Assembly: GCA_022072445.1 (NCBI GenBank)
Contig: JAJVHV010000016.1
Coordinates: forward strand, 124,001 to 188,000
Length of the DNA: 64,000 bases
Direction: 5' to 3'
From: Phycisphaerae bacterium
Lineage (GTDB): Bacteria; Planctomycetota; Phycisphaerae; UBA1845; Fen-1342
The notes under the pieces were generated by a model that saw only the letters and a list, made by a program, of their open reading frames with translations, was not told the origin of the DNA and did no database searches. A program made the position numbers and the translations under genes. Within the stretch, counting starts at the first letter, position 1, and every line of letters starts with the position of its first letter. Positions 1 to 64,000 of the stretch are shown piece after piece.

Positions 1-119
1 GGCCCCAGCAGTTCGAACGGTCGCCCGGCGACGCTGATGGTCCGCAGCATGACCGGGTAGCCGCGCAGGCGCGACGGCGCGGCGGCCTTTGCACCCGGCG
101 ATTTGCCTGTATCATTCAT
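1..119 (-). CDS. Unidentified protein, N-terminal part only
   Basis: An open frame reads leftward from an ATG at 119 to the window edge without a stop, giving about 39 residues (begins MNDTGKSPGAKAAAPSRLRG). A polar Ala-rich leader is followed by a more regular stretch (YPVMLRTISVAGRPFELLG). It is divergent from the acetyltransferase gene to its right, so the 80 bp between them should hold both promoters. Too little is present to name a family; that it is a real gene is inferred from the sensible peptide and the orientation. Confidence 0.45.
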   Translation of the reverse strand, partial: MNDTGKSPGAKAAAPSRLRGYPVMLRTISVAGRPFELLG

Positions 120-198
120 CGCACGCGGATCGACGCGGTCCCGGTGTAGAGGCGGTCGCCCGGCGCCAAGCCGGCCCGTCGAATGCCCTGTGGCCATT

Positions 199-801
199 AT
201 GAGCACCTCTCTGGTCGCCGACAAAGCGCTCGCCCGGTCGCAGCCTATGCCTCCGCTGACGCTCCGCGCGTTTCGCCGCGACGACGCCTCCCGCGTCGGC
301 TCCTGGGTCCGGAGCGCTCGCGAACTCTTCTGGCTCGCCCCGCGCACGCCGCCGCCGCTCACCGAACAGGTCATCGTCGGCTGGGGTCGCGACGACCATC
401 GTCAATTCTGCCTGGCTGGCTCGAACGGCGGGCCGGCCGTCGCGTATGGCGAAGTGAACCTGCTGGCGGCGACCGCTCGGCAATACTGGCTCGGGCACAT
501 CGTCGTTGACCCGCAGTATCGGGGTCACCGGCTGGGAGTCGAGCTGACGCGGCGCCTCCTGCGGCAGGCGTTTCACCGTTTCGGAGCGCAGCGCGTCGTG
601 CTCGTCGTGTTTCCCGACAACCAGCCGGCCGTCCGCTGCTACGCCGCCGCCGGCCTGCAGCCCGTGCGCTACGAGCAGCAATACTTCGCGGAAAACCGTC
701 GGCGGGAGTGGCTGCTGCGGATGGAGATCGCGCGCGACTCCGGCATCGTTCCCGACCGACGGGCAGGCTCCCGGCGGCCGGTCGCGGCGATCCGGATTTA
801 G
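199..801 (+). CDS. GNAT-family N-acetyltransferase
   Basis: A 200-residue protein with a GNAT fold: the acetyl-CoA binding region is visible as VDPQYRGHRLGVELTRRLLR (the Q/RxxGxG/A-type loop), followed by a beta strand and the NQPAVRCYAAAGLQP segment typical of motif B. GNAT enzymes move an acetyl group from acetyl-CoA to an amine; the substrate cannot be told here. The frame stays open further upstream, but that part is low-complexity Arg/Pro, so I start at the ATG beginning MSTSLVADKAL; MPPLTLRAF at 247 is an alternative. The last 20 residues are basic and may be disordered. It is monocistronic between a divergent gene and a TPR lipoprotein. Confidence 0.85.
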   Translation: MSTSLVADKALARSQPMPPLTLRAFRRDDASRVGSWVRSARELFWLAPRTPPPLTEQVIVGWGRDDHRQFCLAGSNGGPAVAYGEVNLLAATARQYWLGHIVVDPQYRGHRLGVELTRRLLRQAFHRFGAQRVVLVVFPDNQPAVRCYAAAGLQPVRYEQQYFAENRRREWLLRMEIARDSGIVPDRRAGSRRPVAAIRI

Positions 802-885
802 GGTGGCGAGTCCGATATTCCGATAAGAATCGACATTCAGAGGCTGCGGACTTATCGTGTCCCGCTCGCTGCCGTTCGAGGGTCT

Positions 886-1884
886 ATGACTGTGTTGTCC
901 GGTCGATTCGTCGCCGCGCTTGCCGCGCTCTCGCTCATCTGCCTCAGCGGCTGCGCGCTGAATCAGCAGCGCGTCCGCACGCACATCGCCGCCGGCGACC
1001 AGGCCCTGGCCCGCAAGCAGCTCGACGACGCCCTGGCCGAATTCAAGAAAGCCGTCACCATCGACCCCAACTCGGCCGACGCCCACACCCGGCTCGGCCA
1101 GACGTACAAAGAGCGTGGCGAGCTAGAACAGGCGTCGGCGTCGCTGGAGTCGGCGGTGCGGCTCGATCCGTTCAGCTTCGTGGCGGCGTTCGAACTGGGC
1201 GAGGTGTATCGGCTGCTTCAGCAGGTCAAGCAGGCCGTGCGGGCGTACGTGCACGCCTGCGAGCTGGACCCCAAGAACTTCGACGCCCGCTTCCGCCTGG
1301 CTTCCTGCTACCACATCACCGGCGACCTGGACGAGGCGCTGGCGGCCTATGAGCAGGCCGTCGAGCTGAACCCCAAGAGCGCCTACGCCTGGAGCAACCT
1401 GGGGGCGGTGTATGACGCGCAGGGGAAGTTCTACGATGCGATCCGCGCCTACAAGCAGTCGCTGGAGTGCGAAACGCAGCAGCCGATCGTGCTGGTCAAT
1501 CTCGCGACCGCCTATCTGAACCAGGAGCGCTGGTCCACCGCGCAGAAGACGCTGCGCCTGGCCATCAAGATGGACCCGGACCTCTCGATCGCCCACGAGC
1601 GGCTGGGCTACTGCCTGTGGCGCGAGCAAAACCTCGATGAGGCCGCGCAGAGCTACCTCCGCGCCACGGCCCTGGACCCCGGAAACGCCGCCGCCTACGC
1701 CGGCTATGGCGTCGTGCGCATCTCGCAGTATCTGGCGAGCGCCGAGCGGACGGCGTACCTGAACGAGGCGATCGAGGCCTGGCACACCAGCCTGGAGATC
1801 AATCCCGACCAGCCGCGCTTGCGCACGCTGCTCGAAAAGTATCGCCCGAAGCACGCCCGCGCCAGCGCGACTGCGACGCCGTGA
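886..1884 (+). CDS. TPR-repeat lipoprotein
   Basis: 332 residues. The N-terminus is a lipoprotein signal: a hydrophobic core (FVAALAALSLICL) then the lipobox LSGC, so the mature protein should be anchored through Cys23. The rest is a run of about seven tetratricopeptide repeats, recognisable by spaced A/G/Y positions and recurring DP/NP turns (TIDPNSADAH, VELNPKSAYAW, ALDPGNAAAY). TPR solenoids are protein-binding scaffolds; the partner is unknown. The C-terminus is a short basic/Ala tail. It converges with the beta-propeller gene to its right; the 124-bp gap contains a GC-rich palindrome (CCCGCCGGGCGGG at 1996) that could act as a shared terminator but has no T-run. Confidence 0.85.
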   Translation: MTVLSGRFVAALAALSLICLSGCALNQQRVRTHIAAGDQALARKQLDDALAEFKKAVTIDPNSADAHTRLGQTYKERGELEQASASLESAVRLDPFSFVAAFELGEVYRLLQQVKQAVRAYVHACELDPKNFDARFRLASCYHITGDLDEALAAYEQAVELNPKSAYAWSNLGAVYDAQGKFYDAIRAYKQSLECETQQPIVLVNLATAYLNQERWSTAQKTLRLAIKMDPDLSIAHERLGYCLWREQNLDEAAQSYLRATALDPGNAAAYAGYGVVRISQYLASAERTAYLNEAIEAWHTSLEINPDQPRLRTLLEKYRPKHARASATATP

Positions 1885-2008
1885 TGCGGGTGAAGCGAAC
1901 GAACGGTCGGCCGCGTTCGCCTTCCCTCCGAACCTGATAGGCGGGTCGGCGGCATCCGACGATCTCGCCAACAAGAGAGAGGGGGCGCCATCTGCCCCGC
2001 CGGGCGGG

Positions 2009-3430
2009 TCAGTCGCGTGTCAGCCGCGTCACGAAGCGCTCGATGTCGTGGCCGTCGATAGAGCCGTCCTGGTTGGTGTCGGCGGCCTCGATGTCGCAGG
2101 CGGGGTAGGCCTCGGCGAAGCGCTCCGGGTCGCTGATGGCCAGCACGAACGGATCGACGTCGAAGCCGTTCACGCTGCCATCGCAGTTCACGTCGGCGAT
2201 GGGGGCGACGGGCGACAGGCAGACGATTTCGTAGTTGTTCGAAAGGATCAGGTCGCCGTCGCGGCCGAGCGCGATGCCATGCAGTCCGGCGAAGATCGGG
2301 AACTCCCAGAGCTTCGTGCCGTGAGCGTCGTAGGCCGTGACGATGTGCTCCGTAGACCAGAAGAAGACGTTTCCGGATGCGTCAATCACGAGTGACTTGG
2401 CGTACCGTCCCGGCTCGAGCACGCGGATGAGCTGACCGGTGACGGCGTTCAGGACGTGCACGCCTCCCGGGTCGCCGCAAGGGACGTACACTTTGCCGTT
2501 CGAGTAGCCGAACGAAGCGGCCGTCACGTTGCTGCCGGTGTTGTAGCGCCACAGCTCGTTCCCGTCGGCGTCGACCTTCGTGCACCAGCCGTCATACGGA
2601 TAGCCAACGAGATACAGGTTGTCTTCATCGTCCAGCGTGGGCGCTTCGTGAGTTCCGGGGTTCAGATACTTCTCCCAAAGGGGCGTGCCGGTCGTCGCGT
2701 CGATGCAATAGAGCCAAGCCTGTTCGAACGGACTGGGATCGGACTGATAGTACAAGTTTCCGTTGCTGCCGAGCACCGGACCGGCATAAAACGTGTCACG
2801 GTGCGGCGAGACCCAGCGCCACATCAGCGTGCCGTTGGCGCTGTTGAGGGCTATAAGCGAGCTATGCTCATCTCCGCCGGCAGTCCACTTAGTCGAAAGT
2901 GCCTGATAGATCGTTCCGTCGTGCGCAAGAATGGGGAATTGGTGGACCCCGTTTTCTTTCGGAATCTGCGGCTCATACTTCCAGAGCTCTCGTCCATCCC
3001 GTCGAAACGCCAGCATTGCGACGGCCTCAACGGAGCCCGCTGGATCGTACGCGGCCCAGCCTAGGTAGATCGCGTCCGCTGATACGATCGGAGCTGCACC
3101 GCAGCGCAAGTCGCGGCCGACCGAGTCCATAAGCGGTGACACCCACAGAAGCTCCCCGCTCCTGGAAACGCTCCACAGCTCCCCGCGATACATCCACGAC
3201 GGGTAGTACACGCCAACGACTACGGTCCCCTGGCTGTCCACGGACACATAGCCGCTTCGGCCGAATCCCGTTGAGAGTCGCCAAGCGACCGCTGCGTTTC
3301 GTGGGCCGACATTGGACGAGGTGCACCTGTTCCGGACGTCGGCCCCGCGCATCGGCCAGCCCTGGCCGAAAGACCGAGCAGACAGCGCGCTCAAGAGGAC
3401 GCCGGCCAGAATGCTCGCGCGCTTTGACAT
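2009..3430 (-). CDS. Secreted PQQ-type beta-propeller protein with C-terminal dockerin-like repeats
   Basis: 473 residues. A signal peptide (ILAGVLLSALSARSFG) precedes a beta-propeller of PQQ/YncE type, with repeated blades such as GTIYQALSTKWTAGG and GNLYYQSDPSPF and blade-closing WRWV/LWEKY motifs. The last 70 residues hold two calcium-loop dockerin-type-I-like repeats (DVNCDGSVNGFDVDPFV and DTNQDGSIDGHDIERFV). In Planctomycetota such repeats are common on exported proteins; they probably bind calcium and may anchor the protein. GAGGAAG sits 6 nt before the ATG. The 3' end of this gene, including the stop codon, is duplicated next to its 5' end (see 3471-3604). Confidence 0.85.
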   Translation of the reverse strand: MSKRASILAGVLLSALSARSFGQGWPMRGADVRNRCTSSNVGPRNAAVAWRLSTGFGRSGYVSVDSQGTVVVGVYYPSWMYRGELWSVSRSGELLWVSPLMDSVGRDLRCGAAPIVSADAIYLGWAAYDPAGSVEAVAMLAFRRDGRELWKYEPQIPKENGVHQFPILAHDGTIYQALSTKWTAGGDEHSSLIALNSANGTLMWRWVSPHRDTFYAGPVLGSNGNLYYQSDPSPFEQAWLYCIDATTGTPLWEKYLNPGTHEAPTLDDEDNLYLVGYPYDGWCTKVDADGNELWRYNTGSNVTAASFGYSNGKVYVPCGDPGGVHVLNAVTGQLIRVLEPGRYAKSLVIDASGNVFFWSTEHIVTAYDAHGTKLWEFPIFAGLHGIALGRDGDLILSNNYEIVCLSPVAPIADVNCDGSVNGFDVDPFVLAISDPERFAEAYPACDIEAADTNQDGSIDGHDIERFVTRLTRD

Positions 3431-3470
3431 AGCGCTTCCTCAAGTTCTCAAGAATCTCCTTCGCATTGTA

Positions 3471-3604
3471 CCCGCCGGGCGGGTCAGTCGCGTGTCAGCC
3501 GCGTCACGAAGCGCTCGATGTCGTGGCCGTCGAGGGAGCCGTCCTGGTTGGTGTCGGCGGCCTCGATGTCGCAGGCGGGGTAGGCCTCGGCGAAGCGCTC
3601 CGGG
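3471..3604 (-). pseudogene. Duplicated 3' end of a dockerin-tailed gene (gene remnant)
   Basis: This 134-bp stretch matches 1996-2129 with only two differences, in the same orientation, covering the last dockerin-like repeat and the stop codon of the neighbouring beta-propeller gene. To its right (about 3605-3680) is sequence that can be read on the minus strand as ...SSASFTILASDGTSAPSP but is out of frame with the dockerin part. It therefore looks like the tail of a second dockerin-bearing gene that was mostly deleted, or a recombination footprint between two related genes. Nothing intact was found in the rest of the gap up to 3934. Confidence 0.7.
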
Positions 3605-3934
3605 ACCCGCGCTCCGGCGACGGCGCGCTGGTGCCGTCAGAGGCCAAGATGGTGAAGCTGGCGCTGCTCAGCATCTGACGTGGGCCGGCAAGCGCGCGGG
3701 TCGCCTGCCAACCGCCTCTCGCGCGGGCGCCCGGCCGATGGCGGGCGCGCGGATGCGAAAGCCCTGCCGACGCAAACAGCCGTCGGCAGGGCACCCAACC
3801 TCACGGCGCTGTCTTCGGCGACGCACTTGCCTGCCCCCACGCAGGTCCCGAGGGCACCCGTTGCGGGCGCATTCTTGCGGAAGCGCGCCCATTTCCGGGA
3901 TACTGAGGCACTTACCCGCGTGGAGACCCGCTGC

Positions 3935-5923
3935 ATGAAGCGCTGGAACGTCGTCTCGATCGTCGCCTGCACGGCGTTGTGCGCCGCGCTGGCGTCGCTG
4001 ACACTCTTCGGCCTGCCCGGCTGCTCGGGCGGCGCACCCCGGCGCCCCAACATCCTGATCATCTCGATCGACACGCTCCGCGCCGACCACCTCGGCTGCT
4101 ACGGCCACCCCGCCGTCAAGACGCCCCACATCGACCGCCTCGCCGCCGAGGGAATGCTGTTCACGCAATGCACGTCGGTCGCTCCGCTGACGCTCCCCGC
4201 GCATTGCAGCCTGCTGACCGCGACCTACCCGTTCGTCCACGGAGCCCGCGACAACGGCCAGTTCCAGCTTCACGCCGGCAACGAGACGCTTACCGAAGCC
4301 CTCAAGGCCGACGGCTACGCCACCGTCGCCGAAGTCGCCGCCGTCGTGCTCGACCGCGTCTACGGCATGGACCAGGGTTTCGACAGCTATGGCGACGTCG
4401 AGGTCGCCAACACGTCGGGCAAGCGCAAGAGCAAGCGCGCCTTGACCGAGCGCTCCGCCGAAGAAATCGCCGACGCAGGCATCGCGGCGCTCGATCGCGT
4501 CGGCCGCGGGCCGTTCTTCATGCTGCTGCACTTCTTCGACCCGCACCACCCGCTCATGCCGCCCGAGCGCTTCGCGCAGCAGTATCTCGATCCGTATCTC
4601 GGTGAGATCGCGTACGTGGATGAACAGGTGGGGCGCGTGTTGGCGGCGCTGAAGGAACGCAAGCTCGACGAACACACGATCGTCGTGTTCACCGCCGACC
4701 ATGGCGAGGGCCGTGGCCAGCACAAGGAGGCGACGCACAGTTGCTTCGTTTACGACGCGACGCAGACCGTGCCGCTGATCTTTCGCCGGCCGGGGCAGGT
4801 CCCCGTCGGCCGCGTCAGCGCACAGGTGCGCCAGATCGACATTGCCCCGACGATCCTGGCTATGGCCGGCCTCGACCCGCTGCCGCACGCGCAGGGCGTC
4901 GACCTCAGTCCGCTCATCACCGGCCGCGGCGCCGACCTGAATCTCGCCGCCTACAGCGAGACCATGCACACGCGCTACAACTTCGGTTTCTCGCAGCTTC
5001 GCGCCCTGCGCGCCGGCGGATGGAAGTACATCCTGGCGCCGAAGCCCGAGCTCTACCACGTGGCCCAGGACGCCGGCGAGGAACACAACCTCATCGAGCA
5101 GGAGCCGCAGCGCGCCGCCGAGATGCGCGCCGCCCTACAGAAACTGATCGCCGAAGCCCACCCGGCCGGCGCTGCCGGCGGCACGCGCCGCGTGATGAGC
5201 GACGACGAAATCGCCAAGCTCCGCTCGCAGGGCTACGCCGTCGGCGGCAGCGAAGACCCGTCGCTGGCCGGCAAGCAGGAGATGGACCTGTTCGAGCCGC
5301 AGGGCCCCGATCCGAAGGACTACGCCGAGGACATCACCCGCATGATCAGCGGCATTGGCCTGGCGCAGATGGGACAGTTCGCCGCCGCCGAGCAGATGCT
5401 CCGTGAAGTGCTCGACCGCCTGCCCCCCGGCAGCACCGGCCTGTTCCGCATCTACAACACGCTGGGCACCGTGCTGGCGGCGCAGGGCCGCTTCGCCGAC
5501 TCGCTGCCCTTTCTCGAAAAGGCACTCGAAGCCCGGCCCGGCGAGCCCGTCACGCTCACCGACATCGGCATCGCGAATTTCAATCTCCAGCGGCTCGATC
5601 CCGCCTTCGCCGCGCTCGAAGCCGCCGTCCGCACCCCGCCCGAATCCGCCCGCACGCACATGTATTACGGGGTCACGCTGGCGATGAAGCAGCGGCCGGC
5701 CGACGGTCTGCGGCACCTGGATCGCGCCATCCAGCTCGCGCCGACGATGGGCGCCGCCTACGCGAACAAGGGCGTCATCCTGGCGCGGACCGGCCGCGTG
5801 GCCGAGGCCGTGCAGGCGTACGAGAAAGCCGTGCAGTACGAGCCGTCCAACGAGCGCTACCGGCGTGAGCTGGCGGCGCTCAAGCAGGCGGGCCGGGCGC
5901 CGACTCAGCCGCCGGGGCCGTAG
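3935..5923 (+). CDS. Sulfatase-like hydrolase fused to TPR repeats, lipoprotein
   Basis: 662 residues from the ATG beginning MKRWNVVSIVA; the frame is open upstream but only this start gives a signal peptide and lipobox (LPGC, Cys30). Residues 38-430 form an alkaline-phosphatase-superfamily sulfatase domain: metal ligands in SIDTLRADHLG (Asp46) and FTADHGEG, plus THSCF. At the nucleophile position the expected C/S-x-P-x-R formylglycine motif is replaced by T-L-P-A-H (Thr86-His90), as in Thr-nucleophile phosphodiesterase or phosphotransferase-like relatives, so sulfatase activity is not assured. Residues 450-650 are TPR repeats. It overlaps the 3' end of the convergent minus-strand gene by 19 bp. 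Confidence 0.85.
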   Translation: MKRWNVVSIVACTALCAALASLTLFGLPGCSGGAPRRPNILIISIDTLRADHLGCYGHPAVKTPHIDRLAAEGMLFTQCTSVAPLTLPAHCSLLTATYPFVHGARDNGQFQLHAGNETLTEALKADGYATVAEVAAVVLDRVYGMDQGFDSYGDVEVANTSGKRKSKRALTERSAEEIADAGIAALDRVGRGPFFMLLHFFDPHHPLMPPERFAQQYLDPYLGEIAYVDEQVGRVLAALKERKLDEHTIVVFTADHGEGRGQHKEATHSCFVYDATQTVPLIFRRPGQVPVGRVSAQVRQIDIAPTILAMAGLDPLPHAQGVDLSPLITGRGADLNLAAYSETMHTRYNFGFSQLRALRAGGWKYILAPKPELYHVAQDAGEEHNLIEQEPQRAAEMRAALQKLIAEAHPAGAAGGTRRVMSDDEIAKLRSQGYAVGGSEDPSLAGKQEMDLFEPQGPDPKDYAEDITRMISGIGLAQMGQFAAAEQMLREVLDRLPPGSTGLFRIYNTLGTVLAAQGRFADSLPFLEKALEARPGEPVTLTDIGIANFNLQRLDPAFAALEAAVRTPPESARTHMYYGVTLAMKQRPADGLRHLDRAIQLAPTMGAAYANKGVILARTGRVAEAVQAYEKAVQYEPSNERYRRELAALKQAGRAPTQPPGP

Positions 5924-6468
5924 TTGCGCTTGCCAATATGAGTTTCAATCTCCGGGGTGAACGGCTCCGGCTTGCGCCAACAGACTGGGTAATACGCTGG
6001 CCGAACGGGTGCCTTGTGGCCGGGCGGGTGCCAGCGATACGGCGCAAATGCGCGGAACTTGAGCGCAGCCACCGACTCGGGATCGTGGTCTGAAAGAGCA
6101 GCCAGCGGACTGGGGATAAGCACGAGGTTTGCCACCACAGTATGGCAACGACTGTCATAGCAACTGCCGGGCCAAATATGGCAGGTGTAAAAGTGCACGA
6201 TCGTCGAATTGTCCAGGCCGGCCATTCGCTTGATCGCGTCATTCGCTCGTCTGTTGTCATCGAGTACCTCTGGTCCGATGCGCTGCCCTCTTTCCTCCCC
6301 CTTCCTCGCCCGCCGGCAACCCAAGACGTAGGCGCCTACGCCGTTCACGGCGACCAGCCGGCGATGAACCTCAGGATTGGCCCAGATTGCTGTCTCGGCG
6401 ACAAGATCGCACAAATGGATGTTGTGGCGCCGAGCCGCTTCTTGAAGGACTTGAATTCCGTTGTACAC
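5905..6468 (-). CDS. Unrecognised Cys/His-rich protein, third gene of an MNT-HEPN cassette
   Basis: 187 residues starting at a GTG placed immediately after the TAA stop of the HEPN gene, so translation is probably coupled. I do not recognise the family. The first 90 residues look helical and polar (VLQEAARRHNIHLCDLVAE, RRANDAIKRMAG); the middle has a dense cluster of possible metal ligands (HFYTCH, then SCYDSRCH), and the C-terminal third is Pro/Tyr/Trp-rich (YRWHPPGH, YYPVCWRKPEPF). The DNA is less GC-rich than the flanks, suggesting acquisition with the two genes before it. Alternatives: an unrelated passenger gene, or a third toxin-antitoxin component. Function unknown. Confidence 0.65.
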   Translation of the reverse strand: MYNGIQVLQEAARRHNIHLCDLVAETAIWANPEVHRRLVAVNGVGAYVLGCRRARKGEERGQRIGPEVLDDNRRANDAIKRMAGLDNSTIVHFYTCHIWPGSCYDSRCHTVVANLVLIPSPLAALSDHDPESVAALKFRAFAPYRWHPPGHKAPVRPAYYPVCWRKPEPFTPEIETHIGKRNYGPGG

Positions 6469-6870
6469 TTAGAGTCTCGCCCCGTCCGGCAGACGATTCC
6501 CCACGAAATCGAGAATTGCTCGTACGGTCGTGAGTGCGACTTCGACCTCGTCCACCGTTGGATCCGCCGGCCCTGGATACCGGAAACGGACGGCGTAGGC
6601 TGAGAGCGGCGCCACCGTCGCCTTGAGCGGCTCAAACTCCGCATCGTAGCGAGCGCAGTCGTCAATCAGCCGCCCCAAGTCGTGCACCTTCTCGAATTCG
6701 CACTCGCGCCAAACGAGGTACGCCTTCAGCGCCTTCTCAATGGCCTGCTGGCAGTGAAACGCCGCTATGTCGGTTACCGGGTTGGCACACTCCAGCGCAG
6801 CCTCGGCGCCAATCCGGTCGTGATCAGCCTTTACGAGCCAGCGGCGCGCTTCGAGCAAGTCAGGCGGCAT
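6469..6870 (-). CDS. HEPN-domain protein, partner of a minimal nucleotidyltransferase
   Basis: 133 residues, almost entirely one HEPN four-helix domain: N-terminal LLEARRWLVKADHDRIGAE, the conserved FHCQQAIEKALKAYL helix, HDLGRLIDDC, and the C-terminal RYPG-type turn followed by VDEVEVALTTVRAILDFV. HEPN proteins paired with minimal nucleotidyltransferases form toxin-antitoxin-like modules in which the HEPN part is usually the RNase or toxin and is adenylylated by the partner. The catalytic Rx4-6H signature is not clearly present (the nearest is R-x7-H before HDL), so this may be the related non-RNase HEPN subtype. Its start overlaps the stop of the nucleotidyltransferase gene by 11 bp. Confidence 0.85.
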   Translation of the reverse strand: MPPDLLEARRWLVKADHDRIGAEAALECANPVTDIAAFHCQQAIEKALKAYLVWRECEFEKVHDLGRLIDDCARYDAEFEPLKATVAPLSAYAVRFRYPGPADPTVDEVEVALTTVRAILDFVGNRLPDGARL

Positions 6871-7195
6871 AAAGCAGCCTGCCTTTCCGCTTCACGGTGC
6901 GCTCGAACGACACGGACAGCGCGGCGCGCTGCTCGAATTCCTCGCGCGTGTAGACCATCACGTCCTTGGCGACGCCCAGCTCCGAGAGCGCCAGATATGC
7001 CCGGGAATCGCGCTGGAAAGGGCTCAGCGGGCTATCCTCGACGACAACCAGCACGTCGACGTCGCTATGCCGGGTGGGCGTGCCATAGGCGTACGATCCG
7101 AAGAGGTATATCGCGACGGGCGCGAATGCCTCGCGCAAACGCCGTACGATCTCGGCCGCGACGGCATCGAGTTGCTCGGCGTTCAAGGGGGGCAT
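6860..7195 (-). CDS. Minimal nucleotidyltransferase (MNT) of a HEPN/MNT module
   Basis: About 111 residues from the ATG beginning MPPLNAEQLD (an in-frame ATG at 7228 would add 11 residues; neither has a strong ribosome site). The pol-beta-type signature is intact: LFGSYAYGTPTRHSDVDVLVV contains GS, G and the SDxD metal ligands, and a third acidic residue lies in KDVMVYT. These proteins transfer nucleotides, typically AMP, onto a tyrosine of their HEPN partner. First gene of the three-gene cassette that reads into the HEPN gene and the unrecognised gene. Family assignment is firm; the antitoxin role is inferred from the pairing. Confidence 0.87.
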   Translation of the reverse strand: MPPLNAEQLDAVAAEIVRRLREAFAPVAIYLFGSYAYGTPTRHSDVDVLVVVEDSPLSPFQRDSRAYLALSELGVAKDVMVYTREEFEQRAALSVSFERTVKRKGRLLYAA

Positions 7196-7412
7196 TCGCA
7201 GGTTCCGTGGTCGCCCAACTCCATCCATCGTACGCCAGTGCGCAGCGCTTGTCCCGAGCGGAATGCCTCGAAGCCCGCGACCCTCCCGGCGCGACTCGGA
7301 CGACTATCTCTTATCCGCTGGGGCACCCGCGGCGGCGGGCTTGGCAGCTTTCGCCCCCGCGGCGGGCTTCACGTCGCCGGTCGATTCGGGCGCGCCGGCG
7401 GCTTGCCGTCCG

Positions 7413-8735
7413 TCAGGGTAACGGGCCGACGACCCTGAGCCGGACAAACTCGAACGCGCCCATGTCGGCCAGTGGTGCCGATCCGGCGCCCGTGTCCACG
7501 CGGCGCGGGTCGTCGAGCCGCCGCCGGTTGCCCGCGAAGTCCAGGGGCGTGGGCTCGGCTGCGTCGCCGTCGGCGTCGAGGTCGCCGAAGTCCGGCGGCA
7601 GCAGCGCGTTGCTCGCGGCGTCGATCGCAGGCGAGGCGCTCGTCAGCGCGAAATCGTCCGTCGCGGGGTTCCGAAAGCGGGGGTCGGCATCGATGCTGTT
7701 GGACCAGATGAGCGTCGCGGACGACGCAACGTAGGCACCCGCTTCTCCGCCACGGACGTCGCTGTATTCGACCGTCAGCGTGACGCTCGGATCGTCCGGC
7801 GACTGCAAGGCGAGCAGGGCGATCTCCGGGCCCGTTGCGGCGGCGTTGCCCCAGACCAGGGAGTTCCGGATGGCGGGTGCACCGGCGGCGCCGATGGCCG
7901 CCAGCGCGCCGCCGAAGTCGGCGGCCTGGTTGGCGCTCAGCGTGCAATTCACAATGCGGATGCCGGAGTTCGAGGCGTAAATGGCGCCGCCTTCCTCGGC
8001 CTGATTCCCGCTGAAGACACAGTTGACGAACAACGGCTTTCCGTTTGAGGCGAAGACAGCCCCGCCAAGCTGGGTGGCGGAGTTGTTGCGGAACACGCAA
8101 TTGATGAATTTCGGCTCGCGGCTGGGCGAGATCGCAAACAACGCGCCACCCCCATACACACCGAGATTGTCCTCGATCGTGCAGTTCACGAAAGTCGGCG
8201 CTGCGTTCACGTCGCCGTGGATCGCGCCGCCGCTGGAGCCGCGGTTCCCGCGAATGATGCAGTTGCGGACAGTCGGGCTCGCGTCGTGATGCAGGAAGAA
8301 CGCGCCGCCGCTGCTGTTGTTGCCGCCCGTGATGGTGAATCCGTCGACGACGGTCTGCGGCGGCTCGAAGGCGACGAACCAGAAGGCAACGCCCGAGCCC
8401 TGACAGTCGATCGTGCATTGCGCCGGCCCATTCTCCGATTTGACCGTGATGACCTTGTACGTCATGGAGATGCTGCGGTTGCCGCTGCCCGTGTACGTGC
8501 CGTCGCGGACCAGGACGACGTCGCCAGCGACGGACGCCGTAATGCCCTCCTGAATCGCGTCGAACGGATGCGCCAGCGAGCCGTCCTCGGCCGGGTCGCT
8601 CACGGACGTATCCCCGGGGCCGGGGTCGCCGGGCGCGTCCTCATCGACATACCAGATCGTTTGTGCGCGCAGCGCGCCAACGAAGCAAAAGACCACGGCG
8701 CATAGAGCAAAGCACTTGCGATTCACGCGGGGCAT
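7413..8735 (-). CDS. Secreted right-handed beta-helix protein
   Basis: 440 residues. I use the ATG beginning MPRVNRKCF because GGAG lies 6 nt upstream of it; an ATG four codons earlier has no such site. A signal peptide (LCAVVFCFVGALRA) is followed by WYVDEDAPGDPG, then a long series of parallel beta-helix rungs with N-C-x-I/F and GGA/GGG turns (TVRNCIIRGNR, TFVNCTIEDN, KFINCVFRNNSA, LFVNCVFSGNQA), and a C-terminal SPAIDAASN...DMGAFEF segment typical of choice-of-anchor Q proteins. Such proteins are extracellular; some are polysaccharide lyases, but no catalytic residues can be assigned. The 184-bp gap before the MNT gene holds no clear gene. Confidence 0.82.
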   Translation of the reverse strand: MPRVNRKCFALCAVVFCFVGALRAQTIWYVDEDAPGDPGPGDTSVSDPAEDGSLAHPFDAIQEGITASVAGDVVLVRDGTYTGSGNRSISMTYKVITVKSENGPAQCTIDCQGSGVAFWFVAFEPPQTVVDGFTITGGNNSSGGAFFLHHDASPTVRNCIIRGNRGSSGGAIHGDVNAAPTFVNCTIEDNLGVYGGGALFAISPSREPKFINCVFRNNSATQLGGAVFASNGKPLFVNCVFSGNQAEEGGAIYASNSGIRIVNCTLSANQAADFGGALAAIGAAGAPAIRNSLVWGNAAATGPEIALLALQSPDDPSVTLTVEYSDVRGGEAGAYVASSATLIWSNSIDADPRFRNPATDDFALTSASPAIDAASNALLPPDFGDLDADGDAAEPTPLDFAGNRRRLDDPRRVDTGAGSAPLADMGAFEFVRLRVVGPLP

Positions 8736-8864
8736 GGGGCGCTCCATAACGAAAGGTAGTGCCTATCTTGCACACTTCCCGCCCAAAAGTACAGGGAACC
8801 TCGGTTTTTCGGCACCATGCGCCACGGGTGACGAAAACGCCCCGGCGCGATCCGGGCTGAAGCC

Positions 8865-9242
8865 TCAATCGCGCGCGGGTTTCTTCTTCGACGAGCGCGA
8901 CGAATCGCGCGCGGCGGCGGCGGGCTTGGCATCGCCGGCGGCTTTCGTCGAAGCCGGCCCGGCAGGCGTCTCGCTCGAAGCGCTCTTGGCGGCGGTGTCG
9001 CGCGTGCTGCCGCCTGAGGCTGACTTCGACTCCGCCTCGGCGGCCTTCTTGTACGACTCGCTGCGATAGTCCGTCTGGTAAAAGCCGGAGCCCTTGAAAA
9101 TCACCCCAGCGCCGGTGCCGATCAGCCGCCGCAGCTTTCGCTTGCGGCAGGCCGGGCATTGCCGCAGCGCGTCCGCGGTGATCGACTGAAACTCCTCGAA
9201 GTTGTGTCCGCACGCGTCGCACGCGTATTCGTAGGTCGGCAT
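8865..9242 (-). CDS. FmdB-family zinc-ribbon protein
   Basis: 125 residues. The N-terminal 55 residues are a typical FmdB/CxxC regulatory-protein zinc ribbon: MPTYEYACDACGHNFEEF with Cys8/Cys11 and QCPACRKRK with Cys29/Cys32, then the conserved GVIFKGSGFYQTDYR. The remaining half is a low-complexity Ala/Ser/Lys tail ending in a basic cluster (KKKPARD). FmdB-like proteins are small putative regulators of unclear role. It follows grpE by 41 bp on the same strand, so it is probably part of the dnaJ-grpE transcript and may be stress-linked. Confidence 0.85.
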   Translation of the reverse strand: MPTYEYACDACGHNFEEFQSITADALRQCPACRKRKLRRLIGTGAGVIFKGSGFYQTDYRSESYKKAAEAESKSASGGSTRDTAAKSASSETPAGPASTKAAGDAKPAAAARDSSRSSKKKPARD

Positions 9243-9283
9243 GCCGAGTACCCCTTGTTGAGTCGTCCGCCCGCTGCCCGGCG

Positions 9284-9883
9284 TCAGCCGCCCTTCCCGG
9301 CCGAAACAATGACGCGCGCCGCACGCAAGATCCGCTCGTGCATCGAATAGCCGCGGGCCACTTCGTTCATGACCGTCCCTTCGGCGTACTGCTCGCTCGG
9401 CTGGCGCAGCAGCGCTTCATGCCGCGACGGATCGAACGGCTGCCCGAGCGACGCGAAACTCTCGACGTTGCGCGACTTCAGCACCTTGAGAAAGTGCTCG
9501 TAGACGATGCGCACGCCCTCGGCCACCGCCTTCACGTCGGTCGCGCCGCGGGCCGAATCGAGCGTGCGATCGAAATCGTCCAGGATCACCAGCAGCTCGC
9601 GGGCGAAATCCGCCTCGGCGAACTTCAGCGCCTCCTGCCGGTCGCGGGCCGCGCGCTGCTGCTGATTCCGCGCCTCCGCGATGATCCGCAGATTCTCGTC
9701 GCGCAGCGCCGCCACCTCGCGCTCCAGCGCGGCGATGCGCTCCTCCGGCGTCGCCGGCCCCGCGGGCGTTACCGCTTCGGGCGGCGCCGCCCCTCCGCCT
9801 TCCGCCGCCGCACCGCCCTCGCCGGCTGGCTCGGGAGAGCGCGGCTCGGCGTCCGCCACGGCGTTGTCCGACGACGTAGTCAT
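9284..9883 (-). CDS. grpE: GrpE nucleotide exchange factor
   Basis: 199 residues. An acidic/Ala-rich N-terminal tail (about 45 residues) precedes the long coiled coil (RIAALEREVAALRDENLRI) and the GrpE core: ELLVILDDFDRTLDSAR, IVYEHFLKVLKSRNVESF, the GQPFDPSRHEALLR signature and the C-terminal beta domain ending GYSMHERILRAARVIVS. GrpE releases ADP from DnaK, completing the DnaK-DnaJ chaperone cycle. Its ATG overlaps the dnaJ stop codon (ATGA), so the two are translationally coupled. No dnaK is present in the window. Confidence 0.95.
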   Translation of the reverse strand: MTTSSDNAVADAEPRSPEPAGEGGAAAEGGGAAPPEAVTPAGPATPEERIAALEREVAALRDENLRIIAEARNQQQRAARDRQEALKFAEADFARELLVILDDFDRTLDSARGATDVKAVAEGVRIVYEHFLKVLKSRNVESFASLGQPFDPSRHEALLRQPSEQYAEGTVMNEVARGYSMHERILRAARVIVSAGKGG

Positions 9884-11025
9884 GAATCAGCTCCTTCTGC
9901 TTTCCCGTCGCTCTCTCGCGTGAAATACTCGCGGACGCGCTCGAAAAAATTCTTGCTCTCCGGCATGACCGACTTGTCCTCCGTCGCCGCAAACTGCCGC
10001 AGCAGATCTTCCTGCTTCTTGTCGAGCTTCTTGGGAATCTCGACGATCACCTGCACCACCTCGTCGCCCAAGCGCCCGCTGCGCAGATCGGGCAGGCCCT
10101 TGCCCGGCAGCCGGAACAGCTCGCCGTGCTGCGTGCCCGGTTTGATTTTCAGCGGTGCCGCCCCGGTCAGCGTCGGCACCTCGACCGTCGTGCCCAGCGC
10201 CGCCTGCGTGAAACTGATCGGTAGACGGCAGATCAGGTGATTCTCCTCGCGCTCGAAAAACGGATGCGCCTCCACGCGGATCACGCAGCGCAGATCGCCC
10301 CGCGCCGCGCCGCTCGCCGCCGGCTCCCCCTCGCCGCGAATCCGCATGCTCTGACCATCATGCACCCCGGCCGGAATCTTCACGTTTACCACCACCTCGC
10401 GCGGCGACCGCCCGCGCCCGCCGCACTTCTTGCACGGCGTCTCGATCACGTGCCCACGGCCGTGACAGATGGGGCACTCCGTGATGACGCGCGAGGCGAA
10501 GAACCCGACGTTCGTCTGCCGCTCCACCTGCCCGTAACCGCCGCAGGTCTGACACGTGCTGCGCTTGCTGCCCGGCTCGTTGCCCTGCCCGCCGCAGCGC
10601 TCGCAGAAATCCTGCCGCTCGAAGCGCAGCGTCTTCTCGACGCCCGTGAGCACCTGCTTCAGGTCGACGCCGACCACGCACTGGATGTCGACGCCGCGCT
10701 GCTGCCGCGGCTGAAACCCGAAGGCGTCGCCGAAGAGGTCCGAGAAGACGCTGAAGATGTCGTCGACGCGCATGTGCGAAAAGTCGTGCATGCCGACGCC
10801 GCTCAGGCCGTCGTGCCCGTGCCGGTCGTAGCGCTGCCGCTTGGCCGGGTCGCTCAGCACCTCGTACGCCTCCGACGCCTCCTTGAAGCGCTCCTCGGCT
10901 CCGGCTTCGCGATTGCGGTCCGGATGATACTTGAGGGCCGCCTGGCGAAAGGCGCGCTTGATCTCGTCAGGCGACGAATCGCGCGAGACGCTCAACACTT
11001 CGTAGTAGTCGCGCTTCGCGCTCAC
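9880..11025 (-). CDS. dnaJ: Chaperone protein DnaJ
   Basis: 381 residues from a GTG start giving MSAKRDYYEVL, the usual DnaJ N-terminus; the frame is open 20 codons further upstream but that part does not resemble DnaJ. Domains in order: J-domain with the HPD motif (KYHPDRN), a short Gly/Phe-type linker containing DIFSVFSDLFGDAFGF, four CxxCxGxG zinc motifs (CERCGGQG, CQTCGGYG, CPICHGRG, CKKCGGRG), and the substrate-binding C-terminal domains. DnaJ delivers unfolded protein to DnaK and stimulates its ATPase. Gene order is dnaJ-grpE-fmdB. The G/F region is unusually short. Confidence 0.95.
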   Translation of the reverse strand: MSAKRDYYEVLSVSRDSSPDEIKRAFRQAALKYHPDRNREAGAEERFKEASEAYEVLSDPAKRQRYDRHGHDGLSGVGMHDFSHMRVDDIFSVFSDLFGDAFGFQPRQQRGVDIQCVVGVDLKQVLTGVEKTLRFERQDFCERCGGQGNEPGSKRSTCQTCGGYGQVERQTNVGFFASRVITECPICHGRGHVIETPCKKCGGRGRSPREVVVNVKIPAGVHDGQSMRIRGEGEPAASGAARGDLRCVIRVEAHPFFEREENHLICRLPISFTQAALGTTVEVPTLTGAAPLKIKPGTQHGELFRLPGKGLPDLRSGRLGDEVVQVIVEIPKKLDKKQEDLLRQFAATEDKSVMPESKNFFERVREYFTRESDGKAEGADS

Positions 11026-11065
11026 CGTTACGAAATCCCCTGATCCCAGGCCTGCCGCCCGCAGC

Positions 11066-11701
11066 TCAATCGTCGTGCCGGACAAGTCGCCGCAGGTTGA
11101 CGTTCAGTCCGTTCCACACGGCGCTCTCGTAGACTCCCCCGGGTGAAACGTCCACCCGGCGGAAGGACCTGGCCGCCGACGTTCGCACGTGCGCCGTCAT
11201 CGCCGGCCGGGACTGATCCTCGGTGGGATCGATGATCCAGTACTCGAGGATGCTCCTGACCTGCGCATGGAGCCGTCGGTTCCGCACATAGTCCTTCTCG
11301 ACGCTTCCGCGCGAAACCACCTCCACGACCAGTGCCGGATCGATCCCGCGATACGACGCTGGAGACTGCGCCGGATATCGGCCATAGGCCGCGAGGTCCG
11401 GCTGGGGCACAATTCCCGACTTCGACTCCGTGCTCACGAACACCCGCGGCTCCCAGACGATCGCCGCAAACGGCCGCTGCCGCGCAGCGCGATTGAACGC
11501 GTCGAGCACGCGGAAAACCGCCACGGCGATGTCCTTGCCGACGGGTGACGATGTGGGCGACACAATCAGCTCTCCGTCGATCAGCTCATAACGGTAGCCG
11601 TCTTCAAACTCGGCGCGCTCGAACTCGGCCACGGACAGGCGCAGGCCGTCGTGGCGCGGGCCCAGCAGCGCTACCGTCGGTCGATACAACCTTCGCACCA
11701 T
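11066..11701 (-). CDS. Uma2-family (DUF820) putative endonuclease
   Basis: 211 residues with the Uma2/DUF820 restriction-endonuclease-like fold: LSVAEFERAEFEDGYRYELIDGELIVSP at the start, then PQPDLAAYG and PALVVEVVSRGSVEKD, which hold the D and ExV/K-type catalytic residues, and the IRSILEYWIIDP-like strand. Members are abundant in cyanobacteria and Planctomycetota and are regarded as putative nucleases, often mobile; no target is known. It ends 40 bp before dnaJ on the same strand, but nothing ties its function to the chaperones. Confidence 0.82.
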   Translation of the reverse strand: MVRRLYRPTVALLGPRHDGLRLSVAEFERAEFEDGYRYELIDGELIVSPTSSPVGKDIAVAVFRVLDAFNRAARQRPFAAIVWEPRVFVSTESKSGIVPQPDLAAYGRYPAQSPASYRGIDPALVVEVVSRGSVEKDYVRNRRLHAQVRSILEYWIIDPTEDQSRPAMTAHVRTSAARSFRRVDVSPGGVYESAVWNGLNVNLRRLVRHDD

Positions 11702-11877
11702 GCCGATCTCCGTCCCGAGCTATTCTATCGGCTGACCACGCCCCGGGCGGCGCGCCTCGGCGGCGCGCGGCACGTCAAAACGCCCACCGGCCGTACGCGC
11801 CGCAGGGGCGTCGCACGTGCGAGCGCCCCTGGGTCGCGTTGACTCAGATTCCAGACTCTATCGGCAACGCCGTCCGC

Positions 11878-13503
<1,626 letters not shown>

Positions 13504-13654
13504 TCACTTCGCACCGGCGTCCCTGCACGCCGGATCGTTATCGTTCAAGCCGGCGCGGCGCCGGAATCCACGCACCCAAAGCCGGACCGTCCAGGCCCGC
13601 GCCTGGCCGTAACCGCCGAACCGGCGTCGCCGATTCGCTCCGCGACAAACCCGC

Positions 13655-13972
13655 CTAGTCCTGAATGGCGAGGATGTCCGCTTCCCGCAGAATGACGTAC
13701 GTCTCACCTTCCAGCTCGACTTCCGTCCCGCTGTACTTGCCGTAGAAAACGCAGTCGCCGACCTTCACCGACATCTGGCCACGCTCGCCGCTCTTCTCCA
13801 GCAGCTTGCCCGGGCCGGCGGCAATCACCTTGCCCTGCTGCGGCTTCTCGCGGGCCGTGTCCGGCAGCACGATTCCGCCGCGCGTCTTCTCTTCGGCCTC
13901 GAAACGCTCGACAACGACGCGATCATCCAGCGGACGAATCTTGAGCTTCTTTGCGGTGGCAACTGCGGGCAT
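13655..13972 (-). CDS. groES: Co-chaperonin GroES
   Basis: 105 residues with the full GroES signature: [20 protein letters not shown] at the start, GGIVLPDTA in the mobile loop, GKVIAAGPG, and [35 protein letters not shown] at the end. GroES caps GroEL rings during folding. A strong AAGGAG lies 10 nt before the ATG. Upstream are three imperfect 26-bp tandem repeats (see 13989-14067); no CIRCE (HrcA) element was found nearby. Confidence 0.95.
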
Positions 13973-13988
13973 TGCGGTCGATCTCCTT

Positions 13989-14067
13989 TTCTTCGCGTTC
14001 AGCGGCTGTCCAGATTTCTCGCCTTCAGCGGGGTTTTCAGGTTCTTCGCCTCTAGTGGCTGTTCAAG
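13989..14067. repeat. Three imperfect ~26-bp tandem repeats upstream of groES
   Basis: Units begin at 13989, 14016 and 14042 and share the pattern TTC(T)TCGC-TTCAGCGG-TTTCAG, about 75-80% alike. They occupy the leader between groES and the small upstream frame, where a heat-shock operator would be expected. They may be a regulatory array, or remnants of a repeat-coding tail. No function can be assigned. Confidence 0.6.
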
Positions 14068-14252
14068 CCCAGCATTTCAAATTCGTGCGGGTCGTCGATC
14101 CCGCGCGTCACAGCTCCCGGCGGCGCACAGTCCACGATGCTGACGAACGTCGGGGCGTCGGCGGCGATCGTCAGGCCCCAGGCGCTCGCCGCCGGCACTG
14201 ACTCCGTGCTCGCGTCGTCAACGACCGTCATGATGATCCCAATCGACGTCAT
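14052..14252 (-). CDS. Possible small protein between groEL2 and groES
   Basis: 66 residues from an ATG preceded by GAGGAG ([20 protein letters not shown]...). The peptide has ordinary composition, a hydrophobic start and an acidic end ([17 protein letters not shown]), and lies in the groEL-groES region on the same strand. No family recognised. The frame is open 31 codons further upstream, but only this start has a ribosome site. It may be non-coding leader; its 3' end runs into the tandem repeats. Confidence 0.35.
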
Positions 14253-14331
14253 GTACTCCTCGCACGCACGACGGCATGCACTGCTCGCACGATCGTCTGC
14301 CATCGCACTCGTCGGCGGGCAGGCGCTTTCT

Positions 14332-14365
14332 TCTGCACTCTGCATGCTTCATGCTGCATTGCAGT
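14332..14365. repeat. Interspersed repeat copy (ATGCAGAATG family) 3' of groEL2
   Basis: Reads CTTCTGCACTCTGCATGCTT and on to CATGCTGCATTGCAG, two bases away from the groEL2 stop. It resembles the right arm of the foldback element at 40252-40274 (CTCTGCATTCTTCATTCTGC then ATTGC), with a few substitutions. Dispersed copies of the same short sequence at unrelated sites suggest a mobile or recombinogenic repeat. Confidence 0.6.
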
Positions 14366-14367
14366 TC

Positions 14368-16020
14368 CTACATGTCGTCCATGCCGCCCATGTCGTCATG
14401 GTCGTGGCCGCCCGGGGCACCCTTGCCCTTCGCGTCCTTCGGCTTCTGCGCGATCACGCACGCCGTCGAAAGCAGCACGCGGGCCACGCTGCTCGCGTTC
14501 TCCAGCGCCGAACGCACCACCTTGGTCGGGTCGATCACGCCCATCTTCAGCATGTCCCCGTACTCGCCCGTGTCCGCGTTCCAGCCGATCGAGCCGCCCT
14601 TCTCCGTCACGCGCTTCAGCACTACCGCCGGCTCGGCACCCGCGTTGATCGCGATCTGCCGCAGCGGCGCCGTGCACGCTCGGCGGATCACCTCCGCCCC
14701 CACCTTCTCGGCCTCACCCTTGATTTGGAAGTTGTCGAGCGCCGCGGCGGCCCGCAGCAGCGCCACGCCGCCGCCCGGGACGATGCCTTCCTGAATCGCC
14801 GCCCGCGTGGCGTGCAGCGCGTCCTCGACGCGCGCCTTCTTCTCCTTCAGCTCCGCCTCGGTCGCGGCGCCCACGTTGATCTGCGCCACGCCGCCCGCCA
14901 GCTTCGCCAGCCGCTCCTGCAGCTTCTCGCGGTCATAGTCGCTGGTGGTGGCGTCGATCTCCTTGCGGATCATGTCGATGCGGCCCTTGATCGCCGCGCT
15001 GCTGCCGGCCCCCTCGATGATGGTGGTGTTGTCCGCGTCGATGCGGATCTTCTTGGCCTGACCCAGGTCCGCAATCGGAACGTTGTCCAGCTCGATGCCC
15101 AGGTCCTTGAAGATCGCCTTGCCGCCCGTCAGCGTCGCGATGTCTTCCAGCATCGCCTTGCGCCGGTCGCCATAGCCCGGCGCCTTCACCGCCGCCACGC
15201 TCAGAATGCCGCGCAGCTTGTTGACCACCAGCGTCGCCAGCGCCTCGCCCTCGACGTCCTCGGCGATGATCAGCAGCGGCCGCTTGGCCTTGGCGACCTT
15301 CTCCAGCAGCGGCACGAGCTTGGTGACGCTGCTGATCTTCTCCTCGTAGACCAGCACGAACGCCTTCTCCAGCGTGCACTCCATGTTGTCCGGATCGGTC
15401 ACGAAGTGCGGGCTGAGATAGCCGCGGTCGAACTGCATACCCTCCACCACGTCCACCGTGGTCTCCAGGCTCTTACCCTCCTCGACCGTGATCACGCCGT
15501 CCTTGCCCACCCGCGCGAAACAGTCCGCCATGATCTGCCCGATCGAGCGGTCGTTGTTCGCCGAAATGCTCGCAATGTTGACAATGTCGTCCGATTTCTT
15601 GTCCGAAACCGGCCGCGAATTGTCGTGCAGCGCCGCGACCACACGCCCCACCGCCGCGGCAACCCCGCGATTGATCCCGTTGGCGTCAAAGCCCGCGACA
15701 ACCTGCCGCATCCCTTCCTTGAAAATCGCCTCCGCCAGGATCGTCGCCGTCGTCGTCCCGTCCCCCGCCACGTCCGACGTCTTGCTCGCCGCTTCCTTCA
15801 CCAACTGCGCCGCACAATTCTCGTTCTTGTCGGTCAGCTCCACCTCTTCGGCGACCGTCACTCCGTCCTTCGTCACGTTCGGCGCGCCCCAGCCCTTGTC
15901 GAGGACGGCGTTGCGGCCGCGCGGCCCGAACGTGCTCTTCACCGCCGAAGCGAGCTTCTCGACACCCGCCACGAATGCCTTCCGGGCGTCGTCATCGTAC
16001 GTGATCAACTTGGCCGCCAT
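14368..16020 (-). CDS. groEL2: Chaperonin GroEL, copy 2 (with GGM-type tail)
   Basis: 550 residues from the ATG beginning [14 protein letters not shown], which has AAGGAG 8 nt upstream; the frame is open 26 codons further but without GroEL-like sequence. All GroEL hallmarks are present ([50 protein letters not shown]). The C-terminus ends [14 protein letters not shown], the hydrophobic Gly/Met tail of housekeeping GroELs that lines the ring cavity. It has no adjacent groES of its own but lies just upstream of the groES-groEL1 pair. The two GroELs differ clearly in sequence, so they are old paralogues rather than a recent duplication. Confidence 0.95.
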
Positions 16021-16366
16021 GCGGTCATCTCCTTGCTTGTTGCTTGGATGAGTGCTGTCGTCGCCGGCCGGCGTGGAACGGAGTGCCACCGGCAACATCC
16101 GGGGCCGCTAGCAAGAACAATGCCAGAGGCCGGCGGTCCCGAGCCGACCAGGCAATATATCGTAACCATGTGTCAAAATTCATGTTACACGATGGACACG
16201 TCTCCGACCACCCCCTCATGCCGCTCCCGCCCGTCCTCGCCCCGCCGCGCCGACTGTCATTCTGACAGGCTCGACCCCCTGGCCACTCGACCCCTTGACC
16301 CCTCGACCCCTATGATCCTCAACGAGCCTGCCGGCGACCCACCGCACCGGGCGCGACCGGCGCCCG
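16021..16366. promoter_or_regulatory. Divergent intergenic region between groEL2 and the alcohol dehydrogenase
   Basis: 346 bp with no gene. It contains the AT-richest patch of the neighbourhood (about 16150-16190), where the minus strand carries TTGACA at 16176-16171 followed by TATATT after only 11 bp, too close for a standard sigma-70 spacer. Two GCACTC-like words occur upstream of groEL2, but as direct rather than inverted copies, so they are not a CIRCE operator. The right half is a run of simple CTCGACCCC-type repeats (16265-16310). It probably holds both promoters; exact boxes are uncertain. Confidence 0.35.
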
Positions 16367-17584
16367 TTGACTGACAGGTGCCGCCTGACCGACTTCGACT
16401 TCCATCCCACCACGCGCGTCGTCTCCGGCCGCGGGACCCTCGATCGCCTCGGCACCCTCCTGGCCGAGCTGCACGACCTCGCCCACGCCCCAACCGCCGG
16501 AGTGTCGCGCGTCCTGCTCGTCACCGACCGCGGCATCGTCGCCGCCGGCCACGCCGACCGCGCCCAAGCCACTCTCCGCGCCGCCGGCTTCGAGCCCGTC
16601 CTCTTCGATCAGGTCCAGGAAAACCCCACCACCCGCCACGTCGACGCCGGCGTCCAGCTCGCCCGCCACGCCACCGTCGCCTTCATCGTCGGCCTCGGCG
16701 GCGGAAGCAGCATGGACTGCGCCAAGGGAATCAACTTCCTGCTGACCAACGGCGGCCAGATGCAGCAATACCGCGGCGTCGGCAAGGCCACGCGACCCAT
16801 GCTGCCCTTCGTCGCCGTCCCCACCACCGCCGGCACCGGCAGCGAAGCGCAGTCCTTCGCGCTCATCGCCGACGAGGTCACACATCAGAAAATGGCCTGC
16901 GGCGACCGGAAGGCCGCCGCCCGGATCGCCATCCTCGACCCGCTGCTGACGCTGACGCAGCCCCGCGGCGTGACCATCGCGGCCGGCCTCGACGCCGTCG
17001 CACACGCCATCGAGAGCCACGTCTGCACCCGCGCGAACGCCCTCTCGCGCATGCTCAGCCGCGAAGCCTGGCGGCTGGCACGCCACGCCCTGCCGCGCGT
17101 GCTGGCCGCGCCCGACGACCTCGAGGCCCGCGCCGCGATGCTGCTCGCCGCCCACGCCGGCGGCGCCGCCATCGAGAACTCCATGCTCGGCGCCGCGCAC
17201 GCCTGTGCCAACCCGCTCACCGCAACGTTCAACCTGACGCACGGCCTCGCCGTCGCCGTCATGCTGCCGCACGTCGTCCGCTTCAACGCCCCCGCAGCCG
17301 ACGCCCGCTACGCCGAGCTGCTCGCCGCCGAAGCGCTGGCCGACACCGACAACGCGATTCACTCCTCCGCTCGCGGAACCGCCGAACCCGCGGCGCGCCT
17401 GGCGGACCAAATCAACGGACTGCTGGCCCGCGCCGCCGTCGCCACGCGCCTGCGCGATCACGGCATCCCCCGCGACGCGCTGCCGGCGCTCGCCGCCTGC
17501 GCCGCCGAACAGTGGACCGCCGGCTTCAACCCGCGCACGCTCAGCGTCGCGGATTTCGAGCGGCTCTATCAGGAGGCGTGGTGA
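16367..17584 (+). CDS. Iron-containing alcohol dehydrogenase family protein
   Basis: 405 residues of the group III metal-dependent alcohol dehydrogenase family (1,3-propanediol dehydrogenase/glycerol-dehydrogenase-like). The NAD(P)-binding GGGSSMDCAKG is at residues 111-121, then VPTTAGTGSEAQ, and the metal-site histidines in GLDAVAHAIESH and FNLTHGLAVAVMLPH. It should interconvert an alcohol and an aldehyde or ketone; the substrate is not evident. The start is a TTG with no ATG nearby, so it could be a few codons off. Its stop codon overlaps the ATG of the next gene by one base (TGATG). Confidence 0.88.
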   Translation: MTDRCRLTDFDFHPTTRVVSGRGTLDRLGTLLAELHDLAHAPTAGVSRVLLVTDRGIVAAGHADRAQATLRAAGFEPVLFDQVQENPTTRHVDAGVQLARHATVAFIVGLGGGSSMDCAKGINFLLTNGGQMQQYRGVGKATRPMLPFVAVPTTAGTGSEAQSFALIADEVTHQKMACGDRKAAARIAILDPLLTLTQPRGVTIAAGLDAVAHAIESHVCTRANALSRMLSREAWRLARHALPRVLAAPDDLEARAAMLLAAHAGGAAIENSMLGAAHACANPLTATFNLTHGLAVAVMLPHVVRFNAPAADARYAELLAAEALADTDNAIHSSARGTAEPAARLADQINGLLARAAVATRLRDHGIPRDALPALAACAAEQWTAGFNPRTLSVADFERLYQEAW

Positions 17585-18768
17585 TGCCTCCGTCGGCACG
17601 CGTCTGCGGCACTCGGCTTGGCCAGCTCCGGCTCCTGATTCTCGCGCCCGGCGCGCTTCTGCTGCTGGCGCTACCCTCCGTCGTCTGCGCTCAATCAGTC
17701 ACGTCCCAGCCCGCGACCTCCGCCGCCACCGACGACTGGCCCATGTTCCGCGGAAACGTCCGTCTCACCGGCGTCGCCCGCTGCACGCTCGGCGGCGACC
17801 TTCAGCGCCTCTGGACCTTCCCCGCCGGCGAGGCGGTCTCATCCTCCGCCGCCATCGTCGACGACACCGTCTTCGTCGGCTCCGAAGACGGCAACCTGCA
17901 CGCCTTGAACCTCGCATCCGGCCAGCCGAAGTGGAAATTCGCCGCCGGCAACCCCATCCACTCCTCCCCCACCGTCCACCGCGGCACGGTCTATTTCGGC
18001 GACGAGGCCGGCGTCTTCTTCGCCCTCGACGCCGCCACTGGCCGCGAAAAATGGCGCCTCACCACCGACGCCGAGATCATCTCCGGCGCCACCTGCGACG
18101 GCCCGCGCATCTACTTCGGCTCCTACGACCAGTTCGTCCGCTGCCTCTCCGCCGACGGAAAGGAAATCTGGAAATTCGAGACCGCCGGCAAGGTCCACGC
18201 CACCCCCGCCCTGGCCGACGGACGCCTGCTTGTCTCCGGCTGCGACGGCCTGCTCCGCACGCTCGACGCCCCGACCGGAAAATCACTCGCCGAGCTCAGC
18301 CTCGGCTCCTACACCGGCGCCAGCCCCGCCATCCTCGACCAGCGCTGCTTCCTCGGCACCTATGGCGAGCGCGTCCTGGGCGTCGACTGGCGCGACGGCC
18401 GCATCCTGTGGGAATACGAGCACCCCCAACGCAAATTCCCCTACCTCTCCTCAGCCGCCGTCGCCGATGGCGTCGCCGTCGTCGGCGGCCGCGACAAAAT
18501 CGTCCGCGCTCTCGACGTGGAAACCGGTCAGCCGTTATGGGAATACGCCACCGGCGGCCGAGTCGACTCCTCCCCCGCCATCGCCGGACGGCGAGCCTAC
18601 GTCGGCTCCGGCGACGGAACGCTCTACGCCTTCGAGCTCCGCAGCGGAAAGATCGAGTGGCGTTTCGAGTGCGGCGGTGCCATCAACGCCTCGCCAGCCA
18701 TCGCCCGTCAGCGCCTCGTCGTCGGCGACGAGCTGGGAACGGTGCACTGCTTCGGCCCGCGTCCCTAG
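17584..18768 (+). CDS. Secreted PQQ-type beta-propeller protein
   Basis: 394 residues. A signal peptide (LLILAPGALLLLALPSVVCA) is followed by DDWPMFRGNVRLTG and seven or eight repeats of the PQQ-like blade (VFVGSEDGNLHALNLASGQPKW, VYFGDEAGVFFALDAATGREKW, and so on). The W-x-x/YxG pattern marks a WD40/BamB-like structural propeller rather than a catalytic quinoprotein, because no PQQ-ligand Cys-Cys pair or dehydrogenase residues are visible. It is translationally coupled to the alcohol dehydrogenase, so a joint periplasmic role is possible but unproven. Unlike the other propeller in the window it has no dockerin repeats. A block of hairpin repeats begins soon after its stop. Confidence 0.87.
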   Translation: MPPSARVCGTRLGQLRLLILAPGALLLLALPSVVCAQSVTSQPATSAATDDWPMFRGNVRLTGVARCTLGGDLQRLWTFPAGEAVSSSAAIVDDTVFVGSEDGNLHALNLASGQPKWKFAAGNPIHSSPTVHRGTVYFGDEAGVFFALDAATGREKWRLTTDAEIISGATCDGPRIYFGSYDQFVRCLSADGKEIWKFETAGKVHATPALADGRLLVSGCDGLLRTLDAPTGKSLAELSLGSYTGASPAILDQRCFLGTYGERVLGVDWRDGRILWEYEHPQRKFPYLSSAAVADGVAVVGGRDKIVRALDVETGQPLWEYATGGRVDSSPAIAGRRAYVGSGDGTLYAFELRSGKIEWRFECGGAINASPAIARQRLVVGDELGTVHCFGPRP

Positions 18769-18842
18769 GCGGAACGGTCGCAGCGGGTCTCAACCCGTCC
18801 ACCCCCAGCGCAAGTCCATGAATCCGAAACCCGGTGCCGGAG

Positions 18843-19535
18843 ATCCGAACCCCCGACGCCAGTCGGGGGCCGCACGGCGAGGACGCAAGTCGGAGAATCC
18901 GAACCCCCGACGCCAGTCGGGGGCCGCACGGCGAGGACGCTCGTCGCCCTGACGACGTTTCGTACGCAAGACGCCTGCCGCGCCTCCGACCCCTCGCCCT
19001 CGACCCCTCACTTGCGTGCACTCGCGTGAGGGGTTCGGATGCGTCGATGCTCACTCGCGTGCGGGGTCCGGATGCGTCGACTCGTCGGATGGTCTGCGGT
19101 GTCGGGTGTCCCATCCGAACCCCCGACGCCAGTCGGGGGCCGTACGGCGAGGACGCTCTTCGCCCTGACAACCATCCTGACGCAACACGCCTGCCGCGCC
19201 TCCGACCCCTCACTCGCGTGAGGGGTTCGGATGCGTCGACGCTCGTCGGGCACCCGATCCGGTCAGCGCTCGTCGGGCGCCCGATCCGGTCAGCGCTCGT
19301 CGGACGGCCCTATCCGAACCCCCGACGCCAGTCGGGGGCCGTACGGCGAGGACGCTCTTCGCCCTGACAACCATCCTGACGCAACACGCCTGCCGCGCTT
19401 CCGACCCCTCACTCGCGTGAGGGGTTCGGATGCGTCGACGCTCGTCGGGCGCCCGATCCGGTCAGCGCTCGTCGGGCAGCCCAATCCGAACCCCCGACGC
19501 CAGTCGGGGGCACCCCCGACGCGGTCGGGGGCCGC
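18843..19535. repeat. Cluster of palindromic hairpin repeats (BIME/REP-like)
   Basis: Six copies of a palindrome, five of them CCCCCGACGCCAGTCGGGGG (8-bp stem, GCCA loop), lie at 18850, 18904, 19120, 19319 and 19491, with a GCG-loop variant at 19513. Between them is a second palindrome, CCCCTCACTCGCGTGAGGGG, at 19206 and 19405, with partial copies near 18990-19035. Longer units of about 140 bp (19109-19240 and 19312-19450) repeat both hairpins plus flanking sequence with few differences. No coding sequence was recognised in this 830-bp gap. Irregular spacing and two alternating palindromes fit bacterial interspersed mosaic elements, not CRISPR. Confidence 0.85.
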
Positions 19536-19599
19536 CGTTTGGCGGCTGGCTGGTTTCGAACCCACCCCCCGGGACGTACGACGACACTAGAATGAAAGA

Positions 19600-20919
19600 A
19601 TGCCCGACCTGCCCATCCAGCCACGGCGCCCGCAACCCACCGAAGTCGGCACCTACTTCGTCTCGAACTACCCGCCCTTCTCCGCCTGGAAACCCGAGTT
19701 CGCCGACGAAGCCCAACGCGCAGTGCGCCAGCCGCCCGCGCCCGACACACCGCTCGGGCTCTACCTGCACATCCCTTTCTGCCGCAAACGCTGCAAATTC
19801 TGCTACTTCCGCGTCTACACCGACAAGAACGCCTCCGACGTCGAAACCTACCTCGACGCTCTGACCCGCGAAATCGAGCTCTACAGCCGTCTGCCCGTCA
19901 TGAAGCGGCCCTTCCGCTTCGCCTACTTCGGCGGCGGAACGCCCTCGTTCCTCAGCGCCCAGCAGCTCGCCTCGCTGGTCGCGCGCCTGCGCCGGTACAT
20001 TTCCTGGGACGACGCCGAGGAAGTCACCTTTGAATGCGAGCCCGGCACGCTGCAACGCCACAAGCTCGCCGCCATCCGCGAGATGGGTGTGACGCGCCTC
20101 AGCCTCGGCATCGAAAATTTCAACGACGCCATTCTCGAAGAAAACGGCCGCGCGCATCTCTCCGCCGAGGTCTACCGCGCCTACGACTGGGCCCGCGAAA
20201 TCGGCTTCCCCCAGATCAACGTCGATCTGATCGCCGGCATGGTCGGCGAGACGTCCGCCAACTGGTCCGACTGCCTGACACGCACCATCGCGCTGCAGCC
20301 CGACAGCGTCACCATCTACCAGATGGAGCTGCCCTATAACACCGTCATTTCCAAGGGCATCCTCGCCGGTGGCGAGTCCCCCGTCGCCAGTTGGGATCAG
20401 AAACGCGCCTGGGTCCGCGAAGCCTTCGACCGCCTCATCGCCGCCGGCTACGAAATCTCCAGCGCCTACACGCTGACCCGCCCCTCCGACCGCAGCCGCT
20501 TCGTCTATCGCGACAGCCTCTGGCACGGAGCCGACATGCTCGGCACCGGCGTGGCGTCGTTCTCGCACGTCGCCGGCCTGCATTATCAGAACGTCGATCA
20601 GTTCGACGACTACGTCGCGCGCTTGCGCGACGGCCGCTTGCCCGTGCAGCGCGCCCTGCGCATGACCCCCGAAGAGCGCCTGGTGCGCGAACTGGTGCTG
20701 CAGCTCAAGCTCGGCCGCGTCGACGCCGGCTATTTCAGACAGAAGTTCGACGTCGAGCTCAAGAGCGTGTTCGCCGAGACGCTGTCGCGGCACACCGCCG
20801 ACGGTTGGCTGACCGTCGAGGGCGACGCCATCCGGCTGACGCGCGACGGGCTGCTACGGGCCGATGCATTGCTGCCGGCCTTTTTTCACCCCCAGCACCG
20901 CGTCGCGCGCTACACCTGA
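19600..20919 (+). CDS. HemN/HemW-like radical SAM protein (coproporphyrinogen III oxidase family)
   Basis: 439 residues. The radical-SAM Cys cluster is CRKRCKFC (Cys61, 65, 68) followed by YF, within YLHIPFCRKRCKFCYF; the SAM-binding FGGGTPS follows, then VTFECEPGTL, RLSLGIENFN, and VDLIAGMVGET, all typical of the HemN/HemW superfamily. The C-terminal 100 residues look like the HemN winged-helix region. Family members either decarboxylate coproporphyrinogen III anaerobically or act as heme chaperones or heme-degrading enzymes; which applies is unclear because the N-terminus is not the classical HemN one. The gene follows the hairpin-repeat block and stands alone ahead of a LacI regulator. Confidence 0.85.
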   Translation: MPDLPIQPRRPQPTEVGTYFVSNYPPFSAWKPEFADEAQRAVRQPPAPDTPLGLYLHIPFCRKRCKFCYFRVYTDKNASDVETYLDALTREIELYSRLPVMKRPFRFAYFGGGTPSFLSAQQLASLVARLRRYISWDDAEEVTFECEPGTLQRHKLAAIREMGVTRLSLGIENFNDAILEENGRAHLSAEVYRAYDWAREIGFPQINVDLIAGMVGETSANWSDCLTRTIALQPDSVTIYQMELPYNTVISKGILAGGESPVASWDQKRAWVREAFDRLIAAGYEISSAYTLTRPSDRSRFVYRDSLWHGADMLGTGVASFSHVAGLHYQNVDQFDDYVARLRDGRLPVQRALRMTPEERLVRELVLQLKLGRVDAGYFRQKFDVELKSVFAETLSRHTADGWLTVEGDAIRLTRDGLLRADALLPAFFHPQHRVARYT

Positions 20920-20978
20920 CCCGCCAGGCTCTCGCCGGCCTGTGCTGCCGGCCGAATTGGCGATATGATGCATGCTTC

Positions 20979-20997
20979 GGTCGATCGTTACTCGACC
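20979..20997. promoter_or_regulatory. Inverted repeat in the leader of the LacI-type gene, possible operator
   Basis: GGTCGA at 20979-20984 and TCGACC at 20992-20997 form a 6-bp inverted repeat with a 7-bp centre, 16 bp upstream of the regulator's ATG. A TATGAT word at 20964-20969 could be its -10 box. LacI-family regulators often bind such palindromes and repress themselves. Inferred only from position and symmetry. Confidence 0.35.
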
Positions 20998-21013
20998 AAG
21001 AGGCTCAGCGGGA

Positions 21014-22030
21014 ATGCCCATCTCGATCGAAGACGTCGCCAAGCTCGCCAACGTCTCCATCAGCACCGTGTCGCGCGTCATCAACCGCCGCGAATTGGTC
21101 AACGTCAAAACCCGCGCCCGCGTCGAATCCGCCATTCAGCAGCTCGGCTACCGCCCCAATGCCTTCGCTCGCGGCCTGATGCTGCGCCGCAGCGAGCTGG
21201 TCGGTCTGGTGCTGCCCGATCTGCATGGCGAGTTCTATTCCGAGATCATCCGCGGCGCCAACGCCAGGGCACGCGAGCTGGGCTACAACCTTGTGATCTC
21301 CTCGCTGCACGACGGCGACGACAGCCAGTCGCTGCTCGAAGCCCTCCAGCAACGTGCCATCTTCGACGGCCTGGCCGTCATGGTCTCCGACGTCTCCGAC
21401 CGCGTGCAGCAGGTCCTCGCCACCCTCAAGCTGCCCTTCGTCGTCCTCGACGACGACATCGACGGCGTCCCCCACGACAGCGTCATCATCAACCAGCGCA
21501 CCGGCGCCGCGGCCCTCACGCGCCACCTCGTCGCCGCCTGCGGCGTCCGCCGCGCGATCTTCGTCGGCGGGCCGGCCACCAACACCGACACGATCGCCCG
21601 GCTTGAAGCCTGCCGCGCCACGCTGGCCTCGGCCGGCGTTCCGCTGGCCGAGAGCGCCATCTACCACCTCGACTACCAGTACGACACGGCCTACGTCCTC
21701 GCACGCAAGCACCTGCATGACTGGTGCGGTCCGGCCGCCTGCGTCATCGCCGCCAACGACGAGATGGCCGCCGGCATCATCGCGGCGGCCAACGCCGAGG
21801 GCGTCCGCGTGCCGCAGGGCGTCGCCGTGGTCGGCTTCGACGACACCCGCATTGCCCGCATGACGCGCCCGGCGCTCACCACGGTGCGCGTGCCCATGTC
21901 GCGCATGGGCGCCGCCGCCGTCGAAATCCTCTGCCAGCGCATCGCCGACCCCCACCGCCCACCGACGCGCCTGGCCCTCGAGCCCGAGCTGGTCATCCGC
22001 GAATCCTGCGGCCACGCCGCCAAGCCCTGA
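21014..22030 (+). CDS. LacI-family transcriptional regulator
   Basis: 338 residues from the ATG beginning MPISIEDVAKLANVS; 14 codons further upstream are open but not LacI-like. The N-terminal helix-turn-helix (IEDVAKLANVSISTVSRVIN) and hinge (YRPNAFARGL) precede the periplasmic-binding-protein-like effector domain (VGLVLPDLHGEFYSEIIRGA ... IAANDEMAAGIIAAA ... GVAVVGFDDTRIARMTRPALTTVR). Such proteins repress or activate sugar-utilisation genes in response to a sugar ligand. The nearby glycogen phosphorylase and phosphohexomutase are on the opposite strand; regulation of them is possible but not shown. A possible operator lies in its own leader. Confidence 0.9.
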   Translation: MPISIEDVAKLANVSISTVSRVINRRELVNVKTRARVESAIQQLGYRPNAFARGLMLRRSELVGLVLPDLHGEFYSEIIRGANARARELGYNLVISSLHDGDDSQSLLEALQQRAIFDGLAVMVSDVSDRVQQVLATLKLPFVVLDDDIDGVPHDSVIINQRTGAAALTRHLVAACGVRRAIFVGGPATNTDTIARLEACRATLASAGVPLAESAIYHLDYQYDTAYVLARKHLHDWCGPAACVIAANDEMAAGIIAAANAEGVRVPQGVAVVGFDDTRIARMTRPALTTVRVPMSRMGAAAVEILCQRIADPHRPPTRLALEPELVIRESCGHAAKP

Positions 22031-22044
22031 ATCCGCGCAAGTAC

Positions 22045-22212
22045 GTCCCCAACCGAGCCCCGACCGTGAGGGAGGGGTTCGACCTGAGCGTGCGTTCGGA
22101 CGTGGCGCGTGCGTCCCCCCGAGCCCCGACCATGAAGCTGAGCGAGGAGCGAGCCTGAATGGAGGGGTTCGACCTCAGCGTGCGTGTGGACTTGGCGCAC
22201 GACGTCCCCAGC
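22045..22212. repeat. Dispersed repeat family B, two units
   Basis: Contains GAGCCCCGACCGTGAGGGAG followed by GGGTTCGACCT, then a second, altered unit. The stretch 22142-22175 is identical over 34 bp to 27422-27455. Related copies lie inside the terminase gene (31829-31927) and at 63512-63636. It fills the gap between the LacI gene and the convergent glgP; no gene is visible in the gap. Confidence 0.8.
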
Positions 22213-22289
22213 CCACCCCGCGTCAGCAACCGGCCCCATACGGCCCGCCCGCGCCTTGAACCCCGAACCCTGACCCCCGAACCCTCAAC

Positions 22290-24845
22290 CTACCCCCACA
22301 CAATCCACCCGTCCTCATGCCGCATCGCGAACTCGTCGCTCCGCGGCACGACGCGCACCGCGTAACCCCGCCGGCCGCTCGCCTCGCACGGCACGTCCGC
22401 CTCGAACACGTGCGAACCGTTCGACTCGTGCCGCGCGTAGCGCATCCGCACCTTCCGCCCTTCGCCGATGTCGCCGCTCGGCGCGATCGTGCCGTGATAA
22501 ACTTCGACCGCCACCTCGTCGGGCCGCAGCGCCCCCAGGTGCACCCGCGCCCAGACCGGAAACGAATCGCCCACCCGCATCTCCGGCCCCACCTTCGCGT
22601 CGACCGACTCGATCCGCACCGCCGGCCACGCCTCCGACAGATGATGCTTCCAGGTCGTCAGCGAACGCACCGGCGCAAAATCGCTCTCCGCCATCTTCCG
22701 CGCCCGGCGGATCGACGGCAGATACATCTTGTTGAAATACTCGCGCACCATGCGGTGCGTGTTGTAGACCGGGCAGATCGTCCGCAGCGAGTGCTTGATC
22801 CGCGCGATCCACGAGCGCGGCACGTTGTCCTCGTTGCGGTCGTAAAACAGCGGCGCGATCTCGCGCTCCAGCAGGTTGTAGATCGACTCGCTGTCGACGT
22901 AATCCTGATACGCCGGATCGTCGTACAGATGCCCCTCGCCGATCGCCCAGCCGTTCTTGCCGTCGTAGGCCTCCGGCCACCAGCCGTCCAGGCACGACAT
23001 GTGCAGCGCGCCATTCGCGACGGCCTTCATGCCGCTCGTCCCGCTCGCCTCGTGCAGCCGCAGCGGGTTGTTCATCCACACGTCCACGCCGTGAACCAGC
23101 TCGCGCGCCAGGTTCATGTCATAGTTCTCAAGGAACAGCACCCGCTTGTGCAGCTCCGGCCGCTGACAGTGCGCGAAAATCTGCTTGAGCAGCTCCTTGC
23201 CCGCCGAATCGTTCGGGTGCGCCTTGCCCGCGAAAATGAACTGCACCGGCCGCTGCTCCTGATTGATGATCGCCGCCAGCCGCGCCGGATTCCGAAACAG
23301 CAGCGCCGCCCGCTTGTACGGCGCGAAACGCCGCGCAAAGCCGATCGTCAACGCATGCGGATCGAGCAACCCATCCGCCGCCTCGATGTCCGAGGGCGGC
23401 GCGCCCCGCCGCCGCAATTGCTCCCGCATCCGCCGCCGCACCGTCGCCACCAGCCGCTCGCGCAGCCGCTCCTTGGCGCGCCACAGCTCCGCGTCGGGAA
23501 TGTCGTCCACCCGCTGCCAGACTTCGGGGTTGTCCGGCTCGGTCTCCCAACCCGGCCCCAGATAATGATCCAGCAGCTCCGACATCCGCCGCCCCAGCCA
23601 CGTCCGCGTGTGAATGCCGTTGGTCACGTGCGTGATCGGCACCTCCTCCTTCGGCAGATTCGGCCAGCACGTCCGCCACATGCCACGCGAAACGTCGCCG
23701 TGCAACTCGCTCACGCCATTGACGTGATACGCGTTCCGCAACGCCAGAATCGCCATGCAGAACGGCTGCTCCTGCCGCGCCGGGTCCTCGCGCCCCAGCG
23801 CCAGAATCTCCGACATCGACACTCCCATCTCGTCGGCGATCCCGCTCAGATAGTGCTCCACCAGCTTCGGCGCGAACATGTCGATGCCGGCCGGCACCGG
23901 CGTGTGCGTCGTGAAGACGCCGCTGCTGAAGACCGCCTCGCGCGCTTCCTGGAAATTCAGCCGGTGCCGCGCCATGAACTGCCGGATGCGCTCCAGCGCC
24001 AAAAACGCCGAGTGCCCCTCGTTCATGTGGCAGACCGTCGGCTCCAGCCCGATCCGCTCCAGCGCCCGATACCCGCCGATGCCCAGCAGGATCTCCTGCC
24101 GGATGCGCACGTCATGATCGCTGTCGTACAGCCGCGACGTCACCGCGCGAAACTCCGGCGGATTCTCCGGCACGTCCGCGTCCAGCAGGTAAAGCTGCAC
24201 GCGCCCCACGTCGACGCGAAACACCTGCGCCACCAGCGTCTCACGCCCCAGCGGCACGCGGATGTGCACCGCGGCACCATCCGCCCCGCGCATCAGCGTC
24301 CCCGGCCATTGATGAAAGTCGTACGTCGGAAAAACGTCGCGCTGCCAGCCGTCGTCGGTGATCTGCTGCGTGAAATACCCGTGCCGGTAAATCAGACCCA
24401 CGCCCACCAGCGGCAAACCCAGGTCGCTGGCCGATTTCAGGTGATCCCCCGCCAGCACCCCCAGACCGCCCGAGTAGATCGGCAGACACTCGTGCAGCCC
24501 GAACTCCGCCGAAAAATACGCGATCGTCCCGCCCGCGGCGTCCGGCTGCGTCTCCTGACACCAGCCCGCCGAACGAACGTACATCGCAAACGCGTCGATG
24601 ACGCGCGAATACTGCGCCATGTACGCGCTGTCCCGCGCCGCCTGCTCCAGCCGCCGCTGGCTGATCGTCGACAGCAACGCCACCGGGTTGTGCCCGACAC
24701 GCTCCCACAGATCAAGATCCAGCCGGCGGTAAAGGTCGGCCGCCGCCGGATGCCACGTCCACCACACGTTCTGCGAAAGCTCGCGGAGTTTCTCGAGCGG
24801 CGCCGGCAGCGATGGAACCACCACAAACGAGCGAATGTTGTTCAT
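22290..24845 (-). CDS. glgP: Alpha-glucan phosphorylase
   Basis: 851 residues from the ATG beginning MNNIRSFVVVP (the frame runs 16 codons further). It is the shorter Thermotoga-type glycogen/maltodextrin phosphorylase: LSQNVWWTWHPAAADLYRRLD near the start, VCHMNEGHSAFLALERIR, VTNGIHTRTWLG, FIFAGKAHPNDSAGKELLKQ, and the pyridoxal-phosphate lysine region SGTSGMKAVANGALHMS. It releases glucose-1-phosphate from alpha-1,4-glucans. The preceding gene on the same strand is a phosphohexomutase, which could convert the product to glucose-6-phosphate, so the two form a plausible glycogen-use pair with a 135-bp gap. Confidence 0.93.
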   Translation of the reverse strand: MNNIRSFVVVPSLPAPLEKLRELSQNVWWTWHPAAADLYRRLDLDLWERVGHNPVALLSTISQRRLEQAARDSAYMAQYSRVIDAFAMYVRSAGWCQETQPDAAGGTIAYFSAEFGLHECLPIYSGGLGVLAGDHLKSASDLGLPLVGVGLIYRHGYFTQQITDDGWQRDVFPTYDFHQWPGTLMRGADGAAVHIRVPLGRETLVAQVFRVDVGRVQLYLLDADVPENPPEFRAVTSRLYDSDHDVRIRQEILLGIGGYRALERIGLEPTVCHMNEGHSAFLALERIRQFMARHRLNFQEAREAVFSSGVFTTHTPVPAGIDMFAPKLVEHYLSGIADEMGVSMSEILALGREDPARQEQPFCMAILALRNAYHVNGVSELHGDVSRGMWRTCWPNLPKEEVPITHVTNGIHTRTWLGRRMSELLDHYLGPGWETEPDNPEVWQRVDDIPDAELWRAKERLRERLVATVRRRMREQLRRRGAPPSDIEAADGLLDPHALTIGFARRFAPYKRAALLFRNPARLAAIINQEQRPVQFIFAGKAHPNDSAGKELLKQIFAHCQRPELHKRVLFLENYDMNLARELVHGVDVWMNNPLRLHEASGTSGMKAVANGALHMSCLDGWWPEAYDGKNGWAIGEGHLYDDPAYQDYVDSESIYNLLEREIAPLFYDRNEDNVPRSWIARIKHSLRTICPVYNTHRMVREYFNKMYLPSIRRARKMAESDFAPVRSLTTWKHHLSEAWPAVRIESVDAKVGPEMRVGDSFPVWARVHLGALRPDEVAVEVYHGTIAPSGDIGEGRKVRMRYARHESNGSHVFEADVPCEASGRRGYAVRVVPRSDEFAMRHEDGWIVWG

Positions 24846-24980
24846 GTCAACCTGATGTACCAGTTCCTGGGTCATGCCGTTCCATGCCATCACTGCCGGC
24901 CATCGCCCACGGCGCCCGAATTCGCCGCAAGCCCATCAACGTGCCGCGCGCCGGCGGGCGCAGAAACCGCGCAGCGCGCC

Positions 24981-26321
24981 TCACAGCCCCGCCACCGAAC
25001 AGATATCGGCAACCAGCGATTCGCAAGTCTTGTCGTTTCGAGCTTCGGCCATCACCCGCACGATCGGCTCCGTGTTGCTGGCGCGAATCAGAACCCAGCC
25101 ATCCGCCGAGTCGATCCGAATCCCATCCGACGCGTCCACCCGCGCTCCGCGCCGCGCCGCCTCGCCCGCCACCGCCTTCAGCGCTGCGTCGATCCGCGTC
25201 CGGTCGCACCCAAACTTCTTCTTCAGGCCCGCATACCGCGGTATCGACGCCACCAGCTCGCTCACCCGCTTGCCGGTCGCCGCCATCAGTTGCAGCACCT
25301 GGCTCATCGCCGAAAGACTGTCGCGCACCGGCGAGACCCGCGGATCGATCACGCCGCCGTTGCCCTCCCCGCCGATCACGCAGCCGCTGGCCAGCATCGC
25401 CCGCGCCACATGCGCCTCGCCCACCGGCGTGCGGATCACGGGCACGCCATACTCCCGCGCGATGTCGTCGATCATCCGCGACGTGCTCAGGTTCGCCGCC
25501 ACCGGCCCGCGCCGTCGCGAGAGCACCGAGCGCGTCGCCAGCGCCAGCGTATACTCCTCGCCGATGAACTGCCCGCGCTCGTCCACCAGCGCCAGGCGGT
25601 CCGCATCCGGATCCTGCGCGAAGCCCACCGCCGCCTTGTGCCGCACCACCGCCTCGCAAAGCTGCATGAGATTCTCGGCCAGCGGCTCCGGTTCGTGCGC
25701 AAACTCGCCGCTCGGCTCGCCGTTCACGTGAATCACCTCGCAGCCCAGCGATGCCAGAAACGCCGGCGTGTCCAGACACCCCGCCCCATTCACACTGTCC
25801 AGCACCACGCGCATCCCGCGCAGCGCCGCCACGTCGACCTCCACCAGCCCCGCCACCGCCTCCGCGTGCCGCTCCCCCGCCAGGTCGTCATGCCGCAGCG
25901 GACGAAACCCCGCCCGCACCTGCCGATAACTGCCCGCCGCGCGAATCTCCGCCACCCGCGCCGCGCGCTGCGGATCGGGCGCCAGCCCCAGCTCGTCCAG
26001 CAGCTTCAGCCCGTTCCACGCGCCCGGATTGTGGCTCGCCGTCACGTTCATCCCGCCCGAATATCGGCCCTCCCGGATCGCATGCCCCAGCGCCGGCGTC
26101 ATCACGATCCCCAACTGCGTCACTTCGCAGCCCGCGCTCACGAGCCCCGCCGCCGCCGCACACGAAAACATCTCACCGCTCGGCCGCGAATCCCGCCCCA
26201 ACACCACCCGCCCGCCGCCCAGCAGCGTCCCATACGCACGGGCAAACTCCACGACCACCTCCGGCGTCAGCGACTGGCCGACGATGCCCCGGATTCCCGA
26301 CACACTCACCATCAGACTCAT
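24981..26321 (-). CDS. Phosphohexomutase (phosphoglucosamine/phosphomannomutase family)
   Basis: 446 residues from the ATG beginning MSLMVSVSGIRG. The alpha-D-phosphohexomutase layout is complete: phosphoserine loop TASHNPGAWNG (Ser96), metal loop DPDADR (237-242), sugar loop GEGNGG and phosphate-binding RASNTEP near the C-terminus. These enzymes interconvert sugar 1- and 6-phosphates. GlmM, ManB and Pgm types cannot be separated by eye; the VSVSGIRG start and length resemble the GlmM/phosphomannomutase branch. It lies upstream of glgP on the same strand. Confidence 0.9.
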   Translation of the reverse strand: MSLMVSVSGIRGIVGQSLTPEVVVEFARAYGTLLGGGRVVLGRDSRPSGEMFSCAAAAGLVSAGCEVTQLGIVMTPALGHAIREGRYSGGMNVTASHNPGAWNGLKLLDELGLAPDPQRAARVAEIRAAGSYRQVRAGFRPLRHDDLAGERHAEAVAGLVEVDVAALRGMRVVLDSVNGAGCLDTPAFLASLGCEVIHVNGEPSGEFAHEPEPLAENLMQLCEAVVRHKAAVGFAQDPDADRLALVDERGQFIGEEYTLALATRSVLSRRRGPVAANLSTSRMIDDIAREYGVPVIRTPVGEAHVARAMLASGCVIGGEGNGGVIDPRVSPVRDSLSAMSQVLQLMAATGKRVSELVASIPRYAGLKKKFGCDRTRIDAALKAVAGEAARRGARVDASDGIRIDSADGWVLIRASNTEPIVRVMAEARNDKTCESLVADICSVAGL

Positions 26322-26666
26322 ATCGGCCCTCGAATGTCGCACACGCCCAGCGCCCGCGCCGCGCGACGTGGGGCGTTAGGCTGACGCGCCGCGCGTCATC
26401 GGTCAAGGCTCTCGCGCCGCGCCGCGCGCGGATAGAGTTATCGGCGGATGATTTCGCGCTGAATTCGCGTAAAAATCGCGCAAATTCGGTTGCCGGGACG
26501 ATTTCGCGCGGCATAGAATCGCCAAATCGAGAGCAGGGAAAAAGAAGCCGGCGGGCGTTTGCGCGCTCGCCACATCTCGCGCATTTCGCAAAAAACTGAG
26601 GCTCGCGTTGACTCCATCGCGTGCGCCCCGCGGCGCGCCGATTCGTGCGGTGTTGGAGGGCACAAC
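26322..26666. other. Divergent intergenic region with repeated TTTCGCG words
   Basis: 345 bp between the phosphohexomutase and the isochorismatase-like gene with no convincing gene. ATTTCGCGC occurs at 26451 and 26501, AATCGCGCAAAT near 26474, and CATTTCGC near 26582. The patch is less GC-rich than its surroundings, as expected for a double promoter. The repeated word could be a regulator binding site. Confidence 0.4.
26490..26519 (+). promoter_or_regulatory. Candidate sigma-70-type promoter of the isochorismatase-like gene
   Basis: TTGCCG at 26490-26495 and TAGAAT at 26514-26519 are separated by 18 bp. The same spacing and -10 hexamer occur ahead of the PEP-CTERM gene at 59467. Transcription would begin about 140 bp before the GTG start. 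Confidence 0.45.
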
Positions 26667-27332
26667 GTGGTTGGGCTGGCCAAGTCGGACGTGCTGATCG
26701 ACCTCTGCACGCAGCGCGATTACCTCGCGCATGGCGGCAGTCACCCGGTCGAGAATTCAGATGCGGTCGTTTCCAACGTCCGACGCATCATGGTCTGGGC
26801 GCGCTGGACCAAAACCCCGATCGTCTCGGTCCTCGACACACAGCGCCGCGAAGAAAGCCTTGGCGTACAGAGCCCCACCTGTGTCGTCGGAACCTGGGGT
26901 CAGCAGAAGGTCGGCCACACGCTCATGCCCAGCCGCGCGTCGATCGAGTCCGACAACTGCCTCTGCGTCGCACTCGACGTCCTGCTGCGCAACCAGCAGG
27001 TCCTCCTCACCAAGCGCCATCGCGACCCGCTCACCAACCCCAAGCTCGACCGGCTCCTGACCGAAATGCCCGCCCGCCGCTTCGTCGTCTTCGGCATCGG
27101 GCTCGACACGTCGATCCGCCCGCTGATTCTCGGCCTGCTCCTCCGCGGCCGGCAGACCGTCCTGCTCAGCGACGCCTGCGGCTACTGGAATCTCAACGAG
27201 GCCGACTTCTGCCTGCGGCAGATCCACGCCAAAGGAGCCGCGCTCCTCAGCACCGACGCCTACCTCCAGGAAGTTCGGAACACCCGCCGCGCTCCGCTCC
27301 GCCGCTGGCGAAACGACCGCTCCGTCGCCTGA
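26667..27332 (+). CDS. Isochorismatase-like cysteine hydrolase
   Basis: 221 residues from a GTG (VVGLAKSDVLIDLCTQRD) with GGAGGG 6 nt upstream; the longer open frame to 26559 has no such site and no family match. The isochorismatase-like fold is suggested by the Asp of LIDLCTQRDYL, the central strand TPIVSVLDTQRRE, the conserved basic HRDPLTNPKLDRLL block, and FGIGLDTSIRPLILGLLLRGRQTVLLSDACGYW. In typical members the nucleophile is a Cys in the G-x-x-T/C-x-x-C-V motif; here that position reads GIGLDTSI with Ser/Thr rather than Cys, so it may be catalytically altered. It is monocistronic. Confidence 0.72.
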   Translation: MVGLAKSDVLIDLCTQRDYLAHGGSHPVENSDAVVSNVRRIMVWARWTKTPIVSVLDTQRREESLGVQSPTCVVGTWGQQKVGHTLMPSRASIESDNCLCVALDVLLRNQQVLLTKRHRDPLTNPKLDRLLTEMPARRFVVFGIGLDTSIRPLILGLLLRGRQTVLLSDACGYWNLNEADFCLRQIHAKGAALLSTDAYLQEVRNTRRAPLRRWRNDRSVA

Positions 27333-27365
27333 AGCCCGTCTAGCCGGCATCCGAGCCGAGGCTGT

Positions 27366-27520
27366 CCCCAGCCCGGTTCCTGCGAGCTGCGCCCCCAGGC
27401 GAGCGCCGACCACGAAGGTGGGCGAGGAGCGAGCCTGAATGGAGGGGTTCGACCTGAGCGTACCCGTGAACTCGGCGCATCGCGCCCCCAGCCGAGCCCC
27501 GCGCGTGCGACTCGACACGG
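27366..27520. repeat. Dispersed repeat family B copy
   Basis: Includes a 34-bp exact match to 22142-22175 and, at about 27468, the word GAACTCGGCGCATCGCG, which recurs at 31911 inside the terminase gene. It ends GCCGAGCCCCG, the start of the next unit. It lies in the 293-bp gap between the isochorismatase-like gene and the convergent dockerin gene; no gene seen there. Confidence 0.75.
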
Positions 27521-27625
27521 CGGCGCTGCGTCCACGGACCGACCGGCCCCAGGTCAGACACCAAACCGCGATCCGGCGCGCCGCTGAGCACGCCAGATCG
27601 CGGCCGTTCGCATGAAGCCCCAGGT

Positions 27626-28471
27626 TCAGCAGCCCCCGCCGGCCAGCGCATCGACGAAGCCGTCGATGTCGAAGCCGTTCACCGATCCGTCGTCATTCAC
27701 ATCGCCGGCACAAGGCGAGCAGGGCGCCACGCTACCGGAGAGCAGTCCGACGAGATTGTCGATGTCGAAGCCGTTGACCGAGCCATCGCAATTCGTGTCG
27801 CACGGCACGCACGCCGCCGGTGCCGTCACCGTAAAGCTGCTTCCCGCGTTGTTGAAGAACACCGCCGCGCCGCTCGTCAGGGCATAGTCCTGATCGTTCC
27901 GCACGTGCAGGGCGCTGGCGGCCTTGGTGAAGCGCACCGCAAGCAGCGAGGTGGAGGGCATCGCGTCGGCCCAGGGCGGGCCGAAGTTGCCGTCGCTGTC
28001 ATTGCTGATCTGCCCGTTGTTGGCGCCGGTGTAGAGCACGCCGCCCCAACTGAAGCGCCACAGCGGCAGCGAGCCGAAATCATCCTCGAACGTCAGCGAC
28101 CCCGCCGCGAGATACGACGGCGGGATGAGATTCGTCATGATGAAATCGGGCTGCGCCGCCGGCACGGTGTAATTCGCGAAGTTCGCGCTGGCGATCAGGA
28201 TACGCACGCCGGTGCCCTGATTCACGACGTCGGAAGCGATGTCGAGCAGCACGATGGGGTTCAGGCCGTTGGCATCGCGAACGATCAGCCGCGCTTCCGA
28301 CACGTTATTCTGCAGACCCGATCTCATCCGCAATTGGATCGCCTGTGCGCTCGTGTCGCCGTTGACACCGCCGATAATCTGCTCAATCTGCATCAGGTGA
28401 AACGTCGCCAGCGCCGGCGCGGCCGACGCGGCCACTACCACGCATGTGAACAATGCCCTGAACTTCGTCAT
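27626..28471 (-). CDS. Secreted protein with two C-terminal dockerin-like repeats
   Basis: 281 residues from the ATG beginning MTKFRALFTCVVVA, which has AGAGGAGG about 8 nt upstream; a much longer open frame upstream is low-complexity. The signal peptide ends near PALATFH. Residues 25-220 form a beta-rich domain (HLMQIEQIIGGVNGDTSAQ, AIQLRMRSGLQNNV) of a kind I associate with planctomycete exported proteins but cannot name. The C-terminus has CDTNCDGSVNGFDIDNLV and GDVNDDGSVNGFDIDGFV, paired calcium-loop dockerin-type repeats with flanking cysteines. Probably exported and anchored or assembled through those repeats. Confidence 0.82.
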   Translation of the reverse strand: MTKFRALFTCVVVAASAAPALATFHLMQIEQIIGGVNGDTSAQAIQLRMRSGLQNNVSEARLIVRDANGLNPIVLLDIASDVVNQGTGVRILIASANFANYTVPAAQPDFIMTNLIPPSYLAAGSLTFEDDFGSLPLWRFSWGGVLYTGANNGQISNDSDGNFGPPWADAMPSTSLLAVRFTKAASALHVRNDQDYALTSGAAVFFNNAGSSFTVTAPAACVPCDTNCDGSVNGFDIDNLVGLLSGSVAPCSPCAGDVNDDGSVNGFDIDGFVDALAGGGC

Positions 28472-28673
28472 CACGGGATCCTCCTCTGTCAAGCGGTACC
28501 GAGTGCCCGGCCCAGAGTGACGCCCGCGCCGCACTCGCATCCCCGTCGATATGTCCCCCCAACGACTCCCCATTGCAGCGCCCGCGTCATTTTCCCCATA
28601 CCCACCCCGCACCCCCCATCCGAACGCGCCCGCCAACCCGGCAGTCCCGCTACTGAAAAACCGCAACGCCTCA

Positions 28674-28752
28674 CTCTGAACTCGCTATTCGCCATTGCGC
28701 TGCAACCACCGACCCTCGAACCCCCAATTCGTTACTCCTAACTCGCTATTCG
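28674..28752. repeat. AT-rich interspersed repeat (AACTCGCTATTCG family F)
   Basis: Carries AACTCGCTATTCGCCATTGC and AACTCGCTATTCGCCGCTCC around CAATTCGTTACTCC. Related copies lie at 37358, 41218 and 57084. It abuts the 3' end of the M20 hydrolase gene. The marked drop in GC makes these copies stand out. Confidence 0.7.
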
Positions 28753-29933
28753 CCGCTCCCCCGCTCCAGGCAGTACTGCGCATACAGCGCCACCCCCAGC
28801 GGCAACGCATCCTCATCGACGTTGAACCGCGGATGATGGTGCGGATACACACACTGCTTCCCCTCGTTCCGCGCCCCCACAAACATGAACACCGCCGGCA
28901 CGTGCTGCCCGTAATACGCGAAATCCTCCCCACCGCCGATCGGCTCCACGATCTCGATCTTCTCCAGCCCCACCAGCCGCCGCGCCGCCCGCAAGCCGCG
29001 CTGCGTCGCCTCGTCATCATTCACCAGCACCGGATACCCCGGCTCGGCACCCACTTCCGCACTCCCGCCAAACGACCGCGCCACCCCCTCCGCAATCGCC
29101 CGCACCCGCTCGCACACCCGCTGCCGAACCGCACCATCCAACGTGCGGATCGTGCCCACCATCTCCACCGCCGGCGGGATGACGTTGTCCGCCGTCCCCG
29201 CGTTGATCTGCGTGATCGACACCACCGCCGACTCGCTCATCGACAACCCCCGGCTCACCACCGTCTGAAGCGCGAGCACGATCTGCGAGGCAATCACGAT
29301 CGGATCGACGCACTCGTGCGGAGCCGCGGCGTGCCCACCCCGCCCGCGCACCGTGATCCGCAGCCGGTTCACGCTCGCCATCATCGCGCCCGTCCGCGTG
29401 CCGATCTTCCCCGCCGCCATGTTCGACCAGATGTGAAGCCCCAGAATCGACGTGACGTTCTCCAGCACGCCCCCCGCGATCATCGGCGCCGCCCCGCCCG
29501 GATAAACCTCCTCCGACGGCTGAAAAATGAACCGCACCGGATTCCGCAGCTCACCCCGCCGCCGAGCCAGAATCTCCGCCGCCCCGAGCAGCATCGCCGT
29601 GTGCGCGTCATGCCCGCAGGCGTGCATCACCCCCGGCGACTGCGACGCGAACTCCAGCCCGGTCTCCTCCTGGATCGGCAGCGCGTCCATGTCGGCCCGC
29701 AGCGCCACCTCAGGCCCGTCGCCCGCCTCCAGAACCGCCGTCACGCCGTGCACGCCCCCAACCCCCGTGACGGGCCGATAACCAAGCTCACGCATTTGTT
29801 GCGCAACCCACCCCGCCGTCTGAGCCTCCTGCCCCGACAACTCCGGATGCGCATGCAGATGACGCCGCCACGACACCAGCTTCCCCGACAGCAAACGCGC
29901 GTCTTCGAGAATAAACTCATGCGATGACTTCAT
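28746..29933 (-). CDS. M20-family amidohydrolase (aminoacylase/carboxypeptidase type)
   Basis: 395 residues with the M20D layout: WRRHLHAHPELSGQE, ALRADMDALPIQEETG, the MHACGHDAHTAMLLGAA metal site, FIFQPSEEVYPGGAAPMI with the catalytic glutamates, the dimerisation insert starting GRGGHAAAPHECVDPI, and the C-terminal GGGEDFAYYG and HHPRFNVDEDALPLG ligands. Such enzymes hydrolyse N-acyl amino acids, hippurate or related amides, using a metal pair. Substrate is unknown. The gene is divergent from the unidentified gene to its right. Its 3' end overlaps one of the AT-rich repeats by a few bases. Confidence 0.93.
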   Translation of the reverse strand: MKSSHEFILEDARLLSGKLVSWRRHLHAHPELSGQEAQTAGWVAQQMRELGYRPVTGVGGVHGVTAVLEAGDGPEVALRADMDALPIQEETGLEFASQSPGVMHACGHDAHTAMLLGAAEILARRRGELRNPVRFIFQPSEEVYPGGAAPMIAGGVLENVTSILGLHIWSNMAAGKIGTRTGAMMASVNRLRITVRGRGGHAAAPHECVDPIVIASQIVLALQTVVSRGLSMSESAVVSITQINAGTADNVIPPAVEMVGTIRTLDGAVRQRVCERVRAIAEGVARSFGGSAEVGAEPGYPVLVNDDEATQRGLRAARRLVGLEKIEIVEPIGGGEDFAYYGQHVPAVFMFVGARNEGKQCVYPHHHPRFNVDEDALPLGVALYAQYCLERGSGE

Positions 29934-30025
29934 GTGCGGCGTTCCTCGCTCGCTGCCCGACCAACGCGATGCGAGACTGCACGCCCGTGCCGGGTCGCTG
30001 CGGCGCGTGCCGCCAGCCTCGAAAT

Positions 30026-30054
30026 TTGATTCATCGCGCCAAACAGCTTAATAT
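30026..30054 (+). promoter_or_regulatory. Sigma-70-type promoter
   Basis: TTGATT at 30026-30031 and TAATAT at 30049-30054 with a 17-bp spacer, the best match to a vegetative promoter in this part of the window. It reads toward the unidentified gene at 30192, leaving a leader of about 130 nt that is GC-rich and could fold. Confidence 0.6.
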
Positions 30055-30191
30055 GAAGTGTTTGCCCGCGCATCGCAAGGCCGCCGCCGCACACGGCCCC
30101 CGGGCAGGGCAACCCCGCGCCGCTGAGCACCAGCGGCCCCGACCGCGCCACGCGTCGCCCCGCCGACCGCGGCCCGACGGAGACAACTGAC

Positions 30192-30947
30192 ATGGCCGCT
30201 TTCCGTGCCTTCTGCGACGACTTTTTTGCCGCCACGCGCCTCTATACCAAACTCGAACTCGGCCCCACCCGCGAGTCCCTCCTCCACTTCTTCGAACGCA
30301 TCCGCCGCGAATTCCCCGCCATGACCCGCATGCGGCGCCGCGACGAAGACGCGCTCGTTCTGGAGGAGGACGAGGTCAACGACACCAAGCGCTTCCTGCG
30401 CGTCGACAGCGACGCGCTGCGCTTCGGCTGCCACAACCCCGAAGACACGTCCATGCTGGGCGACATGGGCCGCTGCATCCTGACGCAGGCCCCGGCCCAC
30501 CTGGGACTGAGCGATCTCGACATCGACCACATGGAGGTCGTCTTCGGCTTCGACCTCGAGTTCGCCGGCAACCACGACGAACTCGTCGCCGAAACCCTCT
30601 TCGCCGACCAACCGCTCTTCTCGCAGCACGCGATGGAAGGTCAGCGCGTCATCGATTGCCAGCCCTTCTGGGGCTTCACCCTCACCCCCGAATGCGACTC
30701 GCAGGCCTATATCGAGATCAAGAGCCGAACCACCACCTTTGAAGTCCGCACCGGCGAATACGAACCGTCGATCCTGACGGTCTTCGCCACCGTTCGGCGC
30801 TATTGGGGCTTCCGCCCGGCCCCCGACCTGGCCGACGTGCAGCGCGAGCTGCTCGCGCTGTGCGAGCAGTTCGCCGACGGCCGCGTCGTGCCCTTCGTCG
30901 TGCAACCCCTGGCCCAGGCCATCGCCAGCCGCCGCGGCAGCCAGTAA
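30192..30947 (+). CDS. Conserved-looking protein of unknown function
   Basis: 251 residues, start MAAFRAFCDDFFAATRLYTK. No signal peptide or membrane segment. It begins with a helical region rich in Phe, Arg and Glu (LLHFFERIRREFPAMTRMRRR), then DTKRFLRVDSDALRFGCHNPE, and an alternating beta-rich centre (HMEVVFGFDLEFAGNHDELVA, YIEIKSRTTTFEVRTGEYEP). The regular composition and a good upstream promoter make it a real gene. I cannot place it in a family; it reads as a cytosolic ligand-binding or structural protein. It stands alone. Confidence 0.7.
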   Translation: MAAFRAFCDDFFAATRLYTKLELGPTRESLLHFFERIRREFPAMTRMRRRDEDALVLEEDEVNDTKRFLRVDSDALRFGCHNPEDTSMLGDMGRCILTQAPAHLGLSDLDIDHMEVVFGFDLEFAGNHDELVAETLFADQPLFSQHAMEGQRVIDCQPFWGFTLTPECDSQAYIEIKSRTTTFEVRTGEYEPSILTVFATVRRYWGFRPAPDLADVQRELLALCEQFADGRVVPFVVQPLAQAIASRRGSQ

Positions 30948-31433
30948 CGCAGGGAAGCAGGCAACAGGGACCAGGGACAGAGACCAGGGACCAGCGAACA
31001 GAAGAGCCTCCGCAGCCCTTTCTGTTCCCTGCTGCCTCGTTTTCTCTTACCGCCGCCCCTTCACCCCCTCCGTCACGATCTTCGCCGGCGGCGGAAACCC
31101 GGGAGCTGTCCCGACGGCCGCCCCGACCCCGCCCGGGCGCTGCGAATCGCGACCGCCCAGCGTCGCGATCCGCTTCCAGCGGTATTCAGGTTGACCCGAT
31201 CGGCTCCACATCGCACATCGCTCCCGCTCGAACCATTTCCTCTGATGCGCCCGTCTGCTTCCCGTTACACGCCCTGCGTCCCTAGTCCCTGCGTCCCTTC
31301 CCCCATCCCATGTCTCCACCCGCCCCGCCGACTGCAAAAATCCCCTGGGCCCCTCGACCCCGGGGCCCCTCCCCCAAAATTTTTCCCGCTCTACTTATAG
31401 CTTTTCTAGAAACACACGATATACTTGTTGGAT
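30948..31433. repeat. Intergenic region with simple CAGGGAC-type repeats, leader of the phage cassette
   Basis: 486 bp without a gene. The left end has runs of CAGGGAC/CCAGGGA units (30950-31005) with a loosely complementary TTCTGTTCCCTGCTGCC at about 31020; near 31270-31295 are CCCTGCGTCCC units on the other strand. Similar units occur at 36546-36603 and 39756-39783. The last 60 bp before the terminase are AT-rich (CCAAAATTTTTCCC, CTTATAGCTTTTCTAG) and probably hold its promoter, but no clear -35/-10 pair was found. Confidence 0.5.
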
Positions 31434-33056
31434 ATGAGCGACCGACACAACCACAACCAGCCGCCCGAACCCCTCGACTGGGCCCGCGAGTTCCTCCCCG
31501 CCTACTTCTCGGACCCGCCCGCCCAGTTCCACCAGGACCTCTTCAACCTCCTGGCCGACCCCGCCCGCAGGTCCATCGCCCTGGTCGCACCCCGCGGCCA
31601 CGCCAAATCCACCTGCGCCGCCTTCGCCTTCCCACTCTGGTGCATCTGCCACCAGCTCCGAAAAAACATCGTCATCATCACCCACGAATCCTCCCTCGCC
31701 ACCCAGTTCCTCCGCGACGTCCGAACTGAACTCGAAGCTAACGACGACATCATCCGCGCCTACGGCGACCTCTCGTCCGAACCGCGCCCGCCCGACCGCG
31801 AAAACCGCGCCCCAGACCGCGAAAACCGCGCCCAGCCGAGCCCCGACCGCGAAGAACGCGCCCAGCCGAGCCCCGACCGTAAGGGAGGGGTTCGACCGGT
31901 GCATGCCTCCGAACTCGGCGCATCGCGCGCCCGAATCGCCACCCTCGAGCGCGCGAATGCCAACCCCCCGCGCCGCTCGCGCGCCAAGTGGACCGAATCC
32001 ATCCTCACCACCAGCACCGGCATCACGCTGCAGGCCCGCGGCGCCGGCGCCAGCTTTCGCGGCACGCGCGTCGGACCCATGCGTCCCGACCTCATCATCT
32101 GCGACGACATCGAGAAAGACGAGCACGTCGAGACCCTCGACGGCCGCATCCGCCTCGAAAACTGGCTCCGACGCGTCGTCATCCCCGCCCTGGCACCCCA
32201 CGGCCGCCTCATCATCCTGGGCTCGATCATCCACCACGATTCGCTGCTGGCCAACCTGCGCGACCGCGCCCGCTTCCCGCGCTGGGAATACCGCGTCTAC
32301 CGCGCCATCGAGGCCCGCCGACAGCCCGACGGCGCGCACCGCCTCGAACCCCTCTGGCCCGCGCGCTGGCCGCTCGAAAAACTCAACGCCGAACGCGAAC
32401 GCATCGGCTCGGTCGCTTTCGAGCAGGAGTACATGGCCAACCCGATCGACACCTCGCTGCGCGTCTTCCGGCCCGAGTGGCTGCGGCGCTGCAAGCCCGA
32501 CGACCTGGCCGGAAAAAAACTCCTCAAGCTCATCGCCGTCGACCCCGCCACCGGCGCCAGCAACGGCGACTATTTCGCGCTGTGGGTCGGAGGCGTCGAG
32601 CAGGACTCCGGCCGCATCTACACGCTCGAGCTCACGCTGGAGCGGATCGGCATCGTCGAGCAGGTCCGCCGCATCGTCGACGCGTTCGAGCGTCATCGCC
32701 CGCTGCGGATCGGCATCGAGACGGTGGCCTACCAGGTCGCGCTGCGCGACATCCTGGCGGATCACAGCCGCACGCAGCGGCTCTACATGCCGATCGTCAG
32801 CATCAACAGCACGGCGAACAAGCGCGCCCGCATCGAGGGCAGTGCGCCGTTTTTCGAGAATGGGACGTTTCTGCTGCCCGAGCGGCTCGACCCGGAGGCC
32901 GAGACGCAGTTTCTGCATTTTCCCAAGGCCGGCCACGACGACGCGCCCGACGTGTGCGCGATGGCGATCGAGCTGGCCCGCGGCCTGCGCGCCGCCGGCC
33001 GGATCGAAGGCGCGACGGCGGGCTCGAACCCCTTTGCGCGTCGCGGCGCCTGGTGA
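31434..33056 (+). CDS. Phage terminase, large subunit
   Basis: 540 residues from ATG (MSDRHNHNQPPEPLDW). The ATPase part has Walker A VAPRGHAKST (51-60) and Walker B DLIICDDIE (219-227); the RNase-H-like nuclease part has LIAVDPATG (Asp370), GIETVAYQV (Glu429) and the late HDDAPDVCAMA (Asp triad). It would pump DNA into the capsid and cut it. Residues about 115-168, between the Walker motifs, are a repeat-derived insert (PDRENRA, RAQPSPDREE, RAQPSPDRKG) that keeps the frame and is absent from the fold. It is the first gene of the head cassette, and no small terminase subunit is visible. Confidence 0.92.
   Translation: MSDRHNHNQPPEPLDWAREFLPAYFSDPPAQFHQDLFNLLADPARRSIALVAPRGHAKSTCAAFAFPLWCICHQLRKNIVIITHESSLATQFLRDVRTELEANDDIIRAYGDLSSEPRPPDRENRAPDRENRAQPSPDREERAQPSPDRKGGVRPVHASELGASRARIATLERANANPPRRSRAKWTESILTTSTGITLQARGAGASFRGTRVGPMRPDLIICDDIEKDEHVETLDGRIRLENWLRRVVIPALAPHGRLIILGSIIHHDSLLANLRDRARFPRWEYRVYRAIEARRQPDGAHRLEPLWPARWPLEKLNAERERIGSVAFEQEYMANPIDTSLRVFRPEWLRRCKPDDLAGKKLLKLIAVDPATGASNGDYFALWVGGVEQDSGRIYTLELTLERIGIVEQVRRIVDAFERHRPLRIGIETVAYQVALRDILADHSRTQRLYMPIVSINSTANKRARIEGSAPFFENGTFLLPERLDPEAETQFLHFPKAGHDDAPDVCAMAIELARGLRAAGRIEGATAGSNPFARRGAW
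31779..31930. repeat. Repeat family B insert inside the terminase gene
   Basis: Tandem 30-bp units (CGCGCCCAGCCGAGCCCCGA then CCGCGAAGAA) at about 31829-31888 run into the family B core (CGACCGTAAGGGAGGGGTTC) and then GAACTCGGCGCATCGCG at 31911, the same word order as in the intergenic copy at 27468. The 30-bp unit length preserves the reading frame, giving a Pro/Arg/Glu-rich loop. Confidence 0.8.
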
Positions 33057-33099
33057 GACCTGAGTGGATATGAGCCCCGTGATTTGGAGCGAATGACCG

Positions 33100-35376
33100 A
33101 TGAACGCGTCGCTGTGGTCTAGAATGTCTAGCCGAACATCCGCCCTGGCCGCCCGGCTCGCGCCGCGCCGCCGACGCCGCCGACCCGCGCCCCAGCCGCC
33201 CGGGGCCGAGACGCGCCCGGCACCGCCCGCCGACGCCAGCCGCACCCTGCGACCCTGGCGCGACGATTTCGCCCGCAGCTACCCCTCGGTCGGCCTCACG
33301 CCGGCGCGCGCCCTGGCCCTGCTCCAGCAGGCCGACGGCGGCAGCCCGCACAGCCAGTTCGAGCTCTTCGCCGAGATGATCCGCAAGTGGCCGCGCCTGG
33401 CCGCGGTCGAAAACACCCGCCGCCTGGCCCTGACCGGGCTCAATTGGGAGCTCGCCCCGGGCGGACCAGCCTCCGCCGCGGCGCCTGGGGGACCGGCCTC
33501 CGCCGCAGCGTCTGGGCGGCCGGCCTCCGGCCGGTCTCTTGCCGCGGAGAGCCCCGCGCCCGACGAAATCCTCGCCTTCTGCCGCGACACGCTCGACCGC
33601 ATCGAGCGCTTCCGCGATGTGCTCGATCATCTCGCCTCCGCCATCGGCTTCGGCATCGCTGTCGCCGAACTCGTCTGGCAGGACGGCCGCCTGGTCGACC
33701 TCGTCCCGGCGCCGTTCAGCCGCCTGATCGCCGATCCACACGAGCCGTGGCGCCTGCGGCTGCGGACCGAGCAGGATCCGCATCGCGGCGTGGCGCTGGA
33801 TGAGCAGCCGGCGAAGTGGATCGTGCACGTGCCGCGCAGCCAGGCCGGCCGCCACTTCGACGCCGGCCTGCTGCGCGCCAGCGTGCCGCTCTACGTCGCG
33901 CAGAGCCTGAGTTTCAAGGACTGGCTGATCTTCTCGCAGATCGCCGGCATGCCGCTGCGCGTCGCGCAGTTCGAGCCCGGCACACCCGAGGCCGACAAGG
34001 CCGAGCTGCTGCGCATGCTCCAGTCGCTGGGCACCGACGCCGTCGCCGTCATCAGCAAGAGCGTCGACCTGAAGCTGCTCGAAGCCCGGCAGAGCGCCGA
34101 CGAGCGGCCGTATCAGCCGCTGCAGGAATACTGCAACAACGAGATCACGATTCTGTGGCTCGGCCAGCATCTGACGACCGACATCCGCGAAAGTGGCTCG
34201 CGCGCCGCCGCCGAAATTCATGACCGCGTGCGCGAAGACCTGCTGATCGACGACATCGCCGACGAAGCTGCTGCGGTCCGCCGCGACATCCTGACGCCGA
34301 TCGTTCGCGCCCGATTTGGTCCCGACGCGCCCGTGCCGCACTTCCGCCGCTCGCTGGTCGAATCGGTCGATACGCGGCAACTGGCGGAGATGCTGGCGGT
34401 CGCGGTGGGCGACCTGGGGCTTTCGGTTCCGCAGCGCTGGGCGCATCGCGCCCTGGGCATCCCCGAGCCCGTCGCCAGCGAGCCGGTGATCGCCCGCCGC
34501 GACCGTGACGATCCGAACCGCGACCGTGTGGATCCGAGCCGCGCGACCGATCCAAGCCGCGACCGTGTGGATCCGAGCCGCGACGATCCGAGCCGCGACC
34601 GTGTGGATCCGAACCGCGACCGTCAGGGAGCGGTTTCCATGCCCAGCGCGCAGACTATCGAATGTCGCGAGTCTCCCCCCGGCCGCGCAGTGTCGTTCCA
34701 GCCGCGACGGACCGTCGCGTCACGCGGCGGGTCGTTCCAGCCGCCGAGTGAGGCGTGTTCGGCGAGCGTTTCGCGCTTGGCCAGGAAACCGCTCCCTGAC
34801 GGTCGCGGTTCGGATCCACACGGTCGCGGTTCGGATCCACACGGTCGCGGCTCGGATGGACGCGACTCGGATGCACGCGGCTCGGATGCGCCGCCCGCCG
34901 CCGCGCTCAGCGTCCGGCCTGCCGGCCGCACCGATCTGACGCCGCTGCAGTTCTTTTTCGACACGGCCCTGCGGCGCGACTACTTCATCCGCCGCGGCCA
35001 GCTCGAGGAGATTCTCACCGACCGCTACCACCGCGTTTACGTCGCCGAAATCGACCAGGTGCTGGTCGGCGTGGCGATCACGACCTGCGAATCGCGCCTG
35101 GTTAACGCGCTGGTGCACCCGGCGTACCGCGGACTGGGCATCGGCCGCGCGCTGGTCGAACAATCGGGCGCCGCGGAAGTCCGCGCCAAGACCGACATGT
35201 CCAGCGGCGACCCGCGCCCGTTCTACGAATCGATCGGATTCAAGCCCACCGGCCGCACCAACGGCAAGGGCAACATCGAAGTCATGCAGCGCGCCGCCAC
35301 GAGCGGCCGGCGCGCCGCGCGAGCCGTCACCACCTGCCGCCCGCGTGCGGCGACTTCACGGAGAAGAGAGCAATGA
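33100..35376 (+). CDS. Mu-like portal protein (DUF935) joined in frame to a GNAT acetyltransferase
   Basis: 758 residues. Residues 45-470 are a DUF935/Mu gp29-type portal (YPSVGLTPARALALLQQADG, IRKWPRLAAVENTRRLALTG, YCNNEITILWLGQHLTTDI, RRSLVESVDTRQLAEMLA); the ring would be the DNA gate of the head. Residues about 475-600 are repeat-encoded (RDRVDPSRD, PLPDGRGSDPHGRGSD). Residues about 605-735 form a GNAT domain: FFFDTALRRDYFIRRGQ, VNALVHPAYRGLGIGRALVE, DPRPFYESIGFKPTGR. An internal ATG at 34639 with AGGGAG 8 nt upstream could also make the GNAT part alone (245 residues). It overlaps the protease gene (ATGA). Confidence 0.85.
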   Translation: MNASLWSRMSSRTSALAARLAPRRRRRRPAPQPPGAETRPAPPADASRTLRPWRDDFARSYPSVGLTPARALALLQQADGGSPHSQFELFAEMIRKWPRLAAVENTRRLALTGLNWELAPGGPASAAAPGGPASAAASGRPASGRSLAAESPAPDEILAFCRDTLDRIERFRDVLDHLASAIGFGIAVAELVWQDGRLVDLVPAPFSRLIADPHEPWRLRLRTEQDPHRGVALDEQPAKWIVHVPRSQAGRHFDAGLLRASVPLYVAQSLSFKDWLIFSQIAGMPLRVAQFEPGTPEADKAELLRMLQSLGTDAVAVISKSVDLKLLEARQSADERPYQPLQEYCNNEITILWLGQHLTTDIRESGSRAAAEIHDRVREDLLIDDIADEAAAVRRDILTPIVRARFGPDAPVPHFRRSLVESVDTRQLAEMLAVAVGDLGLSVPQRWAHRALGIPEPVASEPVIARRDRDDPNRDRVDPSRATDPSRDRVDPSRDDPSRDRVDPNRDRQGAVSMPSAQTIECRESPPGRAVSFQPRRTVASRGGSFQPPSEACSASVSRLARKPLPDGRGSDPHGRGSDPHGRGSDGRDSDARGSDAPPAAALSVRPAGRTDLTPLQFFFDTALRRDYFIRRGQLEEILTDRYHRVYVAEIDQVLVGVAITTCESRLVNALVHPAYRGLGIGRALVEQSGAAEVRAKTDMSSGDPRPFYESIGFKPTGRTNGKGNIEVMQRAATSGRRAARAVTTCRPRAATSRRREQ
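34593..34829. repeat. Foldback element: 46-bp perfect inverted repeat inside the portal-GNAT frame
   Basis: Arm 34593-34638 and arm 34784-34829 are exact reverse complements (inner end GGAAACCGCTCCCTGACGGT). The spacer is 145 bp. Outside the arms, GGATCC(G/A)A(G/A)CCGCGACCGTGT-type units repeat several more times on both sides (34500-34592 and 34830-34880). The core CCGCGACCGTCAGGGAGCGG is a variant of family B. It is all translated as Arg/Asp/Ser/Gly-rich linker. Confidence 0.88.
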
Positions 35377-36512
35377 GAGCGAAATCCACGACAAACGACA
35401 CTCGCCCACGCCGCGCAACGCAGCGCGGCGGCGGCCGCGGACCCGCGGCGGCCGGGCGACACACAGACCATGCGATGCGCGGCGGCGGCGGCGACGCCGG
35501 CCTTTCAGGCGATTCGCCGTCCGCCCCGCGCGCCCTGCTGGGCACGCGCCTGGGCGGGTGCGAAGTCGCCGACGCCAGCGGCGAGCCGCGCGGCGAATGG
35601 CTGCTGATTCCGTATGGCCAGGTGCGCGTCGAGCGGCCGCTGAGCGGCGCCGACTTCGTGTTCACGCCGCAGCACGCGCGCTCCATCGTGCAGTGGTTCG
35701 AGCAGCTCGGGCGCAAGCTGGCGATCGACTACGAGCACCAGTCGTTCGATCAGCTCAACACGCGGCCCGACGGATTGCGCCCCGCCGCCGGCTGGATCAG
35801 CCGGCTCGAGGTCCGCGACGACGGGCTGTGGGCCAGCGACGTGGCCTGGACGGCCAAGGCGCGCGAGCTGCTCCGCAGCGGCGAATACCGCTACTTCTCG
35901 CCGGTCATCTACTGGACCGACGAGCAGCAGTCGGACGTTGCCGGCCTCGGGCCGGTCGCGCTGACGAACGATCCGGCCATGTGCGGGGTTGCGGCGCTGG
36001 CCGCCGGACGCGCTGCGCCGGGCCATGCGGACGCGATCGAGCCGGTCGACGAGCAGCCGGACGCGGACCACTTCGCGGCCGGCCTGGCCGCCGCCGAGCA
36101 GCTTCAGAACGATCCGGCGGCGGGCGAGCAGCGCGGCGACGCGCGGACGATCGCGCTGCTGGAGCGCGAGAACGAGCTGTTGCGGCGCAAGCTGCGCTAT
36201 CAGGCGGCCGACGCGTTCATCGAGCGCGGCATGCGCGAGGGGCGGATCGTCGATGCGACCAGCATGGACTGGCGCGACGATTACCTGCGCGATCCCGACG
36301 CCGCCGAAGCCCGCCTGGCGCGGTCTCCGGTGATTCGGCCGCCGGGTCGCGTGATTGCGCTGGACGAGCGCGGGCGGGCGCTGCCGTCGCCGCAGGTGGC
36401 GCGGCGCGCCGGAGGCGCCGGCCCGCTGTCGATCGACCCGCAGGACTACGAGGCGTTCGAGCGCGCCTATGCCGCCGGGCGGGTGCGGCTGTTTTCGGGC
36501 GGCGCGGCGTAG
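35373..36512 (+). CDS. Mu-like phage protease/scaffold (GpI-type)
   Basis: 379 residues. After a 50-residue basic, Gly-rich leader comes EWLLIPYGQVRVERPLSGADF, LAIDYEHQSFDQLNTRPDG, AAGWISRLEVRDDGLWASDVAWTAKARELLRSGEYRYFSPV, the usual core of Mu-like prophage I proteins, which mature the capsid by proteolysis. The second half has a helical scaffold-like region (LLERENELLRRKLRYQAADAF). Its ATG overlaps the portal stop codon. The gene order portal-protease-decoration-major head matches Mu-like head modules. Confidence 0.85.
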   Translation: MRAKSTTNDTRPRRATQRGGGRGPAAAGRHTDHAMRGGGGDAGLSGDSPSAPRALLGTRLGGCEVADASGEPRGEWLLIPYGQVRVERPLSGADFVFTPQHARSIVQWFEQLGRKLAIDYEHQSFDQLNTRPDGLRPAAGWISRLEVRDDGLWASDVAWTAKARELLRSGEYRYFSPVIYWTDEQQSDVAGLGPVALTNDPAMCGVAALAAGRAAPGHADAIEPVDEQPDADHFAAGLAAAEQLQNDPAAGEQRGDARTIALLERENELLRRKLRYQAADAFIERGMREGRIVDATSMDWRDDYLRDPDAAEARLARSPVIRPPGRVIALDERGRALPSPQVARRAGGAGPLSIDPQDYEAFERAYAAGRVRLFSGGAA

Positions 36513-36523
36513 TGGCGGCGCGG

Positions 36524-36603
36524 GTGCGAGAAGGGACTCTCGCACGCACAAAGGGACGCAGGGACGCAGGGACGAAGGGACACAGGGACACGGATTTCAA
36601 CAG
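36524..36603. repeat. Hairpin repeat (family D) followed by GGGAC simple repeats
   Basis: GTGCGAGA and TCTCGCAC form a perfect 8-bp stem around AGGGAC at 36524-36545; two more copies are at 38403 and 38445. From 36546 to 36603 the sequence is repeated A(A/C)AGGGACGCAGGGACGC-type units. It fills the gap between the protease and decoration genes. Confidence 0.75.
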
Positions 36604-36612
36604 GAGACAGAC

Positions 36613-37350
36613 ATGGCACTCACCGCCAATCGTGAAGTTCCGTTTTACACCACGCCCGAGCTGATCGAGCTGGGCGTCGACGACAACATCCGCGTCTACA
36701 AGGGCGCGCTGATCGGACGCAACCGCAGCACCGGCTTCGTCCGCGGGCTGGTCGCCGGCGACGAGTTTGTCGGCGTGGCCTATTCCGAGGCCGACAACAC
36801 CGTCAGCGGGCACAGCGCCGGCGGCCTGAACGTCGTGCTGCATCAGAACATCGACATCGTGCACGCGCTGCCGGGCGTGGCGCAGGGCGACATCGGCAAG
36901 GACGTGTACGCCAGCGACGACAGCACGCTGACGCTCAATCCGAACGGCAACAGCCGGGTGGGGCGCGTCGTGACGGTCGAGGCGACGGACACGGCCCGCG
37001 TGCGCTGCCAGCCGGTGCAGTCGATCAGCGGCACGCTGGAGAACCAGGAGATCATCACGCTGGCCGACGCCAGCGTCGCACTGACGCTCAATCACGTGAA
37101 CCGCATTCTGCTGATCGGCAACAGCGTCGGTCGCACGCTGACGCTGCCGGCGGTGGCGACGGTGCGTGCGGGCGGGTGGATCACCGTCGTGAAGACGTCC
37201 GCCGCCGCCGCCGCCGTCACGCTCGACCCGAACGCGGCCGAGACGATCGACGGAGCGGCGACGCTGGCGACGCTCGATGCGCAGTACGACGTGGCCACGA
37301 TCGTGTGCACGGGCAGCGAGTGGATCGTGCTGAACCGCGACATCGCGTAG
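36613..37350 (+). CDS. Phage capsid decoration-type protein with a C-terminal fibre-like beta domain
   Basis: 245 residues from the ATG beginning MALTANREVPFYTTPEL, with CAGGAGACAG just upstream. Residues 1-130 resemble DUF2190-type capsid cement proteins (VYKGALIGRNRSTGFVRGL, FVGVAYSEADNTVSGHSAGG). Residues 135-245 are a separate beta-rich unit, LLIGNSVGRTLTLPAVATVR, GGWITVVKTS, VTLDPNAAETIDGAATLATL, TIVCTGSEWIVLNRD, a pattern I know from phage fibre and tailspike repeats. Fusion of the two is unusual. It lies between protease and major head genes, which supports a capsid-surface role. Confidence 0.72.
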   Translation: MALTANREVPFYTTPELIELGVDDNIRVYKGALIGRNRSTGFVRGLVAGDEFVGVAYSEADNTVSGHSAGGLNVVLHQNIDIVHALPGVAQGDIGKDVYASDDSTLTLNPNGNSRVGRVVTVEATDTARVRCQPVQSISGTLENQEIITLADASVALTLNHVNRILLIGNSVGRTLTLPAVATVRAGGWITVVKTSAAAAAVTLDPNAAETIDGAATLATLDAQYDVATIVCTGSEWIVLNRDIA

Positions 37351-37357
37351 CAGCAGT

Positions 37358-37396
37358 AACGAGTGGCGAATAGCGAATAACGAATAACGAGTTCGC
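37358..37396. repeat. AT-rich interspersed repeat (family F)
   Basis: AACGAGTGGCGAATAGCGAA then TAACGAATAACGAG sits in the gap between the decoration and major head genes. It matches the AATAACGAATTG / GCGAATAGCGA words at 28674, 41218 and 57084. Confidence 0.65.
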
Positions 37397-37450
37397 GGCC
37401 GGCGAGTTGCGTGCGGCGTCGCGAGGCAAAACAACTGAGGAGAGATACCC

Positions 37451-38377
37451 ATGGCAGTCGTTGTGGATACCGGACTTTCGTCGCGAGCCATCATCGGCCG
37501 CTTCTACCGCAAGCTCGAAGAGTTCGCGCAGAGCGCCTGGTGGACGCGCCTGGCGATGCACTTCGCCAGCAATCAGCCCGCCGAGACGTATCGCTGGCTC
37601 GGCATGGTGCCGCAGGTGCGCGAGTGGGTCGGCGGTCGGCAGGTGCGCCCGCTGCGGGCCAGCGGCGTGACGATCGTGAACAAGGTGTGGGAATCGACCG
37701 TGCGGATCGACGCCGACGAACAGCGGCGCGACAAGACCGGCCAGATCATGGTGCGGATCAACGAGATGGCGCGGCGGGTGGCGACGCATCCGAACAAGCT
37801 GCTGACGACGCTGGTGCTGAACGGGCCGAGCAGCGCGGGCTATGACGGGCAGTTCTACTTCGACACCGATCACAGCGAAGGCGACTCGGGCGCGCAGAGC
37901 AACGCCATCAGCTATGACGCGACGACGCCCACCGCGCCGACCGACGAAGAGATGTTCAACGCGGTGGTGAAGGCCGTGGCGCAGATCATGAGCTTCAAGG
38001 ACGACCAGGGCGAGCCGATGAACGAAGCGGCCCGCGAGTTTCTGGTGATGGTGCCGATGACGTTTCTGGCGCCGACGCTGGTGGCGCTGGCCAGCCGCAA
38101 CATCGACGCGACCGAGAACCCGCTGGCTGACGGCCCGTTCCGCGTCGATTTTGTGGCCAACCCGCGGCTGACGTGGACGGACAAGTTCGCCGTCTTCCGC
38201 ACCGACGGCGACAGCCGGCCGTTCATCTTCCAGGAAGAGCTGCCCGTCGAGGTGCACGCCCTGGCCGAGGGCAGCGAGCTGGAGGCGAATGAGAACCAGC
38301 ACCAGTACGGCGTGAAGGCCATTCACGAGGCGGGCTACGGCTTTTGGCAGGACGCCTGCCTGGTGACGCTGACGTAA
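37451..38377 (+). CDS. Mu-like major head subunit (GpT-type)
   Basis: 308 residues, typical length for Mu-like GpT (HK97-fold) capsid proteins. Visible family features: YRKLEEFAQSAWWTRLAMHF, YRWLGMVPQVREWVGGR, NKVWESTVRIDADEQRRDKTG, YDGQFYFDTDHSEGDSG, and VDFVANPRLTWTDKFAVFR near the end. It would form the capsid shell. ACTGAGGAGAGATACCC gives a strong ribosome site before the ATG, fitting high expression. It is intact, with no repeat insert. Confidence 0.9.
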   Translation: MAVVVDTGLSSRAIIGRFYRKLEEFAQSAWWTRLAMHFASNQPAETYRWLGMVPQVREWVGGRQVRPLRASGVTIVNKVWESTVRIDADEQRRDKTGQIMVRINEMARRVATHPNKLLTTLVLNGPSSAGYDGQFYFDTDHSEGDSGAQSNAISYDATTPTAPTDEEMFNAVVKAVAQIMSFKDDQGEPMNEAAREFLVMVPMTFLAPTLVALASRNIDATENPLADGPFRVDFVANPRLTWTDKFAVFRTDGDSRPFIFQEELPVEVHALAEGSELEANENQHQYGVKAIHEAGYGFWQDACLVTLT

Positions 38378-38388
38378 CAGCCGGGGCG

Positions 38389-38466
38389 GCTGTTCCACAT
38401 GTTGCGAGAAGGGATTCTCGCACGACGGGCTGTTCCAGATGTTGGTGCGAGAAGGGACTCTCGCAC
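38389..38466. repeat. Two family D hairpins in tandem
   Basis: TGCGAGA/TCTCGCA around AGGGAT at 38403-38422 and GTGCGAGA/TCTCGCAC around AGGGAC at 38445-38466. Each is preceded by GGCTGTTCCA(C/G)ATGTTG, making a roughly 41-bp duplicated unit. The rest of the 260-bp gap between the major head and DUF1320 genes holds no gene. Confidence 0.8.
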
Positions 38467-38637
38467 CGGCGGACAAGCGGTGACGTGAACCTGAAGGACG
38501 TGCGTGCCCTCCACACGCTCGGCGGCGCCGGGACGGCCGGACGCGGCCCGTGTTCTGCGGCTCCCGACGGCCGACGATGGCCGCCCGGCCCGCCGGCGTG
38601 AGGTGCGCAGCGCTCCACCGATGACGGGATGTGAACC

Positions 38638-39090
38638 ATGGCGTATGTGACGACGACACAACTCAGCGCGCGGCTCGGCTCGGCGATGTACGCCCGGCTG
38701 ACCGACCGCGTGAACGGCGCGACCGCCGACGCGGCCGTCGCGCAGCAGATTATCGACGAGGCCGCCGCCGAGGCCGACAGCTACCTGGCGGTGCGCTACG
38801 CGACGCCGGTGGATCTGTCCGCGCGGCCGGAGCTGGCGGACATGTTCGAGGCGCGTGTGCTGGACCTGGCGGAGTATGGCGCCTGGAAAGCGTCGCCGTT
38901 CGTCAGCGATCTGCCGCAGCGCGTGCAGCGGATCTACGCGGCCGCGATTTCGTGGTTCACCGCGGTCGCGGCCGGGCAGGTTGATCTGCCGGCGGCGGCG
39001 GCGCCGTCGTCGCGAACGGCGACGGACGACTCGCCGCGCTATGCGGCCGACGAGCGGCGCTTCACGCACGACGAGCTGGACGGACTGTGA
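38638..39090 (+). CDS. DUF1320 phage protein (Mu gp36-like)
   Basis: 150 residues: MAYVTTTQLSARLGSAMYAR, a helical body (QIIDEAAAEADSYLAVRYATP, LADMFEARVLDLAEYGAW) and a disordered C-terminus. This matches the DUF1320 family found directly after the major head gene in Mu-like phages, thought to act at head completion or the head-tail joint. In Mu it is followed by tail genes; here no tail gene follows. Confidence 0.82.
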   Translation: MAYVTTTQLSARLGSAMYARLTDRVNGATADAAVAQQIIDEAAAEADSYLAVRYATPVDLSARPELADMFEARVLDLAEYGAWKASPFVSDLPQRVQRIYAAAISWFTAVAAGQVDLPAAAAPSSRTATDDSPRYAADERRFTHDELDGL

Positions 39091-39149
39091 CGATCGGCGG
39101 GTCTCGCCGGCAGAGCGGCTGACGCCGCGGAACTGGACGAAGGTGAAAC

Positions 39150-39473
39150 ATGGCATTCATGCAGCAGTCCTACACGGGCGCGCAGAGCAACACGATCATT
39201 GTGCCGGCGTCGGCCGGGCGGATCATCCTGGCGACGCGGATCCTGTTCAGTTGCGAGGGGGTGGTGAATTTCCGGCTGGTGTCCGACCCGGACGGGAGTC
39301 CGGTCGACCTGACGCCGCCGATGTTTCTGGCGTCGAACCGGTTCATTGACCTGGCGCTGGGGCACACGTTTGGGCTGGGTTCTGGAGCGGGCAAGGCGCT
39401 GGGGATTACGACGAATCCGTCGAGCGTGCCGACGAATCACAGCATCGCGGTCTGGTATGAGCTGGTGACCTGA
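39150..39473 (+). CDS. Small beta-rich protein of the head cassette
   Basis: 107 residues, MAFMQQSYTGAQSNTIIVPA. It reads as a beta-sandwich: short hydrophobic strands (GRIILATRILFSCEGVVNFRL, FLASNRFIDLALG) separated by Gly/Pro turns, ending NHSIAVWYELVT. No signal peptide. From size, position and fold it is probably a minor capsid or spike-type structural protein, but I do not recognise the family. Its stop overlaps the next ATG (TGATG). Confidence 0.7.
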   Translation: MAFMQQSYTGAQSNTIIVPASAGRIILATRILFSCEGVVNFRLVSDPDGSPVDLTPPMFLASNRFIDLALGHTFGLGSGAGKALGITTNPSSVPTNHSIAVWYELVT

Positions 39474-39751
39474 TGACCGAGGAGATTCTGCGGCAGCTTC
39501 CGTCGCTGGGCGTGTCGGGGCTGCTGTTCGTGATGTGGTGGGGCGAGCGGGCCGAGCGGCATCGCGGGGCGGCGGCGGCGCAGGACGCGCAGCAGTCGGC
39601 CAGCCGGCTGGCACATCTGAACAGCGAGCTGCTGGACGTGATCCGCTCGAACACGGAGGTGCTGACGGCGCTGCGCGAGGAGCTGCGGGCGCACCGCGCG
39701 ACGGAGGTGGATTGGCTGGCGCGGATTTCGCGGCAGATGGAGACTGACTGA
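39473..39751 (+). CDS. Small membrane protein with coiled coil, phage cassette
   Basis: 92 residues. One N-terminal hydrophobic helix (SLGVSGLLFVMWWG) is followed by a long Ala/Glu/Arg-rich coiled coil (AQDAQQSASRLAHLNSELLD, VIRSNTEVLTALREELRAH). The layout resembles phage holin/spanin accessory proteins or tape-like small proteins. It is translationally coupled to the preceding gene. Function not assigned. Confidence 0.65.
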   Translation: MTEEILRQLPSLGVSGLLFVMWWGERAERHRGAAAAQDAQQSASRLAHLNSELLDVIRSNTEVLTALREELRAHRATEVDWLARISRQMETD

Positions 39752-39787
39752 AGCTGCGAACAGGGAACAGGAAACAGGGAACTACAG

Positions 39788-40090
39788 ATGAACTGGGCGG
39801 CGATTGTGAAGCGGATTGATCCGGCGACGGCGCGGGCGTTTGTGAGCGCGGCGCGGGCGGTGATCGACGCGATGTTGATTGAAGGCGAGCGCGTCCGGCA
39901 GGCACAGGCTCCTGCGCGACGAGATTACGGATCGGCGGGACTGCCTGCCGACGCGCCCGCCGGCGGATGGATTTCGGACAGCGAAGTGCGCTCGGCGGCG
40001 CAGAAGATGAGCGAGGCGCTGGCGGCGGAGAAGTGGGTCGAGGGCGTGATGTTCGCGATCAAGGCGCTGAGCGCGCTGGGGGCGGTGTGA
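39788..40090 (+). CDS. Small helical protein of the phage cassette
   Basis: 100 residues, MNWAAIVKRIDPATARAFVS. Two helical parts (ATARAFVSAARAVIDAMLIEG; VRSAAQKMSEALAAEKWVEG then VMFAIKALSALGAV) flank a flexible centre. No motif recognised. The 36-bp gap before it is an ACAGGGAACAGGAAACAGGG simple repeat, whose purine-rich end may serve as its ribosome site. Confidence 0.6.
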   Translation: MNWAAIVKRIDPATARAFVSAARAVIDAMLIEGERVRQAQAPARRDYGSAGLPADAPAGGWISDSEVRSAAQKMSEALAAEKWVEGVMFAIKALSALGAV

Positions 40091-40096
40091 GAACGA

Positions 40097-40274
40097 CAAT
40101 GCAGAATGAAGAATGCAGAATGCAGAATCAGGGGTTCCGGGGTCAGGGGTCAGGGTTCGGGGTTCGGGGTTCAGGGTTCGGGGGTCAGGGGTCAGGGGTC
40201 GGAAGGCGGCGGGCGGGAGGCAAAGTGCTGAACGGCGCATTGGCTGTGCACTCTGCATTCTTCATTCTGCATTG
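40097..40274. repeat. Foldback element with 23-bp perfect terminal inverted repeats (family E)
   Basis: Left arm 40097-40119 (CAATGCAGAATGAAGAATGC then AGA) and right arm 40252-40274 are exact reverse complements. The 132-bp centre is G-rich, with many GGGGTCA/GGGTTC units (40132-40202) that could form quadruplexes. The right arm lies inside the next gene and encodes its hydrophobic signal core. Related copies: 14332 and 41151. Confidence 0.85.
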
Positions 40275-40773
40275 CTGTGGTTGCACCGCGGAGAGTGTGC
40301 GGCTGGCGATCGAGCAGCAACGACGGACGGACGAGGTGCAGCAGGCGGTCGTGATGCGGCAGCATGACGCGCTGTGCGTGCTGATGTATCGCGACGTCGT
40401 GCGGCGAATCGAGGCCGCGGGCGGGCCGCTGAACGCCGAGCAGCGGGCGCAGATCAGCGAGGCGTGGAACGATCGCGATCTGGCGGAGTTCTGGCTGGTG
40501 CAACACGAGCGGGCCAAGGCGCTGCGGATGGTAGGCGTGGACGTGCGGCTGTATGGCGAGCAGTCGGTGCTCGATCTGCTGTTGAAATCGCTGGACGCGA
40601 AAGTGGCGCGCGTCGAGCAGGGTGTGGCGGGGTATGTGGGGCGGCGCGTCGGTGAAACCGCGGCAGGCGAGGAGAGTGAAGCCGCGGGAAACAAAAGCAG
40701 TGAAACCGCGGGAAACAGAAGAAGAGAAACTGCCGGAAACAGAAAAAGTGAAACCGCGGATGAACGCAGATGA
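40225..40773 (+). CDS. Exported protein of the phage cassette with repeat-derived signal peptide and tail
   Basis: 182 residues from a GTG with GGGAGG 4 nt upstream. The N-terminus LAVHSAFFILHCCGCTAES looks like a short lipoprotein-type signal but its core is encoded by the right arm of a dispersed repeat. The middle is helical (VRLAIEQQRRTDEVQQAVVM, ISEAWNDRDLAEFWLVQHER, LLLKSLDAKVARVEQGVAG). The C-terminus is a tandem 8-9-residue repeat (SEAAGNKS, SETAGNRRR, ETAGNRKS, ETADERR). Family unknown. A start inside the preceding repeat is possible. Confidence 0.6.
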   Translation: MLNGALAVHSAFFILHCCGCTAESVRLAIEQQRRTDEVQQAVVMRQHDALCVLMYRDVVRRIEAAGGPLNAEQRAQISEAWNDRDLAEFWLVQHERAKALRMVGVDVRLYGEQSVLDLLLKSLDAKVARVEQGVAGYVGRRVGETAAGEESEAAGNKSSETAGNRRRETAGNRKSETADERR

Positions 40774-40943
40774 ACGCGGATGGGTGAGCGAGCGCGGAGT
40801 CGCGCGGGACTTGGCGGGGCGTAGGCGTTTGCTGCCCATTGACGGCAGCGTCGCCGCGAGTCCGTGGAGTGAGACGTGTTGTGTGCGGGACGTGGAAACT
40901 GAAGTCGGACAAGAGTCGAGACATTCTGCGAAAGGGTGAAGAG

Positions 40944-41168
40944 ATGAATCGCGACGTGATGATGACGGGATGGCGGCGGTGGCTGTGGCCGCTGCGCAGC
41001 CGCAAGGTGCAGGTGGCGCTGGCGACGGTGGTGGCGGCGTGGGCGGCGGAAGCGGGGCTGGGGGTCAGCGAAGAGACGGTGCTCAGCGTGCTGGGTGTGG
41101 GCGTGGCGCTAATTCTGGGGATCGCGCATGAGGACGCGGGAAGGACGAAAGCGCAGAATGCAGAATGA
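40944..41168 (+). CDS. Holin-like small membrane protein
   Basis: 74 residues from the ATG beginning MNRDVMMTGWRRWLW (AAAGGG upstream); the frame is open earlier but without family-like sequence. A basic start, then two hydrophobic segments (VQVALATVVAAWAAEAGLGV and EETVLSVLGVGVALILGIA), and a polar end: the layout of small phage holins. The last codons and stop (KAQNAE) come from a copy of the GCAGAATG repeat. No endolysin gene accompanies it. It is the last gene of the cassette. Confidence 0.65.
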   Translation: MNRDVMMTGWRRWLWPLRSRKVQVALATVVAAWAAEAGLGVSEETVLSVLGVGVALILGIAHEDAGRTKAQNAE

Positions 41169-41322
41169 GGAATGCAGAACGGACGGATGCTCGCCGCGGC
41201 CGACGCTACGGGGAAGAGTGAACAGCGAGTTAAGAATAACGAATTGAAACTGCAACGCCGCCCTATTCGCCGAGCTGTCCAATTCGTTATTCGCTATTCG
41301 ACATTCGCTATTCATCCGCGTG
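41151..41322. repeat. Repeat families E and F at the right end of the phage cassette
   Basis: GCGCAGAATGCAGAATGAGG at 41151 (family E) is followed by a family F foldback at 41218-41322: AATAACGAATTG and CAATTCGTTATT are reverse complements around 40 bp, flanked by AGCGAGTTAAG and GCTATTCGACATTCGCTATT. It fills the gap between the convergent holin-like and tRNA-binding genes and could serve as the cassette's terminator. Confidence 0.7.
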
Positions 41323-41346
41323 GCCGCGGAGGGCCGACACAACGTC

Positions 41347-41691
41347 TTACGACACTCTGCTGCCGGCGGCGATGGGTTTCTCGGGCGAGAGGACGACGAT
41401 CGACGAGCGGTCGGACGTGCTGGCCGCCAGCAGCATGCCCTGGCTTTCGACGCCGCGCATGGCGCGGGGCGCCAAGTTGGCGACGACGATCACCTGGCGG
41501 CCGACGAGCGCCGCGGGCTCATAATACGCGCGGATTCCGGCGCAGATCGTGCGTTGCTCGGTGCCGAGGTCGACGCGCAGCACGAGCAGCTTGTCGGCGT
41601 TCGGATGGGCCTGGGCATCGAGCACGGTCGCGACGCGCAGGTCCACCTTGGCGAAGTCGTCGATCTGGATCACACCCGGCACGTCAGCCAC
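41347..41691 (-). CDS. tRNA-binding-domain protein (MetRS C-terminal/CsaA-like)
   Basis: 114 residues from a GTG. The whole protein is an OB-fold tRNA-binding domain: IQIDDFAKVDLRVATVLDAQ, HPNADKLLVLRVDLG, RTICAGIRAYYEPAALVGRQ, VIVVANLAPRAMRGVESQGM. It corresponds to the free-standing MetG C-terminal (beta) subunit, which raises methionyl-tRNA synthetase affinity for tRNA; no MetRS catalytic gene is nearby. It follows the CsgG-like gene by 30 bp and may share its transcript. Confidence 0.88.
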   Translation of the reverse strand: MADVPGVIQIDDFAKVDLRVATVLDAQAHPNADKLLVLRVDLGTEQRTICAGIRAYYEPAALVGRQVIVVANLAPRAMRGVESQGMLLAASTSDRSSIVVLSPEKPIAAGSRVS

Positions 41692-41721
41692 TGCGCGACT
41701 CCTTGATTCCCGCTGCCCCGG

Positions 41722-42792
41722 TTATTCCTTGGCTTCGGCGAGCGAGAATTCGCGCGTCATGAACGGCGATTCGTCGCGGCCGCTGTAGAGCTTGACCGTG
41801 AAGCGGTCGTTCTCGGGCGTGGCCCGCGCGATCAGTTCCTTGACGGGAACTTCGACCGACACGCCCTTGCGCCCCAGGCTGCTGCTCCAGACGAACTCGT
41901 GCTGCACGAAGTGCTCGCGGCCGTCCTTGGCGCAAACGGCCAGGCGAAACGGATTGCCGTCGCACTCGGGCGGCATGTTCGTGACCGCCACCAGGACGCG
42001 GCTCAGCTCGCGCGGCACCTTGCTCAACTTGTCATACTCGCCGTCGAAGTAGTCGCCGGCGACCACCAGCGTGTCGCTGTCGAGCTTCACGCGGATGCGG
42101 ATGGGGGCGATGGCGGCGTACATCTCGCGCGCCACGGACTCTGCCAGTTTCGCGGCGATCTCCTCCGGAGTCCGCGACGGCGGTCCGCCGCTGCGCGTGC
42201 TGTCGTCCTCGCGCGGGGGGCAGGTGTGCGCGAAGAGCGTCTTGCCGGTGGCCGTGTCGACGACTCGCACGGTGCCGGCGACGCGGGCCGCGTGCCGGTA
42301 CTGGTCGATCACGTCCTCGCCGATGACGATGGCCTGTCCGCGGCGGTCGCGCACCATGCGGCCGTTGCGGTCGCGCTGATAGCGCGGGACGCGCTTCTCC
42401 GAGCGCTGCGCGATCAGTTCGTAGTCGGTCAGTTTTCCGACCACCAGGGCCTGCGCCGATTTGATCTTCCCCGGCGCGATTGCCGTGGAGGAATCGGAGA
42501 CGTCCGAGAGGCTCGACAGGTCCTGCTCTTTCATGATCGCCGCCAAGTCTTCGCGCGACAGCACGGTGAACTCGCCGTTACCCGCCAGCAGGGTCGAGAC
42601 CGATTCGCCCATCAGCTCGGCGTCGCGCTGTCCGCGGCGGTCGGACGAGGTGAACGGCAGTACGGCGATCCGCTCGTAGCTCTTGAAGTCCCATTGCGGA
42701 AAGCGCGTGATCTCCGTCCGCCGGTTCGACCCGCCGCAACCCGTCGCGAGCGTCACCGCCAGCAGCGTGACGCATGCTCCCGTCCGATTCAT
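41722..42792 (-). CDS. CsgG/LpoB-like outer-membrane lipoprotein
   Basis: 356 residues from the ATG beginning MNRTGACVTLLAVTL, giving a signal and lipobox ATGC (Cys19). The domain RIAVLPFTSSDRRGQRDAEL, FTVLSREDLAAIMKEQDLSS and QALVVGKLTDYE matches the CsgG/LpoB/GNA1162-type periplasmic fold, including the family's GxxxLT/E strands. The C-terminal 120 residues are an extra beta-rich domain (DTLVVAGDYFDGEYDKLSKV). Such lipoproteins assemble export pores or activate peptidoglycan synthases. It lies 44 bp after the tiny lipoprotein gene. Confidence 0.8.
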   Translation of the reverse strand: MNRTGACVTLLAVTLATGCGGSNRRTEITRFPQWDFKSYERIAVLPFTSSDRRGQRDAELMGESVSTLLAGNGEFTVLSREDLAAIMKEQDLSSLSDVSDSSTAIAPGKIKSAQALVVGKLTDYELIAQRSEKRVPRYQRDRNGRMVRDRRGQAIVIGEDVIDQYRHAARVAGTVRVVDTATGKTLFAHTCPPREDDSTRSGGPPSRTPEEIAAKLAESVAREMYAAIAPIRIRVKLDSDTLVVAGDYFDGEYDKLSKVPRELSRVLVAVTNMPPECDGNPFRLAVCAKDGREHFVQHEFVWSSSLGRKGVSVEVPVKELIARATPENDRFTVKLYSGRDESPFMTREFSLAEAKE

Positions 42793-42836
42793 GACGTTGC
42801 CGCTCCACACGTTTCGGGGCGCGCCCGGAGAGCGGG

Positions 42837-43040
42837 TCACGCGCCGCCCGCGGCCGTGTCGACCGCGGTGGTGATGAACGCGTTGAGCAGCGTCGAGAGC
42901 CCGCTCGTGATCACGCTTGAGAAAATCGACGTGATCTGCTGATCGCTCAGCGCGCAGCCGCCCAGCAGAAACACCGACGACCCGCCCGCCATCAGCCGGG
43001 TCAACCGCCCGAACCGCCGCCACCAGTCTCGCATGCTCAT
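42837..43040 (-). CDS. Very small lipoprotein
   Basis: 67 residues: basic start (MSMRDWWRRFGRLTRL), hydrophobic core (AGGSSVFLLGGC) with lipobox LGGC, then about 35 mostly helical, Ser/Thr-rich residues (DQQITSIFSSVITSGLSTLL, NAFITTAVDTAAGG). It is between the SH3-type and CsgG-like genes on the same strand. The size and amphipathic tail suggest a membrane or accessory peptide of that envelope system. No named family. Confidence 0.72.
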   Translation of the reverse strand: MSMRDWWRRFGRLTRLMAGGSSVFLLGGCALSDQQITSIFSSVITSGLSTLLNAFITTAVDTAAGGA

Positions 43041-43105
43041 TACACTTGCTCCTCGCAGCGCCCGGTCCGCGGCGATCGCGGAGCGAGCGGAATATTCCGT
43101 ACCCG

Positions 43106-44350
43106 TCAGGGCGCTCGACGCGCCGGACGCGACGTGGACATGTCCGGCAGGATGATCATGATCTCGGTCAGCTCCACGATGCCGACCGTCACCGAAGGTT
43201 CATCCCGCCGCACGCCGCGCAGCGCGACGAAACGGCCGAGATACGCTTCAGGCGGTTCGGGGAAGTCGACCGGGAAGTCGACGTACGCCAGCACGACGCG
43301 CGAAATCGGATCCGACAGGCAGTACCGCCGTGGATGCTCCGCCTTGGAAAACACGTAGCTGGTCTGCAGCTCGCCGCGAAGGTCGGCCATCATCGGCGGC
43401 CGCGTCCGGCGCGGGGCCGGTTCGCGCACGACCGCCGTGGGCGCCCGTTCGGCCGGGGCGCGCTGCGCGGTTGTGGGGGTATGAGGCGGCTCGCGGCGTG
43501 GCTCGCGGGCCGCGAGCTGCTCCTGAATCCGCGACGTCCACGCGGTTGCCAGCCGCGCGACGAGCGGCTCGTCCTTCTGCTCGGAGAGCGGGTAGAGCGC
43601 GTGCAGGATTTCCACCCAGTTCTGCTCCGCCTCGGGCTTGCGGCGCTCCGCCTCGATCCGCGATTCGATCGCCACCAGCGCCTCGGACCACTCACCGCGC
43701 GCCACGGCCGGCGTCACCGGCCGGCTGGTGGCGACCCGGGGCGGCGCGGGGCGCGCCACGGTCGGCCGGGACGTCGCCGCGGGCGGCGCCGTTACGACCG
43801 GCGCAGTGCTCGGCGCTTCGCCGCGCGGTTCACCCGAATCCGCGACGCGGGCGGCGAACTCTTCGGAGAGATAGAAATAGACACCCGCGGGCGGCCGCAC
43901 GCGCAGCCAGTCGCCGTCGCGTCCGACCACCTGCAACTCGGTCCCGGGCGGCAGAAGCGTCAGCACTTCGCTCTTGAGCGGATCGACCGGCACAACGGCG
44001 CTGGCGGCGCGGAGACGAAGATTGCCGCTTTGCGTCGAGACGCGCCCGACGTTGTTTTCGCCGATGTCGACGAACACCGCACCGACGTGGCAGAACGTGT
44101 CCGCCGGAGGCACGATGCGATAGAAGCCGAATTCGATACCGGTTGCTTCCAGCACGTCGCCCGATTGACACTGCCCAACGACGAGGCTGTTGGTGTCCGC
44201 CCGTGCGCGGATGTTCACGTTTTCGCCGCTGATGCGAATCTTGAAACCTGCCGCTGCCGGCGTCGGCGCCGCCGTCTCCTGCGCCGCCGCTGCCGCTGAC
44301 AGCCAGCCGGCCAGCAGCGCGCCTGCAACTGCCCTGACGAGACTCCTCAC
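43106..44350 (-). CDS. Exported protein with SH3-type N-terminal domains
   Basis: 414 residues from a GTG with GGGAGG 7 nt upstream (MVRSLVRAVAGALLAGWLS); ORF extension to 44500 lacks a signal. Signal cleavage is likely near AAAAQ. Residues 35-165 hold two bacterial SH3-like units: ISGENVNIRARADTNSLVVGQ and TQSGNLRLRAASAVVPVDPL, with WLRVRPPAGVYFYLSEEFA. A Pro/Ala/Thr-rich linker follows, then a helical region and a small beta domain (LAYVDFPVDFPEPPEAYLGR). SH3b domains often bind cell-wall or peptide ligands. First gene of the envelope group. Confidence 0.8.
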   Translation of the reverse strand: MRSLVRAVAGALLAGWLSAAAAAQETAAPTPAAAGFKIRISGENVNIRARADTNSLVVGQCQSGDVLEATGIEFGFYRIVPPADTFCHVGAVFVDIGENNVGRVSTQSGNLRLRAASAVVPVDPLKSEVLTLLPPGTELQVVGRDGDWLRVRPPAGVYFYLSEEFAARVADSGEPRGEAPSTAPVVTAPPAATSRPTVARPAPPRVATSRPVTPAVARGEWSEALVAIESRIEAERRKPEAEQNWVEILHALYPLSEQKDEPLVARLATAWTSRIQEQLAAREPRREPPHTPTTAQRAPAERAPTAVVREPAPRRTRPPMMADLRGELQTSYVFSKAEHPRRYCLSDPISRVVLAYVDFPVDFPEPPEAYLGRFVALRGVRRDEPSVTVGIVELTEIMIILPDMSTSRPARRAP

Positions 44351-44426
44351 GACCCAACCTCCCTGTCTGTCCGGCCCGCGAACGAGGCGGCGTCGCGTCG
44401 CCAGCGCGCCGCACCGCGGTGTTTTG

Positions 44427-44948
44427 CTACCGCGCCGCCTGTTCGCATGCGTCGGCCTCCATGTTGAGCAACCGTTCCTTGAAACGGACGCCCTGGGCAC
44501 CTGAATAACCGCCGAGCGATCCGTCGCTCTTCAGCACGCGATGACATGGAATGAGAATCGGGAACGGGTTGCGGCTCATCGCGGTCCCGACGGCCCGGGC
44601 AGCGCCGGCGTGACCGACGCGCTGCGCCAGCGACTTGTAGCTGGCGGTCTGTCCGAATTCGATGCGCCCGCATGCCTTCCACACCGCGACCTCGAACGCA
44701 CCATGACCTGACCAGTCGAAGCGGGCGTTGAAATCCACGCACTCGCCGGCGAAATACTGCCGGAGTTGCCGCGCCAGGACCGGCAGCAGCCCGTCGTTCT
44801 CGTCGGCGTCGGCGAAGTCCGACCTGACCCGCGACTCCAGCCGGGCGCGGAGCGGCTCCGGCAGGTAAACGCGTTTAAGTCCGCGCGGTCCGCTGACAAA
44901 CGCCAGCCAGCCCGCGCCGGTCTCCACCAGCCGATACGCAGTTCGCAC
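44427..44948 (-). CDS. ogt: Methylated-DNA-protein-cysteine methyltransferase
   Basis: 173 residues. The acceptor-cysteine motif is ILIPCHRVLKSDGSLGGYSG (Cys135), preceded by the helix-turn-helix region KSLAQRVGHAGAARAVGTAM. It removes methyl or alkyl groups from O6 of guanine in a suicide reaction. The N-terminal half is the usual Ogt/Ada-type RNase-H-like domain. It is 76 bp from the SH3 gene and near an AlkA-like glycosylase, forming an alkylation-repair neighbourhood. Confidence 0.95.
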   Translation of the reverse strand: MRTAYRLVETGAGWLAFVSGPRGLKRVYLPEPLRARLESRVRSDFADADENDGLLPVLARQLRQYFAGECVDFNARFDWSGHGAFEVAVWKACGRIEFGQTASYKSLAQRVGHAGAARAVGTAMSRNPFPILIPCHRVLKSDGSLGGYSGAQGVRFKERLLNMEADACEQAAR

Positions 44949-45081
44949 GTCTCGCTCCCGCTCATGCTGGACGCCAAGCGGAATGGTAACGCGTGCCGAC
45001 GCCCCCCGGCAACCTCACGATCCGTCCATTCCAATACGCGCCCGGGCGGTGCCGCCCTCGGGCCTCACCCGCGGTCGCCGA

Positions 45082-45585
45082 TCACTCGCCCTCCGGCTCG
45101 CTCGCGCTGATTTCCGAGTCCCGCTCGGGGGGCGGCCGTTCGTCGGCGTCGGCGTCGGGCGACTCCTCGTCGGCGGGGGCCAGCCCCGCGCTGAGCCGCA
45201 GCAGGTCCTTGGACGTGACGATCCCGACCAGACGGTGATCATCGACAACCAGCAGCGAGGAGATGGTGTGCTCGACCATCAGCCGCGAGGCCTCATCGAC
45301 GGGGGTCGACGAGTTGACCGAGATCGGGCGGCGCGTCATGAACTGGTGCACCGGCTTGGCCAGCGTCGCCAGGTCCTGCGGCCGGGCGGTCAGGTCGGAG
45401 ACGGCGTACGGACTGAGCGTCGCGAGCACGTCCCGGTCCGACACGATTCCGACCACGCGCCCCTGGTCGAGCACCACGAGGTGTCGAATGCCGTGGTCAC
45501 TCAGGATCTCGCGCGCCCGGCTGAGCGGCTCGTCCATCGCGATCGTGATCACGTGCCGCGTCATGATCTGGCCGACGGTCGTCAC
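45082..45585 (-). CDS. Two-CBS-domain protein
   Basis: 167 residues from a GTG (MTTVGQIMTRHVITI) with GGAGGGTGC just upstream; a long extension upstream is only the shadow of the glycosylase gene. Two CBS motifs: VGQIMTRHVITIAMDEPLSR with HGIRHLVVLDQGRVVGIVSD, and VHQFMTRRPISVNSSTPVDE with HTISSLLVVDDHRLVGIVTS. CBS pairs sense adenine nucleotides and regulate partners. An acidic, Glu/Asp/Pro-rich tail follows. Its GTG overlaps the stop of the glycosylase gene (GTGA). Confidence 0.87.
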   Translation of the reverse strand: MTTVGQIMTRHVITIAMDEPLSRAREILSDHGIRHLVVLDQGRVVGIVSDRDVLATLSPYAVSDLTARPQDLATLAKPVHQFMTRRPISVNSSTPVDEASRLMVEHTISSLLVVDDHRLVGIVTSKDLLRLSAGLAPADEESPDADADERPPPERDSEISASEPEGE

Positions 45586-46250
45586 GGCGCACCCTCCGGG
45601 CGGTTGGCAGCGGGCGGCTCGAGGCCGGGCGGAAGCGGGCCGTCGAGGCTGCGCCACAGGTACCAGGTGGCGCGCGACCGAAACGGCCGAAAAGGCTCGC
45701 CGGCCCGCTCCAGCCGCGTGCGTGGCAGCGGCCGGCGGGCGGCGTGCAGCTTCTGCAGGGCCTTCTGAAGCCCCAGATCGTCCACCGGCCAGACGTCGGG
45801 CCGCTTCAGGCAGAACAGCAGCAGCATCTCGGCGGTCCAGCGCCCGATCCCATGAATCTGCGTCACGGCGGCGACCACGTCTTCGTCCGGCATGCTTCGC
45901 AGGCGGGCGGCGGTGACACGCCGAGTGCCGAAGTGAGCGCACACGTCGCGCAGATATGAGACTTTTCGCTCCGACAATCCAGCGCCGCGCAACGCCGGGT
46001 CTGCCACGCGCGACAGCGCCCGCGGCGAGAGTCGCCCGCGCGGGCACAGCGCGCGCAGACGGCGGCCGATCGTCGCCGCGGCCTTCATCGAGAGCTGCTG
46101 GTGCACGATCGACGAGACCAGCGCGCTGAACGGATCGGGCGTGAAGCGGATCTGGCACGGGCCGATGCGATCGATCAGCGCCGCAAGACGCGCATCGGCC
46201 GACCGCAAGTGCCACTCCGCCGCGTCGTTTTCATACACTTCGTGCTTCAC
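45582..46250 (-). CDS. DNA-3-methyladenine glycosylase, AlkA/HhH-GPD type
   Basis: 222 residues. It has DPFSALVSSIVHQQLSMKAA, the HhH hairpin IHGIGRWTAEMLLLFCL and the catalytic WPVDDLGLQKAL (Asp157 or Asp158), all standard for the AlkA-like branch of the HhH-GPD superfamily; the N-terminal AlkA TBP-like domain is missing. It excises alkylated bases. The C-terminus ends with FRSRATWYLWRSLDG, the conserved WR..A..YLW segment. It shares the strand and likely transcript with the CBS protein gene. Confidence 0.9.
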   Translation of the reverse strand: MKHEVYENDAAEWHLRSADARLAALIDRIGPCQIRFTPDPFSALVSSIVHQQLSMKAAATIGRRLRALCPRGRLSPRALSRVADPALRGAGLSERKVSYLRDVCAHFGTRRVTAARLRSMPDEDVVAAVTQIHGIGRWTAEMLLLFCLKRPDVWPVDDLGLQKALQKLHAARRPLPRTRLERAGEPFRPFRSRATWYLWRSLDGPLPPGLEPPAANRPEGAP

Positions 46251-46393
46251 GGCGGGGATTCTAACTTAATGGTGGCGCGAATCGAACGAAGTTTTCGGGT
46301 TGGGGCGAACCGACCCGTCTCCGGGGCGTATGGCGTTTTGGATCATCGCCGCCTCGTGCTCGGCCGTCGGCCCTGGCGGGCGGCAAAGTCATG

Positions 46394-46421
46394 TTGACAA
46401 TGGGACTCATAGGCTTAGATT
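46394..46421 (+). promoter_or_regulatory. Sigma-70-type promoter of the metal ATPase gene
   Basis: TTGACA at 46394-46399 is a perfect -35 box and TAGATT at 46416-46421 is a good -10, with a 16-bp spacer. The leader would be about 80 nt. A metal-responsive operator could overlap, but none is recognisable. Confidence 0.6.
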
Positions 46422-46505
46422 CTCTCGCCGGTTACGAGCAACGATCCGCCAGCGCGTCGCGCGTGGACGCGAGCGCGGCGATTTCTATTGGCAGGTAGGG
46501 CACGG

Positions 46506-48494
46506 ATGGCACACGACCATCTCTCGGTGCAGGCCGAAACCGGTCGCGCCCAGGCGAAGCTGATTCTGACGCTGCTGGGCGGCGTCCTGCTGCTGGGGTC
46601 ATTTGTCGCGGACGTATCGTATTCCGAGACGTCGCCGATTCGCGGCTCGACGATTCCCAACCCTTACAAGGACCTGCTCGCCGCCATTGGCGCGTTGATG
46701 CTGGCGTTTCCGCTCTGGTGGCACGCGGCGCACTGCATGCTGTCGGGCCACATGCACATGGATGAGCTGGTCGCCCTGGCGATCCTGGCCGCGATGGCGA
46801 TCGGCGACTATCAGACCGCGGGCGTCGTCGCCTTCTTCCTGCTGCTCAGCAACCTGATCGAGACGCGCACGGCGCTGGGTGCCCGTGCCGCGATCGAGAG
46901 CCTCATCCGCCTAACGCCGACTCGCGCTCACCGCGTGCGGGCCGACCGCTCCGAGGAAGAAATCGACGCCTCGTCGCTGCGCCCGGGCGACACTGTCATC
47001 ATCCGCCCGGGTGACAACATCCCCGCTGACGGGCAGATTCTCACCGGCAGCTCGACCGTCAATCAGGCCACGATCACCGGCGAATCGCTGCCGGTCGAAA
47101 AGTCGGTGGGCGACGAGGTGTTCGGCGGCACGAACAACGTGACGGGCGTGCTGGAGGTGCGCGTGACAAAGGCCGGCGCTGATACGACGCTCGGCCGCGT
47201 GCGCCAATTGATCCTCGACGCCGAGCGGACGCGCATTCCCCTCATGCGCCTGATCGACCAGTATTCGGCGTGGTATACCCCGATCACGCTGATGGTCGCC
47301 GGCGTCGTGTGGTTTTTCACGCACAACATGAGCACGACGATCGCCATCCTGGTGATCGCCTGCCCGTGCGCCCTGATTCTGGCGACGCCGACGGCGATTG
47401 TGGCGGCGCTCTCGGCGGCGGCGCGGCTGGGCATTTACATCAAAGATGTGTCGAACATCGAGTGGGCCCGCAAGCTGACCGCCGTGGTATTCGACAAGAC
47501 CGGAACGCTGACGACCGGCGAGCTGGCGGTGACGCGTCTGGCGCCGGCGCCGGGGGTGGAGGCTGCGGAACTGCTGCGGACGGCCGTATCGGTCGAGCGT
47601 TTCAGCCGCCACCCGGTGGCCCGCGCGGTGGTGGCGGTGGCGGAGAAGGCCCGCGTGCAGCCAGACGAGGCCAGCCAGGTCGAGGAAGTCTCAGGAAAAG
47701 GCGTCAGCGGGCTGCTCAGCGGCGTACCGGTGATGGTGGGCCGCGGCAACTGGCTGGCGGAGCGCGGTGTCGATCTGAGCCCGGTCAGCGGCGAAGCCTA
47801 TCAGGAGCCCGAGGGCCTGAGCGTGCTGCACGTGTCGCGCGGCGGGCGCTCGATCGGCTGGATCGGGCTTGAAGACCGCACACGGCCCGAAGCGCACGAC
47901 GCGATGGAGGAACTGCGTCAGATTGGCGTCAATCACCTGATCATGGTCACCGGCGACCGCTGGTCCGTCGCGCGGCGCGTCGCCAAGGAGATGGGCTGCT
48001 CCGAGGTGCAGGCCGAGGTCTTTCCGCAGGACAAGCTCGCGCTGGTCGACACGCTCAAGAAAACCGGGCATACCGTGGCCGTCGTCGGCGACGGCGTCAA
48101 TGACGCCCCGGCGCTGGCCGCTGGAAACCTCGGCATCGCCATGGGCGCCGCCGGCAGCGACGTCGCCATGAACAGTGCCAGCGTCGCGCTGATGAGCGAC
48201 GACCTGCGGCGGCTGCCGTTCCTGGTGCGCCTCTCGCGAGCGACGACGGCGGTGATCTGGCAGAACCTGATCTTCGGCGTGCTGTTCATCCTGACGGCCG
48301 AAGTCGCGATCATCTATCAACTGATCGGCCCGATGCTGGCGGCGGTCCTGCACACGCTCTCATCGACGATTGTCGTGCTCAACAGCGCGCGAATGGTCCG
48401 CTTCGGCGAGCACATCGCCGCGCACGTGCCGCGTCCGCGGACGGTCGCGGCCGCGCCGACGGTCGGCCGTGTGGCGCTCGAGGCCGTGGCATGA
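46506..48494 (+). CDS. P1B-type heavy-metal-translocating ATPase
   Basis: 662 residues from the ATG beginning MAHDHLSVQAET. Features: transmembrane CPC motif (VIACPCALILATPTAI), phosphorylation site DKTGTLTTGE, actuator TGESLPVEK, HP motif (FSRHPVARAV), and GDGVNDAPAL. There is no N-terminal CxxC heavy-metal-binding domain; a His-rich HMHMDEL loop precedes the core. It exports a transition metal (Cu, Zn or Cd; the CPC motif fits Cu+ or Zn2+/Cd2+ classes). Standing alone behind its own promoter, it may be metal-inducible. Confidence 0.92.
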   Translation: MAHDHLSVQAETGRAQAKLILTLLGGVLLLGSFVADVSYSETSPIRGSTIPNPYKDLLAAIGALMLAFPLWWHAAHCMLSGHMHMDELVALAILAAMAIGDYQTAGVVAFFLLLSNLIETRTALGARAAIESLIRLTPTRAHRVRADRSEEEIDASSLRPGDTVIIRPGDNIPADGQILTGSSTVNQATITGESLPVEKSVGDEVFGGTNNVTGVLEVRVTKAGADTTLGRVRQLILDAERTRIPLMRLIDQYSAWYTPITLMVAGVVWFFTHNMSTTIAILVIACPCALILATPTAIVAALSAAARLGIYIKDVSNIEWARKLTAVVFDKTGTLTTGELAVTRLAPAPGVEAAELLRTAVSVERFSRHPVARAVVAVAEKARVQPDEASQVEEVSGKGVSGLLSGVPVMVGRGNWLAERGVDLSPVSGEAYQEPEGLSVLHVSRGGRSIGWIGLEDRTRPEAHDAMEELRQIGVNHLIMVTGDRWSVARRVAKEMGCSEVQAEVFPQDKLALVDTLKKTGHTVAVVGDGVNDAPALAAGNLGIAMGAAGSDVAMNSASVALMSDDLRRLPFLVRLSRATTAVIWQNLIFGVLFILTAEVAIIYQLIGPMLAAVLHTLSSTIVVLNSARMVRFGEHIAAHVPRPRTVAAAPTVGRVALEAVA

Positions 48495-48583
48495 GCCGGC
48501 TGGGTGAGCCTGTGACGGGAGATGCGCCGCCGCGGCGGTTGGGAGTGTGCCGCGCCGGCCGGTGCGCCGCGGACGCGCGGGCG

Positions 48584-49564
48584 TCAGCCGACTTCGCGCG
48601 TCTGGAACATGGCGACGCCCAGGGCCAAAATCGCCGGTATGAAGAGCGCCGCGTAGGCCGCCAGGCGCCAGACGTGCTGAGCCTGGATGGCGAGGTCCTG
48701 CGTGAGCGCGTCGGCGAGCCAGAAGAACTGGAAATTGGGAATCAGGGCGTAGAGCACGGTGTAGACCATTCCTTCGCCGCGCGAGGCTGGCCCGCCGACG
48801 AGGTGGTCGCTGAGCAGCGCCGCGATGAACACCGCCGAACAGATCAGCATCGTCATGACCTGGTTGAAGCGTGTCGAAATCACCACCGCGATCGCGGTCA
48901 GGACCAGCACGGCCAGAAACACGCCGAGGACGCCATAGATCACTTGCAGGTTGCCGAAGTCCATGAAGGGCGATTGCGGCGTCCAGGTCTTGTCGAAGCA
49001 CAGCACCAGGGCCAGCGCGACCGTGCCCAACGGCACGACCCAGGCGGTCAGCGCGCTGGAGAAGTGCCAGCCGTAGACGTAATTGCCGAAGATGGCGGCG
49101 GTCAGGCTGACGCCGAGGGCTATCAGCGAAAGGACGAGCACGGGGTAGTCGAACTTGTCGGAGACGGTTTCCATCACGCCGTGGCGGACGGTCATCATGA
49201 ATATGAGCGTCAGGAAGTAGAACCCCACCAGCAGTGCGCCGCTGACGCCGAGGAACTTGGCGAGCAGAAATGTCACGCGGCTGACGGGTTTGGAGATGAC
49301 CGTCAGGACGGTGCGATTCTCGATCTCGCGCGTGATCACGCCGGTAGCGCTGAACGCACTGGCCAGCAGTCCGAAAAGCAGGAGCGTCGCGAGCCCTACG
49401 TCCTGCAGAATTTTGTTGTCGCGGCCCGACTGGAGCGAGAACTGCGCCAGACCGGGATTGATCACGAGCATGCCCGCCGCGACCCACATCAGCACGCCGA
49501 AGACCGGCTGGCGGATCGTCTCGCGGAACGTGATCGACACAATGGCGAGCAGCTTGGTGAACAT
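48584..49564 (-). CDS. ABC-2-type membrane permease
   Basis: 326 residues from the ATG beginning MFTKLLAIVSITFRETIRQP. About six membrane segments (GVLMWVAAGMLVINPGL; LLFGLLASAFSATGVI; LLVGFYFLTLIFMM; PVLVLSLIALGVSLTAA; VLGVFLAVLVLTAIAVVI; LAAYAALFIPAILALG). The cytosolic loop EIENRTVLTVISKPVSRVTF is closely matched in the other permease in the window (HMTVTKPVSRFQILAGKWLG), so the two are paralogues. No ATPase is adjacent on this strand; the divergent operon starting 127 bp away has one. Confidence 0.82.
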   Translation of the reverse strand: MFTKLLAIVSITFRETIRQPVFGVLMWVAAGMLVINPGLAQFSLQSGRDNKILQDVGLATLLLFGLLASAFSATGVITREIENRTVLTVISKPVSRVTFLLAKFLGVSGALLVGFYFLTLIFMMTVRHGVMETVSDKFDYPVLVLSLIALGVSLTAAIFGNYVYGWHFSSALTAWVVPLGTVALALVLCFDKTWTPQSPFMDFGNLQVIYGVLGVFLAVLVLTAIAVVISTRFNQVMTMLICSAVFIAALLSDHLVGGPASRGEGMVYTVLYALIPNFQFFWLADALTQDLAIQAQHVWRLAAYAALFIPAILALGVAMFQTREVG

Positions 49565-49691
49565 CAAAGCTCCCAAGGGACTACGGTGCTACGGACCGAT
49601 CGTTCGTTTCCATCCTACGTGACGCCGCGAAAACTCGCGACCCGTCGCGGCGCCGGCCGCTCCGGACGCACCATCCTGACGAGGTCTCCCC

Positions 49692-52154
49692 GTGGCTGAC
49701 ACCCCGCACCATCGCGTCGTCGTCGCCAGCATCGGCGGTCTGGTCCTGCAAACGCTGGCTGGCGCGGGCATCGTGCTGCTCGGGCAGTACACGGCCTCGC
49801 TGGCCATGACGCACCTGGGCTGGATGGCCCTGGGCGGCGCGATCCTGTGGCTGGCGTCGCTGCTGGTCTTCCGCCAGATGGAGCTGGTCGTTCTCGAGGA
49901 CCGCGATCTGGACCAGCTTCGCCGCGAGAAGACGGCCATGGGAACGGCCGAGTCGATCTTCGCCGGCGAGGGCCCCGGCGCGCTGGGCTTTCGCGTCGCC
50001 GCCGCCCGCCTGGCGTGGATGCAGCGCTGGCTGGTGCCGGTTTTCGGGCTGCTGGCCGCCGCGTATCTCGTCGCGGTCGGCGTTTGGCGCTGGGGCCGGG
50101 CGACGTCCTTGCCGCTGTCGTCGGAGTCGTGGCCGCCGGTCCAGGAGGGCGGCCTGCTGCTGGTCGTCTCGTCGCTGCTGATTTTCGCTCTGTTTCTCTA
50201 TTCGCGCTACGCGGCGGGTCTTGGCCGCATGGCCGAGTGGACCTACCTGCGAGCCTGTGGCGGCTACATGCTGGGCATCGCCTGCGGCGCGTTCGCGCTG
50301 GTGATCGCGCTGGGGATCAACGAATACGCGCAGTCGCCGTGGTGGGAGCACTTGCTGGCGCGGCTCCTGCCGGCTGTCATGGTTTTGCTGGGGGCCGAGT
50401 TTGCCCTGAATTTCGTCGCCGACATTTACCGCCCCCGTCAGGCGGGCGTCGCCGCCCGGGCCTGTTTCGACAGCCGCCTGCTGGCGCTGATCTCCGAGCC
50501 GGGCGGCCTGGCGCACGCCCTGGCGGAAGCGATCAACTACCAGTTCGGTTTCCAGGTTTCGCACACCTGGTTCTATCGGCTGATGGTTCGCGCGTTGATC
50601 CCGCTCACCGGCCTGTGCGTCGTGGTCCTGTGGCTGATGACCTGCCTGGTGATCGTCAATCCGTTCGAGCTCGCCGTGATCGAACGTTTCGGCCGCCAGC
50701 TCAACGCCGAAAACCCGCTCGGGCCCGGTCTGCACGTCAAACTGCCCTGGCCGTTTGACGAGGCCCGGAAATACCGCACGGGCCAGCCGCACCAGATCAT
50801 CGTCGGTGCCAAGTACATGGAGCGCGGCGAACACCGCTTCGAGCTGAGCGACGTGGTCGTCTGGACCGACAACTCGCACGCCAAGGAGCACTACAACTTC
50901 ATCTTCGCGCCGGCCGCCCAGCCGGGCGCCGCGACCTCGGCCCCCGCCGGCGACGCGGCCGACGAAAAGGACAAGGGCGTGCCGGTCGACATTCTGCGGA
51001 TGAGCCTGGCGGTGCAGTACCGCATCCGCGGCGACGCGCTGCCCGCGTTCACCGCGACCATGGCGGACGACCGCGTCTCGCGCGAGCCGCTGACGCACAC
51101 GTTTGTCGAATCATGTGCCTGGAACGAGCTGATCCGCTTCAACGCCGCGACCCGCGCCGAAGCGATGCTGGGCGAGCGCCGCGTGGCCGCCGGCGAGACG
51201 ATCCGCAAGCGGCTTAACGAGCGTTTCGCGGCCCTGGGGTTAGGCGTCGACGTGATCTACGTCGGGCTGCAGCACGTTCATCCGGAGGCGAGCGTCGGCA
51301 AGGCGTTCGCCAAGGTGGCCGAAGCCGAGCAGGAGAAGATCACCGCGATCCGGCAGGCGCACGGAAAAGAGAATCAGTTGCTCTCGGCGGCCGCCGGCAG
51401 CAGGCAGAAGGCGCTCGCGCTGGCCGAGGCGCTGGGCTACCGCGAGCAGTTTGACGCGCGGCTCAACCGCGCCTCGCAGCAGCAGTCCGCGGCCGACGCC
51501 GCCCGCCTCCAACCGCTGCGCGACGCGCTCGACGCCCGCCGTCCGGACTTCCTGCGCCGGATCGAAGCCGACCACGCCGCCGATCGCGCCCGTTCCGCGG
51601 CGACCGACCTTCGCGAGCAGGTGCAGCTTGGCTTGGGGGGCAACACCGCGAGACTGGCCGATGCCGAGCAGCGCAGCGCCGCGGCCGCGCAGGCCGCCGC
51701 CCGCGCCGCCGACGAGCTGCGCGGCGCCGCGCAAGCGGCGCGGACCGCCGCCGGGTTGCAAGTCAGCGACGACGAACTCGCCCGCGCCGCCGAAGTTGCC
51801 GAAGCGCGCGTCGGGCTCGATTACTGGGAGTCGTCCCTGACCGGGACGTTCGCCGAACTCGAGGGCGACGCCGCCGCGGTTCTCGCCGCGGCCCAGGCGA
51901 CGCGCTGGCGTACCGAGAACGAGACGGCGGCGCAGCTCGCCCGCGTGGATAACGAGCGTTTCGCGTACGAGGCGTCGCCTGAGATTTACCGCGCCCGCCG
52001 GTACTTGCAGGTGCTGGCGGAGGGGCTGTCGAAGTCGCGCAAGTTCCTGCTGGGGTTCGACCCGAAGGACCGGAAGATCCACTTGCGGATTGAGGCACAG
52101 GACGTCGGCGCGACGCGCATCGAGGACATGCCGACGCGCATCAAGGCTGAATAG
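49692..52154 (+). CDS. Polytopic SPFH/prohibitin-like membrane protein
   Basis: 820 residues from a GTG (MADTPHHRVVVASIGGLV) after GAGGTCTCCCC. Residues 1-250 contain six hydrophobic segments, followed near 300-325 by a seventh (LTGLCVVVLWLMTCLVIVNP) which leads into an SPFH domain: FELAVIERFGRQLNAENPLG, VDILRMSLAVQYRIRGDALP. After it comes a long Ala/Arg-rich coiled coil (ADAARLQPLRDALDARRPDF). HflK/HflC-type proteins have only one TM segment, so the N-terminal multi-TM part is an unusual addition. First of three SPFH genes in a row. Confidence 0.8.
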   Translation: MADTPHHRVVVASIGGLVLQTLAGAGIVLLGQYTASLAMTHLGWMALGGAILWLASLLVFRQMELVVLEDRDLDQLRREKTAMGTAESIFAGEGPGALGFRVAAARLAWMQRWLVPVFGLLAAAYLVAVGVWRWGRATSLPLSSESWPPVQEGGLLLVVSSLLIFALFLYSRYAAGLGRMAEWTYLRACGGYMLGIACGAFALVIALGINEYAQSPWWEHLLARLLPAVMVLLGAEFALNFVADIYRPRQAGVAARACFDSRLLALISEPGGLAHALAEAINYQFGFQVSHTWFYRLMVRALIPLTGLCVVVLWLMTCLVIVNPFELAVIERFGRQLNAENPLGPGLHVKLPWPFDEARKYRTGQPHQIIVGAKYMERGEHRFELSDVVVWTDNSHAKEHYNFIFAPAAQPGAATSAPAGDAADEKDKGVPVDILRMSLAVQYRIRGDALPAFTATMADDRVSREPLTHTFVESCAWNELIRFNAATRAEAMLGERRVAAGETIRKRLNERFAALGLGVDVIYVGLQHVHPEASVGKAFAKVAEAEQEKITAIRQAHGKENQLLSAAAGSRQKALALAEALGYREQFDARLNRASQQQSAADAARLQPLRDALDARRPDFLRRIEADHAADRARSAATDLREQVQLGLGGNTARLADAEQRSAAAAQAAARAADELRGAAQAARTAAGLQVSDDELARAAEVAEARVGLDYWESSLTGTFAELEGDAAAVLAAAQATRWRTENETAAQLARVDNERFAYEASPEIYRARRYLQVLAEGLSKSRKFLLGFDPKDRKIHLRIEAQDVGATRIEDMPTRIKAE

Positions 52155-52177
52155 CCGCAGCGTCACGGAGCAGAACG

Positions 52178-53110
52178 ATGAAGAGAATGCCGATTCCGAC
52201 GATCATCACGGCCCTGATGCTGGTCGTGATCTTCCTCACTTACGCGTTCACGTTCCGCGTGCGTTTTTCCGAGGTCGCGTTGCGCGTTCACCTCGGCAAG
52301 GCCGACCAGGCCAGCGTCATCACCGCGCCGGGCATTTATTTCCGCTGGTGCGCGCCGATCGAGCAGGTCGTGACCTACGACAAGCGCATCAAGCTGCTCG
52401 ATACGCCCGAGATCGAGACCAAGACCCGCGACGGCAAGAACCTGGTGGTCGGCTGCTTCGCTCTGTGGAAGATCGTCGATCCGCTCAAATTCTACGTCTC
52501 GGTCGTCACCGAGCCGGAAGCCGAAGATCAGATCCGCAAGCGCATCAACGAGGCCCGTCAAACGGTGATCGGCAATCGCGACCTGTCGTCGTTCGTCGGG
52601 CTCGACGAAGAGCGCGTCCGCCAGGGCTATCAGGAAATGGAGGCCGCCATGCTCACGCACGCGGCGCCGGCCATCCGCGACACCTACGGCATCGAGCTGC
52701 TCAGCATCGGCATTCGGCGGCTGTCGCTGCCCGAGTCGGTGACCGAAAAGGTGTTTGAGCAGATGACGCAGGAGCGCGAGGCGCTGGCGACGCGCTACCG
52801 CGAGGAAGGCCGGGGCCTGGCCCGCGCCATCGAGGCCCGCGCCGACTCACAAGCGAAGCAGATTCTCGCGTTCGCCGCCCGCAAGGCGACGGAGATCGAG
52901 TCGGAAGGCGTCCGGGCCAGCGCCCGTATTCTGAACCAGATCGACCCGAAATACCGCGATTTCTTCATTCTGCTGCGGCAGCTCGACACCATCCGCGAAA
53001 CGCTGCGCGAACAGTCCACGATCTTCTTCGACGCCCAGGGCGAGCTGTTCAAGCTCTTCACCACCCCGCCCGCCGCCGGCCAGGGCGCCGCTCCCGCGGC
53101 GGGAGGTTGA
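52178..53110 (+). CDS. SPFH-domain protein, HflC-like
   Basis: 310 residues. One N-terminal TM (IITALMLVVIFLTYAFTFRV) is followed by an SPFH/band-7 core: VRFSEVALRVHLGKADQASV, GIYFRWCAPIEQVVTYDKRI, LLDTPEIETKTRDGKNLVVG, and the coiled coil TEKVFEQMTQEREALATRYR. HflC partners HflK to regulate the FtsH protease; flotillin-like roles are also known. It begins 23 bp after the first SPFH gene and ends 6 bp before the third, so a heteromeric complex is likely. Confidence 0.9.
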   Translation: MKRMPIPTIITALMLVVIFLTYAFTFRVRFSEVALRVHLGKADQASVITAPGIYFRWCAPIEQVVTYDKRIKLLDTPEIETKTRDGKNLVVGCFALWKIVDPLKFYVSVVTEPEAEDQIRKRINEARQTVIGNRDLSSFVGLDEERVRQGYQEMEAAMLTHAAPAIRDTYGIELLSIGIRRLSLPESVTEKVFEQMTQEREALATRYREEGRGLARAIEARADSQAKQILAFAARKATEIESEGVRASARILNQIDPKYRDFFILLRQLDTIRETLREQSTIFFDAQGELFKLFTTPPAAGQGAAPAAGG

Positions 53111-53116
53111 TCCGGC

Positions 53117-54409
53117 ATGCACGTGCACGACGACCACGCCCACCCTCACGAGCACGACGCGACGCACGCCGCGGGTGTGCCGCAGTTCAGCGACCCGGCG
53201 CAGGCCTCGCTGGCCGCCGCGCTGCGCTCGAGCTTCAACGTCCTGCGCTTCATCATGATCGGCCTGGCGGCGGCCTATCTCGGCTCGGGCTTCTTCACCG
53301 TCCGGCCGGGTGAAAAAGGCCTGGTCGCGCGGCTCGGCGTGCTGCGGACCGACGCCACCGGCTCGCCCGTCCTCAGCGAGGGCGCGCGGCTCGTCCTTCC
53401 CGACCCGATCGACGAGAAAATCCGCATCACCGGCCGGGAAAACGAACTCGTCATCGACACATTCCTCTTCCGCCGAGCCAACGACGAAATCGGAAAACCG
53501 CTCGCCGAGCTGTCCGCCCGCGGCGGAGCACTCAAGCCCGGCGTCGACGGCGCGATGTTCACCGGCGACCGCAACCTCTCGCACGGCCTGTGGACCGTGC
53601 AGTACAAGGTGGCCGACGCGCGCAAGTTCGTGCTCAACGTCGGCGAATCCACCGACGTGCTGAACCGCGTCCTGGCCCGGCTCGCCGAGAGCGCCGTCGT
53701 CCACACCGTTTCCAGCCGCCGTGTCGAAGAGGTCACGCGCGGCGGCGTGACGGCGGTGGCGGCGGCCGTCGCCGAAGCGCTGCAGGCCGAGGTCAACCGC
53801 CTCGACCTGGGCGTGGCCATCACCAAGGTCAGCGCCGAGACCATCGCCCCGCGGCAGGTCAAGCAGGCCTTCGATCAGGTCAGCGAAGCGGAGAATGAGA
53901 AGCTTCGCCTGCAGAAAGAGGCTGAAAAGACGCAATGGGAAGTGCTCAACTCCGCCGCCGGCGACCGCTTCACTGAGATTCTCGACCTTATCGCAGAGTA
54001 TGGCGCCGCGCAGCTTGCCGGCGGCGACGACGCGCGGCTTGGCGAACTGCAGAAACGGATCGACGCAACGCTCGACCACGCCGGCGGCGGTGTCGCCGTC
54101 ATGCTTCAGGAGGCCCAGGCCCGCGCGTCGGACATCCGCGAACGCGCCCGCCGCGAGGTGGATCAGTTCACCTACTACCTCGAGCTCTACAGGAAAGACC
54201 CCGAGCTGACCGTTCAACGCCTCTGGGCCGACATGAAAATCGCCATCCAGACCAGCAAGACCAACGAGATGTTCTTTCTGCCGTCCGTCGGCGATACCAT
54301 CGAGATCCTGATCAACCGCGACCCCAACCGCAAGATCAAGGCCGAGCTCGAGGGCTACCGCGCACGCCGCTTCGGTGCCGCCGCGGGCACTGGCGGCGGT
54401 GGTGGCTGA
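53117..54409 (+). CDS. SPFH-domain protein, HflK-like, with His-rich N-terminus
   Basis: 430 residues. The start is strikingly His-rich (MHVHDDHAHPHEHDATHAAG), then one TM (LRFIMIGLAAAYLGSGFFTV) and a band-7 core (RPGEKGLVARLGVLRTDATG; GLWTVQYKVADARKFVLNVG) and coiled coil (VKQAFDQVSEAENEKLRLQK). HflK homologues usually begin Gly/Pro-rich, so the His cluster may bind metal. It is the third SPFH gene, 39 bp before the ABC ATPase gene. Confidence 0.9.
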   Translation: MHVHDDHAHPHEHDATHAAGVPQFSDPAQASLAAALRSSFNVLRFIMIGLAAAYLGSGFFTVRPGEKGLVARLGVLRTDATGSPVLSEGARLVLPDPIDEKIRITGRENELVIDTFLFRRANDEIGKPLAELSARGGALKPGVDGAMFTGDRNLSHGLWTVQYKVADARKFVLNVGESTDVLNRVLARLAESAVVHTVSSRRVEEVTRGGVTAVAAAVAEALQAEVNRLDLGVAITKVSAETIAPRQVKQAFDQVSEAENEKLRLQKEAEKTQWEVLNSAAGDRFTEILDLIAEYGAAQLAGGDDARLGELQKRIDATLDHAGGGVAVMLQEAQARASDIRERARREVDQFTYYLELYRKDPELTVQRLWADMKIAIQTSKTNEMFFLPSVGDTIEILINRDPNRKIKAELEGYRARRFGAAAGTGGGGG

Positions 54410-54448
54410 GTCCGAATCGGTCCGGCCCGCGGGCCGCACAGGAGCATC

Positions 54449-55594
54449 GTGAGCACGATTCCGGTCATCTCACTCGTCGGCGTCTCGAAGGTCTTCCGCG
54501 ACTTCTGGCATCGCGCTCGCGTCAAGGCCGTCAGCGACCTGACGCTCGACGTGCAGCCCGGCGAGATTTTCGGCCTGCTCGGCCCGAACGGCTCGGGCAA
54601 GAGCACGAGCATCAAGATGATCCTGGGCCTGCTGCATCCGACCCGCGGTCGCGTCAGCGTCTTCGGCAAGCCGCCCGACGACGTGGCCACCAAGAGCCGC
54701 ATCGGCTACCTGCCCGAGGAGACCTATCTCTACCGCTTCCTCAGCGGCCGCGAGGTGATCGACTTCTACGGCCGCCTGTTTCAGATCGAGCGCCGCGGCC
54801 GGCGCCGCCGCACCGACGAGCTGCTTGAAATGGTCGGCCTTGGCTCCGCGGCTCGCCGCCCGGTCGGCGAGTATTCCAAGGGCATGGCCCGCCGCATCGG
54901 ACTTGCTCAGGCTCTGATCAACGACCCCGACCTGCTGATTCTGGACGAGCCCACCAGCGGCCTCGACCCGATCGGCTCCAAGCTCGTCAAGGACGTGATT
55001 CTGCGGCTTGGGCGCGACTACGGCAAAACCATTTTGCTCTCCAGTCACCTGCTTTCGGATGTCGAGGAGGTCTGCCAGCGCGTCGCCATTCTTTACGGCG
55101 GGGTGACGCGCGCTGAAGGCAGCCTGCGCGAATTGCTCAGCCGGGCCGACATGACGCAACTGACCGTCGAAAAGCTCTCGCCCGAGACCATCCGCGAAGT
55201 GGTCGAAGTCATCCGTCGGCGCGAAGGCAAGGACGCGCGCGTCGCGGTTCCCACCGACCGGCTCGAGACGCTCTTCCTGCGGATTGTCGAGCAAGCCCGC
55301 ACGATGCGCGTCGAGACGGCGGGCGCCGTCGCGGCCGGCGAGCTGGCCGGCTTCCTGGGCGACGACGGTCAGGCGCGGGCCGTGCTCGCCGCCCTGCAGC
55401 GCGTCGAGCCCGTCGCCGCCGAGCCGGCTGCGCCTGCCGCGACGCCGCAGCAGCCTGCCAGAGCCGTGCTGGCCGAGCTCTCGACGCCTCTCCGCGCGCC
55501 GCCCGCCGCCGAGCCGCAGCCCGCGGCGCAGAAGATCGACGACGCTCTGCTGAAGGACCTGCTGGGGGACGACACGGCGGAACCGAAGCGATGA
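54449..55594 (+). CDS. ABC transporter ATP-binding protein
   Basis: 381 residues. Walker A FGLLGPNGSGKST, Q-loop YLPEETYLYRFLSG, signature YSKGMARRIGLAQAL, Walker B LLILDEPTSGLDPIG and H-loop LLSSHLLSDVEE are all intact, of the ABC-2 exporter class. The C-terminal ~150 residues are an extra Ala/Pro-rich extension (AAEPAAPAATPQQPARAVLA) not needed for ATP hydrolysis. It overlaps the permease gene by 4 bp (ATGA). Confidence 0.95.
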   Translation: MSTIPVISLVGVSKVFRDFWHRARVKAVSDLTLDVQPGEIFGLLGPNGSGKSTSIKMILGLLHPTRGRVSVFGKPPDDVATKSRIGYLPEETYLYRFLSGREVIDFYGRLFQIERRGRRRRTDELLEMVGLGSAARRPVGEYSKGMARRIGLAQALINDPDLLILDEPTSGLDPIGSKLVKDVILRLGRDYGKTILLSSHLLSDVEEVCQRVAILYGGVTRAEGSLRELLSRADMTQLTVEKLSPETIREVVEVIRRREGKDARVAVPTDRLETLFLRIVEQARTMRVETAGAVAAGELAGFLGDDGQARAVLAALQRVEPVAAEPAAPAATPQQPARAVLAELSTPLRAPPAAEPQPAAQKIDDALLKDLLGDDTAEPKR

Positions 55595-56991
55595 GACGCG
55601 TTCTGACGATTGCGCGGCAGACGTTCTGGGAAGGCGTGCACACGCGCGTCGTGCTGGTCAGCATCATCGTTCTGCTCATCGTCCTGCCGCGGCTGCCGTT
55701 CGCGCTCCGTGGCGACGAAACGCTGACGGGCAAGCTGCAGAATTTTCTGAGCTATAGCCTGGGGGCGCTGAGCGTCTTCGCCAGCCTGGCGACGGTGTTC
55801 TTCTCCTGCTCGACGCTCGCGGCCGAATTTCGCAACAACATCCTGCACATGACCGTCACCAAGCCGGTCTCGCGTTTTCAGATCCTGGCGGGCAAATGGC
55901 TGGGGGTGAACCTGCTGAACGTGGTGATCGTGGCGATCTGCTCGATGATGATCTACGCCTTCGCGTTCTACATCGCGCGCCAGCCGAAGAGCTTCGAGCG
56001 CGACCGGCTCGCGACGCGCGACACCGTCTGGACGGCGCGCGTCGCCGCCGAACCCGTCAAGCCCGACTTCAGCCAGGCCGTCGCCGCCTATCTCCAGTCG
56101 CGCGTGCAGCAGGGCGCCTTCCCGCCCGACAGCCCCGCCGCCGCCGTCGCCGCCGCCGAGAAAGCCTCGTCGCTCGAGAACGACTGGCGGCGGGTCTCGC
56201 CCGGCACCTATGAGATTTATCGCTTCGACGGCCTGGCCGCGCCCGAGGGCCCCGACACCGTCGTTCAGGTCCGCTTCCGCGCCCGCGGCATCCCCTACCC
56301 CAAGGGCGACGGCCTGCCCATCTGGTGGCTCTTCGTCGACGCCGAATCCGGCGAGCCGCTCATGCCCGCCCCCACCATGACCAGCGGCCGCACCGGCGAC
56401 CTGCACCAGTTCCTCGTCACCGCCCCGCGGGTGATCAAGAACGGCAAGGCGGCGCTGGTCGTCCTGAACTACGACCCGGAAGGCACACCCGGCGACGTCG
56501 ACATCGCCTTCGAGGGCAAGGACGCTCTGCAGATCCTCTATAAGATCAACACGTTCGAGACGAACTTTCTCAAGAATGTCGGCCTGCTGCTGTTCCGCCT
56601 GGCGTTCCTGTCGGCGGTCGGGCTCTTTTTCGGCGTCTTCGTGTCGTTTCCGATCGCGTGCTTGTGCACGTTTTCGGTCTATCTGCTGGGCCTGGCGCAC
56701 GACTGGTGGATGGAGTCGATCGGCGCCAATATTCAGGTCTATGCCGTCGAGGTCGATCCGTACGGCCGATTCGGCCCGTTTGTCCGGCTGGTCCTTCAGC
56801 CGCTGCTGACACTCTTCGTACCCAATTTCACGAAGTTCGGGGGCACGGCGCAGCTCGTGGCCGGCGAAGATATCGGCTGGAGCCTGCTGGGCATGGCGGC
56901 GCTGCATACAGTCTTATTCGGAGCCGTCGTGCTGCTGCTGCTCGGGTGGTGGATCTTCCGCGAACGGGAGATCGCACAGGTGACCGTGTAG
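55591..56991 (+). CDS. ABC-2-type membrane permease with large extracytoplasmic domain
   Basis: 466 residues. The N-terminus (MRRVLTIARQTFWEGVHTRV) and ILHMTVTKPVSRFQILAGKW match the divergent permease at 48584. Between TM2 and the later TMs is an inserted domain of about 180 residues (roughly 135-320) on the outer side, beta-rich (VVQVRFRARGIPYPKGDGL, GKAALVVLNYDPEGTPGD). The last third has four further TM segments. It would form the exporter with the ATPase; the outer domain may contact the SPFH proteins or the cargo. Confidence 0.85.
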   Translation: MRRVLTIARQTFWEGVHTRVVLVSIIVLLIVLPRLPFALRGDETLTGKLQNFLSYSLGALSVFASLATVFFSCSTLAAEFRNNILHMTVTKPVSRFQILAGKWLGVNLLNVVIVAICSMMIYAFAFYIARQPKSFERDRLATRDTVWTARVAAEPVKPDFSQAVAAYLQSRVQQGAFPPDSPAAAVAAAEKASSLENDWRRVSPGTYEIYRFDGLAAPEGPDTVVQVRFRARGIPYPKGDGLPIWWLFVDAESGEPLMPAPTMTSGRTGDLHQFLVTAPRVIKNGKAALVVLNYDPEGTPGDVDIAFEGKDALQILYKINTFETNFLKNVGLLLFRLAFLSAVGLFFGVFVSFPIACLCTFSVYLLGLAHDWWMESIGANIQVYAVEVDPYGRFGPFVRLVLQPLLTLFVPNFTKFGGTAQLVAGEDIGWSLLGMAALHTVLFGAVVLLLLGWWIFREREIAQVTV

Positions 56992-57001
56992 CGTCGGCCA
57001 G

Positions 57002-57069
57002 CCGTGGCGACGCAGTAGCGTAGGCCCTCCGTGGCGACGCAGTAGCGTAGGCCCTCCGTGGCGACGCAG
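57002..57069. repeat. 27-bp tandem repeat, two and a half copies
   Basis: Units start at 57002, 57029 and (partial) 57056, each beginning CCGTGGCGACGCAGTAGCGT, with exact copies. It starts 11 bp after the permease stop codon. No coding or regulatory meaning is evident; it may be a slippage product. Confidence 0.85.
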
Positions 57070-57083
57070 AAGAGCGAATTTCG

Positions 57084-57215
57084 AATGGCGAATAACGAAT
57101 TGAGCTGTTGCAGTTCAACTCGTTTTTCTTAACTCGCTACTCGCTAACGAATGGCGAATAACGAATTGGGTCGTTGCCGTTTAGCTCGAAATTCTTAACT
57201 CGCTATTCGATATTC
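57084..57215. repeat. AT-rich family F repeat, 66-bp tandem duplication
   Basis: AATGGCGAATAACGAATTG occurs at 57084-57102 and again at 57150-57168, each followed by CTTAACTCGCTA(C/T)TCG. CGAATAACGAATTG and AACTCGCTATTCG make the unit partly self-complementary. It sits just before the start of the large exported-protein gene and so is within its probable promoter/leader. Confidence 0.75.
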
Positions 57216-57228
57216 AGTGAGTCATATT

Positions 57229-59352
57229 ATGAATTCACGCTTGATCCAGGTCGTCGCCGTCCTGCTCTGCGTCGGTCTCATCGCCGCCGCCGCAACGTTT
57301 ATTCCCTCGATCAACGACGGTCGCCGCTCGCTGAACATGTACGGCTCGGCGTCGCCTGTGGAAAACGCTCCTCCGGATTACGCGTTCGCGATTCAAGCGC
57401 TGGGTGCGTTCCGCGGCCTGCTGACCAACATCGCCTTCATCCGCGCCACGGAGTACAAGGAAAAAGGCCGCTACTACGACGCCATGCAGCTCGCGAGCTG
57501 GATCTGCAAGCTGCAGCCGCACTTTCCGAGCGTGTGGGAGTTTCAGTCGTGGAACATGGCCTGGAACATCTCGGTCACCACCTACACGCCCGAGGAGCGC
57601 TGGAACTGGGTCTATAACGGCGTGCGGCTGCTGCGCGACGAGGGGTTGCGGTTTAATCCGCGGGCCATCAACCTCTACAAGCAGCTCGCCTGGACGTTCG
57701 TCAACAAGATGAGCGAGACGATCGACGAGCATCACCTGACCTACAAGCGCAACTGGGCCTGGCGGATGCACCTCGTGCTGGGCGCCCCGCCCGACCCCAC
57801 GAGCGAGGCCGAGCGAGAAATCAAGATCAAGGATTTCAAGGAAGTCGCCGACCTGACCGAGCTGATGAAGGGCATCGCCAAGGAGGGCCGCGAGCTGCCG
57901 CAGCGCGACGCGCTGCTCAAGGAGGCCGACAAGTCCGCCGCCCTGCGGCCCTACGACATCGCGCGCCAAGCCGCCTATGACTTCATGAAATCCATCGCCG
58001 ACGCGCCCGTCTCGCTCGACGCGCTCGTCGCCCAGCAGCCCGACGTCGCCGCAACCATCGACGCCCTGCGCAGCCTCGGCGTGGTCATCAACGACCAGCC
58101 GCTCACCGAAGACGATTACGAGGCGAACGGCGGGCTGCAGCGCACGTTTTTCCTGCGCTGGCTGAAGGCCGAATCGCACGACTGGATGCTCTCGCGCATC
58201 CGCAAGCCCGACAAGCCCGACCCCGACGCCGACGCGGTGCAGCGCTTCGACCAGATCGTCGGCGTGCGTTCCAAGAGCCCGGCCGGTCTGGCATTGCGCC
58301 GCTTCGTACAGCGCAAGGTGCTGGTGGAGGTGTACAAGCTCGACCCGGCCCAGATGCTGAGCGTCGTCGAGGCGTTCGGACCGGTCGATTGGCGCTCGGT
58401 CGACGCCCACGCGCTGTACTGGACCACGCGCGCCATCATCATGGGCGGCGAGACCATCGCGTCGTTCAGCAACGACAAGACCAACACCACGCGCATGCTC
58501 TTCTTCGCGCTGCGCAACCTCATGCTCCGCAACCGCATCGTCTTCGAGCCCTACCTCGACAACATCGCGCTCTCCTACTTCAACCCCACGCCCGACATCA
58601 ACTTCATCGAGCCCATGCAGCAGGCCTTCGTCAACTACGGCCCACTGCTGGCCGCCGACTGGGAGAAAACTGTCGCCGGCGCCGGCGATAATTTCAAATC
58701 GGGACACATCAACTTCCTGATCGAGGCGATCCGCATGCTCTACCTCGCCGATCGCCCCGGCGACGCCGCCAAATACCTCGATTATCTGCGCGACACGTAC
58801 TACCGCAGCGACGACGGCTCGATCAACGAAGCCTTCGCCAAGCCGCTCGACAAGTTCGTCATGGACAGCTTCTTCGAAGGCATCGACGGCCCGCGCGAGA
58901 CCATGATCGCCATCAACACGCTGATCGGGGCCGCCTACGGCGAAATGGCCAACGGCAACTATGGCCGCTGCAATCGCCTGCGCGAAATGGCCTTCAACCT
59001 GCACCGCGACTACATGGCTGAAAAGCAGGGCATGGAACACCAGAAGCTGCCGCCCTACCAGGACATGCAGGCCGACGTCGCCAACCTCTGGCTCCGGCAG
59101 CCGGCCGTCAGCGGCGTCGAGACGATCCACAAGGCACGCATGTGGCAGGCGCTGCCGATCAACCTGCGCCAGGCGGTCTACGACGGCGTCATCGAGCCGC
59201 TCACGACCGAATGCGGCTGGTGGAAATTCGACGTCGCACGCGCCTTCCCCGAACCGCCCGACATGGCCGAATATCGCAAATCCATCCAGCACCGCGGGCC
59301 TGACGACAAGCCGAAGGATTTCTCGACTCCGGTTCAGAACCTCGGCGGGTGA
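57229..59352 (+). CDS. Large membrane-anchored protein of the SPFH-ABC operon
   Basis: 707 residues from the ATG beginning MNSRLIQVVAVLLCVGLIAA; an ATG four codons earlier gives a longer, weaker start. One N-terminal TM segment anchors a large, probably outward-facing helical domain with TPR-like periodicity (AIQALGAFRGLLTNIAFIRA, RYYDAMQLASWICKLQPHFP, VWEFQSWNMAWNISVTTYTP). The Trp- and Tyr-rich WNW/WEF positions and the later DINFIEPMQQAFVNYGPLLA recur. I do not recognise a named family; it belongs with the preceding transport genes by position (237 bp away, same strand). Confidence 0.75.
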   Translation: MNSRLIQVVAVLLCVGLIAAAATFIPSINDGRRSLNMYGSASPVENAPPDYAFAIQALGAFRGLLTNIAFIRATEYKEKGRYYDAMQLASWICKLQPHFPSVWEFQSWNMAWNISVTTYTPEERWNWVYNGVRLLRDEGLRFNPRAINLYKQLAWTFVNKMSETIDEHHLTYKRNWAWRMHLVLGAPPDPTSEAEREIKIKDFKEVADLTELMKGIAKEGRELPQRDALLKEADKSAALRPYDIARQAAYDFMKSIADAPVSLDALVAQQPDVAATIDALRSLGVVINDQPLTEDDYEANGGLQRTFFLRWLKAESHDWMLSRIRKPDKPDPDADAVQRFDQIVGVRSKSPAGLALRRFVQRKVLVEVYKLDPAQMLSVVEAFGPVDWRSVDAHALYWTTRAIIMGGETIASFSNDKTNTTRMLFFALRNLMLRNRIVFEPYLDNIALSYFNPTPDINFIEPMQQAFVNYGPLLAADWEKTVAGAGDNFKSGHINFLIEAIRMLYLADRPGDAAKYLDYLRDTYYRSDDGSINEAFAKPLDKFVMDSFFEGIDGPRETMIAINTLIGAAYGEMANGNYGRCNRLREMAFNLHRDYMAEKQGMEHQKLPPYQDMQADVANLWLRQPAVSGVETIHKARMWQALPINLRQAVYDGVIEPLTTECGWWKFDVARAFPEPPDMAEYRKSIQHRGPDDKPKDFSTPVQNLGG

Positions 59353-59466
59353 CCGAACGCGCCGGACAACAGACAAGCTCTGATAACCATCGAGTCGTGT
59401 ATCGGCTCCGACGCGGGCACACGTTCCGATAACCAATCTCATTTGCGGTGCGGCGCGAGAATTGGC

Positions 59467-59496
59467 TTGAATCGCGGCGCGCCGGTTCCGTAGAAT
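59467..59496 (+). promoter_or_regulatory. Promoter of the PEP-CTERM gene
   Basis: TTGAAT (59467-59472) and TAGAAT (59491-59496) are separated by 18 bp. The transcript would start about 55 nt before the ATG, which has CAGGAGCA just upstream. Confidence 0.55.
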
Positions 59497-59554
59497 GGGC
59501 TTTCAGCGGGCGAAGTCGCACTTCCAGTCTCACGGATGCGGACAGGAGCAGACT

Positions 59555-60127
59555 ATGAAGCGGCACTTGGTTTGCGCGGGTCTCTCGATTGCTTTCGTCG
59601 CGGCGGCGGCGGCCAACACCATCATCGACACCTACCCCGATTGGGACGGCAACGTCACTAACGGCTGGCTCAAGATCGCCCAGACCGTCACGGTTCCGGC
59701 CGACAACGTCCTTGACAACTGGAAGTTCGCGCTGAACCCGCCCGGCGGACAAAATACCATTCTGTTCGAAATCTACGAATGGGATAACAGCGTCGGCCCA
59801 ATCGGCCCGGTGCTCTATTCGTCGATCGAAGCCTGGCCCGCGGCCGGCGGCGACGTGCTCGTCGACAACATCAATCTGCCGCTGACCACCGGAAACCTGT
59901 ACGGTGCGATCGTCGATCTTCAGGGCTACGCCGGCCAAAGCGTGCACTTCCAGGTCAACCAGTTCAGCTACACCGGTGGCGACGCATCCTGGTTCGACGG
60001 CGCCACGTGGAACTTCCTCAATAGCGGCTGGAACACGAAATTCCGCGCCGAGTTCACGCCCGAGCCGGCCACGCTCTTGACGCTCTCGGTTGCGGCGCTC
60101 GCGCTGCTCCGTCGCCGCCGCATGTAG
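59555..60127 (+). CDS. PEP-CTERM sorting-domain protein
   Basis: 190 residues from the ATG beginning MKRHLVCAGLSIAFVAAAAA (signal peptide). A beta-rich middle (IIDTYPDWDGNVTNGWLKIA, TVTVPADNVLDNWKFALNPP, NTILFEIYEWDNSVGPIG) is followed by the tripartite sorting tail: PEP, a hydrophobic stretch (ATLLTLSVAALALL) and RRRRM. PEP-CTERM proteins are exported and processed by exosortases, often linked to exopolysaccharide. No exosortase gene lies in the window; the glycosyltransferases to the right are on the other strand. Confidence 0.88.
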   Translation: MKRHLVCAGLSIAFVAAAAANTIIDTYPDWDGNVTNGWLKIAQTVTVPADNVLDNWKFALNPPGGQNTILFEIYEWDNSVGPIGPVLYSSIEAWPAAGGDVLVDNINLPLTTGNLYGAIVDLQGYAGQSVHFQVNQFSYTGGDASWFDGATWNFLNSGWNTKFRAEFTPEPATLLTLSVAALALLRRRRM

Positions 60128-60184
60128 CACAGCCGCCCCGGCTGTGCCGATCGTCAGCGCACTCCCGAGTGCGCGCCGCCACCT

Positions 60185-61537
60185 TCACGTCCGTTCATCG
60201 CCTTCATGCACGCGCGCTCGAATCACGCGAACCAGCGCCATCCACGTCAGCAGCGTCGCAAACCAGTGCACGCCCACCGCGCGGGCCGCCGGCCAGGCTA
60301 TCAGCGGCAGGCACGCCAGCCACGCCAGCAGCGCCAGCGCCGACCAGCGACACGTGCGCCCCTCTTCCGCCAGCGTCTCCAGCCGCCGGCCCAGGTACAC
60401 CAGCGGCCAATACGCCAGCACGAAGTAGTGCGTCCACGCCAGCGGCGACGCGAGCAGCATCACGCAGCACCACACCGCGAACTGAGCGCCGAACACGTCC
60501 GCGCGCGTCGTCTCCGGCTCCGCCAGAAACCGCCAGAATCCGCTGCGCGCGTTTCCGGTCGCGCGCCGCGCGGCCGGCGGCGCGTCGTGCGCCGCGGGCG
60601 GCATCAGCGTGACGTGCGCCGACGTCGCCAGCAAACCCGCCAGCAGCACGAGGTAGCACGCCCACACCGCCCCGCGCGGCGCATCGACCACGTTGACGTG
60701 CAGCTCGCGCCCGTCCGGCCCCGCGTCGGCGTTCGTGCGCGTCAGCAGCCGCCGCAGGACGATCGGCAGCGACTGATTCGAATAGCGTGCCTTGGTCGGT
60801 TGGTCGCTGTAGATCGTCGCGTAGGCCGAGTGCTGCACCACGGCCCGATCGACGAGGCCGCGGTGCGCCGCGATCGTGTCTGCCCAGCCCAGCGACGCGA
60901 GCGGCAATCCCAGCCCCAGCACCACGCCCACCAGCGCCGCCCCACCCACCACGCGCCAGCGCCGCTGCAGCACGAAGAGGCACAGCAGCGCCGCCGGCAG
61001 CAGCTTGATCAGCACCGCGAGCCCCAGCGCCGCACCCGCCTCCCAGTCGCGCCGCGTCAGCGCCAACTGCAGCGCCGCGACGATCAGAAAGAGCAGCAGG
61101 ATGTTCACTGCCCCCAACGTCGTGGTTGAGTAGACAAACGGCAGCATCAGCAGCAGCGCCACGCGCGTCGCACGGCTTGGCATGCGCCAGATTCGCCCGA
61201 CCAGTACACGCTCGCACATCAGCACCACCACCGCCATCAGCCCCATCGACAGCAGCGTGAACAGCGCCACCGCGCACGCGGGCGGCGCCGCGCTCCAGGG
61301 CGTCATGAAGATCACGAAGAACGGCAGATAGTTGTGCACGCCGAGGTCGTCGCGAATCTGCCCGGTCCGCGCAAACTCGCGCGCCGTCCGCCAGAAATCG
61401 CGAAAGTCCGAGCTGCTGTCCACGCGCGCCACGGCGACCAGCGTCACGACCGTCGCCAGCACCAGCCCGGCGCCGAGCAACGCGTGCCACGGACCCCAGC
61501 GGATGCGGCGTCGGCGCGGCGGAATCACCAGCATCAT
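60185..61537 (-). CDS. DUF2029/GT87-family membrane mannosyltransferase-like protein
   Basis: 450 residues with about ten TM segments. SSSDFRDFWRTAREF near the start contains the acidic DFRDFW-type site of GT87/DUF2029 enzymes, which use polyprenyl-phosphate mannose to extend lipoglycans. Other typical parts: LGAVNILLLFLIVAALQLAL, GLAVLIKLLPAALLCLFVLQ, LASPLAWTHYFVLAYWPL. Its start overlaps the stop of the GT2 gene (ATGA). Probably acts on the glycan made with the GT2 product. Confidence 0.82.
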   Translation of the reverse strand: MMLVIPPRRRRIRWGPWHALLGAGLVLATVVTLVAVARVDSSSDFRDFWRTAREFARTGQIRDDLGVHNYLPFFVIFMTPWSAAPPACAVALFTLLSMGLMAVVVLMCERVLVGRIWRMPSRATRVALLLMLPFVYSTTTLGAVNILLLFLIVAALQLALTRRDWEAGAALGLAVLIKLLPAALLCLFVLQRRWRVVGGAALVGVVLGLGLPLASLGWADTIAAHRGLVDRAVVQHSAYATIYSDQPTKARYSNQSLPIVLRRLLTRTNADAGPDGRELHVNVVDAPRGAVWACYLVLLAGLLATSAHVTLMPPAAHDAPPAARRATGNARSGFWRFLAEPETTRADVFGAQFAVWCCVMLLASPLAWTHYFVLAYWPLVYLGRRLETLAEEGRTCRWSALALLAWLACLPLIAWPAARAVGVHWFATLLTWMALVRVIRARVHEGDERT

Positions 61538-62262
61538 CGCGGCCCCCCGCGCCGCCCACCCAGCACATACGCGTACAGCCGCGCCAGGTGCCGCAGATAG
61601 CGTAGTTGCTCGGCCGCCGAAAGCTTCGTCTTGCCCGCCAGGCGGTCGGAGAAGCTGATCGGCAGTTCGACCACGCGCGTCCAGTGCTGGCGCACGATCA
61701 GCTCCAGCGCGATCTTGTATCCCACCGGCGCCAGCCGCTCCAGATCGACGTCCGCCCGCCGCACCGCGAAAAACCCGGACATCATGTCGCGCACCGGCGT
61801 CAGCGGCCGCGCCAGCAGCCGTCCGAGAAGGCTGTTCAACCGGCGGTGCAGCGGCCAGTGCAGATCGACGCGTCCGCCGGGCACAAAGCGGCTGCCGATC
61901 GCCATTTGCACGTCGTCGGCGTCGAGCGCTGCCAGCAGCGTGGGGATCATCTCGGGCGGGTGCGAGAGGTCGGCGTCCATGACGACGATCCGCGTGCCGC
62001 GTGCCGCGCGCATCCCCGCGATGACCGCCGTCGCCAGCCCGCGCTGCCCGTGCCGCACGTGGCAGCGCACCGGGTACTCGGCCGCCAGCGCCGCCGCCAC
62101 GTCCGCCGTCCCGTCGGGCGAATTATCGTCCACAATCAGCAGCTCGGCGTCGGCCGGCAGCACGCTCGCGAAGACGCGCCGCGCCAGCGGCGCGAGATTC
62201 TCGCGCTCGTTGTACGTCGGCACGACGATCGAGCAGCGAATCGGCGCCTCGGCGTTGTTCAT
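61534..62262 (-). CDS. Polyprenol-phosphate mannose synthase-like GT2 glycosyltransferase
   Basis: 242 residues: IVVPTYNERENLAPLARRVF, LLIVDDNSPDGTAD (the DDN/D metal-nucleotide loop), VVMDADLSHPPEMIP (DxD) and DMMSGFFAVRRAD. This layout is that of dolichol/polyprenol-phosphate mannose synthases (GT2) without the C-terminal membrane domain. It would transfer mannose or another sugar to a lipid carrier that the adjoining GT87 enzyme can use. Both genes are in one transcript on the minus strand. Confidence 0.9.
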   Translation of the reverse strand: MNNAEAPIRCSIVVPTYNERENLAPLARRVFASVLPADAELLIVDDNSPDGTADVAAALAAEYPVRCHVRHGQRGLATAVIAGMRAARGTRIVVMDADLSHPPEMIPTLLAALDADDVQMAIGSRFVPGGRVDLHWPLHRRLNSLLGRLLARPLTPVRDMMSGFFAVRRADVDLERLAPVGYKIALELIVRQHWTRVVELPISFSDRLAGKTKLSAAEQLRYLRHLARLYAYVLGGRRGGPR

Positions 62263-62339
62263 TCCGGCATGAACCTATCGCCTGCCGCGGCACCCTTCCA
62301 GTCGCGCGGCGTCGGCACGTGCCAGGCTCGCGCCTGCCG

Positions 62340-63434
62340 CTATGCCCCGGCCACGTTTCGGGCGTTTCCGGTCATGCCCAGCTCGATCAACCGCTCGTAC
62401 TGACCCTGCACGATTACCTCGTCTCCCTCCTTCAGCCGCGTGCTCGGCGCCGGGAAGATGCGCTGCACCCCATCCGCCGATTGATACCGCACGACGCCGA
62501 GCCGCAGATCGCTGCTCACCTCGCCCACCGTTCGCCCGCACAGCGGCCCGCCCGCGGAAATAGACCAGCGCAGCATGATGAACAGCTCGTCGTCGACGGC
62601 GAAGCTGTTGACGATCGTGCGGTCCAGCGCCGCCATCGCAAACGTCGGCGCCGCCAGCGCCGATTGCGAGACCGCGATGTGGATGTCGAATCCTTCGCGA
62701 ATCTTGTCCGCCATGTTCTGGTCGAACATCCGCATCACCACGCGGATCGTCGGGTGAATCCGCCGCGCGTCCAGCGCCACCTCCAGATTCGCCAGATCGT
62801 CGTTGCTTGCCAGAATGATGCTCCGCGCCGCCGCCACGTTGGCCTGCTCGAGCAGATGCTCCCGCCGGGCGTCGCCGATCAGCAGTGGCGATCCGTCGGC
62901 CCGCACAGTGTCCAGGAACTGACACTCCGCGTCGCGCTCGATCACCACCACCGACTCGCCCAGCCGCCGCAGCAGCCGGTAAACCCGAAAGCCCAACCGG
63001 CCCAGGCCGATGAGCACGATGTGACCCGACATCGCCGCAGCCATGTTCATGCACCAGTTCTTCTCGAATCGCCGTCGATCGCGCAGCGTGAACGCAAAAT
63101 CGACGATACCCTCGATGATCAGCGTCAGCCCCAGAATCGGAACGACGAAGAAGATGACACGCAGCGGCAGCGCGTCCGGAAAGGCCTCGGGCGCCTCGCC
63201 GAAGATCAGGCTCCACGTGTAAAACAGCGCCTTGGCCATCGTCGGCCGCGGCGGCCCGTGGTACGCCACAAACAACGCCGCCCCGCCCAGCATCACGGCC
63301 GCCATCACCACGAAGCGAACGCCGAACTGCCGCAGGACCACGCGCCCAAAACACCACTCGCGCCACAGACGATCCAGAAACGGACTTCTCCGCGGCGGCG
63401 GCAACTTCAGGCTGTCGATGCGTAGTCCCGGCAT
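62340..63434 (-). CDS. Two-TM channel-like protein with TrkA-N NAD-binding and TrkA-C domains
   Basis: 364 residues. Two hydrophobic segments (FVVMAAVMLGGAALFVAYH; VIFFVVPILGLTLIIEGI) flank a re-entrant part (ALFYTWSLIFGEAPEAFPDA), then a Rossmann-type TrkA-N domain (HIVLIGLGRLGFRVYRLLRR) and a TrkA-C-type beta domain ending RLKEGDEVIVQGQYERLIEL. The layout is that of MthK-like potassium channels, but the TVGYG selectivity filter is absent: the position reads IFGEAPEAF. So ion selectivity is uncertain, and another transport or sensing role is possible. The 77-bp gap to the GT2 gene separates it from that transcript. Confidence 0.78.
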   Translation of the reverse strand: MPGLRIDSLKLPPPRRSPFLDRLWREWCFGRVVLRQFGVRFVVMAAVMLGGAALFVAYHGPPRPTMAKALFYTWSLIFGEAPEAFPDALPLRVIFFVVPILGLTLIIEGIVDFAFTLRDRRRFEKNWCMNMAAAMSGHIVLIGLGRLGFRVYRLLRRLGESVVVIERDAECQFLDTVRADGSPLLIGDARREHLLEQANVAAARSIILASNDDLANLEVALDARRIHPTIRVVMRMFDQNMADKIREGFDIHIAVSQSALAAPTFAMAALDRTIVNSFAVDDELFIMLRWSISAGGPLCGRTVGEVSSDLRLGVVRYQSADGVQRIFPAPSTRLKEGDEVIVQGQYERLIELGMTGNARNVAGA

Positions 63435-63511
63435 TCTTCGTGGTGCGACCTCACCCGACGGGAGTGACCTTAGCCCCGAATCGCACCCGCGCCTACCCGT
63501 GAGGGCGCGCC

Positions 63512-63636
63512 CAACCGAAACCCGACTGTCAGGGAGAGGTCGAGGTGAAGTTGCCAGCGAACTTGGCGCCGAACTCCGCCGAGTTCGGCGGCGATCGCCG
63601 TTCGAACTCCTCCCTGACGGTCGGGGCTCGGCTGGG
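63512..63636. repeat. Family B foldback element with internal hairpin
   Basis: Left arm (about 63512-63544, CAACCGAAACCCGACTGTCA then GGGAGAGG) and right arm (63601-63636, CTCCTCCCTGACGGTCGGGG then CTCGGCTGGG) are imperfect inverted copies of the family B core. Between them GCCGAACTC and GAGTTCGGC (63568-63589) form a perfect 9-bp hairpin. Its words match those in the terminase insert and the 22-kb and 27-kb copies. Confidence 0.8.
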
Positions 63637-63985
63637 AATGCAACGTGCGTGAACCGGGCGCGCCATCGCGCGTGATCGCTCGTTTGGATGGGCTGACTGG
63701 CGAATCGCGCCGCGACTCGCTACATTCTGCGGCGTTGCGGCGTGGCGATGCTCGGGCGTCGCCGCCCGTTCGGGCCATTGATTCGTACACGCAAAGCAGT
63801 GCAGCGCGATCGGACGAGTGGACATTTTGCGCGCCGGCCGCGAGGTTTTCGCACCGCTCGGAACATTAGTTGGGAGTCCTCGGCGCAACGGTGCGCCGTG
63901 TCCATCCAGCCGGGCGGAACGTCGGATTTTCCCAGTTGGGGCCTGGAAGTGTCGGCGACCACACTGTCGCCTGGAGGAGTCACTC
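63637..63985. other. Intergenic region before the last gene
   Basis: 349 bp with no convincing gene in any frame. A TGCGGCGTTGCGGCGTGGCG stretch near 63729 is repetitive. No clean promoter pair was found, although the strong ribosome site at its right end (GGAGGAG at 63973) belongs to the following gene. Confidence 0.4.
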
Positions 63986-64000
63986 ATGGGACGTAAGTTA
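63986..64000 (+). CDS. Start of an unidentified gene
   Basis: ATG with CTGGAGGAGT ideally placed upstream, followed by five open codons (MGRKL) to the window edge. The ribosome site is the best in the region, so the start is credible; the product cannot be told. Confidence 0.5.

Follow-up and report, generated by a model that had tools for sequence, protein, structure and literature searches.

The DNA analysed here, hereafter the window, is a 64,000-nucleotide stretch (G000:C1:124001-188000) of a 5.25-Mb planctomycete genome in 50 contigs. Positions 31434-41168 hold a head and packaging cassette of 11 open reading frames (ORFs) with 12 functions, all on the same strand and in the order TerL, portal-GNAT, protease, decoration, gpT head, gp36, S1, HOL1, S3, S4 and HOL2 (Table 1). 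Six of these ORFs, those for the terminase, portal, protease, decoration protein, gpT head protein and gp36, match Mu-like head families. An earlier note on this DNA had described a ten-gene set with the head genes in Mu-like order, followed after DUF1320 by small membrane or helical proteins and a holin-like gene. Pfam and PHROG matches recovered every head gene that it named, in that order; the count of ten had to be corrected, an entire GNAT acetyltransferase was recognised within the portal ORF, and the small genes are present as described, save that one of them encodes a lipoprotein in relatives. The ten flanking genes tested (phosphohexomutase, isochorismatase, M20 peptidase, one of no assigned family, tRNA_bind, CsgG, SH3_3, MGMT, CBS and HhH-GPD) are all of host type, as the note had held. 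Neither tail, integrase, phage regulator nor endolysin genes were found among them, which bears out its description of a head-only cassette, and no transposition genes were seen. No tRNA gene lies within the 64-kb window, and the GC content of the cassette (66-71%) is similar to that of its flanks, also as described. Elsewhere in the window, two groEL-like genes lie near each other (11878-13494 and 14368-16020) with a groES gene (13655-13972), and a gene pair at 6469-7195 resembles, judged by sequence alone, a HEPN and nucleotidyltransferase (MNT) toxin-antitoxin.

Table 1. Features of the head and packaging cassette, with coordinates in the window.
Feature	Position	Strand	Evidence or remark
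Large terminase (ATPase and RNaseH-like nuclease)	31434..33056	+	phrog_38 2e-92, PF17289 5e-8
Mu-type portal domain of the portal-GNAT ORF (ORF 33124-35376)	33124..34560	+	PF06074 2e-74
GNAT acetyltransferase domain of the portal-GNAT ORF	34861..35376	+	PF13508 3.5e-11
Mu I-like head maturation protease	35475..36512	+	PF10123 3.5e-37, phrog_328
Head decoration / virion structural protein	36613..37350	+	phrog_1731 5.5e-15; orthologues in family cassettes
gpT-like major head protein	37451..38377	+	PF10124 8.6e-44
gp36 / DUF1320 head completion (adaptor) protein	38638..39090	+	PF07030 3.6e-19, phrog_195
S1, 107-aa jelly-roll protein, candidate capsid spike or cement	39150..39473	+	AlphaFold model
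HOL1, one N-terminal TM helix and coiled coil, holin/spanin-like	39473..39751	+	topology, family motif
S3, conserved helical protein of ~100 aa	39788..40090	+	orthologues in family cassettes
S4, small lipoprotein	40219..40773	+	lipobox ~40270; start uncertain, called ORF 40297-40773
HOL2, two-TM holin-like protein	40881..41168	+	conserved core in family

In the window, the GNAT is joined to the portal by a repeat-rich linker. In relatives of the same family the two are separate genes, with the GNAT gene between those for the portal and the protease and, in some relatives, with the portal stop and the GNAT start touching. The enzyme may modify a head protein. In-frame repeat insertions occur within conserved genes at positions 31780-31974, 34497-34889, 40128-40200 and 40652-40759 of the window, affecting terminase residues ~117-185, the portal-GNAT linker and the tail of S4; the terminase repeat has ~21 further copies in the same genome and is absent from the terminases of relatives.

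The AlphaFold model of S1 is a confident jelly-roll (pLDDT 95.9). Comparison with the PDB returned generic jelly-roll matches with Z under 10, with phage cement, turret and spike folds among the weak matches, which is only suggestive of a cement or turret protein. Because S1 combines this confident fold with the fastest evolution in the cassette, it may be a head spike; the head spikes of RcGTA likewise have a jelly-roll base protein (PMC7296036). In HOL1, the motif LPSLGxxGLLFVMWW is conserved within the family, and one orthologue weakly matches an Rz-like spanin (phrog_89, 0.016). HOL2 has a highly conserved WRRWLWPLRSRKVQVA...GVALILGIAHEDAG core in the family, and S4 orthologues carry a signal peptide and a G-C lipobox; a search for a viral relative of this family-specific S4 gene found none. 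To judge only from their topology, HOL1, HOL2 and S4 may act in lysis.

Conservation of the cassette was followed across the order. Searches with the head protein found the major head gene in 84 of 101 relatives, usually as a single copy, as in the genome of the window, and in 58 of the 63 genomes that are at least 90% complete. Within the window's family, sampled by 27 species of 24 genera, the head gene was found in 22/27 genomes and the portal, as a single copy, in 22/27; some of these misses fall at contig ends and many of the genomes are draft MAGs. Outside the order, head-length PF10124 matches occur in only ~6 of the 291 other planctomycete genomes of a phylum-wide sample, once the short C-terminal matches in 600-800-aa ORFs that inflated the count are set aside; the trait therefore belongs to the window's order. 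Reading frames are intact across the family cassettes, and Nei-Gojobori dN/dS values indicate purifying selection: 0.04 for the major head protein (two same-genus pairs), with most other genes of the cassette at 0.08-0.33, including 0.08-0.14 for HOL2, 0.21-0.25 for S3 and 0.22-0.28 for the GNAT, S1 being the least constrained (0.26-0.49). Distances of the head genes correlate with those of rpoB (Mantel 0.52, p 0.026), a modest congruence with the host tree, and those of the terminase less so (0.29, p 0.06). Gene trees, mostly unresolved within the window's family, show the families clustering. These data indicate that the cassette is near-universal in the order and, to the extent of this modest congruence, has probably been inherited mostly vertically.

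The terminase behaves differently from the head genes in its position. In the window it adjoins the portal, ending 68 bp upstream, and to this extent the earlier note rightly counted it in the cassette. This adjacency is however found only in this genome among the family members in which both loci were read: in all the others the terminase lies elsewhere, usually among different host genes, and in the single-contig genome G023 it is ~76 kb from the head cluster. An orthologue with 57-69% identity over most of its length is present as a single copy in 24/27 family genomes; the 99%-complete family genome G015 keeps a lone terminase (L187, G015:C5:4000-23900) and has no detectable portal or head gene. 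In the sampled family terminases, the Walker A motif (G55HAKST60), the Walker B residues DD224-225 and the nuclease residues D370, E429 and D502/D503/D506 are invariant, which supports the note's argument from intact catalytic residues against decay. Pairwise distances of the head protein and of the terminase correlate (Mantel 0.73, p 0.0002), and this correlation persists after controlling for rpoB (0.68, p 0.0002). That an unlinked head gene and terminase evolve together speaks for a single machine under cell-level selection, and their covariation is unusually clear evidence that the cell, and not a phage, is the unit selected. Possibly the terminase-portal adjacency of the window is ancestral; in the rpoB tree the genome of the window falls outside the rest, midpoint rooting making this weak evidence.

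In the search for a tail and for a small terminase subunit (TerS), L114 (G046:C2) and L130 (G040:C9), both true Mu-like prophages from within the order, were taken as reference. They appear complete, each having a TerS, a tail tube, a tape measure and a hub, and their genomes also carry the domesticated cassette. Their proteins were compared with 57 loci: 14 family head, 20 family terminase and 23 other-family cassette loci. Most or all head cassettes contain matches to the portal, protease, decoration, head and gp36 proteins of these prophages, and the genes are homologous and collinear with those of Mu-like or B3-like phages and prophages, namely L114, L130 and Pseudomonas phages of the JBD5 type. 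In contrast to the prophages, the cassettes have no TerS, tail tube, tape measure, hub or fibres: over the 57 loci, the TerS, tube, tape measure, hub and other tail proteins of L114 and L130 gave a single match, to a putative head-tail protein in L132. The absence of TerS applies to the cassette and terminase loci. At the genome level, a concatenated tail query (tube, hub and two more proteins) recovered both prophage genomes (E near 0 and 1e-77). Its one further match, in G054, is weak, and the 27 family genomes gave none. The PF04984 sheath family was found in 1/27 family genomes and the PF10145 tape measure family above cut-off in 1/27, a probable prophage in G018. Searches for the PF11985 (TerS) and PF08873 (Mu gp37) families returned no matches, in the control genomes either, and hence do not count as evidence. 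Tail proteins diverge fast, and a very divergent tail at another locus is possible. A prophage with a tail lying beyond the cassette was considered and rejected, the window flanks and the family-wide tail searches being negative.

Other families of the order (f2, f4, f5, f7 and f8) have a second kind of cassette, which comprises a terminase of another TerL family (phrog_5909), portal, protease, decoration, head and gp36, and usually adds a Mu gp37-like protein. In some of these cassettes there follow a 707-aa protein (L117:11985-14108; also L120, L123, L145 and L152) and fibre-like proteins. The 707-aa protein has no Pfam or PHROG match, its AlphaFold model is too poor for use (pLDDT 49.6), and in the window's family it has only distant matches, away from the cassette, in 3/27 genomes. 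These other-family cassettes also have no tube or tape measure. The f7 cassette lies beside the same host gene, encoding a 6-pyruvoyl-tetrahydropterin synthase-like protein, in six genomes of five genera, and thus has a fixed chromosomal address. The portal tree unites the two kinds of cassette with the planctomycete prophages in a single clade (SH-aLRT 99), separate from other phages (row L052, labelled viral, is actually a MAG of the window's family), whereas the head-protein tree places this family as the sister group of a set of environmental viruses. As the two trees differ, there was either a single domestication followed by replacement of the head and terminase in the family, or two domestications. 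Environmental viruses (L058-L061) and an Anammoxibacter contig (L045) carry the head protein of the window at 50-55% identity and have no match to the family portal, protease or gp36 profiles.

The note's view of the locus as a domesticated capsid is upheld: the cassette occurs in single copy in nearly all of the order, its frames are intact and evolve under purifying selection, its catalytic residues are conserved and it is inherited vertically. Neither of the findings that it had said would speak against this view, a tail close by or sporadic frameshifted remnants, was made. We consider it somewhat better than even (about 55%) that the cassette is a host-domesticated, vertically inherited phage-head and DNA-packaging module, akin to a gene transfer agent (GTA) and without a recognisable tail. 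Kogay et al. 2022 (PMC9662315) list six GTA features, among them the packaging of mostly random host DNA, an own genome too large to be packaged in full, and delivery of the DNA to other cells. As in RcGTA and other GTAs, the cassette consists of phage-derived, host-fixed head and packaging genes (matches to Portal_Mu, Mu-like_Pro, Mu-like_gpT, Phage_Mu_Gp36 and terminase families mark them as caudoviricete-derived), is endogenised over more than one locus, head cluster and terminase being apart in the family relatives examined, and has mostly co-diversified with its hosts, with the modest head-rpoB congruence given above. In contrast to GTAs, caudovirion-like tailed particles find no counterpart by homology near the cassette or, isolated matches aside, across the 27 family genomes: the cassette has no recognisable tail, baseplate, TerS or endolysin. 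It also differs in its Mu-type portal, protease and head protein and in the added GNAT and lipoprotein genes. The bias of RcGTA towards cheap, low-carbon amino acids is not seen either, the family's major head protein having 4.956 carbons per residue vs 4.910 in viral relatives with GC > 0.6. The cassette may work like a GTA; the label itself is unproven, the system being known here from its genes.

How such a module would operate can be proposed only tentatively. Possibly, this order of planctomycetes exports chromosomal DNA in tailless capsids, by means of an unlinked terminase, release by holin-like proteins and a lipoprotein, and delivery through head decoration and uptake by the host. Under a host-controlled condition, the cell would assemble procapsids from the protease, decoration, major head and portal proteins; the terminase, beside which no TerS was found, would fill them with host DNA without a specific pac site, and gp36 would plug the portal. 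The capsids would then be released as HOL1, HOL2 and the S4 lipoprotein permeabilise the envelope. The S1 jelly-roll would decorate the head and may bind recipient surfaces, and no classical tail might be needed to bring the DNA into other cells: as a guess, for instance, the capsid might open outside the cell and its DNA be taken up by competence.

The nearest rival is a conventional tailed GTA whose tail genes are located elsewhere and have diverged beyond recognition. The terminase being unlinked, parts of the system are already dispersed, the genes of RcGTA occupy five loci (PMC9662315), and gp36-type adaptors normally lead to a tail. However, the 27 family genomes gave no match to the prophage tube, hub and other tail genes and essentially lack the sheath and tape-measure families, and the other cassettes of the order share the lack of tube and tape measure, so that we regard this reading as unlikely, if still worth keeping in view. 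A decaying Mu-like prophage would explain the gene order, which matches Mu-like heads, but hardly the absence of frameshifts, the dN/dS of 0.04-0.3, the order-wide presence and the invariant catalytic residues; moreover, the TerS and tail proteins of L114 and L130 have no match at the family head and terminase loci, and the flanking genes tested include no transposition or integration gene. We give this explanation almost no weight.

Of the three alternatives that the earlier note had offered, the GTA-like head is favoured over the satellite and the nanocompartment. A capsid-forming PICI-type satellite, borrowing tails from a helper phage, has a similar head-only content, and like the cassette cf-PICIs and cf-PISP carry head and packaging genes without tail genes (PMC13230959). 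Yet cf-PICIs are mobile satellites that hold terminases, regulators and recombinases together and have PF05065 capsids (PMC13230959), whereas the head protein here is of the Mu gpT family, no integrase or regulator lies among the ordinary host genes beside the cassette, the terminase of relatives is on another part of the chromosome, and usually one copy occurs in nearly all genomes of the order. Because it is vertical, unlinked from its terminase and devoid of mobility genes, the cassette is very improbable as a satellite. A nanocompartment within the cell, with a shell that is empty or holds cargo but no DNA, would fit the conserved HK97-type shell gene and the lack of a tail, and the GNAT could be its cargo. 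To our knowledge, encapsulins are not built around a terminase. They too are HK97-type shells kept by the cell, but they have a dedicated cargo-loading mechanism (PMC8346489), whereas here the shell is of the gpT family and a portal, protease, adaptor and catalytically intact terminase are all retained and co-vary with it. Since terminase and portal are kept, we find this reading improbable. Much the same likelihood attaches to a capsid-based anti-phage or abortive device that would respond to infection by packaging or cutting phage DNA, or by lysing the cell with the holin-like proteins. The combination of a nuclease-ATPase with membrane proteins would suit it, and satellites are known to interfere with phage packaging; but no PADLOC family was matched, and defence systems are usually patchy and mobile while the cassette is near-universal and vertical.

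Searches of the open-access literature yielded no earlier report of a GTA or a domesticated capsid in planctomycetes, and turned up no tailless GTA in any organism. A capsid and packaging motor maintained order-wide with no tail would mean that these cells keep phage heads for the export or protection of DNA without a delivery device, and the reading as a domesticated, GTA-like packaging module predicts host DNA that is protected from DNase within capsids.
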